64,000 bases of DNA from Paenibacillus sp. NFR01. GTDB lineage: Bacteria > Bacillota > Bacilli > Paenibacillales > Paenibacillaceae. The notes under the pieces are model-generated. The model was not told the origin of the DNA. It did not search any database and saw only the letters and a program-made list of their open reading frames with translations. The translations under genes and the position numbers were made by a program. The DNA is taken from NCBI RefSeq assembly GCF_900111565.1, contig NZ_FOIK01000001.1, forward strand, positions 248,001-312,000. Reading direction: 5' to 3'. Below are positions 1 to 64,000 of the stretch, piece by piece. Each line of letters opens with the position of its first letter. The stretch's first letter is position 1.

Positions 1-1
1 G

Positions 2-1351
2 GTGAAGCTGAAATTCAGCGTAAAGGATACCGGCATCGGCATGAGCAAGGAGACGGAGGCCAAACTGTTCCAGGCGTTCACGCAGGCGGACAGCTCAACC
101 ACCCGCAAGTTCGGCGGCACGGGACTGGGTCTTGCGATCAGCCGCAGACTGGCGGAGACGATGGGCGGAAGCATGTGGGTGGAGAGCGAGGCGGGCGTCG
201 GCAGCACGTTTTCCTTTGCCACATGGTTTGGCCTGGCACTGGAAGACGGGGTGCAGCCGAAAGCCCTTGCGGATACGGTCGGAGAGGTCGCCGTCAAAGA
301 TTACGGGCTTGCAGGCATCCGCGTTCTCCTTGCGGAAGACAACGAGATCAACCGGCAGATTGCCTGGGAGCTGCTCAGCAGCCAGGGGATGATCGTGGCC
401 ATGGCGGCCACCGGAGCGGAAGCGCTGCGCATGGTGCGGTCCATGCCGCCGGATGACCCGTATCAGCTGGTGCTGATGGATGTGCAGATGCCAGAGATGG
501 ACGGCTTCGAGGCTACCCGCAGCATCCGCGAATTTGCGCCGGATCTACCGATCCTCGCAATGACGGCGCGGACGCTGCCGGAGGAGCGGGAGCGCTGCTT
601 CGCTGCCGGAATGAACGATCATCTCTCCAAGCCGATCGATCCCGATATTCTGTTTGGAGCGATCCGCCGCTGGGCAGGAATGAACGCCGAAATGGAGCTG
701 GACCGGGTGACGGCCTATACGGGCCCTATGTTCAGCGGGCTGGATGGCATCGAAACGGCTGAAGCGCTTAGGCGTGTGGGCAATAACGCGGAGCTCTATG
801 CCTCACTGTTGATCAAATATGCGGAGAACCAGCAGGAGACGGTGCAGCGGCTGCAGGAAAAGATCGAACAAGGCGATTACGGGGCAGCGGAACGTCTGGC
901 GCATAATCTGAAGGGCGTCGCCGGCAACATCGGCGTCAAGGAAGTGCACACCCTGGCCGGCATGATCAGCGGCCTGCTTGCCGCAGACGCGCCGGGCGGC
1001 GAACTGGCGTTGCCTTTGCGCCGCCTGAAATCGGCGGTGCTGGCAAGCGCGGCGGAAATCCGCCGCAAGCTGATCGACCGCGGACCGCTGCCCGCGTCCG
1101 CCGCCTATGCCGCCGAGCTGACGCCCGAGCCGGCTTCGGTGCTGGCGGAGCCGCTGCTGCAGCTGCTGGAAGAGAGCGACAGCGAGGCGGTGGATTATTA
1201 CCGCACCATCCGCGGACGCCTCGCTTGGACGATTCAGGCACAAACGCTGCGCCGGATCGAACAGGCGCTGGATTTATTTGATTTCGACGATGCAGCCCGT
1301 ATGCTTAAAGAAGCTGTATCGGCATCCATTATGAAACAGGGGTCGATGTAA
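2..1351 (+). CDS. Hybrid sensor histidine kinase, C-terminal part (HATPase-REC-Hpt), truncated by the window edge
   Basis: The reading frame is open from the first bases, so the true start lies upstream. The visible part begins inside the HATPase_c domain, with the G1 box DTGIG and the G2 box [10 protein letters not shown] (about residues 1-75). A receiver domain follows (about 105-222) with the acidic pair AEDN, phospho-acceptor Asp in LVLMDVQMP and the conserved Lys in LSKPID. An Hpt domain comes next (about 255-345), with the phosphorylatable His in AHNLKG. This is the usual order of a multistep phosphorelay kinase. The gene ends one base before the REC-HD-GYP gene, so the two are probably co-transcribed and the Hpt may pass phosphate to that receiver. 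The input domains are not visible. Confidence 0.93.
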
Positions 1352-1352
1352 T

Positions 1353-2462
1353 ATGATGAAGTCCAGGCCCGTCATTCTCGTCGTTGATGATACGCCCGAC
1401 AATATCACGCTGCTTAGCGGACTATTAAAAGAACAATACAAAGTAAAAGTGGCAACGAGCGGGGAAAAGGCATTGCAGCTCGCCTCCGCAGCGCCGCCCG
1501 ATCTCATTCTGCTCGACATTATGATGCCGGGCATGGACGGATACGAGACCTGCCGCCGCCTGAAGGCGGATGAAGCGCTGGTGGATATCCCGGTTATTTT
1601 CCTGACGGCCCGGGAAGAGGTGGAAGAGGAGAACAAGGCGTTCGAAGCCGGTGCGGTGGACTATATCATCAAGCCGATCAGCGCGCCTGTGCTGCTGTCC
1701 CGCGTGCGGACCCATGTGATGCTGAAACGCTCGAAGGATCTGCTGGCCGACAAAAACCAGTCGCTTGAAGCCGAAATCTCCCGCCGGATCCGGGAAATCT
1801 CGCAGATTCAGGAAGTGTCCGTCATGGCGATGGCGGCGCTTGCCGAAATGCGCGATCCGGAAACGGGCAATCATATTCAGCGGACCAAGTTGTACGTGGA
1901 GGAACTCGCCGTCCAGCTTGGCAAGGCAGGTTATTATCCGGGTGTGCTTAATGCGGAAAATATTAACCTGATCGTGCTCTCCGCCCCGCTGCATGACATC
2001 GGTAAGGTCGGCATTCCCGATCATATCCTGCTCAAGCCGGGACCGCTTACGCCAGAGGAGTTCGAGGTCATGAAGACTCACACCACGCTCGGGCGTGAGG
2101 CGGTGCTGCGGGCGGAGCAGCTGATGGACAAGCCGGAGACGTTTCTTCGTTTCGCCCGGGAGATCGTGTATTCCCATCATGAAAAATGGAACGGGACCGG
2201 CTATCCCCAGGGGCTGGCCGGGAACAGCATCCCGCTGTCGGCCAGGCTGATGGCGGTGGCGGATGTGTACGACGCCTTAACCAGCCGCAGGGTGTACAAG
2301 GAAGCGATGAGCCATGAGCAGGCCGTGAACATCATTATTCAGGATGCCGGCAAACATTTCGATCCGGAAATCGTGAAGATTTTCATGGAATGCAAGGACA
2401 AATTCAAAGAAATCTCCATGGAATTCGCCAGCGAGCACAGCCTGCAGGAGACCTGGATATAA
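1353..2462 (+). CDS. Response regulator with HD-GYP output domain (probable cyclic-di-GMP phosphodiesterase)
   Basis: 369 residues. An N-terminal receiver domain (about 5-120) has VVDD, phospho-acceptor Asp in LILLDIMMPGMDG and conserved Lys in IIKPIS. A short coiled linker (about 125-150) leads to an HD-GYP domain. The HD motif is in LHDIGKVGIPD (about residue 213), followed by a second metal-binding HH in YSHHEKWNGTGYP, where GTGYP is the GYP signature. HD-GYP proteins hydrolyse cyclic-di-GMP. The complete set of metal ligands suggests an active enzyme, but activity is inferred. It lies immediately after the hybrid kinase gene, which suggests kinase control of cyclic-di-GMP breakdown. Confidence 0.93.
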   Translation: MMKSRPVILVVDDTPDNITLLSGLLKEQYKVKVATSGEKALQLASAAPPDLILLDIMMPGMDGYETCRRLKADEALVDIPVIFLTAREEVEEENKAFEAGAVDYIIKPISAPVLLSRVRTHVMLKRSKDLLADKNQSLEAEISRRIREISQIQEVSVMAMAALAEMRDPETGNHIQRTKLYVEELAVQLGKAGYYPGVLNAENINLIVLSAPLHDIGKVGIPDHILLKPGPLTPEEFEVMKTHTTLGREAVLRAEQLMDKPETFLRFAREIVYSHHEKWNGTGYPQGLAGNSIPLSARLMAVADVYDALTSRRVYKEAMSHEQAVNIIIQDAGKHFDPEIVKIFMECKDKFKEISMEFASEHSLQETWI

Positions 2463-2471
2463 CCGCACAGA

Positions 2472-2515
2472 GACAGGGCCTTTCTCCCGTAGAGGAGAAA
2501 GGCCCTGTCGGTTTC
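2472..2515. terminator. Bidirectional intrinsic terminator
   Basis: A perfect 16-bp inverted repeat (2472-2487 and 2494-2509) with a 6-nt loop sits between the convergent HD-GYP and glycosyltransferase genes. The U-tract is short, but the stem is very stable and could serve both genes. Confidence 0.8.
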
Positions 2516-2538
2516 TGCGGCTGTGCGCTGCGCGGTGT

Positions 2539-3696
2539 TTACGCGGTAGTGTAGATGCCGGCGGCAGCCAGTGCGCGCCGCTGCTCGATGGCCTTGGCGT
2601 AATCTTCGATCAGCTTATCGAAGATGAGCTCCCAGGAGCGCGTCAGCGCCGCGCGGCGCCCTTCCTGCCCCATCGCCGCAAGACTGTCTGCTTGCGGCAC
2701 AAGCCGGGCCAGCGTATCGGCCAGCTGGCCCGGCTGATGGGGCTCGAACAAACGGCCGGTCACGCCGGAGACCACGAGATCCTTGGAGCCGCCGGCATTT
2801 GCGGCAATGACGGGCAGGCCGGAAGCCATTGCTTCCAGCACGACATTGCCAAACGTTTCCGTGGCCGACGGAAACACGAAGGCATCGGCGGAGGCATACA
2901 GCTCCGCCAGCTCTTCGCCGTGCTTGTAGCCGGTGAAGATGACGTTCTCCGGCGCAAGCGTGCGCAGCTCGGGCAGCTGCGGGCCGTCGCCCACCACCAG
3001 CAGCTGCACGGCTCCGCTGACGGAGTCGGGCAGAAGGCGCATCGCCTCCATCAGGGTGACGAGGTCTTTTTCCGGAGCGATCCGGCCGACATAGAGCAGC
3101 AGCACCGGCGCCGTAATGCCGTAGCGGTCCCGGACCTCATCCGTCCGTTTGTCCGGCGTATACAGCCCGCAGTCCACGCCGCGCGACCAGATGCCGAGCC
3201 TTGAGAAGCCTTGCGCACGCAAGCAGTCCACCGTCTCCTGGGAAGGAGCCAGAATCGCGTCGCAGGAGCGGTGGAACCATTTCATATATTTCCAGTATAG
3301 CGGGACGATCGCCTTCATCCGGTAATATTCAAGGTAACGGTCAAAATGGGTATGGTAGGAAGCGATATGCGGAAGATTGTGTTTGTGGGCGTACCGCAGC
3401 CCGCTGAGGCCGACATTGAACGGTGTGGCCAGATGAAGAAGATCGGGCTGGAATGCATTCAGCTCATTCCGGATCGTCATCAGCGGCAGCGCCAGCCGGC
3501 ATTCGGGATACAGGAAAAACGGAATGCTGGTGATCGGCCGCACGGGATCGGCATGGAACTGTTCCGGGGTGGATTTCGGCGTAAACAATAGATGCTCGAT
3601 GCCCCGGCGGCGCAAATGCCCGGTAAGCCGGTGGAGCGTACGGGCCACCCCATTGGTTTGCGGAAGATAGGTATCGGTAAATAAAGCAATACGCAT
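2539..3696 (-). CDS. Glycosyltransferase family 4 protein
   Basis: 385 residues from the ATG at 3696, which has GGGAGGG just upstream. The frame stays open further upstream, but MRIALFTDTYLPQTNG is the typical GT4 N-terminus. The GT-B fold is recognisable: the N-terminal glycine/Asn loop TNGVART, HTHFDRY in the acceptor-side domain, a C-terminal nucleotide-sugar domain starting near LLYVGRIAPEKD, and the donor-binding motif ATETFGNVVLEAMASGLPV containing the E-x7-E pair. This subfamily includes GDP-mannose-dependent alpha-mannosyltransferases acting on lipids or polysaccharides. Donor and acceptor cannot be fixed from sequence. It is monocistronic and convergent with the HD-GYP gene. Confidence 0.88.
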   Translation of the reverse strand: MRIALFTDTYLPQTNGVARTLHRLTGHLRRRGIEHLLFTPKSTPEQFHADPVRPITSIPFFLYPECRLALPLMTIRNELNAFQPDLLHLATPFNVGLSGLRYAHKHNLPHIASYHTHFDRYLEYYRMKAIVPLYWKYMKWFHRSCDAILAPSQETVDCLRAQGFSRLGIWSRGVDCGLYTPDKRTDEVRDRYGITAPVLLLYVGRIAPEKDLVTLMEAMRLLPDSVSGAVQLLVVGDGPQLPELRTLAPENVIFTGYKHGEELAELYASADAFVFPSATETFGNVVLEAMASGLPVIAANAGGSKDLVVSGVTGRLFEPHQPGQLADTLARLVPQADSLAAMGQEGRRAALTRSWELIFDKLIEDYAKAIEQRRALAAAGIYTTA

Positions 3697-3968
3697 GGTT
3701 AACCCTCCCAGATCATATCGTTTGCCAACAGCATACCAAGCCAATATTCGAAGGGCGTTAACGAAATGTTAAGTCCCTGCGCAATCCTTGTTATGCGAAC
3801 CCCTGTTATATGGATATGTCGCATGAATTAGACAATGACCACTGAAAATGTCCGGTGGATGTTAACATTTTCGCGGGTAAATTCTTTACGCTCCGAAAAC
3901 AAAATGTTCGAGAGCATTTAATATCCAACCTCTACACTGATACTAATGTAGAGGAATGATATGGAAGG

Positions 3969-6002
3969 ATGATCTCTTTGAACACTCGTTCGCTGAAGCT
4001 AAGACCGGTGCATCTCTCGATGAAATGGAAGCTTATACTTGTATTCGCCGCCGTGACATTGACGTTTCTGGGTGTAGCCGTGTATCAGGGACATAAAATC
4101 AATAAAGTCGAAGGCTCGATGGTCACGCAAAAAAGCGAAATGGAGAAACAAATCACCGTCTCCATCATTACCCAGATGCTGCAGGAGCTTAACCGGCTGG
4201 AGACTTCGCTCGCGGAATCAAGCGATCTGGAAATTGCCGATACGATCCGGGGCAAGCAGACGGAACTGGAAGCGCAGCTGTCGAAAGTGGAGTTTGCCGA
4301 AGGAACGCCGGCAGGCGAGAAACTGCAAACGCTGCATACCGAGCTGGGACAATATAATGATCTGGTAGACCAGCTGGAAACGACGATGCAGGACGAATCG
4401 CTCGACCCGCTGACGGTGCTGGAGAAAATCGACGATATCCATACGCAGGCGCTGGCGGTAAATGCAAATCTGCTGGAGACGAACGCCTTTCTGTATCATT
4501 CGGCGGCGGATAATGCGGAGATTGCCGAAACCCATTCCTTCAGCCTGCTGGATCAGACTGTTTCGATCGTCGGCTATGCAGCCGGGGGCGTCTTTTTATT
4601 TACATTGATCCTGGCGAGTCTGCTGATCCGTTCGTTCTTAAGCCCGGTTTCGAAATTGCAGGCCGCGCTGCGGCGCATGGCCGACGGTGATCTCAGCCAC
4701 CAGATCAACTCGCCGTACAATGATGAATTGGGCCGGCTCAGCGCCCACTTCGACCATATGGCTTCCCGCGTGCGGGACATGCTCCGGCAGACGCTTGCCG
4801 TGGCATCATCGCTGGCGGATTATTCCCATTCGTTCAAGCAGTCTTCCACCGTTACGGCGCATACCAACCAGGATATCGTCAAAACCATTCAGGAGATCTC
4901 GCTCGGGGCGGACCAGCAGGCAGTCCAATCGGAGCACAGCACGCAGCTGCTGCAGGAGCTGGAGCAGCAGGTGGACGAAATCATTTGCCGCACCGATGAC
5001 ATGCTGGCTACCAGCGAAAGTGCAAATCTCAATGCGCGCAAAGGCGCGGAGATGGTGACGGCGCTGCGTGACGTATCGGAGCATTCGCGCGGCTCCATCG
5101 GAAAAGTGTATCAGGCGCTGGAGAAGCTGGTGCATAAAACGGGTGATATTTCCCGGATCAGCGGCTCGATTACGGAGATTTCCAAGCAGACGAATATTTT
5201 GTCGCTGAATGCGGCCATCGAGGCGGCCCGGGCCGGCGCTGCGGGCAGAGGATTTGGCGTAATCGCCGACGAAGTGCGGCATCTCTCGGAGCAAACCAAT
5301 GAATCTTCCATACATATCAGCACAATCATTGCCGAGTTACAGGAGAGCATGACAGAATTCCAGAATCATATGCTGGAAACCAAACAAAACCTGGAGGCGC
5401 AGGACCACCAGGTCGAAGAAACGCTAGCTTCGTTCCAGGCGATTGACGGTTCGATTACCGGCATCAGCCTGCAAATCGGGCAAATTCACGAAAAGGTGGA
5501 GAATACCCGCCGGATCAACACCCGACTAGCCGAATCTGTACATTCCGTGGCTGCGGTCGCGGAACAGACGGCGGCCGGCGTTCAGGAAGTGAACGCCTCC
5601 AGCACGCAGCAGGATAAGGCCATCCATGATATCGCCCGTCAGGCGGTAGAAATCTATGATATTTCGCAGCGGCTGTTCGGCGAGATCAGTGCGTTCAAGA
5701 TTGAAGAGGGCGAAAATCCGGACTCGGCGGGAACGCCGGAAGCTGAGGGCGCAGCGGTTGCTCTCCCGGCTTCGGAGCCAAAGCGGGAAAAGCTCCCTGA
5801 GCTGCAGCTGTACACGGAAACAAAGCCGGCGGCTGACACAGCCGCCGGCCCGGAAGTCAAACATGATCTGATCGCCAAGCTCCGCCGGAAGGCTGAAGCT
5901 ACACAGAAGCTTGAAGCGGACCCTGTAGACCTTCAAACGCTGGAACCGGCGGAGGTTAAAGAGACAGAGCCGGTGCGGGAATTAGTCGGCGCGGCGGATT
6001 GA
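3969..6002 (+). CDS. Methyl-accepting chemotaxis protein
   Basis: 677 residues. One transmembrane helix lies at about 20-38, then an extracytoplasmic helical sensor (about 40-195, Gln/Glu/Leu rich, probably a four-helix bundle), a second TM helix (about 198-220), HAMP (about 220-275), and a long MCP signalling coiled coil. The conserved hairpin tip is near residue 403-440 ([17 protein letters not shown]). A Glu/Pro-rich tail of about 90 residues follows. GGAAGG directly abuts the ATG at 3969, so the TTG at 3978, with SD spacing of about 8 nt, may be the real start. No chemotaxis operon is adjacent. The ligand is unknown. Confidence 0.92.
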
Positions 6003-6875
6003 GACGGCAAGCCGGGCAATCAGCTCCGGCAACCAGTCGGATAAGGCAAGGAACGGAAGGCCCGCTTCGCGGGCCTTTTTGGTGTCCATAAACCAGGACT
6101 CCCCGATGCCGAACGGCGACATATCCTTATCCGCTGCACTGGTTTGAATATTTGCCGTTTGACCAGTGCCCGCTTCAATCAAGGTGATGATTTCTCCGAT
6201 GGAGATCGTGCCGTCCGAACAGGCATTCACCGGCCCGGTCAATGTCGAATATCCGAGCCGGTACAGAAATTCGGCTGCTTCGTCGGAGCGGATAAAGCAA
6301 ATGAGCGCATCCGGATTCGGTACGCCGAGGGGTTGGCCCTGCTGCACATGCTCGATATGGAAATGCAGCCTGCGCGTGTAATCATCGGTTCCGAGCACGA
6401 TTGGAAACCGCACGGCTGCGGCAGGGAACGCCGTCTGGGTCAGCAGAATAGCTTCGGCCAGCCTTTTTCCCTCCTGATAGCTAACGGACTCACGGGCACC
6501 GAAGGAAAGCGGATACGTGTACGGATCAAAATCAGCTTCGGCCAAGGGCTCCGGCTGCGGGTCGTATACGGACAAACTGGAGGTGAGGATGTACCGTCCG
6601 GCCTTTCCGGCGAAGAGGTCTGCCGCAGCCCGCGCTTCATCCGGGGAATAACAAATATTATCGTAGACGACATCCCACTGCTTGCCTTGTACGGCTTCGG
6701 CCAGCGCCGCCGAATCCGCGCGGTCGGCTTGCAGGCGCTTTACCCGGTCGCCGAATTCATCCGCCGCCTGGCCCCGGGTCAGGATTGTCACCTGTGTCTC
6801 TTGGTCCTCAAGCAGCCGCTCGACCAGCCGTTTTCCGAAAAACCGTGTTCCGCCAAGGATAAGTATCTCGCGCAT
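5982..6875 (-). CDS. NAD(P)-dependent epimerase/dehydratase family protein (extended/atypical SDR)
   Basis: 297 residues. The N-terminal Rossmann motif is [12 protein letters not shown], a G-x-x-x-F-x-G nucleotide-binding loop typical of the epimerase group. An acidic/Arg segment (LTRG) follows beta-2. The usual YxxxK pair appears as Y-QEGK ([10 protein letters not shown]). The start has AAGGAGATGATTGG upstream, a good ribosome binding site. The 3' end overlaps the convergent chemoreceptor gene by 21 bp. The substrate is not recognisable. It is probably a sugar-nucleotide or similar oxidoreductase. Confidence 0.85.
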
Positions 6876-7047
6876 CCAATCATCTCCTTAATTGTATTCG
6901 TTACCTTATAAAGTGTAGCTGGACTTGTGCACTGGTTGTCAATGCGCGCGACTTGGCCCAATTTCAAAACGAACCGGTGCTTTCCGGTGATTTTATGCCG
7001 TGATTAGCGGGAAATCATCCCGGCTTACACCCGAGATTTTGCCGGGC

Positions 7048-7084
7048 TTCGATATGGCGGCATGTTTTACGCCGCCATATCGAA
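7048..7084. terminator. Perfect hairpin spanning the stop codon of the ECF sigma gene
   Basis: A perfect 14-bp inverted repeat (7048-7061 and 7071-7084) encloses a 9-nt loop. The stop codon of the leftward sigma gene (7067-7069) lies in the loop, so the last codons are part of the stem. There is no long U-tract. It may act as a terminator or a 3' stability element. Confidence 0.55.
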
Positions 7085-7843
7085 GGCGGTATGCCCGCCG
7101 CGGCCGAAAGCGCATGACGGGCTTTTGCCGGCGGCATCGGCCAGCGCCCGGCGGCGCGGCCGCTGGAGCAACGCGGGCTGGCCCGCCGTGGTCATGGCGA
7201 GCGCTGCGGCAGGCTCCTGCCGCAGCAGCTCCAGCATGACCGGCACCTGGCCGGCCGCGTAAGCCTGCGCCAGCGCGCGCAGCAGCCGGCGCTGATCCGG
7301 CCCGGCCGGAGCCGCCGGGCCGCCATCGTGCGCGAGCTCCTCGCGCACGGCGGCAAGGGCCTGCCGCGCGCGGTGCAGCGCGGCTTTGACCGCGCCTTCG
7401 CTGATCGCGAGCAGGCGCGCCGTCTCCTTCGCGCTGTAGTCCAGCACATCGCGAAGGATAAACACCGCGCGCTGCGGCGGCGAAAGATGCCGCAGCAAGC
7501 TGTGGAAGACCGGCTCCAGCTCCGCCGGCCGGTCATTGTCCGCCGCAAGGCTCGGCGGCGCGAGCCTTGCATAGGCGCGGCGCTCCGCGGAGCGGCGCCG
7601 CAGCCCGTCGATCCAAGCGTTCCGCGCCATACGCAGGAGCAGCGCATCGGAATATGGTGCTGCATCCGGCTGGGCGGATGCCAGTGTTTTTGCCAGAACT
7701 TCCTGCTCCAGATCCTCCGCGTCCGAACGGGAGCGGGTCAGATACAGGCAATATTTGTGCAGCGCGTCCCTTTGGCGGGCAGTCTGCATTTGATCCGCTT
7801 TCGTGCTGACGTGTGTATCCCCGTTAAAATGCATATTCGTCAT
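7067..7843 (-). CDS. ECF-type RNA polymerase sigma factor with a short C-terminal extension (ECF41/SigJ-like)
   Basis: 258 residues. Sigma-70 region 2 is at about 28-95 (DALHKYCLYLTRSRSDAEDLEQ, then LLLRMARNAWID in the -10 recognition part), and region 4 at about 115-170 (LSPPQRAVFILRDV, SAKETARLLAISEGAVKAALHRAR). The segment that follows (LLRALAQAYAAGQVPVML) resembles the start of the SnoaL-like domain that ECF41/SigJ sigma factors carry at their C-terminus. Here it stops after about 65 residues, in an Arg/Ala-rich tail. No anti-sigma gene is adjacent, which also fits ECF41. The extension is either a truncated SnoaL domain or a frameshifted one. GC is noticeably higher than in the neighbours. 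Confidence 0.85.
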   Translation of the reverse strand: MTNMHFNGDTHVSTKADQMQTARQRDALHKYCLYLTRSRSDAEDLEQEVLAKTLASAQPDAAPYSDALLLRMARNAWIDGLRRRSAERRAYARLAPPSLAADNDRPAELEPVFHSLLRHLSPPQRAVFILRDVLDYSAKETARLLAISEGAVKAALHRARQALAAVREELAHDGGPAAPAGPDQRRLLRALAQAYAAGQVPVMLELLRQEPAAALAMTTAGQPALLQRPRRRALADAAGKSPSCAFGRGGHTAFDMAA

Positions 7844-8083
7844 CGTCCCCCTCCTTGGCTCTAGTGGGTTTGTTCAAATGCTCGTTTATCTTTTCCGTCA
7901 CATCTCGGCACTGCTGCCGAAGCTCAATCACAGTCGTTCTTATCATTATATTAACGGATAAAGAAGCGTAAAAGATACGCAGGTTCGAGCTTTAGAAAAA
8001 GCGGGTAAATTCCGTATCCTTTCCGGTTGCTGAACCGTCTACAGGGTGAATTCAACATTTCCATGAGGAGGTCATCCACTGCT

Positions 8084-8671
8084 ATGAACATGAACGTCAT
8101 TCCCTATGTCATTGATCAAACCGACCGCGGGGAGCGGTCCTACGATATTTACTCCCGGCTGCTGAAAGACCGGATCGTCTTTGTCGGCGCAGCTATCGAT
8201 GATCCGCTCGCGAACAGCATCGTTGCCCAGCTCCTGTATCTGGCTGCCGAAGATCCGGAGAAAGACATTCATATGTACATTAACAGTCCCGGCGGCTCGA
8301 CGAGCGCAGGTTTCGGGATTCTCGACACGATGGCGCTGATCAAGCCGGAGGTGAGCACCATTTGCACCGGCATGGCGGCCTCTTTCGCCGCGCTGCTGCT
8401 GCTCGGCGGGGCGCCCGGCAAACGTTTCGCGCTCCCCAACAGCGAAATTATGATTCACCAGCCGCATGGCGGCGCGCAGGGGCAGGCCAGCGATATCGCC
8501 ATCAGCGCCAAACGGATTCTCCAGATCCGGGCGAAAACGGTCCAAATCACCGCCGAGCGGACGGGGCAGCCGGCAGAGAAGGTCGAGCGGGATATGGACC
8601 GCGATTATTTCATGACCGCAGAAGAAGCCAAGGACTACGGCATCATTGACCGCGTGATCACCAAGCTGTAA
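8084..8671 (+). CDS. clpP: ATP-dependent Clp protease proteolytic subunit
   Basis: 195 residues from the ATG at 8084. AGGAGG at 8066-8071 is 12 nt upstream. The open frame begins at 8027 but the extra residues are not ClpP-like. The serine protease triad is visible: Ser in [13 protein letters not shown], His in IMIHQPHGG, and Asp in [19 protein letters not shown] is also conserved. ClpP forms a tetradecameric barrel that degrades proteins unfolded by ClpX or ClpC. It is monocistronic here, without clpX next to it. The Phe after the catalytic Ser and the [11 protein letters not shown] stretch differ slightly from the housekeeping form, so it could be a paralogue. Confidence 0.95.
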
Positions 8672-8840
8672 TCTTGCGGTCATGCGGCCCTTCGCAAACG
8701 GTGTTCCCTTGACCGTGAACATCGTTCGCCGTTCCGGATATTCCGGTAACCGATCTTGAACAGGAGTCCTCTCTCTGCCGCACCGGCATGCTATAATGAA
8801 TAAAAATGCCGGACGGCAGGGATTAAAGGGGCACAAGGCC

Positions 8841-9497
8841 ATGAAGATTAAAGTGCTGATTGCGGACGATAATTCGTTTATCCGCGAGGGACTCAAAATC
8901 ATTTTGCATTCGTTTCAAGACTTCGAAGTGGTAGCTACGGCCGGGGACGGCCAGGAAGCGGTCGACTACTGTAAGGCAAATGAAGTAGACGTGGCTTTGC
9001 TGGACGTGCGGATGCCGAACATGAACGGCGTGGAAGCCGCCAAAGTCATCGCTGCCTCGACTGCAGCCAAACCGCTGATTCTCACGACCTTCGACGATGA
9101 GGAATACATTCTGGATGCCATACAGTCCGGCGTCAAAGGGTACCTCCTGAAGAACAACGACCCCGAACATATCCGCGATGCCATCAAAAGCGTGCATAGC
9201 GGCCACAATGTGCTGCAGGATGTCGCGTTCGACAAATTGAAGCATGCACTCGCCTCACAGAGCGGCTCCGCACCGGAACCCGCCGCCTCTGCCGCTATCG
9301 ATCTGGGGCCGTTTACTGAACGTGAGGTTTCGGTGATGGCGCTGATTGCCAAAGGCTACTCCAACAAAGAAATCTCCCGGGAGCTGTTTATCTCCGAAGG
9401 AACGACTGCGAACTACATCACTTCGATTCTTGGAAAAACCGGTCTGGAGCACCGTACGCAGATTGCCATCTACTATTTGACGGGCAAACTCCGTTAA
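8841..9497 (+). CDS. Response regulator, NarL/FixJ family
   Basis: 218 residues from the ATG at 8841. AAAGGGG about 10 nt upstream supports this start over the in-frame ATG at 8796. Receiver domain about 1-118: ADDN, phospho-acceptor Asp in VALLDVRMPNMNG, Thr in LILTTFDD, Lys in YLLKNND. A LuxR-type HTH follows at about 150-210 (FTEREVSVMALIAKGYSNKE, then ISEGTTANYITSI). The kinase gene starts 12 bp downstream and an ABC-2 exporter follows. The arrangement resembles B. subtilis LnrJK-LnrLMN (YfiJK-YfiLMN), where the regulator activates the exporter. Confidence 0.93.
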   Translation: MKIKVLIADDNSFIREGLKIILHSFQDFEVVATAGDGQEAVDYCKANEVDVALLDVRMPNMNGVEAAKVIAASTAAKPLILTTFDDEEYILDAIQSGVKGYLLKNNDPEHIRDAIKSVHSGHNVLQDVAFDKLKHALASQSGSAPEPAASAAIDLGPFTEREVSVMALIAKGYSNKEISRELFISEGTTANYITSILGKTGLEHRTQIAIYYLTGKLR

Positions 9498-9509
9498 GGA
9501 AGGGATGGC

Positions 9510-10628
9510 GTGCGGATGGAACTTTGGATGGTTGGAAATAAAATCATACTGCTGGCCTATGTCATCGGCCAGACGTATTTCGGCGCCGGGACCGCCAATA
9601 AGATTCTGGTGCTGTTATTTCTGGTTCATATTGCGCTCAGTCTGCTGGCCTATATCGTCAAGGGTTTGCGCTTACGGCAAACGGCAATCTCACTGGATTT
9701 GCTGTTTTTACTGTTCTGTGCAGCCAAGGTTCAGCCGGAGTTTGCGCTGCTTGTTCCGCTCAGCTGGTACGAGCTGGTATCGCTCGGCGGAGGATATAAG
9801 CCTTGGGCGCTGATTCCCGCGCTGCTGCCGCTTCCGGTGTTAAAGGATGTTATGCCGTCGCATTATATTTTTATCGCGGTGCTGACTTTCTTCAACTATG
9901 CGTTAATGTCTTCGTTCAGCGGCCGGGCGGACCGCCAGGAGGAGCGGCTGGACAAGCAGCGGGAGGACATGCAGCGGCTGGCGGCGCAACTGAATGAACG
10001 TCAGGAATTCATGCGTGCATCCGAATATATGGCCAAGCTCGAAGAGCGGAACCGTTTGTCGCAGGAGATTCACGACGGGATCGGACATGCGATGACTGGG
10101 GCGCTGATCCAGATGGAAGCGGCAAAAACACTGCTGTCCATCGATCCGGCCAAAGCGGGAGAACTGCTCCAGAATGCCATCGGGATCTCCAAGGAGGGCA
10201 TTGAAAGCATCCGCTCGACGCTGAAGAGCACGAAGCCTTTGACGGAGCAGCTGGGCTTCAGCCGTATGCAAGCCGGAGTGGAAGAATTCGGGCGGCGCAC
10301 CGGCATGCTGACGAGCATCGTGCATGCAGGAAGCATGGAGCTGATTACCCCCTTGCAATGGAAAATCCTCCATGAGAACGTGCTCGAAGCACTCACCAAT
10401 GCCGGCAAATATTCAGGCGCCACGGCAGTCCATGTGGAGATTCGGGTACTGAACCGTTACATCCGCGCCGTCGTCGCCGACAATGGCCGTGGCAGCGGGA
10501 AGATCGTGAAAGGGCTCGGGCTGCTCGGCATGGAAGAGCGCACCGCGGCTGTGCATGGCACGGTCATTGCCGATGGAGAAGACGGTTTTACTGTAACGAC
10601 TCTTATCCCCTACGAAAAAAAATCATAG
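9510..10628 (+). CDS. Sensor histidine kinase, HisKA_3 (NarX/DesK/LnrJ-like) type
   Basis: 372 residues, GTG start at 9510 with AAGGAAGGG just upstream. An ATG two codons in is an alternative. The N-terminal half (about 8-140) holds several membrane helices with almost no extracellular loop, which suits sensing of a membrane-active compound. A coiled linker (about 140-185) precedes the HisKA_3 dimerisation domain with the His in RLSQEIHDGIGHAMTG. The HATPase domain has ENVLEALTNAGKYSGA and the G-box DNGRGSG / GLGLLGMEER. It partners the preceding regulator. Confidence 0.92.
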   Translation: MRMELWMVGNKIILLAYVIGQTYFGAGTANKILVLLFLVHIALSLLAYIVKGLRLRQTAISLDLLFLLFCAAKVQPEFALLVPLSWYELVSLGGGYKPWALIPALLPLPVLKDVMPSHYIFIAVLTFFNYALMSSFSGRADRQEERLDKQREDMQRLAAQLNERQEFMRASEYMAKLEERNRLSQEIHDGIGHAMTGALIQMEAAKTLLSIDPAKAGELLQNAIGISKEGIESIRSTLKSTKPLTEQLGFSRMQAGVEEFGRRTGMLTSIVHAGSMELITPLQWKILHENVLEALTNAGKYSGATAVHVEIRVLNRYIRAVVADNGRGSGKIVKGLGLLGMEERTAAVHGTVIADGEDGFTVTTLIPYEKKS

Positions 10629-10647
10629 CCAACCCATGAGATTTCCC

Positions 10648-10709
10648 ATACTCAAATGATGAACTTCTGCACTGCACAGGTTCATTTTTTTTGTCTACAA
10701 TTTGAGTAT
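10648..10709 (+). terminator. Terminator after the kinase gene, enclosed by a 10-bp inverted repeat
   Basis: ATGAAC (10659-10664) pairs with GTTCAT (10680-10685), with an inner CTG/CAG pairing, and is followed by eight T, a standard intrinsic terminator. It is flanked by a perfect 10-bp inverted repeat (10648-10657 ATACTCAAAT and 10700-10709 ATTTGAGTAT). The right arm lies about 30 bp before the ABC ATPase start and could be a regulator half-site. Confidence 0.75.
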
Positions 10710-10739
10710 CGATTGAATGAAGAGAGGGTGTGAACGGGA

Positions 10740-11675
10740 ATGAACGTACTGGAGATCCGCGAGTTAAGCAAAAAATTCGGCGATTTCATTGCTGTGGACC
10801 ATATTTCGCTGACCATTCGCGAGGGAGAAATTTTCGGCTTCCTGGGCGCGAACGGCGCGGGGAAAAGCACCACCATCAACATGGTATCCTCGCTGCTCCG
10901 TCCGTCCGGCGGCGAAATCCGCATTCTGGGCAAGGATATTGCCCGCAACCGGCGCCACGCCAAGATGAACCTGGGCATCGTGCCGCAGGAGCTGGCGATT
11001 TACGAGGATATGACGGCGTACGAGAACGTGAGCTTTTTTGCCGGTTTGTATGGACTCCGGGGGAAAAAACTTCAGGACAGCGTCCTGGAAGCCTTGGAAT
11101 TCGTAGGCTTGAGCGATAAAGCGAAGCAGTTCCCCAAAAATTTCTCCGGCGGCATGAAGCGGCGCCTTAACATTGCCTGCGCCATTGCGCATAAACCGAA
11201 GCTGATTATCATGGATGAGCCGACCGTCGGTATCGACCCGCAGTCCCGCAACTATATTCTCGCCTCCGTGCGGAAGCTGAACGAATCGGGCTGCACGATT
11301 ATTTATACCAGCCATTACATGGAGGAGGTCGAGGAGATCTGCACGCAGATCGCGATCGTTGACCACGGTAAGGTGATTGCGGAAGGAACCAAGGAACAGC
11401 TCAAAGCGACGATCACGGACATGAAAAATATCCGCATTGAACTGAAATCCTCCCTCGGCTCGGAAAGCGACAAGATAAAGACCATTGCCGGCGTGCGGAA
11501 AGCGGAGCAGGAAGAAAACGTTCTGCACATTTACAGCGATGCGGCGGTGGATAACCTGAACCTCATTCTGAAGCAGCTGATCGAGGATGGCAAAGAGATC
11601 AAGGCAGTGGAAGAGCAGGAGCCAAATTTGGAGACCGTCTTCCTGACGCTGACCGGACGGAAACTTCGGGACTGA
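10740..11675 (+). CDS. ABC transporter ATP-binding protein (drug exporter, LnrL-like)
   Basis: 311 residues. Walker A GANGAGKSTT (about residue 38), Q-loop in GIVPQELAIYED, signature FSGGMKRRLN, Walker B LIIMDEPTVGID, H-loop in YTSHYMEEVEE. A C-terminal domain of about 90 residues is typical of ABC-2 drug-export ATPases (CcmA/DrrA group). It is followed by two permease genes with 22-bp and 1-bp gaps, forming one operon. The length and the order ATPase-permease-permease behind a NarL-type two-component system match B. subtilis LnrLMN, which confers linearmycin resistance. The actual substrate here is inferred only. Confidence 0.93.
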   Translation: MNVLEIRELSKKFGDFIAVDHISLTIREGEIFGFLGANGAGKSTTINMVSSLLRPSGGEIRILGKDIARNRRHAKMNLGIVPQELAIYEDMTAYENVSFFAGLYGLRGKKLQDSVLEALEFVGLSDKAKQFPKNFSGGMKRRLNIACAIAHKPKLIIMDEPTVGIDPQSRNYILASVRKLNESGCTIIYTSHYMEEVEEICTQIAIVDHGKVIAEGTKEQLKATITDMKNIRIELKSSLGSESDKIKTIAGVRKAEQEENVLHIYSDAAVDNLNLILKQLIEDGKEIKAVEEQEPNLETVFLTLTGRKLRD

Positions 11676-11697
11676 AGCCCGGGAAGGAGATGGAGTC

Positions 11698-12819
11698 ATG
11701 AATGCCTTATCAATTGCGTTAAAAGAAATGAAGCATGATATACGCGACAAACGGAATTTAGTTTTTATGCTGGCGTTTCCGATCGTGCTGATGGTCATTC
11801 TCGGACTGGCGCTAAACAATGCCTTTTCCAGTTCGGCGTCGGTCGGCGACCTTAAAGTACTCGTGAACAATACCAGTACGGGTATGCTCGCTCAATCTTT
11901 CGGCAAATTCGCCAAGGCGACGGAGCCGGAAGGCATTGCTTTCGTGACCGCAAGCGCGGACACAGACGGGCAAAAGGAAGTCAGGCTCAATCACGATACG
12001 GCTTACGTCGAGCTGAGCGACAGCGGCATGAAGCTGTATACCAGCGAGTCCAATCTGGTGGAGAGCAACATCGTGGAGGGCATGCTGCGCGTCTTCGCGG
12101 ATAAATACAATGCAGCCGCTGCCGTTGCCGCAGTTGATCCTGCGCAGGCCGCGAGCCTCTTCAATGACGGCGGCGCAGACTATGTAAAGGAAACCTCCAT
12201 CGTTGCCGACCGTGAACCCGGTTCGGTGGACTACTACGCGATGGCGATGGCTGTCATGCTTGCCTTATGGGGCGCTTTTTCGGCCGGATTCCTGATCCGC
12301 CGCGAAGTCGTCCGGGGTACGGCTGCCCGGCTGATCGCCGCTCCGGTTAAGAAAGCCGATATCTTTATCGGCAAGGTCATCGGCGGGGTGGCCATCAATT
12401 TCATCTGCGTACTGATCTTGATTCTTTTCAGTAAATATGTGCTGGACGCTTATTGGGGCGAGCATCCGCTGGCCGTCTGCGGCGTGCTTTTGTCCGAAGT
12501 GATCATGTCGGTCAGCTTCGGCCTGGCGGTGAGTTATGTAGTCAAAGAAGGGTCGGCTCGCGGAATTCTGATGCTGATCGTACAGCTAGCTTCGTTTTTC
12601 GGAGGGGCGTATTTTCCGGTGCAGGATGGCGGTGGCGGCGGGTTTATGCAAGTCGTATCCCATCTTTCGCCGATCCGCTGGGCTAACGACGCGTTGACGG
12701 AAATGATCTACGGCGGCCACCTGATGGAAGCTTGGCGCGTGATGGGACTTAACCTGGCGCTGGCCGCAGGCATGCTTGCCTTGTCCGGTGTCCTGATGAG
12801 CAGAAGGGAGGGACTCTAA
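11698..12819 (+). CDS. ABC-2 type transporter permease (LnrM-like)
   Basis: 373 residues. One N-terminal TM helix (about 20-40, NLVFMLAFPIVLMVILGLAL) is followed by a large extracytoplasmic domain (about 45-180). A C-terminal membrane block with about five helices includes YYAMAMAVMLALWGAFSAGF. This is the layout of the ABC2_membrane_3 family. The start has AAGGAGATGGAGTC immediately upstream. It pairs with the next permease to form a heterodimeric exporter with the preceding ATPase. Confidence 0.9.
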   Translation: MNALSIALKEMKHDIRDKRNLVFMLAFPIVLMVILGLALNNAFSSSASVGDLKVLVNNTSTGMLAQSFGKFAKATEPEGIAFVTASADTDGQKEVRLNHDTAYVELSDSGMKLYTSESNLVESNIVEGMLRVFADKYNAAAAVAAVDPAQAASLFNDGGADYVKETSIVADREPGSVDYYAMAMAVMLALWGAFSAGFLIRREVVRGTAARLIAAPVKKADIFIGKVIGGVAINFICVLILILFSKYVLDAYWGEHPLAVCGVLLSEVIMSVSFGLAVSYVVKEGSARGILMLIVQLASFFGGAYFPVQDGGGGGFMQVVSHLSPIRWANDALTEMIYGGHLMEAWRVMGLNLALAAGMLALSGVLMSRREGL

Positions 12820-12820
12820 G

Positions 12821-13975
12821 ATGTGGAAAGATCTATGGTTTCTGGTCCGAACGACACTGTGGACGACGTTCCGTAAACGGTCCAATCTGCTGATTTATTT
12901 CGGACTGCCGATTGCCGGGATATTGATCTCGACGGTACTGTATGGCCAGGCGGATGCAAGGGATTTGCGGGTCGGGATCGTGAACAACGATGCACAGCAG
13001 AATATCGCAGCGGATACGGTAAGTTTTCTCGGCGGCCTTGACCGGATCACGCTTAAAGTTCTGTCTGAGCAAGAACTGCACGATAAGCTGGCTGCAGGCG
13101 ATTTGGACAGCGGCGTAATTCTTGGGGCGGGGTATTCGGAAAGCGTGCGGCAGGGCAAGCCGGCGCAGATTACAATTGAATCCGTTAAAGGCGCGCAGGC
13201 TACCGCCTACATTAAAGCAATGCTAAACGGCTATGTCGATAACCTGACCGCGCTCGGCCGGATCAGCGGCGGAGACGGCGCGAAATTCCAGGAGCTGTAC
13301 ACAGGGTATCAGCATTCGGAATTCAAGGTGTCCCCGCTCCAGCTGAAGGATGACTCCAGAGTAAATAACATGTCTTATCAGTCGATCGGCTTCCTGATCC
13401 TGTTCATGCTGACCTCGGCGACCAACCTTTCCGAGCTGATTCTCAAAAACCGTGAAAACCGCACCTATTTCCGCGTGCTGTCATCGCCGGTCGAATCCCG
13501 GACATATGTCATCTCCAACATCGTCGTCAACCTGTGCGTCATGCTGGCACAAATCGTTGTTGCTTTGTTCGTGATGAGGGAGATCTTCGGCGTGGCCCCG
13601 GCGGAAATCTCGATGGGCGCGATGCTGGGCATTATGGCGATCTTTGCCCTGGTTTCCGTCAGCCTTTCGCTGGTTATCGTTTCGTTCTCCAAGTCGACCG
13701 CTTCGGCGGGGGCTTTGCAGAATCTGATCGTGACCCCGACCTGCCTGCTGTCGGGCTGCTTTTTCCCGATTGAGGTTATGCCTGATTCCATTCGGCGGAT
13801 CGCTGATTTCCTGCCGCAGAAATGGGTCCTGCAATCCATCACCAAGCTGCAAGCCGGCGGCTCTTTCGCCGATATCGGCTTTAATCTCGCGCTGCTGGTC
13901 GCTTTCGCCGTCGTCTTCTTTCTGATTGCGACGTACAAATTCGGCCGGAATAATGATACGCGGAACTTTGTGTAA
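12821..13975 (+). CDS. ABC-2 type transporter permease (LnrN-like)
   Basis: 384 residues, same layout as the preceding permease. TM1 is at about 24-44 (LLIYFGLPIAGILIST), then an external domain to about 180, then five or so helices including SIGFLILFMLTSATNLSEL and LLVAFAVVFFLIATY. It starts one base after the previous stop, with an SD (GGGAGG) inside the previous gene, so translation is probably coupled. Last gene of the exporter operon. Confidence 0.9.
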   Translation: MWKDLWFLVRTTLWTTFRKRSNLLIYFGLPIAGILISTVLYGQADARDLRVGIVNNDAQQNIAADTVSFLGGLDRITLKVLSEQELHDKLAAGDLDSGVILGAGYSESVRQGKPAQITIESVKGAQATAYIKAMLNGYVDNLTALGRISGGDGAKFQELYTGYQHSEFKVSPLQLKDDSRVNNMSYQSIGFLILFMLTSATNLSELILKNRENRTYFRVLSSPVESRTYVISNIVVNLCVMLAQIVVALFVMREIFGVAPAEISMGAMLGIMAIFALVSVSLSLVIVSFSKSTASAGALQNLIVTPTCLLSGCFFPIEVMPDSIRRIADFLPQKWVLQSITKLQAGGSFADIGFNLALLVAFAVVFFLIATYKFGRNNDTRNFV

Positions 13976-13991
13976 TCGAGAATCTCCGAGC

Positions 13992-14029
13992 CAGTCCCCC
14001 GGGCGGTATGTGCCAGGCGGGACTGTTTT
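13992..14029 (+). terminator. Intrinsic terminator of the ABC-2 exporter operon
   Basis: CAGTCCC (13992-13998) pairs with GGGACTG (14019-14025), with a GC-rich interior, followed by TTTTA. It lies 17 bp after the second permease stop. Confidence 0.7.
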
Positions 14030-14619
14030 AATGTAATCCAACGGCGATTGGAACAACGGACCGTCTTCGCAGCGTCCACCATAGAACTAAGGTTGGTTCT
14101 CGGAAGAGTAATCCTCACGCCGGGGATTCACCCTCCGACCCTTCGGGTATTGGATTTAAGTTGCGACATATACTAAACGGGCTGTACGATGCGGCGTTTA
14201 TAAATTTTATTATGAAGATACGCAATGCTGTGATACAATTATCTGGTTGTCCAGTTACATTGGTATGTGCCGCCTGGTTCTGGACAAGTTATTCAACGGA
14301 TCAAAGGAATCCAAAGCAAACAAGAGCATTCCAGTGTATTTCCGTGCATTCAAGAGTATTAACAGGAAAAGTTGAATATTTTACAGTGTCGGCAGCAAAT
14401 TTTGTCGATATTTATTGATTTCTTGTTATGCTTTATGTATAATCAGCCTTGTTGATTTTGCACATGGAACAGTCTGGTGCTTCCAAAGCGGGTTTTGACG
14501 CAGCGGATTCTCTGAAGCCGGGTTGCAAAAACTTTATTTTAAGTTGAGTCAGTAATGGATGAAGTAATTTTGTTACCAGGAATCATACGCTGACAAAAAA
14601 ACTTTGGGGGGTTATCCAT
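14030..14619. other. Gene-free stretch upstream of the carboxynorspermidine genes
   Basis: About 590 bp with no convincing gene. An open frame at 14161-14418 has no ribosome binding site or protein-like composition. The left third is relatively GC-rich with small palindromes. The right part is AT-rich and carries the promoter at 14415-14443. The roughly 170 nt between that promoter and the gene start form a long untranslated leader in which I recognise no riboswitch. Confidence 0.5.
14415..14443 (+). promoter_or_regulatory. Sigma-A type promoter for the carboxynorspermidine operon
   Basis: -35 TTGATT (14415-14420), 17-nt spacer, -10 TATAAT (14438-14443). It would give a leader of about 170 nt before the TTG start at 14620. 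Confidence 0.7.
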
Positions 14620-15819
14620 TTGGGAAAAGCGTTAATCATTGGCGCCGGCGGCGTGGCAAGCGTTGTAGTTCATAAATGCTGCCAAAATCCGGACGTATTC
14701 GAAGAAATCTGTATTGCAAGCCGTACGCTCGCGAAATGCGATGCGCTGAAGGAAAAATTGTCCGGAGGACAAACCAAAATCTCCACAGCGCAGCTTGATG
14801 CCGACAACACGGACGAAGTGATCGCACTGATCAAGAGCTTCCAGCCCGAAGTGGTCATCAATGTCGCTCTCCCTTATCAGGACCTGACCATTATGGACGC
14901 ATGCCTGGCAACGGGAGTGCACTATGTGGACACTGCGAACTATGAGCCGCAAGACACTGCCAAGTTTGAATACTCCTGGCAATGGGCTTATAAAGAAAAA
15001 TTCGAACAAGCCGGAATTACGGCGCTGCTCGGCAGCGGTTTTGACCCGGGGGTAACCGGCGTATTTACGGCCTATGCGCAAAAACATTATTTTGACGAAA
15101 TCCACACCATCGATATCGTGGACGCCAATGCAGGCGATCACGGGTATCCGTTTGCCACGAACTTCAATCCGGAGATCAACATCCGCGAGATTACCGCAAA
15201 CGGCCGCTATTTCGAGAACGGCGAATGGATCGAAACGGCTCCGCTGTCCGAGAAGAAGGTATACGATCTTCCGGAAATCGGCCCGAAAGACATCTACCTG
15301 CTCTACCATGAAGAGCTGGAATCGCTGGCGAAGAACATCAAGGGCGTGAAGAAGATCCGCTTCTGGATGACCTTCTCGCAAAACTACCTGACCCATCTGA
15401 AGGTTCTGGAGAATGTCGGCATGACCTCCATCGAACCGATCGTATATGAAGGCAAAGAAATTATTCCGCTGCAATTCCTGAAAGCCATTCTGCCGGACCC
15501 GGCTTCCCTGGGACCAAGAACGAAGGGCAAAACAAATATCGGCTGCATCATCCAGGGCACCAAAGACGGCCAGCCGAAAACGTACTATGTCTATAATGTG
15601 TGCGATCATGAGGAATGCTACAGAGAGGTCGGCTCCCAAGCGATTTCCTACACGACCGGCGTACCGGCGATGATCGGCGCAATGATGATCATGAAGGGCA
15701 TCTGGAAAAAACCGGGCGTATACAACGTCGAAGAGTTCGATCCGGACCCATTCATGGACGCACTGAACAAATACGGCCTGCCTTGGCAAGAAGATTTCTC
15801 GCCGACGCTGCTGGACTAG
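14620..15819 (+). CDS. Carboxynorspermidine/carboxyspermidine dehydrogenase (saccharopine dehydrogenase family)
   Basis: 399 residues, TTG start at 14620 preceded by GGGGGG. Rossmann motif GAGGVASVVVHKC at the N-terminus, then the saccharopine-dehydrogenase-like core (VVINVALPYQD, GVHYVDTANYEPQ, GSGFDPGVTGVF). The family reductively condenses aspartate-semialdehyde with a diamine (diaminopropane or putrescine) to give carboxynorspermidine or carboxyspermidine, using NADPH. The next gene, 12 bp downstream, is the matching decarboxylase, which makes this call strong. Which diamine is used cannot be told from sequence. Confidence 0.93.
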   Translation: MGKALIIGAGGVASVVVHKCCQNPDVFEEICIASRTLAKCDALKEKLSGGQTKISTAQLDADNTDEVIALIKSFQPEVVINVALPYQDLTIMDACLATGVHYVDTANYEPQDTAKFEYSWQWAYKEKFEQAGITALLGSGFDPGVTGVFTAYAQKHYFDEIHTIDIVDANAGDHGYPFATNFNPEINIREITANGRYFENGEWIETAPLSEKKVYDLPEIGPKDIYLLYHEELESLAKNIKGVKKIRFWMTFSQNYLTHLKVLENVGMTSIEPIVYEGKEIIPLQFLKAILPDPASLGPRTKGKTNIGCIIQGTKDGQPKTYYVYNVCDHEECYREVGSQAISYTTGVPAMIGAMMIMKGIWKKPGVYNVEEFDPDPFMDALNKYGLPWQEDFSPTLLD

Positions 15820-15831
15820 GGCGAAAGCGCG

Positions 15832-16977
15832 ATGAACGAACTGAATATCGACATCCGCAACTTGCCGTCCCCCGCTTATCTGGTTGATGAGCGGCTGCTC
15901 AAGAAGAACCTGGAGACCCTGAACTATGTTCAGGAACGTACGGGCGCTAAGATTCTTCTGGCGCAAAAAGGGTTCTCCATGCATGCGCTGTATCCGCTCG
16001 TCGGACAATATTTGGCCGGCGTTACCTCCAGCTCGCTGTTCGAAGCCCGTCTGGGCTTTGAAGAGATGGGCAAGGAGGTCCATGTGTACGCTCCGGCGTA
16101 CATGGAGCGGGAATTCGACGAGTTGCTTGGCTATACCGACCATATTGTGTTTAATTCGTTCGACCAGTGGAACCGGTTCAAGGACCGGGTGCAAAACGCA
16201 GGGAAGCCGATCAGCTGCGGTATCCGCGTCAACCCGGAGTACTCCGAAATCGAAGTTCCGCTGTATGATCCTTGTTACAACTACTCCCGTATGGGCGTGA
16301 CGTTGCCGAATTTCCGCCCGGAAGAGCTGAACGGCATTGACGGCCTGCATTTCCATACGATGTGCGAGCAGAACTCCGATACGCTGGAGCGCACGCTCAA
16401 GGTTGTGGAAGAGAAGTTCGGCCCATTCTTGCACGGCATGAAATGGCTCAACTTCGGCGGCGGGCATCATATCACCCGCCCGGACTACGATCTGGAGACG
16501 CTGATCAAATGCATCCTTCACATGAAGGAAACCTATAATGTGCAAATTTATCTGGAGCCGGGTGAAGCAGTAGCCCTGAATACGGGTTATCTGGTTGCCA
16601 CTGTTCTTGACACGATGCACAACGGCATGGATATTGCCATTCTGGATACCTCGGCGGAATGCCATATGCCGGACGTACTGGCGATGCCGTATCGTCCCAA
16701 TATCATCGGCGCCGGACAACCGGGAGAGTATCCATACACGTATCGTCTGGGCGGCATGACCTGCCTGGCCGGCGACGTAATCGGCGATTACTCCTTCAAG
16801 GAACCGTTGAAATACGGCGACAAGCTGGTGTTCCTCGATATGGCGCATTATTCCATGGTCAAAAATCATATGTTCAACGGCGTAAACCTTCCGGCCATCG
16901 CTTCGTACAACGACGAAGAAGGCATCAAGGTCATCCGGGAATTCGAATATTCGGATTTCAGCCGCCGTTTGTCTTAA
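15832..16977 (+). CDS. nspC: Carboxynorspermidine/carboxyspermidine decarboxylase
   Basis: 381 residues. PLP-dependent alanine-racemase-fold decarboxylase. The PLP lysine is in KILLAQKGFSMHAL near the N-terminus, a His/Cys motif is in GLHFHTMCEQ, the Gly-rich phosphate-binding loop is in LNFGGGHHI, and the C-terminal active-site Cys region is GGMTCLAGDVIGDY. It removes CO2 from carboxy(nor)spermidine, the last step of this spermidine-like pathway, which replaces the S-adenosylmethionine decarboxylase route. It forms an operon with the preceding dehydrogenase and is followed by a terminator. Confidence 0.95.
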   Translation: MNELNIDIRNLPSPAYLVDERLLKKNLETLNYVQERTGAKILLAQKGFSMHALYPLVGQYLAGVTSSSLFEARLGFEEMGKEVHVYAPAYMEREFDELLGYTDHIVFNSFDQWNRFKDRVQNAGKPISCGIRVNPEYSEIEVPLYDPCYNYSRMGVTLPNFRPEELNGIDGLHFHTMCEQNSDTLERTLKVVEEKFGPFLHGMKWLNFGGGHHITRPDYDLETLIKCILHMKETYNVQIYLEPGEAVALNTGYLVATVLDTMHNGMDIAILDTSAECHMPDVLAMPYRPNIIGAGQPGEYPYTYRLGGMTCLAGDVIGDYSFKEPLKYGDKLVFLDMAHYSMVKNHMFNGVNLPAIASYNDEEGIKVIREFEYSDFSRRLS

Positions 16978-16987
16978 TCCGTTTTGC

Positions 16988-17025
16988 AGCGCTCCGCGGG
17001 CCTTTGGCCTGCGGAGCGCTTTTTG
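16988..17025 (+). terminator. Intrinsic terminator after nspC
   Basis: A stem of 14 bp (16988-17001 with 17007-17020, one G-T pair) is followed by a run of T. It ends the two-gene polyamine operon. Confidence 0.85.
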
Positions 17026-17053
17026 CTTTCTGGACAATGGCAGGGGACGCAAA

Positions 17054-17080
17054 AAAACCTGAGACAGGGTCTCAGGTTTT
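17054..17080. promoter_or_regulatory. Perfect 12-bp inverted repeat just upstream of the rph promoter
   Basis: Arms at 17054-17065 and 17069-17080 with a 3-nt loop. The core is CCTGAGAC/GTCTCAGG, flanked by A on the left and T on the right. It can be a second, bidirectional terminator behind nspC. Because it ends 5 bp before the -35 box at 17086 it could also be an operator or part of rifampicin-responsive control. Confidence 0.55.
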
Positions 17081-17085
17081 GATCA

Positions 17086-17114
17086 TTGCATATGAAAATG
17101 TACAGTGCTATAAT
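17086..17114 (+). promoter_or_regulatory. Sigma-A type promoter for rph
   Basis: -35 TTGCAT (17086-17091), 17-nt spacer, -10 TATAAT (17109-17114). The AT-rich leader to the gene start is about 110 nt. Confidence 0.72.
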
Positions 17115-17185
17115 CAACTGACGACTATTCTTAGGAAAATAAACATAGATTATATATCTTACATTTTAATTGTATCATTTCGTAA

Positions 17186-20677
<3,492 letters not shown>

Positions 20678-20711
20678 TTATAAATTCCTCCAATATTATT
20701 CCTCAGCCTGC

Positions 20712-22295
20712 TTAAGATACTGTGATGGCGATGACGCCGTCTTCCGGCAGCCACTGGACGTTTGCGCCAAGCTGCTCGCTGATGAAGCGCAGCGGCAGGT
20801 AGGTCGTGCCGTTGACGATAAACGGCGGCTCCTTCAAGGTAACGGCTTTGCCGTTCACGGAAACCGCGCCGGTAACGGTGTTGAAGGTGATGTTTAGCGT
20901 CGTGCCATCTGCTTTTTCTCCCGCAATGATGATTTCCTTATCCACTTTGTAGGTATAGCCACCCGGCACCGCTGCCGGAGTTTTTGTCGTTGTCCACTTA
21001 TAATCGACGGTTGCGCCCATTTTACCGAACAGCGCGCGCAGCGGAACGAAATTTTGCCCGCCGCGGGTAATCGCACCGTTCGTCAGCGGTACCGTTTCGC
21101 CGTTCAGCTTGATTGTAATCGGCTTTTGCACGGCAACCGGCGCGCCGTGGCTGAATTCGTAATCGCCGTAGCCGAGCTGCGCATCTTTGTTGACGCCCCA
21201 GCCCCACAAATTTCCGTCGGACTTCTGGAAGATACAGAAGCGGCCGGCGTAAGAAACGGCTTGGACATCGGAAGCAAGCACATCGAAAGCGGCATTCGCT
21301 TTCATCGCTTCCGTTTCATTGGAGGCGGCATAAAGCTTGCCTTCCGCAGTAAGCGCAATAATGGAGCGTTCGACGATTCCGGCTGCCGTCACGTTGCGGA
21401 TACCGGTGAAATGGATCGGAACCGCCTGTTCATGGTAGGTCGTTCCGTCCGAAGAGCCGGTCACGGTGGACCCCCAGTACCAAAGTCCGGCATCGCGGGC
21501 GATGGCTAACATCGTAAGGCCGTTGTATGACATGGAAGCAATAGCCGGCAAGCCTGACATCACAGCCGGCACAATCCGTTTATCTGCCGAATACGTCTCC
21601 GGTTCGTATTCATTCTGTACCGGCCAGGTCCAGATGCTGCCTTCCTTATTAAGCGCGTAATTCTGCTCAAGCTGCGTGATGCCGTCCACACCCGGAACCT
21701 GTGTCACGGTAGCGAAATCATCCGTGGTACTCCAAACGGTCCCGTCCTGCTTCAGCAGCAAGAATCGCACCCAGCTAACTCCGCGCGTTTCATTCAAACG
21801 GCTGCTCTCATAATATCCGGAAATGTCCGCGGCGCCTTCCACACCCGCCACTCTCGCGAACGGCGTAGACTCGAGCACACTGTGGTCATAGTTCTGCGTC
21901 GAAACCCAAAGCGAGCCGTCTTTCAGCACGGCATAGGTCTTCTGATTGAGAGAGAATGCGGCAACCAAATCTTTCAATTCCGGTATAGGAGTTGCCGTCA
22001 GCTCCAGCGTCGTCCGGGCGGTCTCCAGCAAGTAAACCGAACCGTCCGTGGTCTGAATCAGCGGTCCCGCTCCCGAATCGGCGTATACCGTCTTTGCATC
22101 TTGAACCCCGGGAACCTGGGTAGGTACGGAGCGGACGCCGCCCCAGAGCCAGAGGCTACCGTCATTTTTGATCAAGTAATTGAAACCAAAATTTTTGATG
22201 CCGTTCTTGGCGGCCGAATCGGAAGCAAAAGCGCTTGCCGCCGTACCCAGACAGAGAATCAGGCTGAGCAGGAGGACCAGAGATCTTTTGAACAT
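20712..22295 (-). CDS. Secreted RCC1-repeat protein with C-terminal stalk domain
   Basis: 527 residues from the ATG at 22295, with AGAGAAGG upstream. The frame extends further but the signal peptide fixes the start (hydrophobic core, cleavage near ASAFA-SD). The body (about 30-385) carries RCC1/regulator-of-condensation-like repeats, seen in recurring KNDGSLWLWG, LKDGSLWVS, LKQDGTVWS, KEGSIWTW and KSDGNLWGWG, expected to form a beta-propeller. The C-terminal 130 residues form a copper-amine-oxidase-like stalk domain (FVPLRALFGKMGA, YLPLRFISEQLGA). Exported, probably wall-associated. The role is unknown. It lies 34 bp upstream of the next stalk-domain gene on the same strand. Confidence 0.88.
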   Translation of the reverse strand: MFKRSLVLLLSLILCLGTAASAFASDSAAKNGIKNFGFNYLIKNDGSLWLWGGVRSVPTQVPGVQDAKTVYADSGAGPLIQTTDGSVYLLETARTTLELTATPIPELKDLVAAFSLNQKTYAVLKDGSLWVSTQNYDHSVLESTPFARVAGVEGAADISGYYESSRLNETRGVSWVRFLLLKQDGTVWSTTDDFATVTQVPGVDGITQLEQNYALNKEGSIWTWPVQNEYEPETYSADKRIVPAVMSGLPAIASMSYNGLTMLAIARDAGLWYWGSTVTGSSDGTTYHEQAVPIHFTGIRNVTAAGIVERSIIALTAEGKLYAASNETEAMKANAAFDVLASDVQAVSYAGRFCIFQKSDGNLWGWGVNKDAQLGYGDYEFSHGAPVAVQKPITIKLNGETVPLTNGAITRGGQNFVPLRALFGKMGATVDYKWTTTKTPAAVPGGYTYKVDKEIIIAGEKADGTTLNITFNTVTGAVSVNGKAVTLKEPPFIVNGTTYLPLRFISEQLGANVQWLPEDGVIAITVS

Positions 22296-22476
22296 AGCGA
22301 ACCTTCTCTCTTTGGAAAATATTATAAATTCCGCAACTGCTTGATTAGACGCCGTACCCCGGGCAAAAGTTTCAGACAAAATTTATTCTCTCTACGGGCA
22401 GGCTCTCCTGTGGTACAATGTATGGGTCTGTTTTTTCATAGAGGGTCTGCTATTTTCAAGGGGGAAGTTTGCATTA

Positions 22477-23100
22477 ATGAAGCACACATCATTTATTGCC
22501 GTGGAGGGGCCTATCGGAGCCGGTAAAACCACGCTGGCCACGATGCTCTCCGCAGAGCTGGATTTTCCGGTCATGAAGGAGATCGTGGAGGAAAACCCGT
22601 TTCTGGACAAGTTTTATCAGAATATGGACGATTATAGCTTTCAGCTGGAGATGTTTTTTCTGTGCAACCGGTTCAAGCAGCTGGAGGATATTGCGGCCCG
22701 GTACATAGATCAGGGAATGCCGGTCATTTCCGATTACCATATTTACAAAAATCTGATCTTCGGCGAACGCACGCTGAACGGAACGAAACGGGATAAATAC
22801 CGGGAGATCTACCATGTGCTCACCGATGATCTGGCCAAGCCAAACATCATTTTGTATATCCGGGCGAGCCTGGAGACGATTCTGAGCCGGATTGCCCGGC
22901 GCGGCCGTCCGTTCGAAGATGATATTTCGCCGGCTTATCTGCAGCAGCTGATCGAGGATTATGACGCTGCAATGGCAGCGCTGGCCGAACGGGAACCGTC
23001 CACCATCATTTTAACGATTGACGGAGACGCCATTGATTTCGTGGAGAACGAGGAACATTTCCGGCAGATTGCCGCACAGCTAAAGGAGCTAATGCAATGA
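22477..23100 (+). CDS. dgk: Deoxyguanosine kinase
   Basis: 207 residues, the same length as B. subtilis Dgk (YaaG), with strong similarity from memory. P-loop GPIGAGKTTLA, EIVEENPFLDKFYQN, LEMFFLCNRFKQLED, the DRS-type motif as ISDYHIYKN, and the Arg-rich lid RIARRGRPFE. It phosphorylates deoxyguanosine in purine deoxynucleoside salvage. The last four bases (ATGA) overlap the start of dck, so the two are translationally coupled. Confidence 0.94.
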   Translation: MKHTSFIAVEGPIGAGKTTLATMLSAELDFPVMKEIVEENPFLDKFYQNMDDYSFQLEMFFLCNRFKQLEDIAARYIDQGMPVISDYHIYKNLIFGERTLNGTKRDKYREIYHVLTDDLAKPNIILYIRASLETILSRIARRGRPFEDDISPAYLQQLIEDYDAAMAALAEREPSTIILTIDGDAIDFVENEEHFRQIAAQLKELMQ

Positions 23101-23747
23101 ATTCATTCAATATCCCAAGCAATGCCATCATCACGGTTGCCGGCACGGTAGGCGTGGGCAAATCGACCTTGACCGGTGCGTTGGCCGGACGTCTGGGCTT
23201 CCAGACCTCGCTGGAGAAGGTGGACCACAACCCGTACCTGGAAAAGTTCTACCACGACTTCGAGCGCTGGAGCTTCCATCTGCAAATTTACTTCTTGGCT
23301 GAACGTTTCAAAGAACAGAAGAAAATGTTTGAAATGGGCGGCGGTTTCGTGCAGGACCGCTCGATTTACGAGGATACCGGCATTTTCGCCAAAATGCATG
23401 CCGACAAAGGCACAATGTCCACAACCGATTACGAAACCTACACGTCGCTGTATGAAGCCATGGTGATGACGCCTTACTTCCCGCATCCGGATGTGTTGAT
23501 CTATATCGAAGGAAGCCTGCCGTCGATCCTTGCACGCATCCATGAACGCGGCCGTGAGATGGAGATTCAAACCGATGTATCCTATTGGGAGCAGATGCAT
23601 GCGCGGTATTCCCAGTGGATCGGCGAGTTCACGGCTTGTCCGGTGCTGCGGCTGAATATCGACGATTATGATGTCAACGATCCGGAATCCATGTCGGGCA
23701 TTTTGCGGCAGGTGGAGAATGTGATCGCTAAGAGTCCCGTGAGATAA
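23097..23747 (+). CDS. dck: Deoxyadenosine/deoxycytidine kinase
   Basis: 216 residues, matching B. subtilis Dck (YaaF, 217). P-loop GTVGVGKSTL, KVDHNPYLEKFYHDFERWSF, the DRS motif in FVQDRSIYEDTGIFAKMH, and the lid RIHERGREME. It phosphorylates deoxyadenosine and deoxycytidine. Second gene of the dgk-dck salvage operon. In B. subtilis the same pair sits near serS, but here it lies among unrelated genes. Confidence 0.95.
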   Translation: MNSFNIPSNAIITVAGTVGVGKSTLTGALAGRLGFQTSLEKVDHNPYLEKFYHDFERWSFHLQIYFLAERFKEQKKMFEMGGGFVQDRSIYEDTGIFAKMHADKGTMSTTDYETYTSLYEAMVMTPYFPHPDVLIYIEGSLPSILARIHERGREMEIQTDVSYWEQMHARYSQWIGEFTACPVLRLNIDDYDVNDPESMSGILRQVENVIAKSPVR

Positions 23748-23769
23748 AAAGGGCGGAAAAACATGATTC

Positions 23770-23812
23770 AGCTTCAGGCAGAAAGGCGCGGGCCTTTTCC
23801 TGAAGCTTTTTT
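23770..23812 (+). terminator. Intrinsic terminator after dck
   Basis: AGCTTCAGG (23770-23778) pairs with CCTGAAGCT (23799-23807), with a second inner AAAGGC/GGCCTTT pairing, followed by six T. Confidence 0.88.
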
Positions 23813-23906
23813 ATGCTTTGTTTTTCTGCTGAAAGTGATATGTTATGCTGATATAAGAGACGGAATTATACAAACGCCATTTTGTTTGATGGAGAGGAGA
23901 AATACA

Positions 23907-24884
23907 ATGAGAGCATTGGTTCTGCCGAAGCCGGGGAGACCCGACACGCTGCAACTTGCCGAGCTGCCTGTACCCCAGCCGGGACCCGGAGAAATTAGGG
24001 TGCGTATCCGTGCGGCCGGTTTAAATCCGATCGACTATAAGGTATCGCCCGGCGGGCATCCCGCCTGGACCTACCCTTTTGTCCTCGGCATCGATGCTGC
24101 CGGAATTGTGGATGAAGTCGGAGAAGGAGTTACCCGCTGGAAAGCGGGCGACCGTGTAGTCTACCTCGCCGATTTCACGAAACCGGGCGCTTATGCGGAA
24201 TACAGCATAACGACGGCACATTCTGTTGCAGCCATTCCGGAGGGAATATCCTTTGTGCACGCGGCGGCTTTTCCTTGTGCGGGACTGACCGCTTACCAGG
24301 TGCTGAACCGGAAGATGCATATCGCAAGAGGGCAGTCTATCCTCGTTCATGCCGGCGCCGGCGGGGTGGGGAGTTATGCGATTCAGTTAGCCAAAGCTTT
24401 TGGCGCCTCCAAAATTATTGCCACGGCTTCCCCTGCCAACTTTGAATATGTACAAGGCCTGGGAGCCGATGAAGTGGTCGATTACAGCAGCGAGGACGTC
24501 CACGAGCGCGTACTGGAGCTGACCGGCGGCGAAGGCGTGGATCTGATTCTGAATTCCCTGAACCGGGCGACCGCGCAAAAAGATTTATCCGTGCTGGCCT
24601 TCGGCGGACAGCTGGCCTGCATTGCCGGCGCTCCGGAAACGGTGGCGGACTTCCAGCCTTCCAGCAAGTCCTTCTCGCTGCATAAGCTAATGCTTGGCGG
24701 TGCCTTCGGCAGTCGCAAAGCGGAGGAAGATCTCGCCCGGATGGCGGAGGAGTTCATGCAGCTGATGCTTGCCAACCGGTTGGTACCGATTGTCCAGGAA
24801 GTCGTCAAGCTGGAACAGGTGCCGGAGGCGCTGGTCCGGTTATCGGAGAGACATGTCCGGGGAAAAATTGTAGCGGAGCTATAG
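23907..24884 (+). CDS. NADPH:quinone reductase-like zinc-independent alcohol dehydrogenase family protein (MDR)
   Basis: 325 residues from the ATG at 23907, with GGAGAGGAGA upstream. The frame opens at 23763 inside the dck terminator, so the longer form is unlikely. GroES-like N-terminal domain with RAAGLNPIDYKVSPG, the quinone-oxidoreductase pattern lacking the zinc ligands. Cofactor-binding Rossmann domain with VHAGAGGVGSYAIQLAK (A-x-x-G-V-G). C-terminal GGAFGS and RHVRGKIV are typical of the QOR group. It probably reduces quinones or enones with NADPH. Confidence 0.88.
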   Translation: MRALVLPKPGRPDTLQLAELPVPQPGPGEIRVRIRAAGLNPIDYKVSPGGHPAWTYPFVLGIDAAGIVDEVGEGVTRWKAGDRVVYLADFTKPGAYAEYSITTAHSVAAIPEGISFVHAAAFPCAGLTAYQVLNRKMHIARGQSILVHAGAGGVGSYAIQLAKAFGASKIIATASPANFEYVQGLGADEVVDYSSEDVHERVLELTGGEGVDLILNSLNRATAQKDLSVLAFGGQLACIAGAPETVADFQPSSKSFSLHKLMLGGAFGSRKAEEDLARMAEEFMQLMLANRLVPIVQEVVKLEQVPEALVRLSERHVRGKIVAEL

Positions 24885-24975
24885 ATCGGCCTTTTTACAC
24901 GGCAAAGCATGTACGGATCGTCGCGGTTTGTGCCATAATAAGAGCTAATAGCAGATAAGGATGAGGTGACTGTAC

Positions 24976-26157
24976 TTGAAGTATGATTTCAACCGTGTGA
25001 TTGACCGCCGTGGCACCCGCTCGTACAAGTGGGATCAGAGTGAAAAATTGTTCGGCGAACAGGATATCCTTCCTCTTTGGGTGGCGGATATGGACTTTGA
25101 AAGCCCGGCTGCGGTCAAAGACGCGCTGCTGCGCCGCATTCAGGAAGGAGTTTACGGCTACAGTGTGCCGAGCGACTCCTATAAGGAAGCTATCGTAAAA
25201 TGGTATGCGCGCCGCCACGACTGGGAGATTTCGCCGGAATGGATCGCCGATTCCCCGGGTATCGTCACGACGCTCAGTTTGTCGGTGGAGCTGTTCACAA
25301 ATCCCGGCGATGCGGTGATTTTGCAATCCCCGGTGTATTATCCGTTCTACGATGTCGTTAAGATGAATGACCGGCAGGTCGTCAGTAACCCGCTGCTGTT
25401 AAAGGACGGGCATTATGAGATGGATTATGACCAGCTCGAAGGGCTGATGAAAGACGGTGCGAAGCTGCTCCTGCTCTGTAATCCGCATAACCCGGGCGGC
25501 CGGGTATGGTCGCGCGAGGAACTGCTGCGTCTCGGCGAACTCTGCCTGGAGCATGGCGTCACCGTCATTTCGGACGAAATCCATTGCGATTTGGCGCTGC
25601 CGGGCCATAAGCATATTCCATTCGCCTCGCTGTCGCCGGAGTTGGCCGACATTACGCTGACTGCGCTGGCTGCGACCAAAACGTTCAATCTGCCTGGCCT
25701 GCAAACCTCGTACATCGTGGCGTCCAATCCGCAATTGCGCCGCAAGTTCGAGCAGCGGATCAAGGCACTGAGCCTGCATATGTCTTCCTTTTTCGCGCCG
25801 GAAGCGGTCGAAGCCGCCTACAACGAAGGCGAGGAATGGCTGGACGGGCTGCTGGAGCACACGGCGGGCAATGCCGAATACGCGGTCGCTTATCTGCAGG
25901 AGCATCTGCCGCAGGTGAAGCCGATGATGCCGGAAGGTACATATCTGCTGTGGGTGGATTGCCGCGGACTCGGGCTGGATATTCCAAGCCTCAAGAATCT
26001 GATGTATCGTGAAGCGAAGGTTGCTTTCAACGAAGGTTCCGTATACGGGCCGGAAGGCGAAGGGCATCTGCGCATCAACCTGGCTTGCCCTCGTTCGATC
26101 CTGGAGGAAGCGCTGGAGCGGTTTAGCCGGGCTGCAGCCACACATTTGTCATCATAG
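24976..26157 (+). CDS. MalY/PatB family aminotransferase class I/II (probable cystathionine beta-lyase)
   Basis: 393 residues, TTG start at 24976 with GATGAGGTGA upstream. Fold type I PLP enzyme: DFNRVIDRRGTRSYKW and LPLWVADMDFESP at the N-terminus are characteristic of MalY/PatB. LLLCNPHNPGGRVW and VISDEIHCDLAL follow, then the PLP lysine in AATKTFNLPGL, and a C-terminal Arg in HLRINLACPRS. MalY/PatB proteins cleave cystathionine or cysteine. A biosynthetic aminotransferase role is less likely. Monocistronic, followed by a terminator. Confidence 0.9.
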   Translation: MKYDFNRVIDRRGTRSYKWDQSEKLFGEQDILPLWVADMDFESPAAVKDALLRRIQEGVYGYSVPSDSYKEAIVKWYARRHDWEISPEWIADSPGIVTTLSLSVELFTNPGDAVILQSPVYYPFYDVVKMNDRQVVSNPLLLKDGHYEMDYDQLEGLMKDGAKLLLLCNPHNPGGRVWSREELLRLGELCLEHGVTVISDEIHCDLALPGHKHIPFASLSPELADITLTALAATKTFNLPGLQTSYIVASNPQLRRKFEQRIKALSLHMSSFFAPEAVEAAYNEGEEWLDGLLEHTAGNAEYAVAYLQEHLPQVKPMMPEGTYLLWVDCRGLGLDIPSLKNLMYREAKVAFNEGSVYGPEGEGHLRINLACPRSILEEALERFSRAAATHLSS

Positions 26158-26176
26158 AAATAGCTTCGGATAAGCG

Positions 26177-26238
26177 AAAGCCCGTCCGCATTCCTGCCCG
26201 ATCTTTCGGGGATCTCAGGGAAGCGGGCGGGCTTTATT
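26177..26238 (+). terminator. Intrinsic terminator after the PatB-type gene
   Basis: AAAGCCCGTCCGC (26177-26189) pairs with GCGGGCGGGCTTT (26223-26235), with a secondary hairpin in the loop and a short T-rich tail. Confidence 0.8.
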
Positions 26239-26340
26239 GCAGTTACCGCCGCCTGCGGCGTTTGGCTTTGCTCATTCTCTTCTATTATAATGAATCTATT
26301 AAAGAGATTTGGCAGAGAAATGGCAGAGAGGGGAAACACA

Positions 26341-27588
26341 ATGAAACGTTTGGGCAAAATGGTACTTGGCGCCGCACTGGTCGCAGGCGCCTTCGGCGCC
26401 GTTCCGGCAACGGCCGCGACGGCAGCGGGCGGCGTCAGCATTATGCTGGACAGCTATCCGCTGCCCTTCCCGGTCGCGCCGGCGGTGATGAACGGAACGA
26501 CCATGGTGCCGTTCCGGGCTATCTCCGAGGCGCTGGGCATTCCGGTGGGCTGGAATCAGGCCGCCAAGCAGATTACCGCAACAAGTACGGATTCGGCAGG
26601 CGCAGTGAAAAAGGTAGTCCTGACGCTGGGGAAAGCGCAGGCATCCGTCAACGGCGCGTCCGTCAAGCTGGCCGTTGCGCCGCAGAACATCAGCGGGACG
26701 ACAATGATTCCGCTGAGCTTCTTCAGCCAGCAGTTCGGCGCGGCGGTGTCTTGGGACCAGGCGAGCAAAACGGTATCGATCACCTCGCCGAAGAAAGATC
26801 TGTACACGCTGGGCTTCTATGCGCAAGGCGCGTACGGTGAAGTGTCGCTGATTCCCGGCTTTGATGCCGTCGCCTTCGGCTGGAGCCGGATCGACCGCAG
26901 CGGCGCCTTCACGACGACCGGGACGGAATTCCGCTGGCCGCAGCCGGCCGGCGACGTGACGCCGGAGTCCATCGTACGGGACTCAGCGGCCAAGGGAACG
27001 GCACCGTACCTGATGGTCTACTCCGGCGATAAGGAGCTGGAGCTGACGAAGAACATGAAGGATCTTGCGCTTCAGCAGCAAACGATCGACAGCATCGTCG
27101 GCACCGCTACCTCGAAGAGCTTCGGAGGCATTGCCCTTGATCTTGAAGGCCTCGGAATGACCGGCGACAAGGCGCTGGCGCAAAGCGAATACAACGCCTT
27201 CGTCAAGAAACTGTCGGCTTCGGCCAAGACAGCCGGACTCAAGCTGACGGTCATTCTGCATCCGCTCAACAGCTCTTATAAAGGTTATGACTATAAAACG
27301 CTCGGCACGCTTGCCGATGACCTCGTCATCATGGCCTACGATTACAACAACGAAACCGGGCCGGAGCCCATGAACAAGGTGGACGAAGCCATTCGTCTGG
27401 CTTTGCAGCAGACCGGCAAGGACAAGCTGCTGCTCGGCATCTCGGTCTACAACGAAACCGACAAAACCGTGAATGCCAAGATCGGCCTTGCCAAGCGCTA
27501 TGGCCTCAAAGGCATTGCGATCTGGCGGCTTGGCCTCATCGGTACGCCGACCTGGAACGAGATGGGACAGACGGTGGAACTGCAGTAA
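26341..27588 (+). CDS. Secreted stalk-domain protein with GH18-like catalytic-fold domain
   Basis: 415 residues from the ATG at 26341, with AGAGGGG upstream. The earlier ATG at 26290 lacks a signal peptide in phase. Signal peptide about 1-28 (ALVAGAFGAVPATA). Stalk domain about 33-155 (GTTMVPFRAISEALGIPVGW, TTMIPLSFFSQQFGA). C-terminal TIM-barrel-like domain about 160-415 resembling spore-cortex or chitinase-like GH18 proteins: FGGIALDLEGLG at the catalytic strand, LTVILHP and VIMAYDYNNETGPEP. The DxxDxDxE motif is degenerate (first two Asp replaced by Gly and Ala), while the last Asp and the catalytic Glu remain. A role in cell-wall or cortex hydrolysis or binding is likely but unproven. Confidence 0.85.
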   Translation: MKRLGKMVLGAALVAGAFGAVPATAATAAGGVSIMLDSYPLPFPVAPAVMNGTTMVPFRAISEALGIPVGWNQAAKQITATSTDSAGAVKKVVLTLGKAQASVNGASVKLAVAPQNISGTTMIPLSFFSQQFGAAVSWDQASKTVSITSPKKDLYTLGFYAQGAYGEVSLIPGFDAVAFGWSRIDRSGAFTTTGTEFRWPQPAGDVTPESIVRDSAAKGTAPYLMVYSGDKELELTKNMKDLALQQQTIDSIVGTATSKSFGGIALDLEGLGMTGDKALAQSEYNAFVKKLSASAKTAGLKLTVILHPLNSSYKGYDYKTLGTLADDLVIMAYDYNNETGPEPMNKVDEAIRLALQQTGKDKLLLGISVYNETDKTVNAKIGLAKRYGLKGIAIWRLGLIGTPTWNEMGQTVELQ

Positions 27589-27603
27589 GCTGACTGCAAT
27601 ACG

Positions 27604-28413
27604 CTAACCCAGCTTTTTCAACGCTCCCGGCTCAATTTTCACCAGTACATCGTCGGCCGAGATCCAGACCGGGATGGCGGACGGGTTGCGCACCAGCTTG
27701 CGGTCTGCGGAGAATCGCAGCGCCTGCAGTGCCTGCTGATAGTCCAGAATCTCGGCGTTGGTCGCGAACCAGATGTCTGGTTGACCCGCCATCATTTGGC
27801 TGAAGGCTTCAAGCTCGTCCCAGTTATCCTCATCGTTAAATTCATAGCTGTGGCCCCAGACATACAGCAGCGACATGCTGCGGGTCCACGGTTTGTCGCC
27901 TTTCATGGCAATTAGCTGTTCGCCGTAACGCAGCATCTCCTTGTGATGGCAGGTCGGATGCCACTCCAGGGGACGCTGCGGCATGGCGAATTGTCCCGTA
28001 GAATGAACGGTCCGGGAATATTCGATGCCGTGTGCAGGCAGCTGCCTGATCACCCGCTCGTTGTATGCACCGTAAGGATACGACATCCCCCGCACCGGAT
28101 AGCCGGCCAGCGCCTCCAGCCGTTTCCGGTCCTCCGTAATCTCCCACGCAATGCTCTCTTCCGGCTGCTCGTTCAGAAACGGATGCGTTACCGTATGTAC
28201 CGAAATTTCATGCCCCGCGTACAGATCGGCGATTTCGGCGGAAGCGATATAATCCGGCTGGTCCAGATTGCCCGAATTCAAATGGAAGGTTGCTTTAATC
28301 CCGTACCGGTTCAGGATCGACACGAGCCGCTTGTCATGGCTGCGGCCATCGTCATAGCTGAGTGTAAGCGCTTTAAAAACGCCGCCGGGAAAACGATTCA
28401 AACGGATGTTCAT
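27604..28413 (-). CDS. Polysaccharide deacetylase family protein (NodB-like)
   Basis: 269 residues. NodB motifs are visible: motif 1 ALTLSYDDGRSHDKR, motif 2 HTVTHPF (H-x3-H zinc ligands), motif 3 SYPYGAYNERVI. The C-terminal part has GHSYEF. No signal peptide or membrane anchor is seen, so it may be cytoplasmic or act on a soluble substrate. Stop codons of this gene and the GH18-like gene face each other, 15 bp apart. AAGAAGG precedes the ATG at 28413. Confidence 0.88.
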   Translation of the reverse strand: MNIRLNRFPGGVFKALTLSYDDGRSHDKRLVSILNRYGIKATFHLNSGNLDQPDYIASAEIADLYAGHEISVHTVTHPFLNEQPEESIAWEITEDRKRLEALAGYPVRGMSYPYGAYNERVIRQLPAHGIEYSRTVHSTGQFAMPQRPLEWHPTCHHKEMLRYGEQLIAMKGDKPWTRSMSLLYVWGHSYEFNDEDNWDELEAFSQMMAGQPDIWFATNAEILDYQQALQALRFSADRKLVRNPSAIPVWISADDVLVKIEPGALKKLG

Positions 28414-28585
28414 TCATAAACCCTTCTTTCCATAAAATGAATACGATAACAGGTTACAACTCGCCGGCTGCAAGTGCAACCCGAAATAAGAATAACAAAT
28501 GTCACATTAACCTGCCGCCCAAATCGCTATAATTTACAAGTTGACCTTATCGATACCATTCATTTTCACACTGGAGGGCAAAGCC

Positions 28586-29548
28586 ATGAGTATCCGCTAC
28601 AAATCCCTGGAGCTGGACAAACCGCTTACATATGAATTGGAAGGCCTTGAAATCGGGGTTACTTCAAACTGCAATTTCCGCTGCGACTATTGCTGCGCTT
28701 ACAACCGCAACGACGGGGAAAACATCGACGGCAAGGAAGTCATCCGCATTCTGGAGGAGCTTCCGGGCTTGAAACGCGTCCGCCTCTCCGGCGGCGAAGT
28801 GACGCTGAAATTCAAGGACTGCGTGGAGATCGTAGCCTACTGCGCTTCGCGCGGCATTCAGACCCAATTGAATTCCAACGGCAGCCTGCTGAACAAAGAA
28901 CGGATCGACCAGCTGGTCGAGGCCGGCTTGACGACGATCCATATCTCGTTCAATTTTACGAACGCCGAGGATTTTTCGCGTTATTACAATATTCATCCGA
29001 CCGTGTATACCAAAATCCGCGAGAACATCGCCTACTTTGCCACGACCGGCGTGAATGTGGTGCTGGAAACGCTGCTGTTCAATGAAACCCAGGACAATAT
29101 GAAGGAAATCAGCGAGCATGTGTACGGCATGGGCGTGCGCACGCATGAAATCCAGAACAGCATCATTATGGGACATACCGGCTGGAAGGCGATTGCCGCC
29201 CGGGAGCAGCTTAAGAAAGCGGTGCAGGATCTGATCGACCGCAGACCGGACGATATGGTGCTCTATTTTACGTGTATGGACCGGTTTATGGAGGCGCTGG
29301 GCTTCCAGGAGCAGGAGGGCGTCTATTTCCCGCACTGTATCGAAGGCAAAAAGCAGCTTCATCTGCACGGCAACGGCGATATTCTCATCTCTGAGCTGTG
29401 TCATCCGCTCATCATCGGCAATATTTATAACGGAACTTCGCTGAAAGACCTGTATGCCAATATGCCGAAACCGCTGGCCCGCTTCCTGGAACGTCAGCCT
29501 TGTCCGGCACTGGATGCCTTGTTTCCCGAAGGCCTGACGAATGCATAA
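28586..29548 (+). CDS. Radical SAM protein with partial SPASM-like C-terminus
   Basis: 320 residues from the ATG at 28586, with GGAGGG upstream. The CxxxCxxC cluster motif is SNCNFRCDYCCAYN. It is followed by the SAM-binding GGE motif RLSGGEVTLKF and a downstream strand QLNSNGSLL. The C-terminal third contains several further Cys (FTCMDR, FPHCIEGK, SELCHP, RQPCPAL) and an IGNIYNGTSLKDLY segment as in SPASM/MoaA-like enzymes. The substrate is not recognisable: no precursor peptide or pathway gene lies next to it. A -10-like TATAAT is about 60 bp upstream. Monocistronic. Confidence 0.85.
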   Translation: MSIRYKSLELDKPLTYELEGLEIGVTSNCNFRCDYCCAYNRNDGENIDGKEVIRILEELPGLKRVRLSGGEVTLKFKDCVEIVAYCASRGIQTQLNSNGSLLNKERIDQLVEAGLTTIHISFNFTNAEDFSRYYNIHPTVYTKIRENIAYFATTGVNVVLETLLFNETQDNMKEISEHVYGMGVRTHEIQNSIIMGHTGWKAIAAREQLKKAVQDLIDRRPDDMVLYFTCMDRFMEALGFQEQEGVYFPHCIEGKKQLHLHGNGDILISELCHPLIIGNIYNGTSLKDLYANMPKPLARFLERQPCPALDALFPEGLTNA

Positions 29549-29650
29549 ACTTTCATGCGTTTGCGTGGAAAATTCCGCCCAAACTGAAAATTTTCATGTA
29601 TAATCAACATCATGTGCTGCGTTTGCAGAAAATTTCGGATTTGGGGATGA

Positions 29651-30652
29651 TTGTGTTTGGCTCTAGGATTTTTACTTCTGCTGCTGGCATGCGGATTTCA
29701 GGGCAGCTTTGGACTTGGAATGAAAAAGTATCAGCCGTTTTCGTGGGAAGCGTTTTGGGCGGTCTTTTCGTTCGTCGGCATTTTGCTGATTCCGGTACTT
29801 TGGACATGGGCTGAGGTACCGCAGTTTTTCGACTACATACGGCAGACCGATGCGAAGGTGCTTTGGATCGCTTCATTCTGCGGCTTTTTATGGGGCATCA
29901 GCTCCATTATGTTCGGCAAAGCCATCGATTCCATCGGGGTATCGCTGACTTATGGGGTGAACATGGGAATCTCCGCTTCCCTCGGATCGCTGATTCCGCT
30001 GTTTATTTTCGGCAATGTGCCGCCGGCGGCTTCTTTTACGGTTCTGCTGATCGGAACGGCGGTCATGCTGTTTGGCGTGTTTATGATAACCAAAGCAGGT
30101 CTGCTTAAGGAAAAAATGATCGCCTCTGCGGCCGGCTCCGGCTTAGGCAAAGGGCTGCTGGTCGCCTCGCTGGCGGGGCTCGGTTCAGCCGCGATGAACA
30201 TCGGCTTCAGCTATGCCAGCAAAACGGCGGACATTGCTGTCGCCGCAGGCACGCCGAAGATCAGCGCCAGCCTTATTTCCTGGGTAATTACACTGTCCGG
30301 CGGCTTTGTTGCCAACTTTGCATACTCGGTCTATCTGCTGATTATGAACAAAACGTATAAGGACTATACGGCCAAAGGCGCGGGCAAAGCTTACCTTAAG
30401 GCGCTCGCAACGGCGCTCGTCTGGTATTTGGCGCTTGGTTTTTATGCGAAAGCAACCGCGCTGCTGGGGCCGCTTGGCGCCGTGGTCGGCTGGCTGGCCT
30501 TTAACGGACTGTCGCTGATTATCAGCAATGCCTGGGGCCTTAAGGATGGGGAATGGAAAGGTTTTACCGCTCCCAAAAAACTTCTGCTGCAGGGGAACGT
30601 TGTTCTGATCATCTCCTGGGTGATCGTGGGGATCGCCAACGGCATGTCTTGA
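29651..30652 (+). CDS. RhaT-like (L-rhamnose/proton symporter family) membrane transporter
   Basis: 333 residues, TTG start at 29651 with GGGGATGA upstream. About ten hydrophobic helices with almost no N-terminal extension. GFQGSFGLGMKKYQPFSWEA, FLWGISSIMFGKAIDSIGVS and GVNMGISASLGSLIPL resemble the drug/metabolite-superfamily RhaT family, which is about 340 residues long. No rhamnose catabolic gene is nearby, so the substrate is uncertain. Confidence 0.72.
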   Translation: MCLALGFLLLLLACGFQGSFGLGMKKYQPFSWEAFWAVFSFVGILLIPVLWTWAEVPQFFDYIRQTDAKVLWIASFCGFLWGISSIMFGKAIDSIGVSLTYGVNMGISASLGSLIPLFIFGNVPPAASFTVLLIGTAVMLFGVFMITKAGLLKEKMIASAAGSGLGKGLLVASLAGLGSAAMNIGFSYASKTADIAVAAGTPKISASLISWVITLSGGFVANFAYSVYLLIMNKTYKDYTAKGAGKAYLKALATALVWYLALGFYAKATALLGPLGAVVGWLAFNGLSLIISNAWGLKDGEWKGFTAPKKLLLQGNVVLIISWVIVGIANGMS

Positions 30653-30736
30653 TACGCTGGATGCAGCACAGCACAGGCTCTGAGAGGTTTGACAGGAGAA
30701 CCTGATCATCAACAATATGCATAAAACTCTATTGAG

Positions 30737-30777
30737 AACCGTCCGACGGCCTTAAGGGCAGCGGCCGGTTTTTTTTG
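30737..30777 (+). terminator. Intrinsic terminator after the RhaT-like gene
   Basis: A GC-rich imperfect stem starting AACCG and closing CCGGTT is followed by eight T, about 85 bp after the stop. Confidence 0.65.
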
Positions 30778-31090
30778 ACTTGCAGACAGCGCTGGAAATA
30801 CAGTATCAAGACTATTCGGAACGCGTTTACAGTGTATTATCTTGCGCGGATGTGTATGTTTTATCACAGCTAAGCTACCAACGACCTATAAACGGATGAA
30901 AAATAATAGAAAATGACCATTAATTTCGAGCGTATATTTAATAATTCGAGTCCATTCGACTTTATTCTGCCTGTAAATGTTCTTGAAACAAATATTAATT
31001 TCACACAAATGTCATCCGATATTATAAGTAAGATTCTTCCGTTGACCCGGATGAATAACTTAATTGAATGTTAGGTGGAGGAAGCAAACT
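30778..31090. other. AT-rich intergenic region with a chemotaxis-type promoter
   Basis: No gene is seen. The stretch is much richer in A+T than its surroundings and ends with the sigma-D-like promoter listed separately and a strong ribosome binding site (GGTGGAGG) for the chemoreceptor. Confidence 0.5.
30996..31022 (+). promoter_or_regulatory. Sigma-D (flagellar/chemotaxis) type promoter
   Basis: TAAT (30996-30999), 15-nt spacer, TCCGATAT (31015-31022). The B. subtilis sigma-D consensus is TAAA-N15-GCCGATAT. It lies about 70 bp before the chemoreceptor ATG at 31091, the expected target of this sigma factor. Confidence 0.65.
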
Positions 31091-33118
31091 ATGAAAATAC
31101 GCATGAAGCTTGCGGTAACCATGATTGCCGTTACACTGCTGTCGATCTCTATGATGGCGTTCTTTACGTACAGCAAATCCACCGGTACCATTGAGGAAAT
31201 GACCGACTCCGCGATGAGACAAGTGAACACCGACAAAGCCGAAACGATCAATGCCATGATCGATAAAGAGAAGCGCAGTATTGAGCTGGTTGCCGAGGAT
31301 TCGGAAATCGTCGAACTGCTGCAAAAGCAAGCTAACGGTGAAGACACGCAAGCACTGGTTAGTACATTGAACACGAAACTGCAGGGAATGGTGAAGGACG
31401 CCGGCAATCTTGAGCATATGTTCGTCGCCGATATGCATGGAATCGGGATTGCCGACAGCGACGTGAAGCTGGTCGGTACCGATTTCAGCGAGCGGAATTA
31501 TGCCAAAAATGTATTCAAAACCGGCGAAGCGGTGATCAGTGAAACGCTGAAATCAAAATCGACCGGGGATTATGTGCTGGCCTTTGTGCATCCGGTAAAA
31601 GCCGACGGCAAAATGATCGGATTTGCCGCATCCGCCGTACGGGCGAACAGCATCATCAAATATTTGTCCACGGCCAAAGTGACGAACGCCCCTTCCTCCT
31701 ATGGATATTTGGTGGATGAGACCGGAACGATGCTGTACCATCCGGACCAAAGCAAAATCGGCATTCCCGTGGAGAACGCCCAAATCAATGCTGTAGTCGA
31801 CCGTGTAAAAGCCGGAGAGCAGGTTCCTGACGCCATGGTAGAATACGACTTCAACGGCGCCCACAAAAAAGCCGCATATACCGTTATTCCGGAAACCAAA
31901 TGGACGCTGGTGCTGACCGGCGATTTGAATGAAATTATGCAGCCTGTCCGCAGCATGACGCAATTCATTATTCTGCTTGGGGTCGGCATTCTCGTACTGA
32001 CGCTGATCATCGCCCTCTGGATGGCAAACCGGATTACCAAGCCCATTCATAAGCTGACCGAACTCATTCACCGGACGGCGGCGCTTGACCTGAAATCCGA
32101 TGCCGAATACGAAGCGCTGACCCGCAACAAGGATGAGACGGGAATCAGCTCCCGTGCAATGATCAGTACCCGTGAGGTTCTGCGGGAGACGGCTGGCGGC
32201 CTGATTGCCATTTCGACCAAGGTGCTGGACAACGCGGAAATGCTGGAGCGTTACGCCAATGAGGTGCGGGAGAATGCGCATGACAATTCCGCGACAACGG
32301 AAGAGCTGTCCGCCGGGATGGAAGAGACCGCGGCTTCGACACAGGAAATGACGGCGGCCATTCACGAGATCGAACGCAATGTCCATACGATCGGCGAGCG
32401 GGTCAGCGACGGCGCGACCGTGTCCGAGCAGATCGCCCAGCGGGCGCTGACGCTGCAGCATGATTCCGAGCAGTCGACGGAGAATGCGAGAAGAATATAT
32501 GAATCCGTACGGGAGGACATGGAAAAAGCGATCGAACGCTCGGCTACGATCCATGAAATCAGCGTGCTTGCCGAAACCATCCTGTCCATTACAAGCCAGA
32601 CCAATCTGCTTGCGCTGAACGCGGCCATTGAAGCCGCGCGGGCCGGTGAAGCGGGACGCGGCTTCGCAGTCGTGGCCGGCGAAATCCGCAAGCTGGCGGA
32701 GAAATCGTCCGAAACGGCGTCGGGGATCCAGGATGTCGTTAAGAACGTCTATGCTTCCGTGGAGCAAATGCGCGGGAACTCCGAAGCGATTCTGGCGTTT
32801 ATCGATCAGAACGTGCTGGGGGATTACGAACGCCTGATTGATGTCAGCCGGCAGTACCACGCAGATGCAAGCATGGTCAACGAGCTGATGGAGCATCTCG
32901 AGACATCCGCCCAGCATTTGGGCGAGACGGTGTCGAGCATCGCCATCGCCGTCAACGAAGTGGCAGCCACGGTCAACGAAGGCGCTACGGGCGTGCAGGA
33001 CATTGCCGTCAAGACGGCCGACATCGTGGAGAAAACGTTTAAAGAGGCGGAAATGGCCGTGGAGAACATGGACAGTGCCAAAGAATTGCAGCATCTGGTT
33101 GAAAAATTCAACGTTTAA
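31091..33118 (+). CDS. Methyl-accepting chemotaxis protein with Cache sensor domain
   Basis: 675 residues from the ATG at 31091, after GGTGGAGG. TM1 about 7-27, then a large extracytoplasmic dCache-type domain (about 35-285; [35 protein letters not shown], a typical distal Cache strand-turn). TM2 about 292-315, HAMP about 316-370. The signalling coiled coil has its hairpin tip near 500-540 ([19 protein letters not shown]). Cache receptors usually bind small molecules such as amino or organic acids; the ligand is unknown here. It is preceded by a sigma-D-like promoter. Confidence 0.93.
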
Positions 33119-33150
33119 ACGTTTGATTGAAAAGATAGCTTTGCATACAA

Positions 33151-33187
33151 CAAGACCCTGCGCTCCGCCCAAGGAGCCAGGGTCTTG
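33151..33187. terminator. Hairpin terminator between chemoreceptor and HIT genes
   Basis: CAAGACCCTG (33151-33160) pairs with CAGGGTCTTG (33178-33187), with an inner GCTCC/GGAGC stem. The T-run is short, so it is probably a bidirectional terminator for the convergent genes. Confidence 0.7.
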
Positions 33188-33233
33188 ATCTGTATAAAGT
33201 TGTATAAAGGCAATACGATCCTAACAGTCACGG

Positions 33234-33563
33234 TTAACGCAATGGTTCACCATAGACAACATGGAAATGCAGATGTTTTGAATCCTGGTATTTTCCCAGA
33301 TTCGTTGCCACTCGGCAAGCCCCATGCTCGGCCTGCACTTGTGCGGCGGTCTGCTTAATGACGTCCATCATTTCCATCAACAGATCATTGTCGCATGGCT
33401 CCAGCGTGAGAAGCGAGGCGATATGCTTTTTCGGAATGACAACAATGTGCACGGGATAAAAAGGGCGCGTGTGATGATAAGCAAGAACGTTTTCGGTCTC
33501 CAATACTTTGCTTACGGCGGTTCGCCCGCTCAGTACCTCTTCGCAATAAAAATCTTCAGCCAA
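33234..33563 (-). CDS. HIT family hydrolase
   Basis: 109 residues, TTG start at 33563 with GGGAGGAATACG upstream. The histidine-triad signature is KHLHFHVV near the C-terminus, and PVHIVVIPKKHIASL is the conserved N-terminal strand-helix of the fold. HIT proteins hydrolyse or transfer nucleotide phosphates. It resembles the short Hint/PKCI-like branch. Substrate unknown. Confidence 0.9.
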   Translation of the reverse strand: MAEDFYCEEVLSGRTAVSKVLETENVLAYHHTRPFYPVHIVVIPKKHIASLLTLEPCDNDLLMEMMDVIKQTAAQVQAEHGACRVATNLGKYQDSKHLHFHVVYGEPLR

Positions 33564-33657
33564 ACGTATTCCTCCCTATTTTTTACTTTGAATGTTACTG
33601 TAAAAGTTTTGGCAACCAAACACCGGTTTATTTAAGAAAATAAGCCTCGGTGTCCCG

Positions 33658-33851
33658 TCAGCTGTTCAGCCGGTCGATCAGGTAGGAGAAATGCGCCTTC
33701 GGCCATTCGTATTTTGCCGTCATGCAGCTTGGAAATTCCATCGCTGCCGTTGTAATAAATACTTCGTATTTATCATTAAGCTTACTGATGACCTCTTGGC
33801 GATCCTGGATCACTTCGGAATTGCGTCCATGGACATGGAAATTCGTTTCAC
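33658..33851 (-). pseudogene. Small hypothetical gene with an apparent frameshift
   Basis: Leftward, GGAGGG precedes a GTG start at 33851 whose frame stops after 13 codons (stop at 33810-33812). Another frame then stays open to 33658 and reads like a real protein end: VIQDRQEVISKLNDKYEV, then FPSC, AKYEWPKAHFSYLIDRL. It lacks its own start signal. Joining the two needs one frameshift near 33812-33820. It could be a decayed gene, a sequencing error or recoding. The family is not recognised. Confidence 0.45.
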
Positions 33852-33972
33852 AGCATTCCCTCCGTAATTCTCTTTTTTCGCATTGTAAACGGTTTGGAGG
33901 CCGGCATGATATGATCTTTCTCTAACTGGGCCATACTGTAAGCAAAACGAACAGGGCGGAAGAGGTGGAAGC

Positions 33973-35214
33973 ATGAATGAAATGACGGAAAAGGATATCC
34001 CGCAATTGCTGCGCCAGCTGCGGGAACAGTTTCTGCTGCAATTGATCAGCGAAGAGTGGCCGGGCACCGAGGTTGCCAAAGAGCGGCTGCGCGCGCTTCG
34101 CCTGGAGCCGCTTGCCGCCGAAGGCGTCAAGCCGGTCTGCGCCACCGCCGAGCTGCAGCTTCCGCCGGCGGTGGCCGCCGGAGCCAGCGAGCGGCGGGAG
34201 ATGATTGCCAGGGTGTTCCACTCCCTGGCCCGGGAAATCGCCGCGCGGCATGCAGGCATTTATCCGTTCCGGGACCCGAACGGATCGGAACGCCTGCACC
34301 TTGCCGCGCGAAGCGGTTCCGGCGGCGCAGCGGGAGCCGCGGCGCTGCGCCTTTACCTGGCGGAGCTGACGCGGGCCGTGGAAGAGACGCTGCGCCTCCG
34401 GCTCCGGACCGGCATCGGGACGGAGACGAAGGGCGTGAAGCGGCTAAGAAACTCGTATGCCGCGGCTCTTCTCGCATTGCACGGCGGGACCGGCGCGGCG
34501 CAGAATGAAAGCGGAGACACTTTGCCCGCGTTCTCCAGGGAGACGCAGCAGAGCCTCGCCCGCCGGATCGAGACGGGCGAAGCGGAGGCTTTCATGCAGG
34601 AGCTGGAGACCCGGCTCGGCATTGCGGGCGAAGCCGGGCAGCCGCCGGGCGCAGCAGCATATATCCTGCTGCGGGCGCTGCTGCTGCTTCATGCCTCCGC
34701 CTGCAAATACGGTCTGTGCGGCGGCGGCTTACAGCGCCGGTTGTGGGATGCCCAGCGGGAGGTCGCCGCAGGTACGCCATATGCCGCCGCGCGGCTGCTG
34801 GTCGCGGATTGGGTCGGATGCCTCGCCAGGGAGATCGCCGCCATTCGCCGCGGAGGCGACCGGAGATTGGCGGAGGCGGTACGGGCGTATGCGCAGCGCC
34901 ATTTTGCATCAGACCCAGCCTTGTCTTCGCTGGCTTGGAGCTTTGCCATGGCTGAAGATGATCTGCATAAGCTGTTCAAGCAAGACATCGGCCTGCCCTT
35001 CCAGGGATACGTGACCAAACAGCGGATGGCGCTGGCCGAGCAGCTTTTGGAAGAGGACTCGTTTAAATTAAACGAAATTGCCGCATTGACAGGCTATAAG
35101 AATTCGGATGAGTTAACGGCCGCCTTCAAGAAATTCAGCGGGATAAGCCCGAAAGATTACCGGGAACGTCATTCCCGCAAGCAGGCACGTCTGCAGGCGG
35201 AGCTATCGATCTGA
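33973..35214 (+). CDS. AraC family transcriptional regulator
   Basis: 413 residues. The last about 100 residues form an AraC/XylS double helix-turn-helix (LSSLAWSFAMAEDDLHKLFK, FKLNEIAALTGYKNSDELTA, FKKFSGISPKDYRERH). The N-terminal 300 residues are Ala/Arg/Leu-rich, helical and not recognised. They have no receiver domain, cupin or TM segment, but their overall shape resembles the middle part of YesN-type regulators. GC is high through the middle. SD AGAGGTGG lies before the ATG. The target is unknown; no transport or sugar operon is adjacent. Confidence 0.83.
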   Translation: MNEMTEKDIPQLLRQLREQFLLQLISEEWPGTEVAKERLRALRLEPLAAEGVKPVCATAELQLPPAVAAGASERREMIARVFHSLAREIAARHAGIYPFRDPNGSERLHLAARSGSGGAAGAAALRLYLAELTRAVEETLRLRLRTGIGTETKGVKRLRNSYAAALLALHGGTGAAQNESGDTLPAFSRETQQSLARRIETGEAEAFMQELETRLGIAGEAGQPPGAAAYILLRALLLLHASACKYGLCGGGLQRRLWDAQREVAAGTPYAAARLLVADWVGCLAREIAAIRRGGDRRLAEAVRAYAQRHFASDPALSSLAWSFAMAEDDLHKLFKQDIGLPFQGYVTKQRMALAEQLLEEDSFKLNEIAALTGYKNSDELTAAFKKFSGISPKDYRERHSRKQARLQAELSI

Positions 35215-35340
35215 GCCGCCCGTTGGCCGAAGCGTTCGTCAGCTTATGAAGCCAAGGCGCGGGTGGGGTTCCTTTTGCCGTCGTCGCCAACAAGAGATGC
35301 TGCATCCGGCCGGGGCAGTACGCTCACTGCACATGTTGTT

Positions 35341-36612
35341 CTATTCAATGCGCCAAACGGCTTTGTCCGCCGTCATCAGCTCCTCCGTCTGCTCAAGCAT
35401 ATCCTTCAGCCGCACCAGGCCAAGCGAGGCTTCCTCTTCGCCGATGATCAGACAGAAACGGACGCCTCTGGCAGAGGCGGAAGCCAGCACCTTCTTAAGC
35501 TTCCGCCCTCCGCCGTCCACCTCGCAGCGGATCCCCGCGCTTCTTAAGCTGGCGGCTGCACCGAGTGCTTCCGCCATATAATCGCCAAGCGGAAGAATCA
35601 GTACCGGTGCGGGACGCTCCCGCAGAACGCGTTCGCCGAGCATGGCCATAATCGATTCGATGCCAAAGGAAATGCCGACCGCCGGGTATGCCGGTTCATC
35701 TCTTTGGAGCAGTTTCCCGATGATGGTATCGTACCGGCCCCCGCCGCCTAGGCTTGAGGTATAGGCGCCGCTTGCATCGAATATTTCATACACCGTTCCG
35801 GTGTAGAAGGATAGTCCCCGCGACAGGAACGCGTCGAATATGCATTGTTCCCCGAGTCCCGCCGCCCGCAGCAGCCGTTCCAGCGACTGAACCTCCAGCG
35901 CCCCCGGCTGTCCTTCGAGGCCGTAAGCCGAGGCAAGCTCATCGAACGTTGGCTGCTGCCCGGACAGCAAATCGCCGATTGCCGTTAGCGCTTCCTGCGT
36001 TAAACCTTTGGCTTCCAGCTCCGCGATCACTCCGGCACTGCCCGCCTTGGCCAGCTTGTCGAGCGTAAGCATGACGGACAACAGCTCCTCCTCGGGCACG
36101 CCGACCTTCTCCAGCAGCTCGCCGAGAAAACGGCGGTTATTCCACTTGATGACGACCGGGATCTTCAGCTTGCGGAAGACATCGGAGGCCAGCATCAGCA
36201 GCTCGGCTTCGGCCTGCGGCCCGGCAATCCCGACGACGTCCGCATCGCACTGCATGAATTCGCGCAGCCGCCCTTTTTTGACCGGACCGTCGCGGAAGAC
36301 CTTGCCCATTTCGTACCGTTTGAACGGGAATTCCAAACCGGGATTTAGCGCGATCACTTTGGTAAAAGGTATCGTCAGATCGTAACGCAAGCCGAGCTCG
36401 CGTCCGCCCTGATCCGTTAACCGGTACATTTCGCGCAAAATTTCATCCCCGCCGGCATATTTGGAGGTCAGCAGCTCCAGCCCATTCAGCACCGTCGTGT
36501 CCACCGGTTCAAAACCATACAGCTCAAACAACTCCCGCAGCGTCGTTTGTACATCCAGCCGGACGGCTTGTTCCCGTCCGATAAAATCATAAGTCCCTTT
36601 AACGTTTTGCAT
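35341..36612 (-). CDS. hisS: Histidyl-tRNA synthetase, stand-alone copy with archaeal/eukaryotic-like motif 2
   Basis: 423 residues from the ATG at 36612, with AAGGAGCTGCTGCAC upstream. Class II catalytic core: KGTYDFIGREQ, YRLTDQGGRELGLRYDLTIP (motif-2 region), KVFRDGPVKKGRLREFMQ, the HisA box SRGLSFYTGTVYE with the essential Arg, and motif 3 GGGGRYDTIIG. A C-terminal anticodon-binding domain (about 330-423) rules out the paralogue HisZ. The RYDLT and KGRLREF forms recall archaeal/eukaryotic HisRS rather than the usual bacterial RxExT type, so this may be a second HisRS. It is not linked to aspS. It is preceded by an attenuator-like leader. Confidence 0.9.
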   Translation of the reverse strand: MQNVKGTYDFIGREQAVRLDVQTTLRELFELYGFEPVDTTVLNGLELLTSKYAGGDEILREMYRLTDQGGRELGLRYDLTIPFTKVIALNPGLEFPFKRYEMGKVFRDGPVKKGRLREFMQCDADVVGIAGPQAEAELLMLASDVFRKLKIPVVIKWNNRRFLGELLEKVGVPEEELLSVMLTLDKLAKAGSAGVIAELEAKGLTQEALTAIGDLLSGQQPTFDELASAYGLEGQPGALEVQSLERLLRAAGLGEQCIFDAFLSRGLSFYTGTVYEIFDASGAYTSSLGGGGRYDTIIGKLLQRDEPAYPAVGISFGIESIMAMLGERVLRERPAPVLILPLGDYMAEALGAAASLRSAGIRCEVDGGGRKLKKVLASASARGVRFCLIIGEEEASLGLVRLKDMLEQTEELMTADKAVWRIE

Positions 36613-36658
36613 GTGCAGCAGCTCCTTTAAATAAATGATTGCGATGATGACGGCAAAT

Positions 36659-36691
36659 AAAAAACGCGCCGGACCCCGTGGTCCTGCGCGC
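36659..36691 (-). terminator. Leader terminator (attenuator) upstream of hisS
   Basis: On the minus strand, GCGCGCAGGACC pairs with GGTCCGGCGCG (plus-strand 36680-36690 and 36665-36675) with a 4-nt loop, followed by six U, about 45 nt before the hisS start codon. It sits inside the hisS transcript, so it must be conditionally bypassed. Confidence 0.8.
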
Positions 36692-36763
36692 TTTGGTATG
36701 CCGCAGGGAGGTCGAACGCGAAATGCGTTAGCCCTCCCTGAATACATTCAAGGGTGCTAACGC
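36683..36763 (-). promoter_or_regulatory. Mutually exclusive hairpins in the hisS leader
   Basis: Stem A: GCGTTAGC (36756-36763) with GCTAACGC (36725-36732). Stem B reuses the same middle strand: CAGGGAGG (36733-36740) with CCTCCCTG (36704-36711), plus AACGC/GCGTT (36725-36729 and 36715-36719). Stem C: CCTGCG (36702-36707) with CGCAGG (36683-36688), which would break the 5' arm of the terminator. A excludes B, B excludes C, and C excludes the terminator. Confidence 0.6.
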
Positions 36764-36810
36764 TGCTTGTGATGGTAATAAAGATTTTGTATGCTGGTGA
36801 TGCGGATCAT
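36757..36810 (-). CDS. Histidine-containing leader peptide of hisS
   Basis: A 17-codon frame reads MIRITSIQNLYYHHKQR, with adjacent His codons CAT CAC near its end. AAGGG lies 10 nt before the ATG, and the stop codon lies within the first arm of leader stem A. Position between promoter and attenuator, the ribosome binding site and the His-His pair just before the hairpins all fit a leader peptide that senses charged tRNA-His, as in the enteric his operon. Adjacent His codons by chance in so short a frame are unlikely but possible. Confidence 0.55.
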   Translation of the reverse strand: MIRITSIQNLYYHHKQR

Positions 36811-36843
36811 AGGGTCCATTCCCTTCGGACTTGATTAAGGGTC

Positions 36844-36872
36844 ATTATAGCGGAATCGGATCAAGACCGCAA
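36844..36872 (-). promoter_or_regulatory. Promoter for the hisS leader transcript
   Basis: On the minus strand: -10 TATAAT (36844-36849), 17-nt spacer, -35 TTGCGG (36867-36872). The predicted leader is about 225 nt. The -35 box overlaps the upstream region of the divergent HD-domain gene. Confidence 0.65.
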
Positions 36873-36909
36873 GCGGAATTCCGATACATAAGGCAGGGAG
36901 GCCAATATA

Positions 36910-37578
36910 TTGAGTAATGCAGAGATGATTGCCGCAGCGGAGAGCTTTGCCAGACGGGAGCTGGAACAGGATTCAACGGGCCATGACTGGTGGCACACGG
37001 ACCGGGTGCGCCGGATGGCGGCGCGGATCGCGGAAGAAGAACAAGGGGACGTGCTGATCTGCACGATTGCCGCGCTGCTTCACGATGTAGCGGACGAGAA
37101 ACTGAATCCGTCCAAGGAAGCGGGATTGCATAAAGTGGAAACCTGGCTGAAAGAACATCTGGAGGACCGGGATGTCATTTCGCATATTATGCAAATCATC
37201 GCGACAATGTCTTTTGCCGGAGGAGGGGGTGCGCCGATGGCGACGCTGGAAGGACGGATCGTGCAGGATGCCGACCGGCTGGATGCGCTGGGCGCGATCG
37301 GCATTGCCCGGACGATGGTATTCTCGGGCGCGAAGGGCCGTCCGGTTCACGATCCGGCAATTTCCCCCCGGGACGAGACGCTTCAGAAAGAATACCGCGA
37401 TTATTCCAAAGGGACGGCGGTCAATCATTTTTATGAAAAATTGCTGAAGCTCAAGGACCTGATGAATACGCCGTATGCCCGGAAGCTGGCGGAGGAGCGG
37501 CACCGCTTTATGGAGCTGTACCTGGAGCAGTTCCTGAAGGAATGGAGCGAAGGCTCAAACCCCGAACGCGCCGAGTAA
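36910..37578 (+). CDS. HD domain-containing phosphohydrolase
   Basis: 222 residues, TTG start at 36910 with CAGGGAGG upstream. HD fold metal ligands: HDWWHTDRVRRMA (His), ALLHDVADEK (His-Asp), IVQDADRLDALGAIG (Asp). This subfamily (YedJ/YpgQ-like) hydrolyses nucleotides or related phosphates. Divergent from hisS, with little more than 35 bp between gene start and the hisS -35 box. Confidence 0.9.
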   Translation: MSNAEMIAAAESFARRELEQDSTGHDWWHTDRVRRMAARIAEEEQGDVLICTIAALLHDVADEKLNPSKEAGLHKVETWLKEHLEDRDVISHIMQIIATMSFAGGGGAPMATLEGRIVQDADRLDALGAIGIARTMVFSGAKGRPVHDPAISPRDETLQKEYRDYSKGTAVNHFYEKLLKLKDLMNTPYARKLAEERHRFMELYLEQFLKEWSEGSNPERAE

Positions 37579-37586
37579 ACCAAATA

Positions 37587-37678
37587 CCGGAGCGCGCCCG
37601 GCGATCGGTGAATTTTTCTGGAGGAGCACTACGGTGTCTCCATAAATTCAGCGTTTCTCCGGCGCACCCCGGTTTTTT
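37587..37678. terminator. Probable terminator between the HD-domain and KAS III genes
   Basis: ACCGGAGCGCGCC near 37587 can pair, with two mismatches, with GGCGCACCCCGGT just before a run of seven T at about 37672-37678. The loop is long and holds a smaller hairpin. Confidence 0.5.
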
Positions 37679-37686
37679 TGCGGCAA

Positions 37687-38688
37687 TCAATAACGGAACA
37701 GAATATTGCAGGATGTAATGCCTGCGCCGACCGACCAGAACACGATATGATCGCCGCGCTCGATTTCGCCTTCTTCAATGGATTTCGACAGCGCGATGAA
37801 CGGGCTGCTGGTACCGGTATAGCCGAATTCGTCCCCGACATATTTAAACTTGTCCAAATCTTCGCCGAGCTGTTCGCAGATTCCGTCGATATTTTTCTTG
37901 GCGAATTGGGAGAGGAAATATTTTTTGACATTGGCTTTGGTTAAACCGTTGTCTGCCAGCGAACGCTCAATGGCATTTCGGGCGCTGATGAACGCCTCGT
38001 CGGTGTCGAAAGGCAGCCATTCGATCCGCTTGTCGTATTCGCTGAGGTCTTGGCGGTAAATATTCGAGAAGCCCGTTGCCGGCAGCACGATCGTATCATG
38101 CATCGAAGAATCGGTGTAATACGAGGAATCCAGGATACCGCAATCTTCGTCCTCCACCCGTTCCAGAATCAGTGCGGCTGCGGCATCGCCGAAATTGGCA
38201 TAGGGAACCTCTTCGTCGGTGCGCGAGTATTTGTTCATTTGCTCCGCACCGACGATCATCGCGTATTTGATCCGCGGATTGGCGATGATGTGGCGGCTGG
38301 CCTGCTCCAGGGCAATGACCATGCCGACGCAGTTGGCGTTCATGTCGAACACCCGGGCCGAGCTTTTACCGCCCAGTGCGTGATGGACCTTCAAGGCATT
38401 GGTGGGCTGTACATATTCGGGAGTGCCGGAAGAAAATACGATCATATCCAAATCCTCTGCCGCAAGGCCGGATTCGGCCAGTGCGCGCCGTGCGGCTTCG
38501 ATGCCCATCGTAAGCGGCGTTTCGTTCGGATCGGTCGACAGATAACGTTTGTTGCGGCCGGTCACCGCGAGCAAACCGCGAATGTCTTTGCCCTGACTGT
38601 CAAAATGGCTAAAATAGTAATCATTATCTACAATGTGGTCAGGATGGTAAACAGATACTTTTTTAATTTTAACATTCGCATTTGTCAT
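37687..38688 (-). CDS. Ketoacyl-ACP synthase III-like protein lacking the catalytic His and Asn
   Basis: 333 residues, FabH length. Thiolase fold with the nucleophile Cys in DMNANCVGMVIALEQA and the C-terminal WSVGAGITSCNILFRY. Where FabH has the active-site His (PHQAN) this protein reads LSQFAKKN, and where FabH has the Asn (HGNTSAAS) it reads FGYTGTSSPF. Cys is therefore kept, His and Asn are not. Such KAS III relatives often do acyl transfer or ester formation instead of decarboxylative condensation. It may also be regulatory. A small STAS-like protein is encoded just upstream on the same strand. Confidence 0.85.
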   Translation of the reverse strand: MTNANVKIKKVSVYHPDHIVDNDYYFSHFDSQGKDIRGLLAVTGRNKRYLSTDPNETPLTMGIEAARRALAESGLAAEDLDMIVFSSGTPEYVQPTNALKVHHALGGKSSARVFDMNANCVGMVIALEQASRHIIANPRIKYAMIVGAEQMNKYSRTDEEVPYANFGDAAAALILERVEDEDCGILDSSYYTDSSMHDTIVLPATGFSNIYRQDLSEYDKRIEWLPFDTDEAFISARNAIERSLADNGLTKANVKKYFLSQFAKKNIDGICEQLGEDLDKFKYVGDEFGYTGTSSPFIALSKSIEEGEIERGDHIVFWSVGAGITSCNILFRY

Positions 38689-38727
38689 ATTATTCTTCCC
38701 CTCTCAAATATTAGCATCACATGCTTG

Positions 38728-38757
38728 CAAAAAAAGCCAACGCAAAGGCTGGCTTTT
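38728..38757 (-). terminator. Terminator/attenuator between the small protein gene and the KAS III-like gene
   Basis: On the minus strand AAAAGCCA...TGGCTTTT forms a stem followed by seven T. It lies 40 bp before the KAS III start, so it ends most transcripts of the upstream gene or sets the ratio of the two. Confidence 0.7.
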
Positions 38758-38770
38758 GGTTGATCCGCAG

Positions 38771-39181
38771 TTACTTCAGGGCCAATTCCGATTCAGCGTT
38801 GACAAACTGGAATTGTTCGAGCAGATTGACTTCCCGGGCGATCCGCTTCAGCTGCATCTGTCCTATGGAGTTGGTCGGATTGATGAAGTGCACGGATTTG
38901 AACTCGGCGTAAGCCTTGTAGGCTTCTTTCAGGTAAGGAAGAATATCGGTTTTGAACGTAGACAGATTAATGCAATTGATCACGATGTTGTAATCCTTTT
39001 GGTTCAGCGGAGTGGTGTATTTCTCGTAATCTACGAAAAATTGTTCAGCGTCGTCGACACCATAAAAGCCGTACAGGTCAATGTGGAACACTTTATTCTC
39101 GTTGTCGAGCCACATCTCGTGTCTTCCGCCTTCGTTATTCGGATTGCTGGGATTCGTTGCTTCTACCATTTCCGGGTTCAT
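38771..39181 (-). CDS. Hypothetical small protein, STAS/SpoIIAA-like
   Basis: 136 residues. After a short polar N-terminus (about 1-20), the segments HEMWLDNENKVFHIDLYG, YNIVINCINLSTFKTDILP and FKSVHFINPTNSIGQMQLKR suggest the alternating beta-alpha order of a STAS-like fold. A match would be needed to confirm it. No signal peptide or TM helix. The start is uncertain: AAAGG lies 1-2 nt before the first ATG and 12 nt before the ATG at 39169. It is the immediate upstream neighbour of the KAS III-like gene and probably acts with it. Confidence 0.7.
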   Translation of the reverse strand: MNPEMVEATNPSNPNNEGGRHEMWLDNENKVFHIDLYGFYGVDDAEQFFVDYEKYTTPLNQKDYNIVINCINLSTFKTDILPYLKEAYKAYAEFKSVHFINPTNSIGQMQLKRIAREVNLLEQFQFVNAESELALK

Positions 39182-39394
39182 CCTTTCAAAAGATTGGTAT
39201 TGTTCAATTATATTTACATTCTTATTTAACAGTCAATTCTTTCCAAGGGTATTTTTACCTATAAATCTGGAATAGTTTATGAAAATTAGTGATTTATCTC
39301 GTTGAAAAGCTGTTAAATCCGGTGTAAATTCCTATGAAATGACATTTATACGAAAATATTATAGGTCTCTGTACGTGAGAGGAGCGGCGCCAAT

Positions 39395-40555
39395 ATGAAT
39401 AATGATGTAACCTCCGGGGAGTTTGCGATCCCTTTTTTACAGCGCCTGATTCAGACGGATACCTGCAATCCGCCGGGCAACGAAATGAAACTTGCTGCGG
39501 AGCTGCAGGCTTTCTTGCAGGAACATGGAATCGCCGGCGAACTCCTCGAGGCTGGGGAAGGGCGCGGCAATCTGGAAGCGGTGTTTCCGGGGAGCGGAAC
39601 GCGAACGCTGATGTTCTGCGGCCATCTGGATACGGTGGGCGCCTGGGCGCCGGGAGCGGGCGTCTATCCGCCGAATGGCGCGGTCCTCGCAGACGGACGG
39701 ATGTACGGGCGGGGCACGTCCGATATGAAAAGCGGGCTGGCCGCCATGCTGTTGGCCGCCGTCTCGCTGCATCTGGAAGGCATCAAGCTCGGCGGCGATT
39801 TGCTCTTTCTGGCGACCGCCGGGGAAGAGGTGGATAGCTGCGGCGCCCGCCTGTACGCCGCCCGGCCGGACCGCCGGAAGCCGGACGGCCTGGTGATCGC
39901 CGAGCCGACCGGCAGCCGGGTGGCGGTCGGCCATAAAGGCGCGCTGTGGCTGCGCATCACGCTGCACGGGCGCAGCGCCCACGGCTCGATGCCGCAGCTT
40001 GGGCTCAACGCCGTGGAAGGCATGATGGAGATCATCGCCTTCCTGCGCCGTCATTCGTTGCAGTGGCAGGGAGCGGACCCGGTGCTTGGGTCCGGCAGCC
40101 TGTCGGTCAACCGCATCGCCGGCGGCATCCAGACGAACGTCGTTCCCGACCGCTGCGAGATCGACGTCGACATCCGCACGGTCCCGCCGCAGAGTCACGC
40201 GGCGCTGTTCGCGGAGCTTGAAGCCGAGCTGGCGAAGCTCAGCGGGCGGGCTCCCGGCTACCGCTGCGAGGTGCGGCAGCTCCTGGACCGGAGCGTGGTG
40301 TACACCGATCCAGGGGAGGCGCTGATCCGCACGGCGCTGGATATCGCCGGGACGGAGGAGGTTTGCGGCGTGCCGTATTATACGGACGGCTCGGTGCTGC
40401 ATGAGGACGGCACCATCCCCGTCCTCATTTACGGTCCCGGCGAGCCGTCCATGGCGCATCAGCCGGACGAATGGGTCGATCTCGAAGCGTACCTCGCTTC
40501 GATCCGGTTCTACCGCGAGCTGGCGCTGTGGTTTCTGGGCAGGGCGGCGGAGTGA
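39395..40555 (+). CDS. M20 family metallopeptidase (ArgE/DapE-like)
   Basis: 386 residues with GAGAGGAGCGG upstream. Di-zinc site residues are visible: His-Asp in FCGHLDTVGAW, bridging Asp in GRGTSDMKSGLAAML, the catalytic Glu-Glu in ATAGEEVDSCGAR, and a C-terminal His in MAHQPDEWV. The dimerisation (lid) domain is at about 180-290. The family contains acetylornithine deacetylase, succinyl-diaminopimelate desuccinylase and carboxypeptidases. No biosynthetic neighbours are present, so the substrate is open. Confidence 0.9.
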   Translation: MNNDVTSGEFAIPFLQRLIQTDTCNPPGNEMKLAAELQAFLQEHGIAGELLEAGEGRGNLEAVFPGSGTRTLMFCGHLDTVGAWAPGAGVYPPNGAVLADGRMYGRGTSDMKSGLAAMLLAAVSLHLEGIKLGGDLLFLATAGEEVDSCGARLYAARPDRRKPDGLVIAEPTGSRVAVGHKGALWLRITLHGRSAHGSMPQLGLNAVEGMMEIIAFLRRHSLQWQGADPVLGSGSLSVNRIAGGIQTNVVPDRCEIDVDIRTVPPQSHAALFAELEAELAKLSGRAPGYRCEVRQLLDRSVVYTDPGEALIRTALDIAGTEEVCGVPYYTDGSVLHEDGTIPVLIYGPGEPSMAHQPDEWVDLEAYLASIRFYRELALWFLGRAAE

Positions 40556-40899
40556 TGCGCCTGGACTGCTGAACAGCCGGGGCCACCGGCTTCGGCTCTG
40601 GCTTTGGCGTTTGGCGCGTTCTGCTGGGCCTAGTGTGCTAGGACGCTATGATCCGTCCGATCGAAAAAACTGCGCGCTCAGAACACGCTCTAACCGACTG
40701 CAGCAACTCATTGTACTGGGTTTGCTCAGTCCGGCCCATCCGCTCAGCCCTGCACATCATCGGATCAACGGTTTCCGCTTCTACCCACGCGCTCCAAACT
40801 ACAGTTACGGTATTTCCGGTTAGCACACCGCCGCAGATTCTAACTCTTGAGTAACGTTGTACTTCGATATATGCCTACAAGCAACTTATAGAGGAGCAG

Positions 40900-41083
40900 T
40901 AACGGACATGAGCGCCCCTATTTGCGGGAAATAGGCGTATTTCACAGTCTAACGGACCTCAGCGCCGTTATATCAGCTGATTGAGCTGAATAAGCGCCGA
41001 AAATGTGCGGATAACGGCTCTGGTGTCAATAGTGAACGAGAAAAAGCGGGTTTTGTCACAAATAACGGCTCTCAGGTCCGCTA
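40900..41083. repeat. Family of short direct and inverted intergenic repeats
   Basis: TAACGGACATGAGCGCC at 40900 and TAACGGACCTCAGCGCC at 40950 are direct copies exactly 50 bp apart. The reverse complement appears at about 41060-41083 (AATAACGGCTCTCAGGTCCG) and partly at about 41010. Each unit is nearly palindromic (AACGG...CCGTTA). Confidence 0.65.
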
Positions 41084-41150
41084 GCCAGGAATCTCTGTAT
41101 ACCAGGGCATCAGGCGGCAATAAGGCGGTGACTGCAGAGTCTAATATGAG

Positions 41151-41195
41151 CACAAAAAAGTGCCGGAGCGATTATTCGCTTCGGCACTTTTTGTG
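41151..41195. terminator. Long hairpin bordering the minisatellite
   Basis: Arms of about 19 bp (41151-41170 and 41177-41195), CACAAAAA-GTGCCG-AGCG against CGCT-CGGCAC-TTTTTGTG with single-base interruptions, 6-nt loop. It has terminator character on either strand but is not obviously linked to a gene. Confidence 0.55.
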
Positions 41196-41198
41196 ATA

Positions 41199-41461
41199 GA
41201 CGCACCAAGCCACAAAGACGCACCAAGCCACAAAGACGCACCAAGCCACAAAGACGCACCAAGCTACAAAGACGCACCAAGCCACAAAGACGCACCAAGC
41301 CACAAAGACGCACCAAGCCACAAAGACGCACCAAGCCACAAAGACGCACCAAGCTACAAAGACGCACCAAGCCACAAAGACGCACCAAGCTACAAAGACG
41401 CACCAAGCCACAAAGACGCACCAAGCCACAAAGACGCACCAAGCCACAAAGACGCACCAAA
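41199..41461. repeat. Tandem 18-bp minisatellite, 14 full copies plus a partial copy
   Basis: Unit GACGCACCAAGCCACAAA repeated head to tail from 41199 to 41450, then a truncated copy. Units 4, 9 and 11 carry the same C-to-T change (AGCTAC). There are no spacers, so it is not a CRISPR. Copies are nearly identical, which suggests recent expansion. Confidence 0.95.
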
Positions 41462-41672
41462 TCCCTAGTCCACCCGTAAAGTTGTTCCATACTCCGATCG
41501 GTCGTGCTTTCTAACACGTCACTAATTTAGTCTGTACAAGTCTCTTGCTATGTGTAGCTTGCCGTGCGACTCCCTTATCGAAGGGCCAGGCTCTCCGATG
41601 ACGATGATCCGGTCAGTGCCTCAGACAGCGGCTGGTTTGAGGTGGGGATCCGCCCAATTTTCCCGGAACCCA

Positions 41673-41701
41673 GACCGGAATGCGGAAATTTACATATTGT
41701 A
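41673..41701 (+). promoter_or_regulatory. Sigma-K-like late sporulation promoter
   Basis: GACC (41673-41676), 16-nt spacer, CATATTGTA (41693-41701). The B. subtilis sigma-K consensus is roughly mACm-N16-CATAnnnTA. It lies 30 bp before the YjcZ-type start. Confidence 0.5.
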
Positions 41702-41731
41702 CGTGTATTCAAGGCAAAAGGAGGAATTGTC

Positions 41732-41836
41732 ATGAGCGAAAATGTAGCTGGATATGGTGGCATGTTTACTTCGACTGGAGCCATCCTGGTTCTCTTCATC
41801 CTGCTCGTTATCATCACGAAATCTCTCTGGGTTTAA
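41732..41836 (+). CDS. YjcZ-family sporulation-associated peptide
   Basis: 34 residues. A short Gly/Ser/Tyr N-terminus (MSENVAGYGG) is followed by one transmembrane helix (ILVLFILLVIITKSL), the layout of the YjcZ/SscA family of tiny spore-associated proteins. AAAGGAGG lies 8 nt before the ATG. A sigma-K-like promoter upstream fits mother-cell expression, and a terminator follows directly. Confidence 0.8.
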   Translation: MSENVAGYGGMFTSTGAILVLFILLVIITKSLWV

Positions 41837-41861
41837 TGGTTAAAAAGGCCTCTATGCAGCG

Positions 41862-41890
41862 CCGCCGGTCCTGAAGGACCGGCGGTCTCT
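41862..41890 (+). terminator. Terminator after the YjcZ-type gene
   Basis: CCGCCGGTCC (41862-41871) pairs with GGACCGGCGG (41876-41885), 4-nt loop, then a short pyrimidine tract. Confidence 0.75.
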
Positions 41891-41964
41891 GCTTCATCCG
41901 CGGACAAGCTTCTTTTAGAGAATGAGGCTCAAAAGGAAGGGGAGACGGCGGCGGAATCCTGCGT

Positions 41965-42726
41965 TCATTTCCGCTTTCGGGCAACGACGCGGATCCGGCG
42001 GTAATCCATGGTCCACACCCCGTCATGAAACAGCAGCGGCTGCAGCTCCGTTTGCAGATACTGCAGAACGGTCTCCCGCTCCTCTGTCCGTAAAACGGAC
42101 AAGATGCCGTCTGCGAACACGTTCATCCAGCGGCGGAAACCTTCCTCGCCGCCCTCCAGCGGAGTCGGACGGTCGAAGACCAGCGCGAGTTCGACGTATA
42201 AGCCGTGCCGCTCCAGTAGAGTAGCGTATTTCCCTACGGTCGGAAAATACCACGGCAGATTCAGCAGCGGGCTGCAGCCGGCCGCGGCAAAAGCGCGCGG
42301 CAACCCGGCAACGACGGAGGCGATATTGCCGTCGGCCCCGAATTCGGCCACGAGCCGTCCGCCGGGCCGCAGGCTCGCGGCGATGCTCGCCGCCGCGCCG
42401 TCCGCATCCTGCAGCCAGTGCAGCGCCGCGTTGCTGAAGACCGCGTCGGCAGGCGCTTCCGCGGTGTAGCGCTGGCCGTCCGCCAGCACAAAAGACAGCG
42501 CCGGCGCCTTGCGCCGCGCGGTCTCGATCATCTCCGGCGAGGCGTCGATGCCGGTGACCACTGCGCCGCTGGCCGCGATCTTCAGACTCAGATCGCCGGT
42601 TCCGCAGCCCCAATCCAGGATATGTTCGCCGGCTTGTGGCGCAAGCAGTTCGATCAGCGATTGGCCGAACCTTGATACAAAAGCCATGTCTGCATCATAA
42701 CTACCCGTATTCCATCGTTGTTCCAT
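41965..42726 (-). CDS. Class I SAM-dependent methyltransferase (trans-aconitate methyltransferase-like)
   Basis: 253 residues. SAM-binding motif I ILDWGCGTGDLSLKIA, acidic end of beta-2 VTGIDASPEMIE, motif for beta-4 DAVFSNAALHWLQD, and post-motif LRPGGRLVAEFG. The N-terminal WNTGSYDADMAFVSRFG and the HWL motif resemble the Tam/UbiE-like group. The substrate is unknown. AGGAG lies before the ATG. Separated by about 100 bp from the LysE gene on the same strand. Confidence 0.88.
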   Translation of the reverse strand: MEQRWNTGSYDADMAFVSRFGQSLIELLAPQAGEHILDWGCGTGDLSLKIAASGAVVTGIDASPEMIETARRKAPALSFVLADGQRYTAEAPADAVFSNAALHWLQDADGAAASIAASLRPGGRLVAEFGADGNIASVVAGLPRAFAAAGCSPLLNLPWYFPTVGKYATLLERHGLYVELALVFDRPTPLEGGEEGFRRWMNVFADGILSVLRTEERETVLQYLQTELQPLLFHDGVWTMDYRRIRVVARKRK

Positions 42727-42828
42727 AATTTCTCCTCTCCGCTATCTCCGATAATGTTCATTTAGGTTATAGCATTTTTATGGCTTATAAGTGAAATATA
42801 TAATTCCAATGGGAATTATAGTTTGTAA

Positions 42829-43440
42829 CTATAAGAAAAATAGTGCATTACGAAAACCGTATAAGCTGAACAACAGCAGGATGAGCGAGGAGGCAAAGGT
42901 CAGCTTGCGGCTGAAAGCGGAGGAGATTTTGCCTCGCAGCCAGCTGATAAGCAAGGAAAGAAACAGCCACCAGATAATTGAGCCGAGCATAATTCCCGAA
43001 GGCAGCAGCCAGGAACGGCCGGCTCCGCTGCCCAGCGATGCCGCGAGTGCCGCGAAGCTGAGAATGGTCACGGGGTTGGACAGCGTAAGCAGCAGGCCGG
43101 ATACCGTGTTATGCCACATGCTTTTATCCCTATCCTGCACCGATGTTTCGCCAATACGCGAGAACAGCATGCGAAGCGCCAGGTAACCGAGAAACAGGCA
43201 TCCGAACAAGCGCAGCGGCGCAGCGAATGCGGAGAAAAATGCGTTCACGGCCCTGAAGCCGAGAACGGCAATGCAGGCATATAGCCCATCCGCAAGCGCA
43301 ATGCCTGCGCCGGTGGCCAGCCCTGCCCTAAACCCGCGGCCAAGCACGCGGTTCATGACCAGTACCGAAATCGGGCCGACCGGAGCCGCCACGATCAAAC
43401 CGAATCCGATGCCGCTGAACAATGCATGCACCGGCATCAT
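42829..43440 (-). CDS. LysE family amino acid exporter
   Basis: 203 residues with six hydrophobic helices. The N-terminal GFGLIVAAPVGPISVLVMNR and the central TLSNPVTILSFAALAA motifs are diagnostic for the LysE/RhtB family of amino acid and derivative exporters. The start overlaps the end of the upstream Lrp-type regulator gene by 4 bp, so regulator and exporter are translated from one mRNA. Substrate probably an amino acid; identity unknown. Confidence 0.92.
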   Translation of the reverse strand: MMPVHALFSGIGFGLIVAAPVGPISVLVMNRVLGRGFRAGLATGAGIALADGLYACIAVLGFRAVNAFFSAFAAPLRLFGCLFLGYLALRMLFSRIGETSVQDRDKSMWHNTVSGLLLTLSNPVTILSFAALAASLGSGAGRSWLLPSGIMLGSIIWWLFLSLLISWLRGKISSAFSRKLTFASSLILLLFSLYGFRNALFFL

Positions 43441-43901
43441 GGCTGCACCTCCGGAGGAAGGGGAAGCTTCGGCGTTTCTTTTACCGTGCCCAGAACGATA
43501 GTCGTGCGGGTACGGACAATGCCGGGCAAGCTCTTTAGCTCATCGCTGATAATGCGGTCGAGATCTTTGGTGCCGCGGCAGCGGATCTTCAGGATATAAT
43601 CATCGTCGCCAGCGGTATGATGGCATTCCTGAATTTCCGGCAGCCGGTGTACAAGCTGCAGAAAACCTTCCCGGTGCGACGGCCGTTCAAGCGAAACCGC
43701 AACGAGCGCAGTCAGGCCGATGCCGGTCTTGTCGGCGTCGACAAGCGCAGTATAGCCCAATAGGATGCCTTGCTCTTCCAGCTTGCGTACGCGTTCGGCT
43801 ACGGCAGGGGAAGAGAGCCCGAGCATGCCGGCAAGTTCGGACCAAGTGATCCGTCCATTGTCCATCAATGTCCTAAGAATTTTATAATCCGTTGAATCCA
43901 C
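43437..43901 (-). CDS. Lrp/AsnC family transcriptional regulator
   Basis: 154 residues. N-terminal winged HTH (DYKILRTLMDNGRITWSELA, LGLSSPAVAERVRKLEEQGI) and C-terminal RAM/AsnC ligand-binding domain (VAVSLERPSHREGFLQLVH, AGDDDYILKIRC). It overlaps the LysE gene by 4 bp, so it probably regulates the exporter in response to an amino acid. The 150-bp region upstream, shared with the divergent tRNA promoter, is AT-rich. Confidence 0.92.
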   Translation of the reverse strand: MDSTDYKILRTLMDNGRITWSELAGMLGLSSPAVAERVRKLEEQGILLGYTALVDADKTGIGLTALVAVSLERPSHREGFLQLVHRLPEIQECHHTAGDDDYILKIRCRGTKDLDRIISDELKSLPGIVRTRTTIVLGTVKETPKLPLPPEVQP

Positions 43902-44023
43902 AACAGCTCACCTTCGTTCATTTAGTATATGTTTATCATTACATTAAATAATAAAGCGAAATTATTATTTGTCTATGATTATTAAGGTATATATACAAAT
44001 AAACAGCACACCAGAAAAAGTGC

Positions 44024-44052
44024 TTGCATTTCTTGTTGGAATCCTGTATATT
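44024..44052 (+). promoter_or_regulatory. Promoter of the tRNA-Leu gene
   Basis: -35 TTGCAT (44024-44029), 17-nt spacer, -10 TATATT (44047-44052), 38 bp before the mature tRNA 5' end. Confidence 0.7.
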
Positions 44053-44089
44053 CTTAATTACGGTGATTGCATCGCCGGATACATAATTT

Positions 44090-44174
<85 letters not shown>

Positions 44175-44184
44175 TAACACCTTA

Positions 44185-44228
44185 CAAATAAGACCCGTAA
44201 TCGCTTCGGCGGTTGCGGGTCTTATTTG
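44185..44228 (+). terminator. Terminator after tRNA-Leu
   Basis: 20-bp arms (44185-44204 and 44209-44228, two G-T pairs) closed by a TTCG tetraloop, with T-rich sequence on the 3' side. Confidence 0.85.
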
Positions 44229-44253
44229 CATTTTGTGCATGTTTGCCGGCCAA

Positions 44254-44287
44254 AACAGGCCTGCCGGGTAAACCCGGTAGGCCTGTT
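44254..44287 (-). terminator. Terminator after cheX
   Basis: 16-bp arms (44254-44269 and 44272-44287) around a 2-base loop with one mismatch-type pair. On the minus strand it is followed by TTTT. Confidence 0.8.
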
Positions 44288-44300
44288 CATGAAGGAAATC

Positions 44301-44756
44301 TTAGGCAGCTTTATTGGTGAGCTGGATGTCGACAAGGAGCGGTCCGATGCTGGTCTCCAGCGAAAGAAAGTTGCCGGATTGTCCCCATTCCGCATTGGCC
44401 TCGGCGATTTGGATATGAGGCGTCTGGATATCGCACTGAACCTGATTCTCGAACAGGCCGGTCATGGCGTTGCCGCTAATAATGTTGACCACTTCGCTGA
44501 TGGCAGAGGTCACAAAATCATCGAGTTCGCTCATTTCCATGCCGGAAAGGATGCGGACGATCTCAAGGGTCATACTTTCGGGAAAACAATAATCGATCTT
44601 GCCTTCCAAGTCCCCGATAATGCCGATACTGACGTACAGCGCTTTATTTTGAAGCTCCGCGACCTGTTCAGGGGCAGCCTTTTGAATATCCAAGTCCAGC
44701 ATCAGGCGAAATACCTCTTGCGTTGCTTTGAAAAAAGGATGAACGAGATCCGTCAT
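44301..44756 (-). CDS. cheX: Chemotaxis phosphatase CheX-family protein
   Basis: 151 residues, matching CheX length. The CheC/CheX phosphatase helix signature E-x3-N is present as SEVVNIISGNAMTGL, and GIIGDLEGKIDYCFPESM is the preceding sheet. CheX dephosphorylates CheY-P. Its ATG overlaps the stop of the bacteriohemerythrin gene by 4 bp. Because the usual chemotaxis operon is absent here, it may work with the neighbouring hemerythrin in an oxygen or redox response. Confidence 0.85.
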   Translation of the reverse strand: MTDLVHPFFKATQEVFRLMLDLDIQKAAPEQVAELQNKALYVSIGIIGDLEGKIDYCFPESMTLEIVRILSGMEMSELDDFVTSAISEVVNIISGNAMTGLFENQVQCDIQTPHIQIAEANAEWGQSGNFLSLETSIGPLLVDIQLTNKAA

Positions 44757-45172
44757 GCTTCTACCCCCAGTCGGTGAATGTGATCGGCAATTTTCTGGTC
44801 GGATGCAGCTACGTGGTTGATCAGCCAGGCAACCAGTTTACCTGCAAACTTCTGAACCAGCGGCTCCTGGAAGCCCTGCTCCTCAAACATCCGCACAAAC
44901 TCCAGAACTTCCGCGGTGAAGGCCGCATGAATTTCGCAATGCCGGTCACAGTCGGGGAAATGGACTTCTCTTTGGTAGCACTCTTCGTCGTGGAAATGTT
45001 TAACCACATAGGCCTTCATGAAGTCGAGCGTTTCTTTTACTTTCTCGACCTTAGCTTCCCATTCGTCTTTGGAACGCAGGACGATCAAAAAGCTCTCGAC
45101 ACGCTCGAACAGCTCCATATGCTGTTGGTCGATCATTTCGACGCCGAGCGTATACTTTTCCTTCCACATCAT
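44753..45172 (-). CDS. Bacteriohemerythrin
   Basis: 139 residues. Four-helix bundle with the diiron ligand pattern of the family: DQQHMELFERV, VKHFHDEECYQ (His and Glu), HCEIHAAF (His) and INHVAASDQKIADH (His, Asp). W-K-x-x-Y-x-L-G-V-x-x-I-D at the N-terminus is typical. It binds O2 reversibly. Translationally coupled to cheX, which suggests a role in oxygen-linked motility control. Confidence 0.92.
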   Translation of the reverse strand: MMWKEKYTLGVEMIDQQHMELFERVESFLIVLRSKDEWEAKVEKVKETLDFMKAYVVKHFHDEECYQREVHFPDCDRHCEIHAAFTAEVLEFVRMFEEQGFQEPLVQKFAGKLVAWLINHVAASDQKIADHIHRLGVEA

Positions 45173-45422
45173 CAGCAGATTTCCTCCTTGGAATTATATG
45201 TAATTAGCAGGCCGCGCACTCAGTATATGACATTTCTCGACATGAGGCTGTGACGCATTTTGCAGCGGAAGCGGAGTAAAGTCCCGGTTTTGCGGGTCTT
45301 TTTTCGTGAAAGCGCTACATGGAAGAGGCCTGTCAGGTTTACATGCGGTAGGCGACATATTTTTTCCTCATTCCGTGAATACTTCCTTTAATTTCATATG
45401 AAGGATAAGGAGGCCATACGCT

Positions 45423-46979
45423 GTGGAGAACGGCAATAAACGCAGGATATCAACGTTTCATTTAACGATGCTGGCTTTGGGGACGGTTATCGGCGGCTCG
45501 TTTTTTCTGGGGTCGGGGGTGGCCATCAAGGCAGCCGGGCCGAGTATCGTCATTTCCTATTTGCTAGGCGCCGTGCTGGTATACATCATCCTCTACGCCT
45601 TGTCCGAAATGACCGCAGCGGATCCGGTGGCCGGGTCGTTCCGGACGTATGCGGAGCGGAGCTTCGGTCCGGGCGTGGGCTTCGTCACCGGATGGGTGTA
45701 CTGGACCGGTCTGATTCTGGCGATGTCAAGCGAATCCATTGCCGCCGCTACCTTTCTCCGGGCATGGTTTCCGGGCATCCCGCCGATTTTGATGGGGATG
45801 GTCATTATTATCGGCGTTACCTTGCTTAATTTGCTGGGGGCCCGGCATTTAAGCCATCTGGAGAGCGGATTGGCTTTGGTGAAGCTGCTGGCAATTGCGG
45901 GCTTTGTTGCCATCGGGCTGGCCATCATTGCCGGACTCGTTCCCGGGAACGCTGCGGTCGGCGCGGGGGAACTGCGGGCGGAGCCGTGGTTCCCCGGCGG
46001 AATTGCCGGGATTGCGGGCAGCATGCTGATCGTTATTTTCACGTATGCAGGATTTGAAGTGATCGGGCTGGCCGCGTCCGAGGTAGAGAATCCGCGAAAG
46101 ACTATACCTCGCGCAATCAACTGGACGCTGATCAGCCTCGTCGTCCTTTACGTTGCCGCGATCGCCGTTATTTTGCCGCTGTTCCCGACTTCGGGCATTA
46201 TCTCGGATCAAAGTCCGTTTGTACTGGCTTTGTCCCGTTGGGGCATGGGCTGGGCAAGCAACCTGATCAACATCGTCATGCTGACGGCGATCCTGTCCAC
46301 GATGCTGGCTTCAACCTTCGGATTGGGCCGAATGATCCGCTCGCTGGCCGATGAACGCCATGCTCCTCATTGGCTGAAGGACAAGACCGACATTCCGTAC
46401 CGGGGGATTCTGTTCTCCGGCGTCGCTATGCTGGCCGGCCTGGCTTTGGGATTTGTGCTGCCCAAGAGTGTGTATGTCTTCCTGATCAGCTCGGGCGGTT
46501 TTTCGCTGCTCTTTGCCTATTTCGTCATTTTGGCTTCGCATTACGAATGGCGGCGGCGAACGCCTTGTTCGGCTGAAGCATTCTGCCAGCTTCCCTTGTT
46601 TCCCTATTCCTCCTGGCTGGGGCTGCTCGGGATCATCGGAATTGTGGCAAGCATGCCTTTCATCGCCGGACAATCCGCCGGTCTGCTCGCCGGGCTGGCA
46701 TTGATTGCACTGTATTCGGGATTGTATTACGTGAAAAAAAGGGTAGCAGTAAGGCCGGATGAGAAGCGGGCGACCCGTCAGCTTCCGGCCGGAGCGCTCC
46801 GGCTTCGCGCCGTACGCGCGCAGATGGAGGCCGGCGAAGAGCTGGCGGACGGGTCGCCAGCAGCGCCTCGTCATGTAATTGGGAAGGACGCAGGGGGTAG
46901 AGAGATAGCAGCGGAGAGACAAGACGCAGCGGGTTGGCAAGTGGAATCGGGTAGAGAGGAAGCGCCGGATAAGAAGTAG
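45423..46979 (+). CDS. Amino acid permease (APC superfamily, AAT family) with a hydrophilic C-terminal tail
   Basis: 518 residues, GTG start at 45423 with AAGGAGG upstream. Twelve predicted TM helices in the first 435 residues. The TM1 signature LGTVIGGSFFLGSGVAIKAAGPS is split here by the unwound G-x-G segment, and FTYAGFEVIGLAASEVENPRKTIP is the conserved TM6-loop motif of amino acid permeases. The last about 80 residues are charged (Arg/Glu/Ala rich), longer than usual for the family. Substrate unknown. Followed by a terminator. Confidence 0.9.
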   Translation: MENGNKRRISTFHLTMLALGTVIGGSFFLGSGVAIKAAGPSIVISYLLGAVLVYIILYALSEMTAADPVAGSFRTYAERSFGPGVGFVTGWVYWTGLILAMSSESIAAATFLRAWFPGIPPILMGMVIIIGVTLLNLLGARHLSHLESGLALVKLLAIAGFVAIGLAIIAGLVPGNAAVGAGELRAEPWFPGGIAGIAGSMLIVIFTYAGFEVIGLAASEVENPRKTIPRAINWTLISLVVLYVAAIAVILPLFPTSGIISDQSPFVLALSRWGMGWASNLINIVMLTAILSTMLASTFGLGRMIRSLADERHAPHWLKDKTDIPYRGILFSGVAMLAGLALGFVLPKSVYVFLISSGGFSLLFAYFVILASHYEWRRRTPCSAEAFCQLPLFPYSSWLGLLGIIGIVASMPFIAGQSAGLLAGLALIALYSGLYYVKKRVAVRPDEKRATRQLPAGALRLRAVRAQMEAGEELADGSPAAPRHVIGKDAGGREIAAERQDAAGWQVESGREEAPDKK

Positions 46980-47011
46980 ACCGGCACGCGAACCGCTGCG
47001 ACCTATGATTC

Positions 47012-47063
47012 GGCAGAATGAGCGAAACTCTCCTTAGGAGAGCCATGCTCTCTGCCTTTTTTT
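47012..47063. terminator. Branched hairpin terminator between the permease and TetR genes
   Basis: GGCAGA (47012-47017) pairs with TCTGCC (47051-47056), enclosing a CTCTCC/GGAGAG hairpin, followed by seven T. Confidence 0.7.
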
Positions 47064-47103
47064 GTTCATCCACATTCTCCATTCGCTCAGCGACAAGCGC
47101 CAG

Positions 47104-47685
47104 TCAGTGCCGGACATCGTTCTTCTCGAACATCCGCCGCAGCTGCTCGGCCATATAACGCGGCGGATGGGGCATGTCCCCACGGATCCACCATTCCATG
47201 ATGCCGACAAACGCCGAGGCGACGAACTGGGCGTTCAGCTCGGCGTCGATCTCCAGCGGCTCAGCCCGCCGTTCCAGCGCTTGCCTTGCGTTGACCGAGA
47301 TGAACTGCATCAGATGCTCCCGGAAGATGCGGGTCCGTTCGCCGGACAGCATGGCCGCGAAAAACTTGAAGTGTTCCTGCAGATAAATAAATACCGGCTC
47401 GAGCTCATCCGCCATTGCCCCGGGCTTGCGCTCCGGATCATGGTCACCGCAGAAGGTGATCAGCTGGCTTAAGTGTTCCTCGATGCACCGGTCCAGCAGA
47501 TCGTATTTGTCGGCGTAATGCAGATAGACGGTGCCACGGTTCACGTTTGCCCGATCCGCGATATCGTTAATTGTGATCTGCTCCAGCTCTCTCTCCGCGA
47601 AAAGCTCCAGAAACGCCTTATTGATTGCCTCCCGCGTCTTGACGATCCGCCGGTCAAGTTTCGGTTCGGTGGGTTCGGTCTTCAT
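47104..47685 (-). CDS. TetR/AcrR family transcriptional regulator
   Basis: 193 residues from the ATG at 47685. AAGGAG lies upstream; the longer frame to 47745 has no better site. N-terminal HTH: KTREAINKAFLELFAER, ITINDIADRANVNRGTVYLH, then YADKYDLLDRC, typical for TetR. The C-terminal domain resembles TetR_C_7-like regulators (WWIRGDMPHPPRYMAEQLRR). It faces away from the SDR gene that starts 186 bp upstream and probably represses it and itself. Confidence 0.9.
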   Translation of the reverse strand: MKTEPTEPKLDRRIVKTREAINKAFLELFAERELEQITINDIADRANVNRGTVYLHYADKYDLLDRCIEEHLSQLITFCGDHDPERKPGAMADELEPVFIYLQEHFKFFAAMLSGERTRIFREHLMQFISVNARQALERRAEPLEIDAELNAQFVASAFVGIMEWWIRGDMPHPPRYMAEQLRRMFEKNDVRH

Positions 47686-47763
47686 CGGCCGTCTCGCTCC
47701 TTCCGTTATTGAACATTCGCGCACCCCGTGTCGCATAAAGGACAAACGCGCGCAGATTAGCGA

Positions 47764-47834
47764 TTGAATAACCTTCGCTTCTCTCTATAATGATAATCAA
47801 CAAGCGACAATTAATCAACGCATGTTCATTAATT
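47764..47834 (+). promoter_or_regulatory. SDR promoter with a candidate TetR operator
   Basis: -35 TTGAAT (47764-47769), 16-nt spacer, -10 TATAAT (47786-47791). Downstream is an inverted repeat AATTAAT (47809-47815) / ATTAATT (47828-47834), placed to block transcription if bound. Confidence 0.5.
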
Positions 47835-47870
47835 TGCCGGTTGTAATCCTCGAATTGGGAGTGTTCATTC

Positions 47871-48611
47871 ATGGAAAATATCGTATCCAAAGTCGTTCTG
47901 ATTACAGGTGCGTCCAGCGGGATTGGCGAAGCGACTGCCCGGCTGCTTGCGCAAAAAGGCGCCAAAGTTGTGCTGGCGGCCAGACGGGCCGACCGGCTGC
48001 AAGCGATTGTCGAAGAGATCCTGCAAGCGGGCGGCGAAGCCGCTTTTATCCAAGCGGATGTTGTGTCGGCGGTAGACATGACAAAAGCGGCGGAGTTTGC
48101 CCTTCAGCACTACGGGCGCATCGACGTGCTCGTCAACAACGCCGGGATTATGCCGGGCTCGCGGCTGGCCGAGCTGCGAACCGGCGAATGGGAGCGGATG
48201 ATTGACGTCAACATTAAAGGCGTGCTGAACGGCATCGCTGCCGTACTGCCGGTCATGCGGCAGCAGCAATCAGGGCATATCGTCAATACCGCTTCGGTCG
48301 CCGCGTATGAGGTGAATGCGACCTCGGCGGTCTACAGCGCCACCAAAACCGCCGTCCGGGCGATATCCGAAGGGCTGCGCAAGGAGGAATCTGCAGCATC
48401 CCGCATCCGGACGACTATTATCAGTCCCGGAATGACCGAATCGGAACTGCTCGAAGGCATTACAAGTCCAGAAGTACAGGCAATGGCAGCCCACTTTAGC
48501 AGCCTGGCCATCTCGCCGTACAGCATCGCCCGGGCCATTGTCTATGCCATCAACGAGCCTGAAGATACCAGCGTCAACGAAATCGTGATCCGTCCGACAT
48601 TGCTTCCGTAA
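47871..48611 (+). CDS. Short-chain dehydrogenase/reductase (SDR) oxidoreductase
   Basis: 246 residues, classical SDR. Cofactor motif TGASSGIGEATARLL, NNAGIMPGS, catalytic Ser in NTASVAAYEVN and YSATK (Tyr-x3-Lys). AARRAD after beta-2 suggests NADP preference. Substrate not recognised. Likely controlled by the divergent TetR regulator. Confidence 0.93.
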   Translation: MENIVSKVVLITGASSGIGEATARLLAQKGAKVVLAARRADRLQAIVEEILQAGGEAAFIQADVVSAVDMTKAAEFALQHYGRIDVLVNNAGIMPGSRLAELRTGEWERMIDVNIKGVLNGIAAVLPVMRQQQSGHIVNTASVAAYEVNATSAVYSATKTAVRAISEGLRKEESAASRIRTTIISPGMTESELLEGITSPEVQAMAAHFSSLAISPYSIARAIVYAINEPEDTSVNEIVIRPTLLP

Positions 48612-48778
48612 ATCAAAACGATGTTACCGGTTGGAATTAAAGCTACATCGCGGGAACGGCGATGTGAGGTCTGCAGGCCGAAGACAGGATACATCTCCCG
48701 GCGGATTCCAAAGGAGCGGGTTTCTGATTAAATAAAAGCGGGATTAGAAACCTTTGGGATAATCGGGAGGTAACGGAC

Positions 48779-49810
48779 ATGAACGAACAGAAAAGGCTGG
48801 CTGCAGCAGCGTCTGCCGGCAGCCTGGCCATCGAAGCGGAGGGGCTTGTCAAAGCGTTCGGCAGCAATCTTGCAGTGGACGGCGTGGATCTGAAGGTGGG
48901 TACCGGCATGATTTACGGCGTACTGGGGCCGAACGGAGCAGGCAAAACGACCACCATCCGTATGCTGGCAACGCTGCTTAAGCCGGATGGCGGAACGGCA
49001 CGTATCTTCGGCCATGATGTGACGAAGGAAGCGCAAATTGTGCGCCAGCTGATCGGTGTCACAGGGCAATACGCCTCGGTGGATGAATCGCTCAGCGCGA
49101 TCGAAAACCTGATGATTTTCGGCAGGCTGCTAGGGTTAAGCCGGGCGGAGGCGCGGCGCAAAGCGGAGGAGCTGCTGGAGGAATTCGGTTTAATGGAGGC
49201 GATTAAACGTCCGCTGAAGCATTTCTCCGGCGGGATGCGCCGCCGGCTCGACCTGGCGGCGAGCCTGATCGCGCAGCCGCCGTTGATTTTTCTGGATGAA
49301 CCGACGACCGGGCTTGATCCGCGCACCCGCACGCAGATGTGGGAGACGATCCGGCGGCTGGTGGACACCGGCTCGACGGTGCTGCTCACGACGCAATATC
49401 TGGAGGAAGCGGATCAGCTGGCCGACCGTATTGCGGTGATCGACCGGGGCAAGGTTGTAGCCGAGGGTACGGCGGATGAACTCAAGGCTTCCATCGGCAC
49501 CTCTTCGCTGCATCTTCAGGTGAGGGATCCGCTTGATCTCGAGCTTGCCAAGCGTACGGTGGAGCAAGTGCTGCAGGCGTCATCCGGCGTTGCCGTGGAA
49601 GGCGGAAGAATCACGGCGCCGATGGCCGATGCCGACCGGGTCACCGACCTGCTGATCGCCTTGCGGGAGCAGGGCATTTCCTTAGCCGAGATGAGCGTCC
49701 AGAAACCAACGCTGGATGAGGTTTTCCTGACCATCACCGGCCATGGCGTGAAGGAAGAAGAGCCGCAGGAGACCGGAAATTCGCCGGAGAAGCAGGAGGT
49801 GCAAGCATGA
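48779..49810 (+). CDS. ABC transporter ATP-binding protein (daunorubicin-resistance DrrA family)
   Basis: 343 residues. Walker A GPNGAGKTTTIRML, Q-loop GVTGQYASVDESL, signature HFSGGMRRRLDLAAS, Walker B PPLIFLDEPTTGLDPRTR, H-loop LLTTQYLEEADQLADRI. These are the typical DrrA motifs, and the C-terminal domain ends in PTLDEVFLTITG. An Ala/Ser-rich N-terminal extension of about 17 residues precedes the domain. The last 4 bp overlap the permease gene. Probably a drug or lipid exporter. Confidence 0.93.
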   Translation: MNEQKRLAAAASAGSLAIEAEGLVKAFGSNLAVDGVDLKVGTGMIYGVLGPNGAGKTTTIRMLATLLKPDGGTARIFGHDVTKEAQIVRQLIGVTGQYASVDESLSAIENLMIFGRLLGLSRAEARRKAEELLEEFGLMEAIKRPLKHFSGGMRRRLDLAASLIAQPPLIFLDEPTTGLDPRTRTQMWETIRRLVDTGSTVLLTTQYLEEADQLADRIAVIDRGKVVAEGTADELKASIGTSSLHLQVRDPLDLELAKRTVEQVLQASSGVAVEGGRITAPMADADRVTDLLIALREQGISLAEMSVQKPTLDEVFLTITGHGVKEEEPQETGNSPEKQEVQA

Positions 49811-50619
49811 GCACGCTGATCAAACCGGGCGCCAAGCGCCAATTGAAGAACCGCGCCGGCGTGGGGCAGGCGGTCCGTAATTCGCTGACGATGGCTTACC
49901 GCGGATTGCTGAAAATCCGGCGTACGCCGGAGCAGCTGTTCGACGTTACGTTTCAGCCCATCCTGTTCACGCTGATGTTCACTTATATTTTCGGCGGAGC
50001 CATCTCGGGCGATGTGCAAAGCTATTTGCCGGTCATCATTCCCGGCATTCTAGTCCAGACAGTGATCACCACCTCCATCGTGACGGGGGTCCAGCTGCGC
50101 GAGGATATGGAGAAAGGCGTCTTTGACCGCTTCAAATCGCTGCCGATCGCCCGGATCGCTCCGCTGGCCGGTGCGCTGCTCGCCGATACGGTGCGCTATA
50201 CGATTGCGACGGTGCTGACCTTCATTATGGGCTACATCATGGGCTTCCGCCCGGATGGCGGAATTCACAATGTCGTATTGGCCTCCGTACTCGTTATATT
50301 CTGCTCGTGGGCGGTCAGCTGGATATTCGCGTTTTTCGGCGTAATTGCCCGGAGCGCTTCGAGCGTGCAGGGCATCTCCATGATCGTGCTGTTTCCGCTC
50401 ACGTTTCTGTCCAACGCCTTTGTGCCGGCCGACACGCTGCCGGATTGGCTCCACTGGTTCGTCAAAGTGAACCCGGTATCGCATCTTGTCTCGGCCGTCC
50501 GCGAACTGGTGAACGAAAGCTCCATGGGCAGCGACCTGCTCTGGTCGCTGCTCGGCGCTGCCGTGATCGTAGCCGTTTTCGCCCCGATCACCGTGCGCGC
50601 TTATATGAAGCGGACGTAA
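49807..50619 (+). CDS. ABC-2 type transporter permease (DrrB-like)
   Basis: 270 residues with six TM helices: QLFDVTFQPILFTLMFTYIF, LPVIIPGILVQTVIT, YTIATVLTFIMGYIMGF, and LFPLTFLSNAFVPADTLP, the conserved DrrB/NodJ-type segment. The ATG overlaps the DrrA-like stop (ATGA), with AGGAGG upstream inside that gene. Together they form a two-gene exporter. Confidence 0.92.
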   Translation: MSTLIKPGAKRQLKNRAGVGQAVRNSLTMAYRGLLKIRRTPEQLFDVTFQPILFTLMFTYIFGGAISGDVQSYLPVIIPGILVQTVITTSIVTGVQLREDMEKGVFDRFKSLPIARIAPLAGALLADTVRYTIATVLTFIMGYIMGFRPDGGIHNVVLASVLVIFCSWAVSWIFAFFGVIARSASSVQGISMIVLFPLTFLSNAFVPADTLPDWLHWFVKVNPVSHLVSAVRELVNESSMGSDLLWSLLGAAVIVAVFAPITVRAYMKRT

Positions 50620-50918
50620 CCGTCAGAGGGGGCTGCGCGGTTGAAACCCGCTAGGCGGGGCTGAGCGGCCCGGGGAAGAAGAGGACCGACGCCAGTCCGA
50701 TCCGGGCAAGCGTAAGGCCGTTAACGATTTTTCGCATAAACTGCACCTGCCCTTCCTGTTATCATCGGATCTGCCCCTAGGCACCGGCATGATTATCCTT
50801 CAGCCGCCGGTAAGCCGGGGGCTTTTTGCTGCGCGCTGTTTTTTGCCAATAGTTAAGGACTATTTAATAAATATCTATTTATACTGGGTTCATTACATAG
50901 AGGAGAGGGGAACCCGGC
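50620..50918. other. Intergenic region between two exporter operons
   Basis: No gene seen. A terminator lies at about 50773-50827. AT-rich sequence and GAGGAGAGGGG then lead into the FtsX-type permease gene. Confidence 0.5.
50773..50827 (+). terminator. Probable terminator of the DrrAB-like operon
   Basis: An imperfect long stem starting GCCCCT and closing GGGGGC, with ACCGGC/GCCGGT inside, is followed by five T. Confidence 0.55.
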
Positions 50919-53273
50919 GTGTTTCTAAAAATTCTGGGCAAGGATTTACGGCGCAAAAAGACGATGAACACCGTGCTGCTCGTTATCATTATCCTGGCCT
51001 CCACCCTGCTGGCCAGCAGCACCAACCTGATGTACTCGACGACAACGGCGCTCGGCAGCTTTATTAAAACCAGCAAGGTTGCCGATTTTATGATTTCGCT
51101 GCCCGACAATGCGGAGAATACCCGCAAAATCGAAGCGTGGGCCAAGCGGGAAAGCCGGATCGGCACTGTCCATTCCGAAGAACAGCTCAACCTGTCGATC
51201 CCGCAGCTGCATATGCCTTCCGGCACACGGCCTTTGTCGAGCAATCTTAGCCTTAAGGCGGCCATGGTGCCGGAGCAAGTGAATCTGGTATTCAATATGC
51301 AGAACAAGCCTTTTGTGCTGAAAGAGGGCGAGATCGCGCTGCCGGTCTACATTCAGAGTACGACAGGCCTCCGGGCCGGCGATAAGCTGGGGATCGAAAT
51401 CGGCGGAGAAGTCCGCACCTTCACGGTCAAAACATTTTTCAAGGATGCTTATTTGGGGGCGGATCTTGTATCGCTGAAGCGGCTGCTGCTGACGGACAGC
51501 GATTTTGCCGCACTTTGGGCCAAGGCATCGGAAGAGGAGCGGGCCAGGGAATGGAGCTTCGTGGCGGACCGTCCCGGCCATTCCGGGCAGCTCGGGGCTG
51601 CGTATTCGGAGCAGGACCTTCCCTCGACCTTCAGTGTCGATCAGTCGATGGTAAAGATGTCGTATCTGACGGAGAGCATTACTTCGGCGATGTTGTTTGT
51701 GGTCAGCCTGTTTCTGATCTTTATCGCCTTTCTTACGCTGCGCTTCACCATCGTCTCCACGATCCAGGATGATTACCGGGAGATCGGCGTGCTGAAGGCG
51801 ATCGGTTTCCGCAATGCGCAGATCCGGAATTTGTATATGGCCAAATATTTTTTTCTGTCTGCAACCGGCGGGTTGATCGGTCTGGGTGCCAGCCTGTGGC
51901 TTACGGGACTGCTCTCGCGCAAAATCTCCAGGCTCATCATTGTGCCGGAGGGTATCGCCAGCACGCTGATCACCATTTTTAGCATCATTGCGGTTGTCGC
52001 GCTCACGCTGCTCTTCTGCCAAATGTGCATGCGCAGGGTCAACCGGGCTTCGGCCATTGACGCGATCCGGCTGGGGGAGACGGGGGAACGGTTCAAGGCG
52101 TCGCGCAAAATCTATTTTCACCGCCGCGGCCGCATGCCGGCTCCGCTGTTCCTGGCGGTCAGCGATGTGCTGAACCGGCTTAAGGGGTATTCGACGTTAA
52201 TCTTAACGTTTATCCTCAGCGCGATGATAATCGTGATTCCCGTCAATCTCAACAATACGGTAATGAGTCCGCAGTTTATGACCTATTTCGGGCTCCCCGC
52301 CAGCGACTTCTACGCGGAGACCGGAGGGAACAGCAAGCCGGTGAAAGAGCTGCTCTCCCAGCGGGATTCGCTGCAAACGGCGTTTAAAACGAAAGGGTTC
52401 GATGTCGATCTGGCTGTTACCTACATGATCAATACTAAGTACATTTCTCCGGACGGCAAAGACAATATGAACATTTTTGGCATGAAAAACGAGCCGGCCG
52501 CCGAAATGCGGGACTATCTGCGCGGAAGCGGGCCGAAGCTGGACAACGAGATTGCCATTACTTCTATTATGTCGGAGCACTTCGGCGTAGGGATGGGAGA
52601 CAACGTCACTTTTGAAATCGGAGGCGTCCGGAAGTCTTATCTGGTTTCGGGGATTTTTCAAACGATCTCCAACGCCGGATATATGGTTCGACTGCCGGAT
52701 TCCGTCCAGCCGGAGTTTGCCGAATCGTATCAGTTCTCCGGGATCATTCATCCAGGCCAAGAGAGCAAAGCAGAGCTGATCGGGCAGATGCGAACGCAAT
52801 TCACCGATATCAAAATCAAAGATGCGCAGGAAACGATGAGCGACGTCACCGGCGGCTTTATTGACCAGCTCCGGCTCGTCATTGCCGTCATCGTGGCGGT
52901 GGTCAGCCTAATCGCCTTTTTTATCACCAGCCTGTTTGTCCGGCTTCTGATCGCCAAGGAAGTGAAGGGCATAGCGATTCTAAAAAGCCTCGGCTTTACG
53001 AACGGCAACATCCGGATCTGGCAAAGCCTGCGCATTCTTATCTTGTCCGCCGCTTCCGTCATCCTGGGCATACTTGCCGGAAATCTGCTGGGGGCCAGAC
53101 TTGCGGGAATGATCTTCCGCGTCTTCGGCATTACGAAGCTGAATTTCGTGATCGATCCCGTCCAGGTATACGTGCTGTGCCCGCTGCTTATCTTTGCCGT
53201 CGTCGTGCTTGCGGTGTACAGCAGCTCGGGGCAAATCCGCAAAATTCAGGTATGGAACATTAACGAAGAATAA
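50919..53273 (+). CDS. FtsX-like ABC transporter permease
   Basis: 784 residues, GTG start at 50919 after GAGGAGAGGGG. Layout of a duplicated FtsX/MacB-type permease: TM1 (about 18-38), large extracellular domain, three TM helices around 250-375 (first FtsX domain, AFLTLRFTIVSTIQDDYREI), a further helix near 425, second extracellular part, and three C-terminal helices (second FtsX domain, SLFVRLLIAKEVKGIAILKS). It works with the ATPase encoded 32 bp downstream. The attached response regulator and kinase suggest an antimicrobial-peptide or cell-envelope-stress detoxification module. Confidence 0.9.
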   Translation: MFLKILGKDLRRKKTMNTVLLVIIILASTLLASSTNLMYSTTTALGSFIKTSKVADFMISLPDNAENTRKIEAWAKRESRIGTVHSEEQLNLSIPQLHMPSGTRPLSSNLSLKAAMVPEQVNLVFNMQNKPFVLKEGEIALPVYIQSTTGLRAGDKLGIEIGGEVRTFTVKTFFKDAYLGADLVSLKRLLLTDSDFAALWAKASEEERAREWSFVADRPGHSGQLGAAYSEQDLPSTFSVDQSMVKMSYLTESITSAMLFVVSLFLIFIAFLTLRFTIVSTIQDDYREIGVLKAIGFRNAQIRNLYMAKYFFLSATGGLIGLGASLWLTGLLSRKISRLIIVPEGIASTLITIFSIIAVVALTLLFCQMCMRRVNRASAIDAIRLGETGERFKASRKIYFHRRGRMPAPLFLAVSDVLNRLKGYSTLILTFILSAMIIVIPVNLNNTVMSPQFMTYFGLPASDFYAETGGNSKPVKELLSQRDSLQTAFKTKGFDVDLAVTYMINTKYISPDGKDNMNIFGMKNEPAAEMRDYLRGSGPKLDNEIAITSIMSEHFGVGMGDNVTFEIGGVRKSYLVSGIFQTISNAGYMVRLPDSVQPEFAESYQFSGIIHPGQESKAELIGQMRTQFTDIKIKDAQETMSDVTGGFIDQLRLVIAVIVAVVSLIAFFITSLFVRLLIAKEVKGIAILKSLGFTNGNIRIWQSLRILILSAASVILGILAGNLLGARLAGMIFRVFGITKLNFVIDPVQVYVLCPLLIFAVVVLAVYSSSGQIRKIQVWNINEE

Positions 53274-53305
53274 CGTATCCATAATGCATACAGGAGGAAT
53301 AAACG

Positions 53306-54082
53306 ATGGCAGCAGTCCTGCAGGTAAGAGATTTATGCAAAACCTATATCGTGAGCAAACAGCAAAACCATGTGCTGCGCAATGTCAATTTTACGCTGGA
53401 AGAGGGCGAATTCGTCTCGGTCATGGGCCCGTCCGGTTCGGGCAAATCCACGCTGCTCTATACGGTAAGCGGTATGGACCGGCTGACGGCGGGAGAGGTT
53501 GTTTTCGACGGGCAAAGCTACTCCGCGCTAAGCGAGAAACAGATGGCGGAGCTGCGCCTGCGGCGGATGGGGTTCATTTTTCAGCAGATGCATATGCTCA
53601 AAAACCTGTGCGTCTATGATAATATTATTTTATCCGGCTATCAGGCGCTGAAAGGCGGAGCCGTTAAACGGACACGCAAGGACGTCAACGCCGAAGCGGA
53701 CACGCTGATGCGCAAGCTCGGCATTATGGATACGGCCGCCAAGGATATCACCGAGGTATCGGGTGGTCAGCTGCAGCGGGCCTGCATTTGCCGGGCGCTT
53801 ATCAACCGGCCAAAGGTACTGTTCGGCGACGAGCCGACCGGGGCGCTTAACTCGCGGGCTGCCAAGGAAGTCATGAACGAGCTGGGCCGGATTAACCGGG
53901 AAGGCACGACCATTATGATTGTCACCCATGACATCAAGGTTGCGGCTGCTACGGATAAAGTGCTGTACATCGTGGACGGCAACATTCAGGGCGAGCTTGT
54001 GCTCGGCAAATACGAGGCGGCGCAGCCTCCGGCCGAAAGAGAGAAACGCCTCACGGGCTGGCTGATGGACATGGGCTGGTAA
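53306..54082 (+). CDS. ABC transporter ATP-binding protein (MacB/LolD type)
   Basis: 258 residues. Walker A GPSGSGKSTLLYTV, Q-loop GFIFQQMHMLKNL, signature VSGGQLQRACICRAL, Walker B VLFGDEPTGALNSR, H-loop IVTHDIKVAAA. These are hallmarks of the LolD/MacB/BceA ATPase group that pairs with FtsX-like permeases. CAGGAGGAA precedes the ATG. A short C-terminal tail of about 35 residues is charged. Confidence 0.94.
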   Translation: MAAVLQVRDLCKTYIVSKQQNHVLRNVNFTLEEGEFVSVMGPSGSGKSTLLYTVSGMDRLTAGEVVFDGQSYSALSEKQMAELRLRRMGFIFQQMHMLKNLCVYDNIILSGYQALKGGAVKRTRKDVNAEADTLMRKLGIMDTAAKDITEVSGGQLQRACICRALINRPKVLFGDEPTGALNSRAAKEVMNELGRINREGTTIMIVTHDIKVAAATDKVLYIVDGNIQGELVLGKYEAAQPPAEREKRLTGWLMDMGW

Positions 54083-54120
54083 ACGGCCGGACATATAGCA
54101 ATATACAGGGATGTGAGCAA

Positions 54121-54801
54121 GTGGTTGATATTCTCATTATCGAAGATAACGAAGAGCTTTCCGGGGTAATCCGCGATTTTGTGCAGCGCGAAGGATATTC
54201 CGTGCAGGTATGCGCAAGCGGGGAGGAAGGGCTGGCTTATCTGGAACAAGAGCCGGCGAAGCTCCTGCTGCTCGATATTATGCTGCCTGAGCTGGACGGC
54301 TTTGCAGTGTGCAGCGCGGTCCGCCGCCGGGCGAATCTGCCGATAATCATCATGAGTGCGCACAGCGGCGACGACAATGCGATCATCGGCCTGGAGCTTG
54401 GCGCAGACGATTATCTGGAGAAGCCGTTCAGTGTCCAGCTGCTGCTGGCGAAAGTGAAAGCCCATCTGCGGCGCAGCTATGACCTGAACGATGACAAGCA
54501 AATGCTCTGCGCGGGCGAGATTACGGTTAACCGGGCGGCGATGCAGGTTTTCCGGGGCGAACAGCCTGTTCCGCTGACCGCCAAGGAATACGATCTGCTC
54601 GTGCTGCTTCTGGAGAACAAAGGGAAGGCGCTGCGCAAGGAGTGGCTGTTCGAGCGCGTGTGGGGCGCGGACAGCTTCAGCGAGCCGTCGACCCTGACGG
54701 TCCATATCAACAAGCTGCGCGAGAAAATTGAAGCCAATCCGAAAGAACCGCGGCATATCGCCACGGTATGGGGCGTCGGCTACAAATATGAAACGGTATA
54801 A
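54121..54801 (+). CDS. Response regulator, OmpR/PhoB family
   Basis: 226 residues, GTG start at 54121. Receiver domain with IEDNEE, phospho-acceptor Asp in LLLLDIMLPELDG, Ser/Lys in IIMSAHSGD and DYLEKPFSVQ. The C-terminal winged helix (about 128-226; LTAKEYDLLVLLLENKGKA, then TVHINKLREKIE and TVWGVGYKYE) is OmpR-type. It is encoded between its ABC transporter and its kinase, whose start codon lies 14 bp inside the end of this gene. Confidence 0.94.
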   Translation: MVDILIIEDNEELSGVIRDFVQREGYSVQVCASGEEGLAYLEQEPAKLLLLDIMLPELDGFAVCSAVRRRANLPIIIMSAHSGDDNAIIGLELGADDYLEKPFSVQLLLAKVKAHLRRSYDLNDDKQMLCAGEITVNRAAMQVFRGEQPVPLTAKEYDLLVLLLENKGKALRKEWLFERVWGADSFSEPSTLTVHINKLREKIEANPKEPRHIATVWGVGYKYETV

Positions 54802-56068
54802 CCGGCTGTTCATGTGGACAGCCATCGCCGCTTGCATTGTTTTAGCGGTGTATACGTGGACTGCACTCCATGCAGGTACGCCGCAGCGCGATCATGCGTA
54901 CAGGGTGGAGGCCAACCGGATCACGGCGGAGCTTAATCGCGGCGTACCGGCGGAAGATGTCGTTCGGGCAGCAGACAGTCCGATCACGCGGATGGAAGTG
55001 TTAGACGCGCAGGCCGCGCGGAAAAACGCCGATCTTTTCTTCGGCGGCGCGGGACTGAGGCATGATGAGGAGTTCATGGTTCTGCCGGTGTATGCGGATG
55101 GCGCTATTGTTCAGTATGTGCGGTTTGCCTATTCCGTTCAAGGGAAGGGCGGCATGGCCGAGGAGACGGCCCTTGTCCTGATTCTGGCAGTGATTCTGCT
55201 TGTCTTCGCTCTGCTGATCTATATCAAACACCGGATTATCAAACCCTTTCATAGCATGGAAAAGCTGCCGCTGGAGCTGGCCAAAGGCAGGCTGACTCCG
55301 CATTTGCAAGAGAACCGGAACCGTTTCTTCGGCAAATTCGTCTGGGGATTGGAGATGCTGCGCGAGACGCTGGAAGCCCAGCGGAACACCAATCTGCGGC
55401 TGGAAAAGGACCGGCAGACCCTGATCGCCTCGGTTTCGCACAACATCAAAACGCCGGTATCCGCGATCAAGCTGTATGCCGCCGCGCTCGGCGGCAACCT
55501 GTACGAAAGCGAGGCCAAGCGCGGCGAATGCGCCAGACGGATCGAGGAGAACGCGGAGATGATCGAAAAGCTGGTCGGCGACCTGATTGCGACCTCCGTT
55601 TCGTCCTTGAGCGAAGTTGCGGTGGAACGCGGCGAATTTTATCTCGGCGAGCTAATGGCCAAGGTCGAAGAGCACAGCAAAGAGAAGCTGGCGCTGCTCA
55701 AAACCCGGTTCACGATCGGGCCTTACCGGGACAAGCTGCTCTTCGGCGATCTGGAGCGGCTGGCGGAAGCCATAGATAACATCATCGAGAATGCGATGAA
55801 ATACGGAGACGGGGCCGAAATCGGCATTACCTTCCATGAAGAGGATTACCGGCAGCTGATCCGGATCGAAAATTCGGGCGCCCCGGTCCCTCCAGGCGAG
55901 CTTCCGCATATTTTCTCCAGCTTCTGGCGCGGCTCGAACAGCGCGGGAAAGCCCGGCAACGGGCTGGGGCTGTACATGTGCAAGCAGCTCCTGCGGAAGA
56001 TGGACGGCGACCTGTACGCCGAGGCGGGCGGACATTCCATGGCGTTTGTTCTGGTGCTCAAATGCTGA
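54788..56068 (+). CDS. Sensor histidine kinase of the FtsX-ABC transporter module
   Basis: 426 residues from the ATG at 54788, overlapping the regulator gene by 14 bp. TM1 about 7-28, a roughly 100-residue extracellular loop, TM2 about 125-150, HAMP-like linker, HisKA with the His in ASVSHNIKTPVSAIKL, HATPase with ENAMKYGDGAEI and the G2 box GNGLGLYMCKQL. With a real external loop it differs from the BceS intramembrane-sensing type. Probably induces the adjacent transporter. Confidence 0.92.
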   Translation: MKRYNRLFMWTAIAACIVLAVYTWTALHAGTPQRDHAYRVEANRITAELNRGVPAEDVVRAADSPITRMEVLDAQAARKNADLFFGGAGLRHDEEFMVLPVYADGAIVQYVRFAYSVQGKGGMAEETALVLILAVILLVFALLIYIKHRIIKPFHSMEKLPLELAKGRLTPHLQENRNRFFGKFVWGLEMLRETLEAQRNTNLRLEKDRQTLIASVSHNIKTPVSAIKLYAAALGGNLYESEAKRGECARRIEENAEMIEKLVGDLIATSVSSLSEVAVERGEFYLGELMAKVEEHSKEKLALLKTRFTIGPYRDKLLFGDLERLAEAIDNIIENAMKYGDGAEIGITFHEEDYRQLIRIENSGAPVPPGELPHIFSSFWRGSNSAGKPGNGLGLYMCKQLLRKMDGDLYAEAGGHSMAFVLVLKC

Positions 56069-56123
56069 TGAACGCTGCGCCATCGGCCGATTCCTAGGCG
56101 TCCGATTACGATGGATTGCGATC

Positions 56124-56163
56124 AACCTCCCTTCACGGCATTGCCGGCGAAGAGAGGTTTTTT
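56124..56163 (+). terminator. Terminator after the sensor kinase gene
   Basis: AACCTC (56124-56129) pairs with GAGGTT (56154-56159) around an inner CGGCA/TGCCG hairpin, followed by six T. Confidence 0.8.
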
Positions 56164-56371
56164 ATTGATTTTTGCGGCCTAGCGCCGGTTTGGTCAGGCC
56201 CGCCGCAGTTGGCAACGCCCTGGCGGCGGGCGGAGCGCTGCTTCGTTGAACCTATATTGTCACCAAGTCTTCCGAATCAAGAACTTTGTATAGATTTGGC
56301 AAGCGGATACTTAAAAAACAAGGTATACTGGTAGTAATATTTGTCCTTACTTTCATCGAGGAGGCCGAGCC

Positions 56372-59092
56372 TTGTCCGACTACCTACTGAAATCGATCGT
56401 TTGGCGATCCTCCACAGCCTTTGCCGTATTTTCAGCGGAAGACGGTAGGCTTATTGAAGCCAATCCCGCGCTGAGCCGGCTGGTGGGCTACACGGAACAA
56501 GAACTGCATGAACTGCACTATTCGGATATCGTGACCGGTAGCACGGAAACAGAAGCAATAAATGACGGACGGTTTGAAGCGCCGGGAACGGAAAAGACGG
56601 CGATATGCCGGCTGCTCCTAAAAGACGGGAAGCAGTGCTGGGGCCGTGTGCACACCTGGGCTGGAGAAGATGACGAAAACGGGCAGCCGCGTTTCTTTTT
56701 TGCGGAAATCACTGATATTACCGGACAGGTGGAACGGGAGCAGTTTTTGCAGGACAAGCTTGGACTGTATCAGCTGATAGCTCAGAACATGCCGGACATG
56801 ATCTCTTTGGGTACGCCTGACGGAATCCTGCATTATGTATCGCCCTCTATTGAACGGACGCTGGGATATAATGCGGAAGAGATGATCGGCACCAAGCGTC
56901 CGGATTATTACCACGAGATCGATATGATCGAGATGACGCAAAAGGGCATGCTTTATTCCGATACCGATGTCTACACCCGCCGTATCCGCCATAAAGACGG
57001 CCATTACTTGTGGGTGGAATGCTCGTTTCAACTGCTGCGCGACGCGCAAGGGCAAGTGCGCGAGGTGCTCACGATTGGCCGGGATGTCACGGGACGCCGG
57101 GAGATGGAAGAACAGCTGCGGGTAAGCGAAAACCGTTATAAGTCTCTCTTTGATTATAACCCGTCGGCGATTAGCGCCATGGACCTCGAGGGACGTATGG
57201 AGTCGCTCAATCAGGGCCTGACGCAGTTGACCGGCTATGCACACGAAACGCTGGTTGGCAGCGGTCTAGGCGACATTCTCGATCCGGGAGAATCGAAGGT
57301 TGTGGAGGCCGCTTTCCAAAAGGCGGTGAACGGAGAAGCGCAGACCTTCGACAGCCGGATGGTTCACCGGAATGGGCAGCTTGTCGAGGTCATTATCATT
57401 TTGGTTCCGATTAAAGTAGATTTCCGGGTTGTGGGCGTTTTTTCCATTATCCGCGACATCACTGCGCAGAAGCGGCACCTGCAGCAGATTGAGAAGCTGA
57501 GCTACGAGCATGCGCTGATCCTGAATTCCGTTTCCGAAGGCATTGTCGGCATCGACCTTCAGGGTCAAACGGTGTTTGTCAATCCGGCGGCAGCGGCGAT
57601 GCTGGGCTTCGAATCCGGCGAATTGCCGGGCAAGGCGATGCTTCATAACCTGGAGCAGTCGCTATCGAATGTGGAGGCGTATACCGGCGGTGCCAAATCC
57701 TCGCCTCGCGAACGGCTGGATGACCATTTGTACGAGGAGCTGGAAGGAGCATTCTGGCGGCGGGACGGCTCCAGCTTTCTTACGAAATTCCGCATGTCGC
57801 CGCTTTACGATGGTGGGGAACGGCGGGGCGTCGTCGTCGTCTTCCGCGATATTACCGAGGAAAAAGCAATCATGCGCGCCAAGGAATCGGCGGAACAGGC
57901 CGACCGGGCCAAATCGGAATTTCTGGCCATTATGAGCCATGAACTGCGGACGCCGATGAACGGAATCATGGGCATGGCCGATCTGCTTGCGGGTACGGAA
58001 CTGACGGAGGAGCAACGCTATTACACGGAGATTATCGGCAAAAGCGGCAGTTCGCTGCTGCATATTCTTAACGAAGTGCTGGATTTCAGCAAAATCGAAG
58101 CGGGCATGATGACGCTGGAGTCGGCTCCGGTCGACCTGCGACAGGTCGTTTCGGACGTGACGGAGCTGTTTTATCCGCGCGTCAAGGAGAAAGGGCTGTG
58201 GCTGCAGGAGGACATGGATAAATCGGTGCCTGCCCTGATTGTGACGGACGAAGCCCGGCTGCGGCAGATTCTCGTCAATCTGGTCGGAAATGCCGTCAAG
58301 TTTACGGAGACGGGCGGCATCCAGATTGCCGTCAAAGCGGAAGAAACATCCGATTCCGGCGAGCTGCAGCTGCGTTTTACCGTTAAAGACACGGGCATCG
58401 GCATTCCGCGGCACAGCCAAAGCCAGTTGTTCCAGTCGTTTTCCCAGCTGCACCCATCGATTAACCGCAAATATGGAGGAACCGGCTTAGGCCTGGCGAT
58501 CAGCAAAAAGCTAACGGAGCTGCTGGGAGGCATCATCGGGGTCGTTAGCGAGGAGAATGCCGGTGCCGAGTTTTATTTTACAATCCGTGGGGGGATTCCG
58601 GGCGATCAGAATGCCGGCTATGCCATAGCGGAGAAAGCCGTCACGGCGGAAACGCGGCGCGAGTCAGCGGCGGCACCCGCAGCGGTAGGCAAATACGGCC
58701 CGCTCTCCATTCTGATTGCCGAGGATCATCCGATCAATGCGCATCTGATGCAGATGTTCCTGAAGAAACGGGGATATAGCTCGGATGTGGCGGTGAACGG
58801 GGAGTTGGCGGTACGGGCCGTGTTGGATAAACCGTATGACCTGGTCTTCATGGACATCCAGATGCCAGTTATGGACGGTATTGAAGCGACCGGTAAAATC
58901 CGCGAGCAGCTAGGGCTTTCTCCGGTCATCATTGCCGCGACGGCCTTCGCCCGCAAAGAGGACCGGGACATGTGCCTGCGGGCAGGCATGCAGGACTTCA
59001 TCTCAAAGCCAATCCGGACCGAGGACATCGACCGCGTGCTGAGCGAATGGTCGGCGCATATCCGGCAGCGTAAAGGAATAGCGGAAGAGTAG
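56372..59092 (+). CDS. Hybrid sensor histidine kinase with four PAS domains and a receiver
   Basis: 906 residues, TTG start at 56372 with CGAGGAGGCCGAG upstream. Four consecutive PAS/PAC units: about 8-120, 127-245 ([13 protein letters not shown], with [18 protein letters not shown]), 250-368 and 373-500 ([20 protein letters not shown]). HisKA with the His in [16 protein letters not shown] (about residue 516), HATPase_c (about 625-745; [25 protein letters not shown]), receiver (about 778-895; phospho-Asp in [13 protein letters not shown], Lys in FISKPIRT). No TM helix, so it is a cytoplasmic sensor. It lacks an Hpt domain, unlike the kinase at the left edge of the window. Confidence 0.94.
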
Positions 59093-59108
59093 GATCGGGG
59101 GGACGGAC

Positions 59109-59291
59109 ATGAAAATCGTGCTGTATCTGCTCTTTGCGGTGCTTTATTTGCTGGTGATCTTTTTTGGGCTGGGTCCGGTGCTGTTTGCCGATGGAAGCCG
59201 CAGCGAGCGGCTGGTTACGCTGGCCGTCGTGCTGGTTATCCTTGCGTTGCTTACGCTGGGTTTGCGGGCCGTAATGAAACGGCTGAAATAA
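59109..59291 (+). CDS. Small membrane protein of unknown function
   Basis: 60 residues with two hydrophobic helices (about 4-26 and 34-53) separated by a short polar loop (FADGSRSERL) and a basic end (MKRLK). GGGGGGACGGAC is upstream, 16 bp after the hybrid kinase stop, so it is probably co-transcribed. Family not recognised. Confidence 0.7.
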   Translation: MKIVLYLLFAVLYLLVIFFGLGPVLFADGSRSERLVTLAVVLVILALLTLGLRAVMKRLK

Positions 59292-59398
59292 GGGGCGAGA
59301 GGGTAATCACGAATTCCTGAAGATGAAACGCGGGGATTAGATGGTCGAAATCGTCAATCCGCGCAGCTCGATTGACGATGACGAAGGCATCGACGCGG

Positions 59399-60265
59399 TC
59401 ATTTGAGCCTGGCCGAGGTCCGGAGTTCCTCCCAGGCGGCGACGGAATCCCCGTTCGCGTACACATACGGCGTGGCGGGTGCGTCAAGCGGCGTCAGCCG
59501 CTCCGGCGTAATCTGCAGGATCTCTCCGCCGCCGTACGGCACCACGTGAAGCTTGCCCCGCACCTCGATCCAGGTATCGGCGGGCAAGCTTATTTGCGCT
59601 GCCGGATCAATCCGGATGCCAAGCGGGGTCGCGTCAGCCGTGCAGCACTGCACCAGGAAACGGCCGACGGCATACGCCGGGTCCTCGGCTTTCGGGTCTT
59701 TATACAGGAAGCCGGACAAGACGATGTCTTTGCCTTCAAAATTATTTTTGTACAGATCGATGGCGCCGAATGTCTCGGAAAAGAGCTGCGGATAGACCGG
59801 AATTACGGGCAGGGCGTATAGCCGGTTGGCCAGTGCGGTGAACTCCCGCTGATACGGCTCCTCGGCGATGGATCTACCTGCGCCTGTTTCCGGCGACACA
59901 TAAGACAGCGCCAACCCTTTTCGGGCCGCGGCGGCGGTGCCGAGCGCCCGGTCGGGCAGCAGGAAGCCAAGCAGCAGCGGCAGCAGAAATAGCCCGTACA
60001 GTGCGGCGCCGCCCGGCAGCGAGCGGGGCAGCTTGTGCTCACAGTCGCACAAGGCGCGGGCCCGGCCGAGCAATGCCTGCGCGGCGAGGCTGAGGGACAT
60101 CAGCGCAAGCGGGATCGGGCACAGCCGGATCCAGCGGGCCAGCTTCGGCGCGACATAATAATGGAGCGCGTCCTGCTGGACCAGCCGGCCGATATACAGC
60201 GCAAAAGCCAGCAGGAGGACGGCACGGATCATATAGTGGAAGCGGATGCTCCGCGGATCGTTCAT
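59399..60265 (-). CDS. TIGR03943 family putative permease subunit (YcgQ-like)
   Basis: 288 residues. Two N-terminal TM helices (about 10-25 and 45-62), a third near 85-105, then an extracytoplasmic domain with LFSETFGAIDLYKNNFEGKD and the hallmark FLVQCCTADATPLGI (adjacent Cys pair). This is the TIGR03943 family, which occurs next to UPF0718 permeases, as here. It lies 28 bp downstream of that permease gene in one operon. Role in the transport unit inferred. Confidence 0.85.
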   Translation of the reverse strand: MNDPRSIRFHYMIRAVLLLAFALYIGRLVQQDALHYYVAPKLARWIRLCPIPLALMSLSLAAQALLGRARALCDCEHKLPRSLPGGAALYGLFLLPLLLGFLLPDRALGTAAAARKGLALSYVSPETGAGRSIAEEPYQREFTALANRLYALPVIPVYPQLFSETFGAIDLYKNNFEGKDIVLSGFLYKDPKAEDPAYAVGRFLVQCCTADATPLGIRIDPAAQISLPADTWIEVRGKLHVVPYGGGEILQITPERLTPLDAPATPYVYANGDSVAAWEELRTSARLK

Positions 60266-60293
60266 TTTTAGTCGCCCCCTTGTTAGAACCTGG

Positions 60294-61283
60294 TTACAGC
60301 CATAGCGACAGCAGCACCGAACCCGTAAAAACCATTGAGCAGATCAAGAAAAATAAATACAGCGCAAAACGGGTTTTGAACAGTGACAGCAGCATCAGCG
60401 AGTTCTTGAAATCCAGCATCGGGCCCAGCACCATAAACGCCAATAGCGCGCCTTCCGGAAAGGTGTGCAAAAACGTGGAGGCGACAAAGGCATCGGATGT
60501 TGAGCATAAGGACAGGACAAAAGCCAGTCCCATCATAAAGAAGTATGAACCGAGCGGGCGTTCACCGATGGCCGCCAGCTTGTCATGCTCCAGAAACGTC
60601 TGAATGCCCGCGGTCAGCAGGCAGCCGACGATCAAATATTTGCCCATTTCGAAAAATTCGTCCGCCGCATGGACCAGCGCGGCGGCGGCCTTGCCGCCGC
60701 GCGCTTTGTTGTCATGCGGCTCCATGCCCTCGCCCCGCAGGGAATGGCGCAGGACCGGACGTTTGGCCGTTACGTAGACGATGAGGCCGATCAACGCCGC
60801 GACGGCGAACGCCAGACCCAATCGGGCGTAAGCGATGTCCGGATGGGCGCGGAACGCTGTCATCGTCGCACCGTACACGACGGGGTTGAGAATGGGGCCG
60901 GAGAGAATGAATACGATGCCGACATACAGCGGCATGCCTTTGTGCATGAGACGGCGGACGAGCGGAATCATGCCGCATTCACAGACGGGAAAGACGATCC
61001 CAAGCGCGCAGCCGAACAGAATCGCGAGAACCGGCGATTTCGGAATCCAGCGCGATACCCACTCGTCCGGGACGTAGACGCGCAGTAGAGAGGAGAGGAG
61101 CGCGCCGAGCAATACAAACGGCAGCGCTTCAAGCAGGATGCCGAGAAACGCCGTCTTGAACAGATCCGTATAAGCGCTCTGCAGCAGCTGCGGCGCTCGT
61201 TGCAGCAGCAGCATGCCGCCGGCGGCGAGCAGTGCAGCGGAAAGAAGCAGCGGCAGTACTTTAGGTCTCATGAAGGTAATCAA
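60294..61283 (-). CDS. UPF0718/YraQ-YcgR family permease
   Basis: 329 residues from the TTG at 61283 (AGGAG 12 nt upstream). The ATG at 61271 or an earlier codon is possible. About eight TM helices. Family motifs: LEALPFVLLGALLSSLLRVYVP, IVFPVCECGMIPLVRRLMHKG with the conserved CECG, ILSGPILNPVVYGAT, and SLCSTSDAFVASTF. These permeases are thought to export metals or related ions. It sits between the CobW-type GTPase and the TIGR03943 gene. Confidence 0.88.
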   Translation of the reverse strand: MITFMRPKVLPLLLSAALLAAGGMLLLQRAPQLLQSAYTDLFKTAFLGILLEALPFVLLGALLSSLLRVYVPDEWVSRWIPKSPVLAILFGCALGIVFPVCECGMIPLVRRLMHKGMPLYVGIVFILSGPILNPVVYGATMTAFRAHPDIAYARLGLAFAVAALIGLIVYVTAKRPVLRHSLRGEGMEPHDNKARGGKAAAALVHAADEFFEMGKYLIVGCLLTAGIQTFLEHDKLAAIGERPLGSYFFMMGLAFVLSLCSTSDAFVASTFLHTFPEGALLAFMVLGPMLDFKNSLMLLSLFKTRFALYLFFLICSMVFTGSVLLSLWL

Positions 61284-61320
61284 GGTTGCTTCAGGCTCCT
61301 TTCCCGCGAATGGCTGCTGC

Positions 61321-62367
61321 TTAAGCAAACAACGAGGTCCAGCGCTCCGTCAGCCTCTTCTCGTCCAGGTTGAGGCCGATGAAGACGACATAGGGCTGGC
61401 CGGGGTAACGCGAGGTTTCCCAGGTCGTGCGGTCGCCGGCAAACTGCACGAGCTGCACCGGCTCCCGTTCACCGAGCTGCACATGCCCTTTGGCCCGCAG
61501 GAGCTGGCCGCTCCATTCGCGGAAGAAGCTCTCGAGCTGTTCCCTGGCGATGACGCTCGCCTGCTTCCGCTCTGGGAAAGTCAGCGTTACCGCGGCGACC
61601 TGCGAATAGGAAGGTTCGGCAACCGGCCCGTTCGGGCCAGTGCCGCGCGGAACCGAGATCGGCCGCTCCGGGCGTTCCGCCGTGCTTACGCGCAGCGCCC
61701 CGCCTTCCGCCGCGCGGCGCAGCTTCGGGCCGCTGCCGTCTACGGCTTCCTTGCGGGGAATGCCGGCGAACAGCGGGGCGGAATTGATCCGGCTGTAGTG
61801 GGTGAAGACGATTTCGGCCTGCGCATTGGCCTTGCGGGCGGTCTTCTCGATCCGCCATAACGTCTCATGCGGGACGAGGTCGCTGCGGTTGACGACGATC
61901 AGGTCGGCGGCGGCCATCTGACCCCGCAGCGTGCGGACCATCGCTTTGTCGGAAGCCAGGCGGCTGGCGTATTCAAGCGTGTTCTCCGCGTCCAGCACGC
62001 AGACGGTATAATGCAGCGCGATGCGGGCGTTCAGCGCCCCCTCTTTAATCTCCGCGGCAATTTCCTCGGGATTGGCGACACCCGTTAATTCGATGAAAAT
62101 GATATCCGGCCTGCGCGTTAAGAGCGCCGCAAAACTCCGCGGCAGATCTTCCTTGCGGCCGCAGCAAATGCAGCCGTCGAGCAGCTTTTCCACATTGGCT
62201 CCGGTTTGCTCCTGCAGAATATAACCGTCAACATCTTTTTTCCCCAGTTCATTCATCAAGACGCCGGGTTTCAGTCCCCGCGCCGTACATTCGTTCAGCA
62301 GGGACAAGAGGAGCGTCGTTTTGCCGCTCCCGAGAAATCCGCTCAATACGATTACCGGTACTTTCAT
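61321..62367 (-). CDS. CobW/YciC family GTPase metallochaperone
   Basis: 348 residues from the ATG at 62367 (GGAG upstream); an ATG at 62409 in the same frame is less well placed. P-loop GFLGSGKTTLLLSLL, metal-binding CxCC motif as DGCICCGRKEDLP, Walker B-like IIFIELTGVANPEE, guanine motif NRSD. C-terminal CobW_C domain (about 255-348; VQLVQFAGDRTTWETS). Family members deliver zinc or other metals in a GTP-dependent way. First gene of a three-gene leftward operon with the two putative permease genes. No Zur-box was recognised upstream. Confidence 0.9.
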   Translation of the reverse strand: MKVPVIVLSGFLGSGKTTLLLSLLNECTARGLKPGVLMNELGKKDVDGYILQEQTGANVEKLLDGCICCGRKEDLPRSFAALLTRRPDIIFIELTGVANPEEIAAEIKEGALNARIALHYTVCVLDAENTLEYASRLASDKAMVRTLRGQMAAADLIVVNRSDLVPHETLWRIEKTARKANAQAEIVFTHYSRINSAPLFAGIPRKEAVDGSGPKLRRAAEGGALRVSTAERPERPISVPRGTGPNGPVAEPSYSQVAAVTLTFPERKQASVIAREQLESFFREWSGQLLRAKGHVQLGEREPVQLVQFAGDRTTWETSRYPGQPYVVFIGLNLDEKRLTERWTSLFA

Positions 62368-62580
62368 CGCCGCATCGCTCCATTCCAAAGGCAGCCATGC
62401 CTTTATCATAAGTTTCCCGGCCCGCGCAAAATGCCTGACCAAGAAGCCAGACGCATAAACTTTGCTTTGAGGGGCGGTATCCCATCTATACGCAGGCTGT
62501 CCCGCCGCTATGCCACTAATCTCGGGCCTTCTGTGCTATGATAGATGGAAGAAAGATTCCAGCTTGGCAGGAGGTTGACG

Positions 62581-63000
62581 ATGAGTTACACGAATACGTT
62601 TATTCGCGTGGCCGAAGATTGCCCGGTGGAGACCGGCGTCATTCCCGTATCCGGCCGCGAACGCAAAACCGCGCACGAGATTCAATATGAGCTGCTGGCA
62701 TCCGCGCCGTATGCCTACACCCATGAGGAGCTGCTGTATGAGGTTCATGTCCGGCATAAAGCCATTCCGGAGACGGAAGCGAAGGAACGCGCTCCGGAAA
62801 TCCGGGATGCGCTGTTTGCGAAGCCCCATCCCTGCCTGCGCGCTTCCATGCTGCCCAAACGATACGGCTGGGGCGTCCATTACGATGCCGAGGGTAAAAT
62901 CGCGATCTATGCCAAAGAATCGCCCGAATACGATTATTATGCTACTTCACCGGAGGCGGGCGTGACGCTGCTGAACGCCATGCGCAGCAAACGCAAATGA
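62581..63000 (+). CDS. DUF6157 family protein
   Basis: 139 residues from the ATG at 62581, with AGGAGG 7 nt upstream. The N-terminal YTNTFIRVAEDCPVETG and central YGWGVHYDAEGKIAIY match my memory of DUF6157, a family of small cytoplasmic proteins of unknown function. No TM or signal. The last 4 bp (ATGA) overlap the methyltransferase gene, so the two form an operon. Confidence 0.82.
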   Translation: MSYTNTFIRVAEDCPVETGVIPVSGRERKTAHEIQYELLASAPYAYTHEELLYEVHVRHKAIPETEAKERAPEIRDALFAKPHPCLRASMLPKRYGWGVHYDAEGKIAIYAKESPEYDYYATSPEAGVTLLNAMRSKRK

Positions 63001-63620
63001 CGGACTATTGGAACCGGAGATTTGCGGCGGAGGGAATGATCTGGGGGAGCGAGCCCAGCCCGTCGGCCGCGGCGGCGCGGGCATTATTCGGCGATGCGGG
63101 CGTCCGCAGCGTGCTGGTTCCGGGAGCCGGCTACGGCCGCAATACGAAGGCGTTGTCCTCCGTGTTCAAGACTTACGGAATTGAGCTTAGCCCGTCTGCG
63201 CTTGCCCTTGCGGCAGAATGGGACCCGGATACGGTATTTATTGGGGGATCAGCGCTGGAGCCGCATCTGAATGAACCGGTTGATGCGGTCTACTGTTATG
63301 ATGTACTGCATCTGTTTCTCGCCGCAGAGCGGCAGGCGCTCATGGACAGCTGTCTGCGGCAGCTTTGCCCGCGCGGACTGCTGTATTTTACCTGCTTCTC
63401 CGACGAGGACCCGAATGCGGGACAAGGCCGTATCCTGGAGCCGGGTACTTACGAATACAAAACAGGTAAATACGCGCATTTCTTCAGCGAAGCCGATTTA
63501 CGGGAGCATTTTGCGGAGACGGAAATTCTGGACACGGGGAGTTTTCGGGAGACGCTTGGCGGCCCCGGCGGCGGAAGCCACGATTATCTGCTGCGGTATA
63601 TTGTCGCGCGAAAGAGATGA
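62997..63620 (+). CDS. Class I SAM-dependent methyltransferase
   Basis: 207 residues. N-terminal YWNRRFAAEGMIWGSEPSPSA is the W-x-x-x-F pattern of TehB/thiopurine-type methyltransferases. Motif I is SVLVPGAGYGRNTKA, acidic residue in GIELSPSALAL, and DAVYCYDVLHLFL is at beta-4. Translationally coupled to the DUF6157 gene. Substrate unknown; related proteins act on small thiols, tellurite or halides. Confidence 0.88.
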   Translation: MTDYWNRRFAAEGMIWGSEPSPSAAAARALFGDAGVRSVLVPGAGYGRNTKALSSVFKTYGIELSPSALALAAEWDPDTVFIGGSALEPHLNEPVDAVYCYDVLHLFLAAERQALMDSCLRQLCPRGLLYFTCFSDEDPNAGQGRILEPGTYEYKTGKYAHFFSEADLREHFAETEILDTGSFRETLGGPGGGSHDYLLRYIVARKR

Positions 63621-63645
63621 GAAGGGCAGCCCAAGTCAAGGCAAA

Positions 63646-63671
63646 CAGCCCTTCCCGGTTACGGAAAGGGC
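63646..63671. terminator. Hairpin between the methyltransferase and the last gene
   Basis: AGCCCTT...AAGGGCT stem (63646-63671) between convergent genes. No strong U-tract. Confidence 0.5.
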
Positions 63672-63687
63672 TACATATGTATAGGGC

Positions 63688-64000
63688 TCAGGAGAGCTCG
63701 CAGTCGGCAAACAGGATGCTGCGCGGAATCCGGAAGAAGGTTTCAGCCTTTTCCTGAAGGGCGAGAGCCGGGAGATGGGCCTGATGCAGCCATTTGCGGA
63801 ATGTTCCGGGATGGATGCCGATCCAGATGCTGACATCGGTTACGGAAAAATCGTAAACCATACATAGTCCGGTCAAAATGACGTTGGCGCGGGAGGTGCT
63901 CACGTTGCTGCGCTTCATGAACCTCGACGGGGTGGGCTGGCAGAGAATCGGACTTTGCCGCAGCAGCGCTTCGTTGAACAAAACATGGGCCGGATAGCCA
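63688..64000 (-). CDS. Hypothetical HTH-like protein, 5' part cut off by the window edge
   Basis: The frame is open to the window end (at least 104 residues). An internal TTG at 63981 has no ribosome binding site, so the start is probably outside. The segment YDFSVTDVSIWIGIHPGTFR followed by KWLHQAHLPALALQEKAETF reads like a helix-turn-helix. SRFMKRSNVSTSRANVI precedes it. The family is not recognised. Convergent with the methyltransferase gene. Confidence 0.6.
   Translation of the reverse strand, partial: GYPAHVLFNEALLRQSPILCQPTPSRFMKRSNVSTSRANVILTGLCMVYDFSVTDVSIWIGIHPGTFRKWLHQAHLPALALQEKAETFFRIPRSILFADCELS

Follow-up and report, generated by a model that had tools for sequence, protein, structure and literature searches.

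A KAS III-like protein with Ser and Tyr at the FabH His and Asn positions, its STAS-like partner, and a possible acyl-thioester input to chemotaxis in Bacillota

PqsD and other enzymes of the ketoacyl-ACP synthase III (KAS III) type are reportedly linked to signalling, a link to which the titles of PDB entries also point. The STAS domain of Escherichia coli YchM is a transporter domain. In the KAS III reaction, according to PMC5724707, the cysteine transacylates, and the histidine and asparagine are needed for the Claisen condensation. A STAS-only protein of the alpha-proteobacteria, CheS, binds CheA and acts on it, as described in PMC12654446. Here we consider a pair of adjacent genes that brings together a KAS III-like protein and a small protein with a predicted STAS-like fold, and whose relatives are in many cases found beside a chemoreceptor (MCP) gene. 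In the open PMC literature, to which the search was confined (subscription papers were outside its scope), no paper describing the pair or its MCP link was found among the matches listed.

The pair lies in a 64,000-nucleotide stretch of the genome of Paenibacillus sp. NFR01, referred to as the window. Its features are as follows.

37687..38688, minus strand: KAS III-like gene, an ORF of 333 aa with an ATG start
38771..39181, minus strand: partner gene, an ORF of 136 aa with an ATG start
38329..38331, minus strand: codon of Cys120, the nucleophile position, computed from the ORF start
37909..37911, minus strand: codon of Ser260, the counterpart of the FabH His, located by counting from the ORF start
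37819..37821, minus strand: codon of Tyr290, the counterpart of the FabH Asn, located by counting from the ORF start
38732..38757, minus strand: intergenic hairpin with a T run behind it, resembling a terminator on inspection; relatives do not share it
39207..39236, minus strand: sigma-70-type promoter-like site TTGACT-18-TATAAT, a consensus match only (11/12)

Both ORFs are found on the minus strand at the positions given for them in the original prediction, with the partner gene first and the KAS III-like gene behind it, and the promoter-like site lies about 25 nt ahead of the partner ATG. The hairpin between the genes does exist, but the idea that it is a terminator setting the ratio of the two proteins finds no support outside the window's own sequence. 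The intergenic segment is unremarkable in folding energy (z -0.33, with 77 of 200 shuffles folding equally well), the hairpin is absent from the list returned by a terminator scan, its sequence is not conserved in the four nearest relatives, and 32 of the 98 loci with an upstream partner have no more than 3-24 nt between the genes. A terminator or attenuator as a family trait was rejected because of the ordinary folding energy, the unconserved sequence and the short gaps in relatives. An Rfam scan of 36700-39600 gave no element at the gathering score. Elsewhere in the window, at 41110-41517, there are repetitive ORFs, with GLVRLC repeats on one strand and DAPSHK on the other, which are probably a minisatellite.

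Membership of an anti-phage or phage family was also considered, and is weakened by PADLOC and PHROG searches that gave zero matches at E up to 0.01 and by the matches in a phage collection, which comprise 20 records at only 22-32% identity. The pair is present on one IMG/VR contig, a putatively viral sequence of 140 kb (L137).

The 333-residue protein matches both Pfam ACP_syn_III and ACP_syn_III_C above cut-off, and falls under every NCBIfam cut-off among the matches listed (23 families at E up to 1), scoring 147 of the 249 bits required for PRK09352 and 133.1 of 292.1 for fabH. Its model (pLDDT 95.6) has a predicted FabH fold, and comparison with E. coli FabH (6x7r) gives Foldseek TM-scores of 0.87/0.91 and a Z-score of 43.2, with an rmsd of 1.9 over 317 residues. 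A separate FabH, 29% identical to the 333-residue protein, is encoded elsewhere in the same genome (L002), where the surrounding genes read as plsX-fabD-fabG. Alignment of the two places Cys120 at the position of Cys116 of this FabH, Ser260 at that of His256 and Tyr290 at that of Asn286.

Relatives were drawn from 100 genomes of the genus, plasmid records, viral contigs and GTDB contigs (the best 80 of a longer list), and alignment rows were filtered at 88% identity. Among 118 distinct family members, the window's included, Cys120 and Gln261 are found in all 118, Ser260 in 117 (the lone exception being Thr in L122) and Tyr290 in 116. The two members without Tyr290 are L073, a fragment with a gap at this column, and L056, which has Asn there and matches the query only as far as residue 295. 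The Cys, Ser, Gln, Tyr and Thr columns are near-invariant across the set, and four further clostridial loci, at 32-39% identity to a clostridial query, keep Cys, Ser/Thr and Tyr. The prediction that the nucleophilic Cys is retained and that the FabH His and Asn positions are altered thus applies to the family as a whole. Nor have these residues been displaced within the family, since no shifted His or Asn is conserved near the catalytic sites and the only columns with His in at least 93% of members are H15 and H102. The Cys-His-Asn triad of condensing KAS III enzymes is therefore absent from the 118 proteins.

Because the 118 members share this signature almost without exception, the changes at the His and Asn columns are not local decay; judged from the alignment, C-S-Y is a fixed family signature, an active site that has been remade rather than one that has decayed. 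With His and Asn replaced and Cys kept, loss of condensation with possible acyl binding would be expected, and the KAS III-like protein most likely can no longer condense while keeping an acyl-accepting Cys. The loss of two catalytic residues relative to FabH could also be taken as the mark of a decayed, functionless FabH copy. This can be given almost no credence, as it is already contradicted by the conservation of near-invariant columns in 118 proteins despite identities to the window protein of only 38-76% in the members covered by two of the alignments. Another way of reading the same alignment is that the protein is a condensing enzyme that uses other residues, for example H15, H102, N117 or N119, all of which are near-invariant among the members and are other residues in the FabH encoded by the same genome. 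Since these columns coincide with neither the His nor the Asn column of FabH, we consider condensation by such residues to be very unlikely.

The KAS III-like gene and the partner gene are linked. In a survey of 296 genomes of the order, both genes were present in 112, KAS alone in 3 and the partner alone in 6, that is, KAS in 115 (one of them a fragment) and the partner in 118, giving a Fisher p of 8e-70 for co-occurrence if kinship is ignored. Relatedness among the genomes raises all of the counts given here. The 100 genomes of the genus contained KAS in 70 and the partner in 71, the difference being a single genome (G061). Of 127 distinct KAS loci, a set that excludes KAS sequences shorter than 300 aa or with a stop (e.g. 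L073), 104 have the two genes side by side: the partner is upstream on the same strand in 98, convergent in 4 and downstream on the same strand in 2, and 23 have none. Of the 55 loci collected at an earlier stage, 51 gave a partner match with an iterated profile seeded solely by the window protein. In the plasmid collection, all four records with a partner match also carry a KAS of the family; on a Jeotgalibacillus plasmid the partner match is far from the KAS gene, and two P. polymyxa plasmid records have the KAS without a partner match. The linkage is retained across Bacilli and Clostridia, which also speaks against a decayed FabH. With the two genes conserved as neighbours and no His or Asn preserved at a shifted position, the original prediction holds at the two points where it was most exposed.

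Some variations on this arrangement were seen. One locus (L153:4299-6360) has a single KAS flanked by two different partner copies, in the order partner-KAS-partner. Family KAS genes occur on large plasmids of Brevibacillus, Paenibacillus, Jeotgalibacillus and Alkaliphilus (L003-L007), two of the plasmid KAS genes lying beside genes for nicotinate phosphoribosyltransferase and ribose-phosphate pyrophosphokinase. On contig C14 of the window's own genome (L166:4686-4877) there is a short partner relic, with a profile E of 1.8e-9 and no KAS. The relic adjoins a deoC-looking gene, of a kind that in several relatives lies about 1.4 kb from the pair; as the relic shares this neighbour with the pairs of relatives, an older pair may have been lost here from the window's genome.

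The 136-residue partner has no significant match in Pfam or NCBIfam, in agreement with its earlier description as a protein without known function. Its model (pLDDT 89.4) has a predicted SpoIIAA/STAS fold, with a Foldseek E of 2.6e-4 to SpoIIAA chain 1til_B and a Z-score of 13.4 against 1tid_B (rmsd 2.2 over 107 residues), so that the label STAS-like is upheld by the predicted structure. Profile comparisons are less telling. None of 55 partner members reaches the curated score of Pfam STAS (best E 0.049, with 4 of the 55 at E up to 1) or of Pfam SpoIIAA-like (best E 0.04, 3 of the 55), unrelated Pfam families score lower E-values in single members (Redoxin, for example, at 0.0029), and hhalign of the partner family against STAS gives a probability of 6.2. 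Sequence profiles alone thus fall short of proof of STAS homology, and the fold is a prediction from the modelled structure.

In the partner alignment (A3), which omits L107, L044 and L134 from 62 listed rows, Gln110 is invariant in 55 aligned members and lies inside an MQLxR motif, whilst Asp69 (Asn in the window copy), Leu111 and Arg113 are near-invariant. The column corresponding to the phospho-Ser of same-genome STAS proteins, as placed by a low-confidence alignment, contains Ser or Thr in 5 of the 55 members, Pro in 30 and Gln in 14; the window's Thr78, at the DSxG-position column, is among the five. With so few Ser/Thr at this column, the alignment suggests that the partner is probably not a classical phospho-switched antagonist. 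An apparent fusion of the partner to a 750-aa frame (G287) was rejected in favour of a long open frame that precedes the small gene. In three loci without the partner (L087, L089 and L170), another protein of 134 aa is encoded downstream of KAS; by hhalign against the partner family (probability 60, E 8.5e-5) it may be STAS-like.

In the clostridial loci that lack the partner, the neighbour of KAS is an MCP gene, confirmed by Pfam in six cases, and these six proteins were used to build an MCP profile. With this profile, an MCP is found within 500 bp of KAS in 15 of the 23 partner-less loci and in one locus where the partner is present (L074), making 16. A second arrangement, seen in 20 loci, comprises MCP, TPP-enzyme, partner and KAS genes, with the MCP gene on the same strand no more than 4 kb upstream; in L079, for one, the genes run MCP-GAF-TPP enzyme-partner-KAS and are spaced 6 to 40 nt apart. 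An MCP counted as linked at up to 500 bp, or at up to 4 kb if a TPP gene lay no more than 2 kb away, intervening opposite-strand genes being allowed. On these limits, 36 of 109 long-flank loci are MCP-linked and 73 have no linked MCP, 18 short-flank loci having been omitted. Genes at the loci were called by a longest-ORF script, which can favour antisense ORFs (as seen in L151 and L162).

The association is not confined to KAS. Among 11 loci that have the partner and no recognised KAS neighbour (a subset of such loci, the partner being broken in L147), there are 8 in which an MCP gene adjoins the partner or precedes it in a row of genes on one strand. Thus, both sets of loci show MCP neighbours: KAS keeps an MCP without the partner, and the partner keeps an MCP without KAS. 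On a quick tree with long branches, parsimony requires 9 changes of MCP state. The four-member clade of the window falls together with 13 rows that have an adjacent MCP (support 99), most of them titled Lachnospiraceae or Clostridium.

The window pair itself has no linked MCP by these limits. The nearest (31064-33118) is 4.6 kb off, on the opposite strand and with genes between, and is an ordinary MCP; as the genome has 27 MCP hits, one can be so placed by chance, and it was rejected as a linked receptor. Two other places in this genome are of note with regard to chemotaxis genes. Contig C4 (L165:4309-5559) has a short MCP of the Paenibacillus operon in similar gene surroundings, with neither partner nor KAS found near it. 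On contig C8 (L187:1477-2243), a STAS gene followed by a 139-aa RsbW-looking ORF lies close behind CheA and MCP hits, and is another STAS-chemotaxis association in the window's genome.

The association with MCP genes was seen before a forward test was run on 250 genomes of one clostridial family. CheA was present in 128 of these genomes and KAS in 7, all 7 being CheA-positive; two of the seven (G351 and G359) had been met earlier. If the genome at the centre of the sample is left out, 6 of 6 KAS genomes are CheA-positive (p 0.017, kinship ignored). Of the 128 CheA-positive genomes, 121 are without KAS. In all four newly met loci an MCP gene is directly beside KAS, for which the chance is about 1e-8, assuming one gene per kb, taking an MCP density of 11 to 23 in 2.2 to 4.6 Mb and ignoring kinship. 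All 30 KAS-bearing genomes checked by locus also carry CheA, three of them shared with the seven. In the window's order CheA is near-universal (294 of 296 genomes), and the CheA test is therefore uninformative there.

Our preferred reading, to which we give a probability of roughly 0.45, is that the KAS III-like protein and its partner provide an acyl-thioester-dependent cytosolic input to chemotaxis. The two proteins would form a conserved cytosolic module of Bacillota equipped with chemotaxis genes, serving chemoreceptor signalling. The thiolase-fold protein, descended from KAS III, would bind acyl-CoA or acyl-ACP, or be acylated by it, at the Cys120 pocket, and would most likely serve as a gauge of the cell's acyl-thioester status (lipid or carbon). 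Its STAS-fold partner would then most likely dock on it and pass this status on, either to the receptor or to the kinase of the chemotaxis system. Where clostridial relatives have no partner, the KAS-like protein would probably act on the MCP directly. Acylation of Cys120, binding between the two proteins and the direction of signalling are what we infer, as is the same role for the window pair. Weighing against this reading are the 73 of 109 long-flank loci with no linked MCP, the lack of one at the window pair, and the 121 CheA-positive clostridial genomes that lack KAS. A more specific version, in which a chemotaxis sensor derived from KAS III becomes acylated at the cysteine, is read by a STAS adaptor and steers the cell by its lipid or acyl-CoA state or by an operon-made acyl signal, may be correct but is more doubtful. 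The original prediction had offered a non-condensing acyltransferase or an acyl-sensing signalling pair: the replaced His and Asn, the predicted STAS fold and the MCP linkage of relatives fit it, and acyl transfer or sensing is what they would suggest.

The kind of receptor found at these loci is also of interest. By hydropathy scan, the clostridial receptors adjoining KAS have several TM segments and loops of at most 79 residues. The Paenibacillus operon receptors that were scanned, 17 of the 20 (L150, L154 and L162 being skipped), have one or two TM segments, their loops staying within the same limit where there is more than one, and those of L083 and L125, in the same gene position, have zero predicted. 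The lack of large external loops implies a receptor input that is membrane-borne or cytosolic. Larger loops were seen in the receptors of L129, L132 and L135 (161 residues), which are more than 4 kb away and not counted as linked, and at L066, where besides the short-loop receptor a divergent MCP 455 bp off on the other side has a 256-residue loop.

The other neighbouring genes (TPP, CMD, GAF and hydrolase are names from Pfam) raise the main rival to an acyl-thioester input. A TPP-enzyme gene lies upstream in 32 of the 127 loci, 20 with an MCP and 12 without one in the limits used; in one type of Paenibacillus operon, the TPP enzyme and a CMD-family protein are encoded between the MCP and the partner. 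An alpha/beta-hydrolase gene is found within 400 bp upstream of KAS in nine clostridial loci, in the order hydrolase-KAS-MCP (L058-L063, L065, L068 and L076; named by Pfam for one and by similarity for the rest). A row that includes TPP-enzyme and CMD-family genes is as compatible with biosynthesis as with sensing. On this view, the KAS III-like protein could transfer acyl groups without condensing them and, in concert with the TPP enzyme, the CMD protein or the hydrolase, make a small acyl-derived molecule sensed by the adjacent MCP, whose multi-TM domain without a large external part would suit such a signal. However, 47 of the 109 long-flank loci hold the pair with neither an MCP nor a TPP gene in the limits used, the receptors of L083 and L125 take the same place without any predicted TM segment, and a STAS partner would be unexpected for a biosynthetic step. 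For these reasons we think that synthesis of a signal is unlikely.

A simpler possibility is that the protein is a plain metabolic enzyme, a non-condensing acyltransferase or thioesterase-like enzyme acting through Cys120, and that the neighbouring MCP is merely co-regulated. The conserved Cys120 and fold would be accounted for, and KAS III-like acyltransferases do exist in ChlB3 and CerJ, as PMC9573744 describes. However, by the same account these enzymes need an active-site His, and none is found here at the FabH His and Asn columns. Co-regulation also sits poorly with MCP linkage that recurs in different gene orders, and a purely metabolic role is decidedly improbable.

An input to chemotaxis through acyl-thioesters would have several implications. 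Members of the family on plasmids are annotated as ketoacyl-ACP synthase III or similar, and under the current annotation the family would be modelled as fatty-acid enzymes. If the preferred reading is true, a chemosensory module is present in 115 of the 296 sampled genomes of the order as well as in Lachnospiraceae and Clostridium, and both the coupling of metabolism to chemotaxis in Gram-positives and the input of receptors without a large external domain become testable. The KAS III-like protein is also a natural case for asking what the KAS III fold does without His and Asn.

Set against known KAS III proteins, the family shares with FabH the predicted fold and the position of the nucleophilic Cys, and differs in having Ser and Tyr at the His and Asn columns. 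ChlB3 and CerJ have in common with it the KAS III fold and a Cys nucleophile for acyl transfer; as described in PMC9573744, they use Cys-His-Asp, whereas the window family is without His at the FabH catalytic columns, a comparison made by description only. PqsD (3h76) also has the KAS III fold (Z 41.2), but the MCP and STAS gene context belongs to the window family and not to PqsD.

The partner, for its part, shares its predicted fold with SpoIIAA, RsbV and RsbS, and differs from them in having no significant Pfam STAS match or conserved phospho-Ser. CheS (PMC12654446) resembles the partner in being a small STAS-only protein in a chemosensory setting; CheS sits in a che cluster, whereas the partner gene lies beside a KAS-like gene and, in some relatives, behind an MCP gene. 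The STAS domain of E. coli YchM, bound to ACP in PDB 3ny7 according to the entry's title, is a case of a STAS fold touching the fatty-acid machinery, and the partner model compares with it at a Z-score of 9.5 (rmsd 3.6 over 114). CheS and the ACP-bound STAS domain help the proposed mechanism, because they are precedents for contact of a STAS protein with CheA on the one hand and with ACP on the other.
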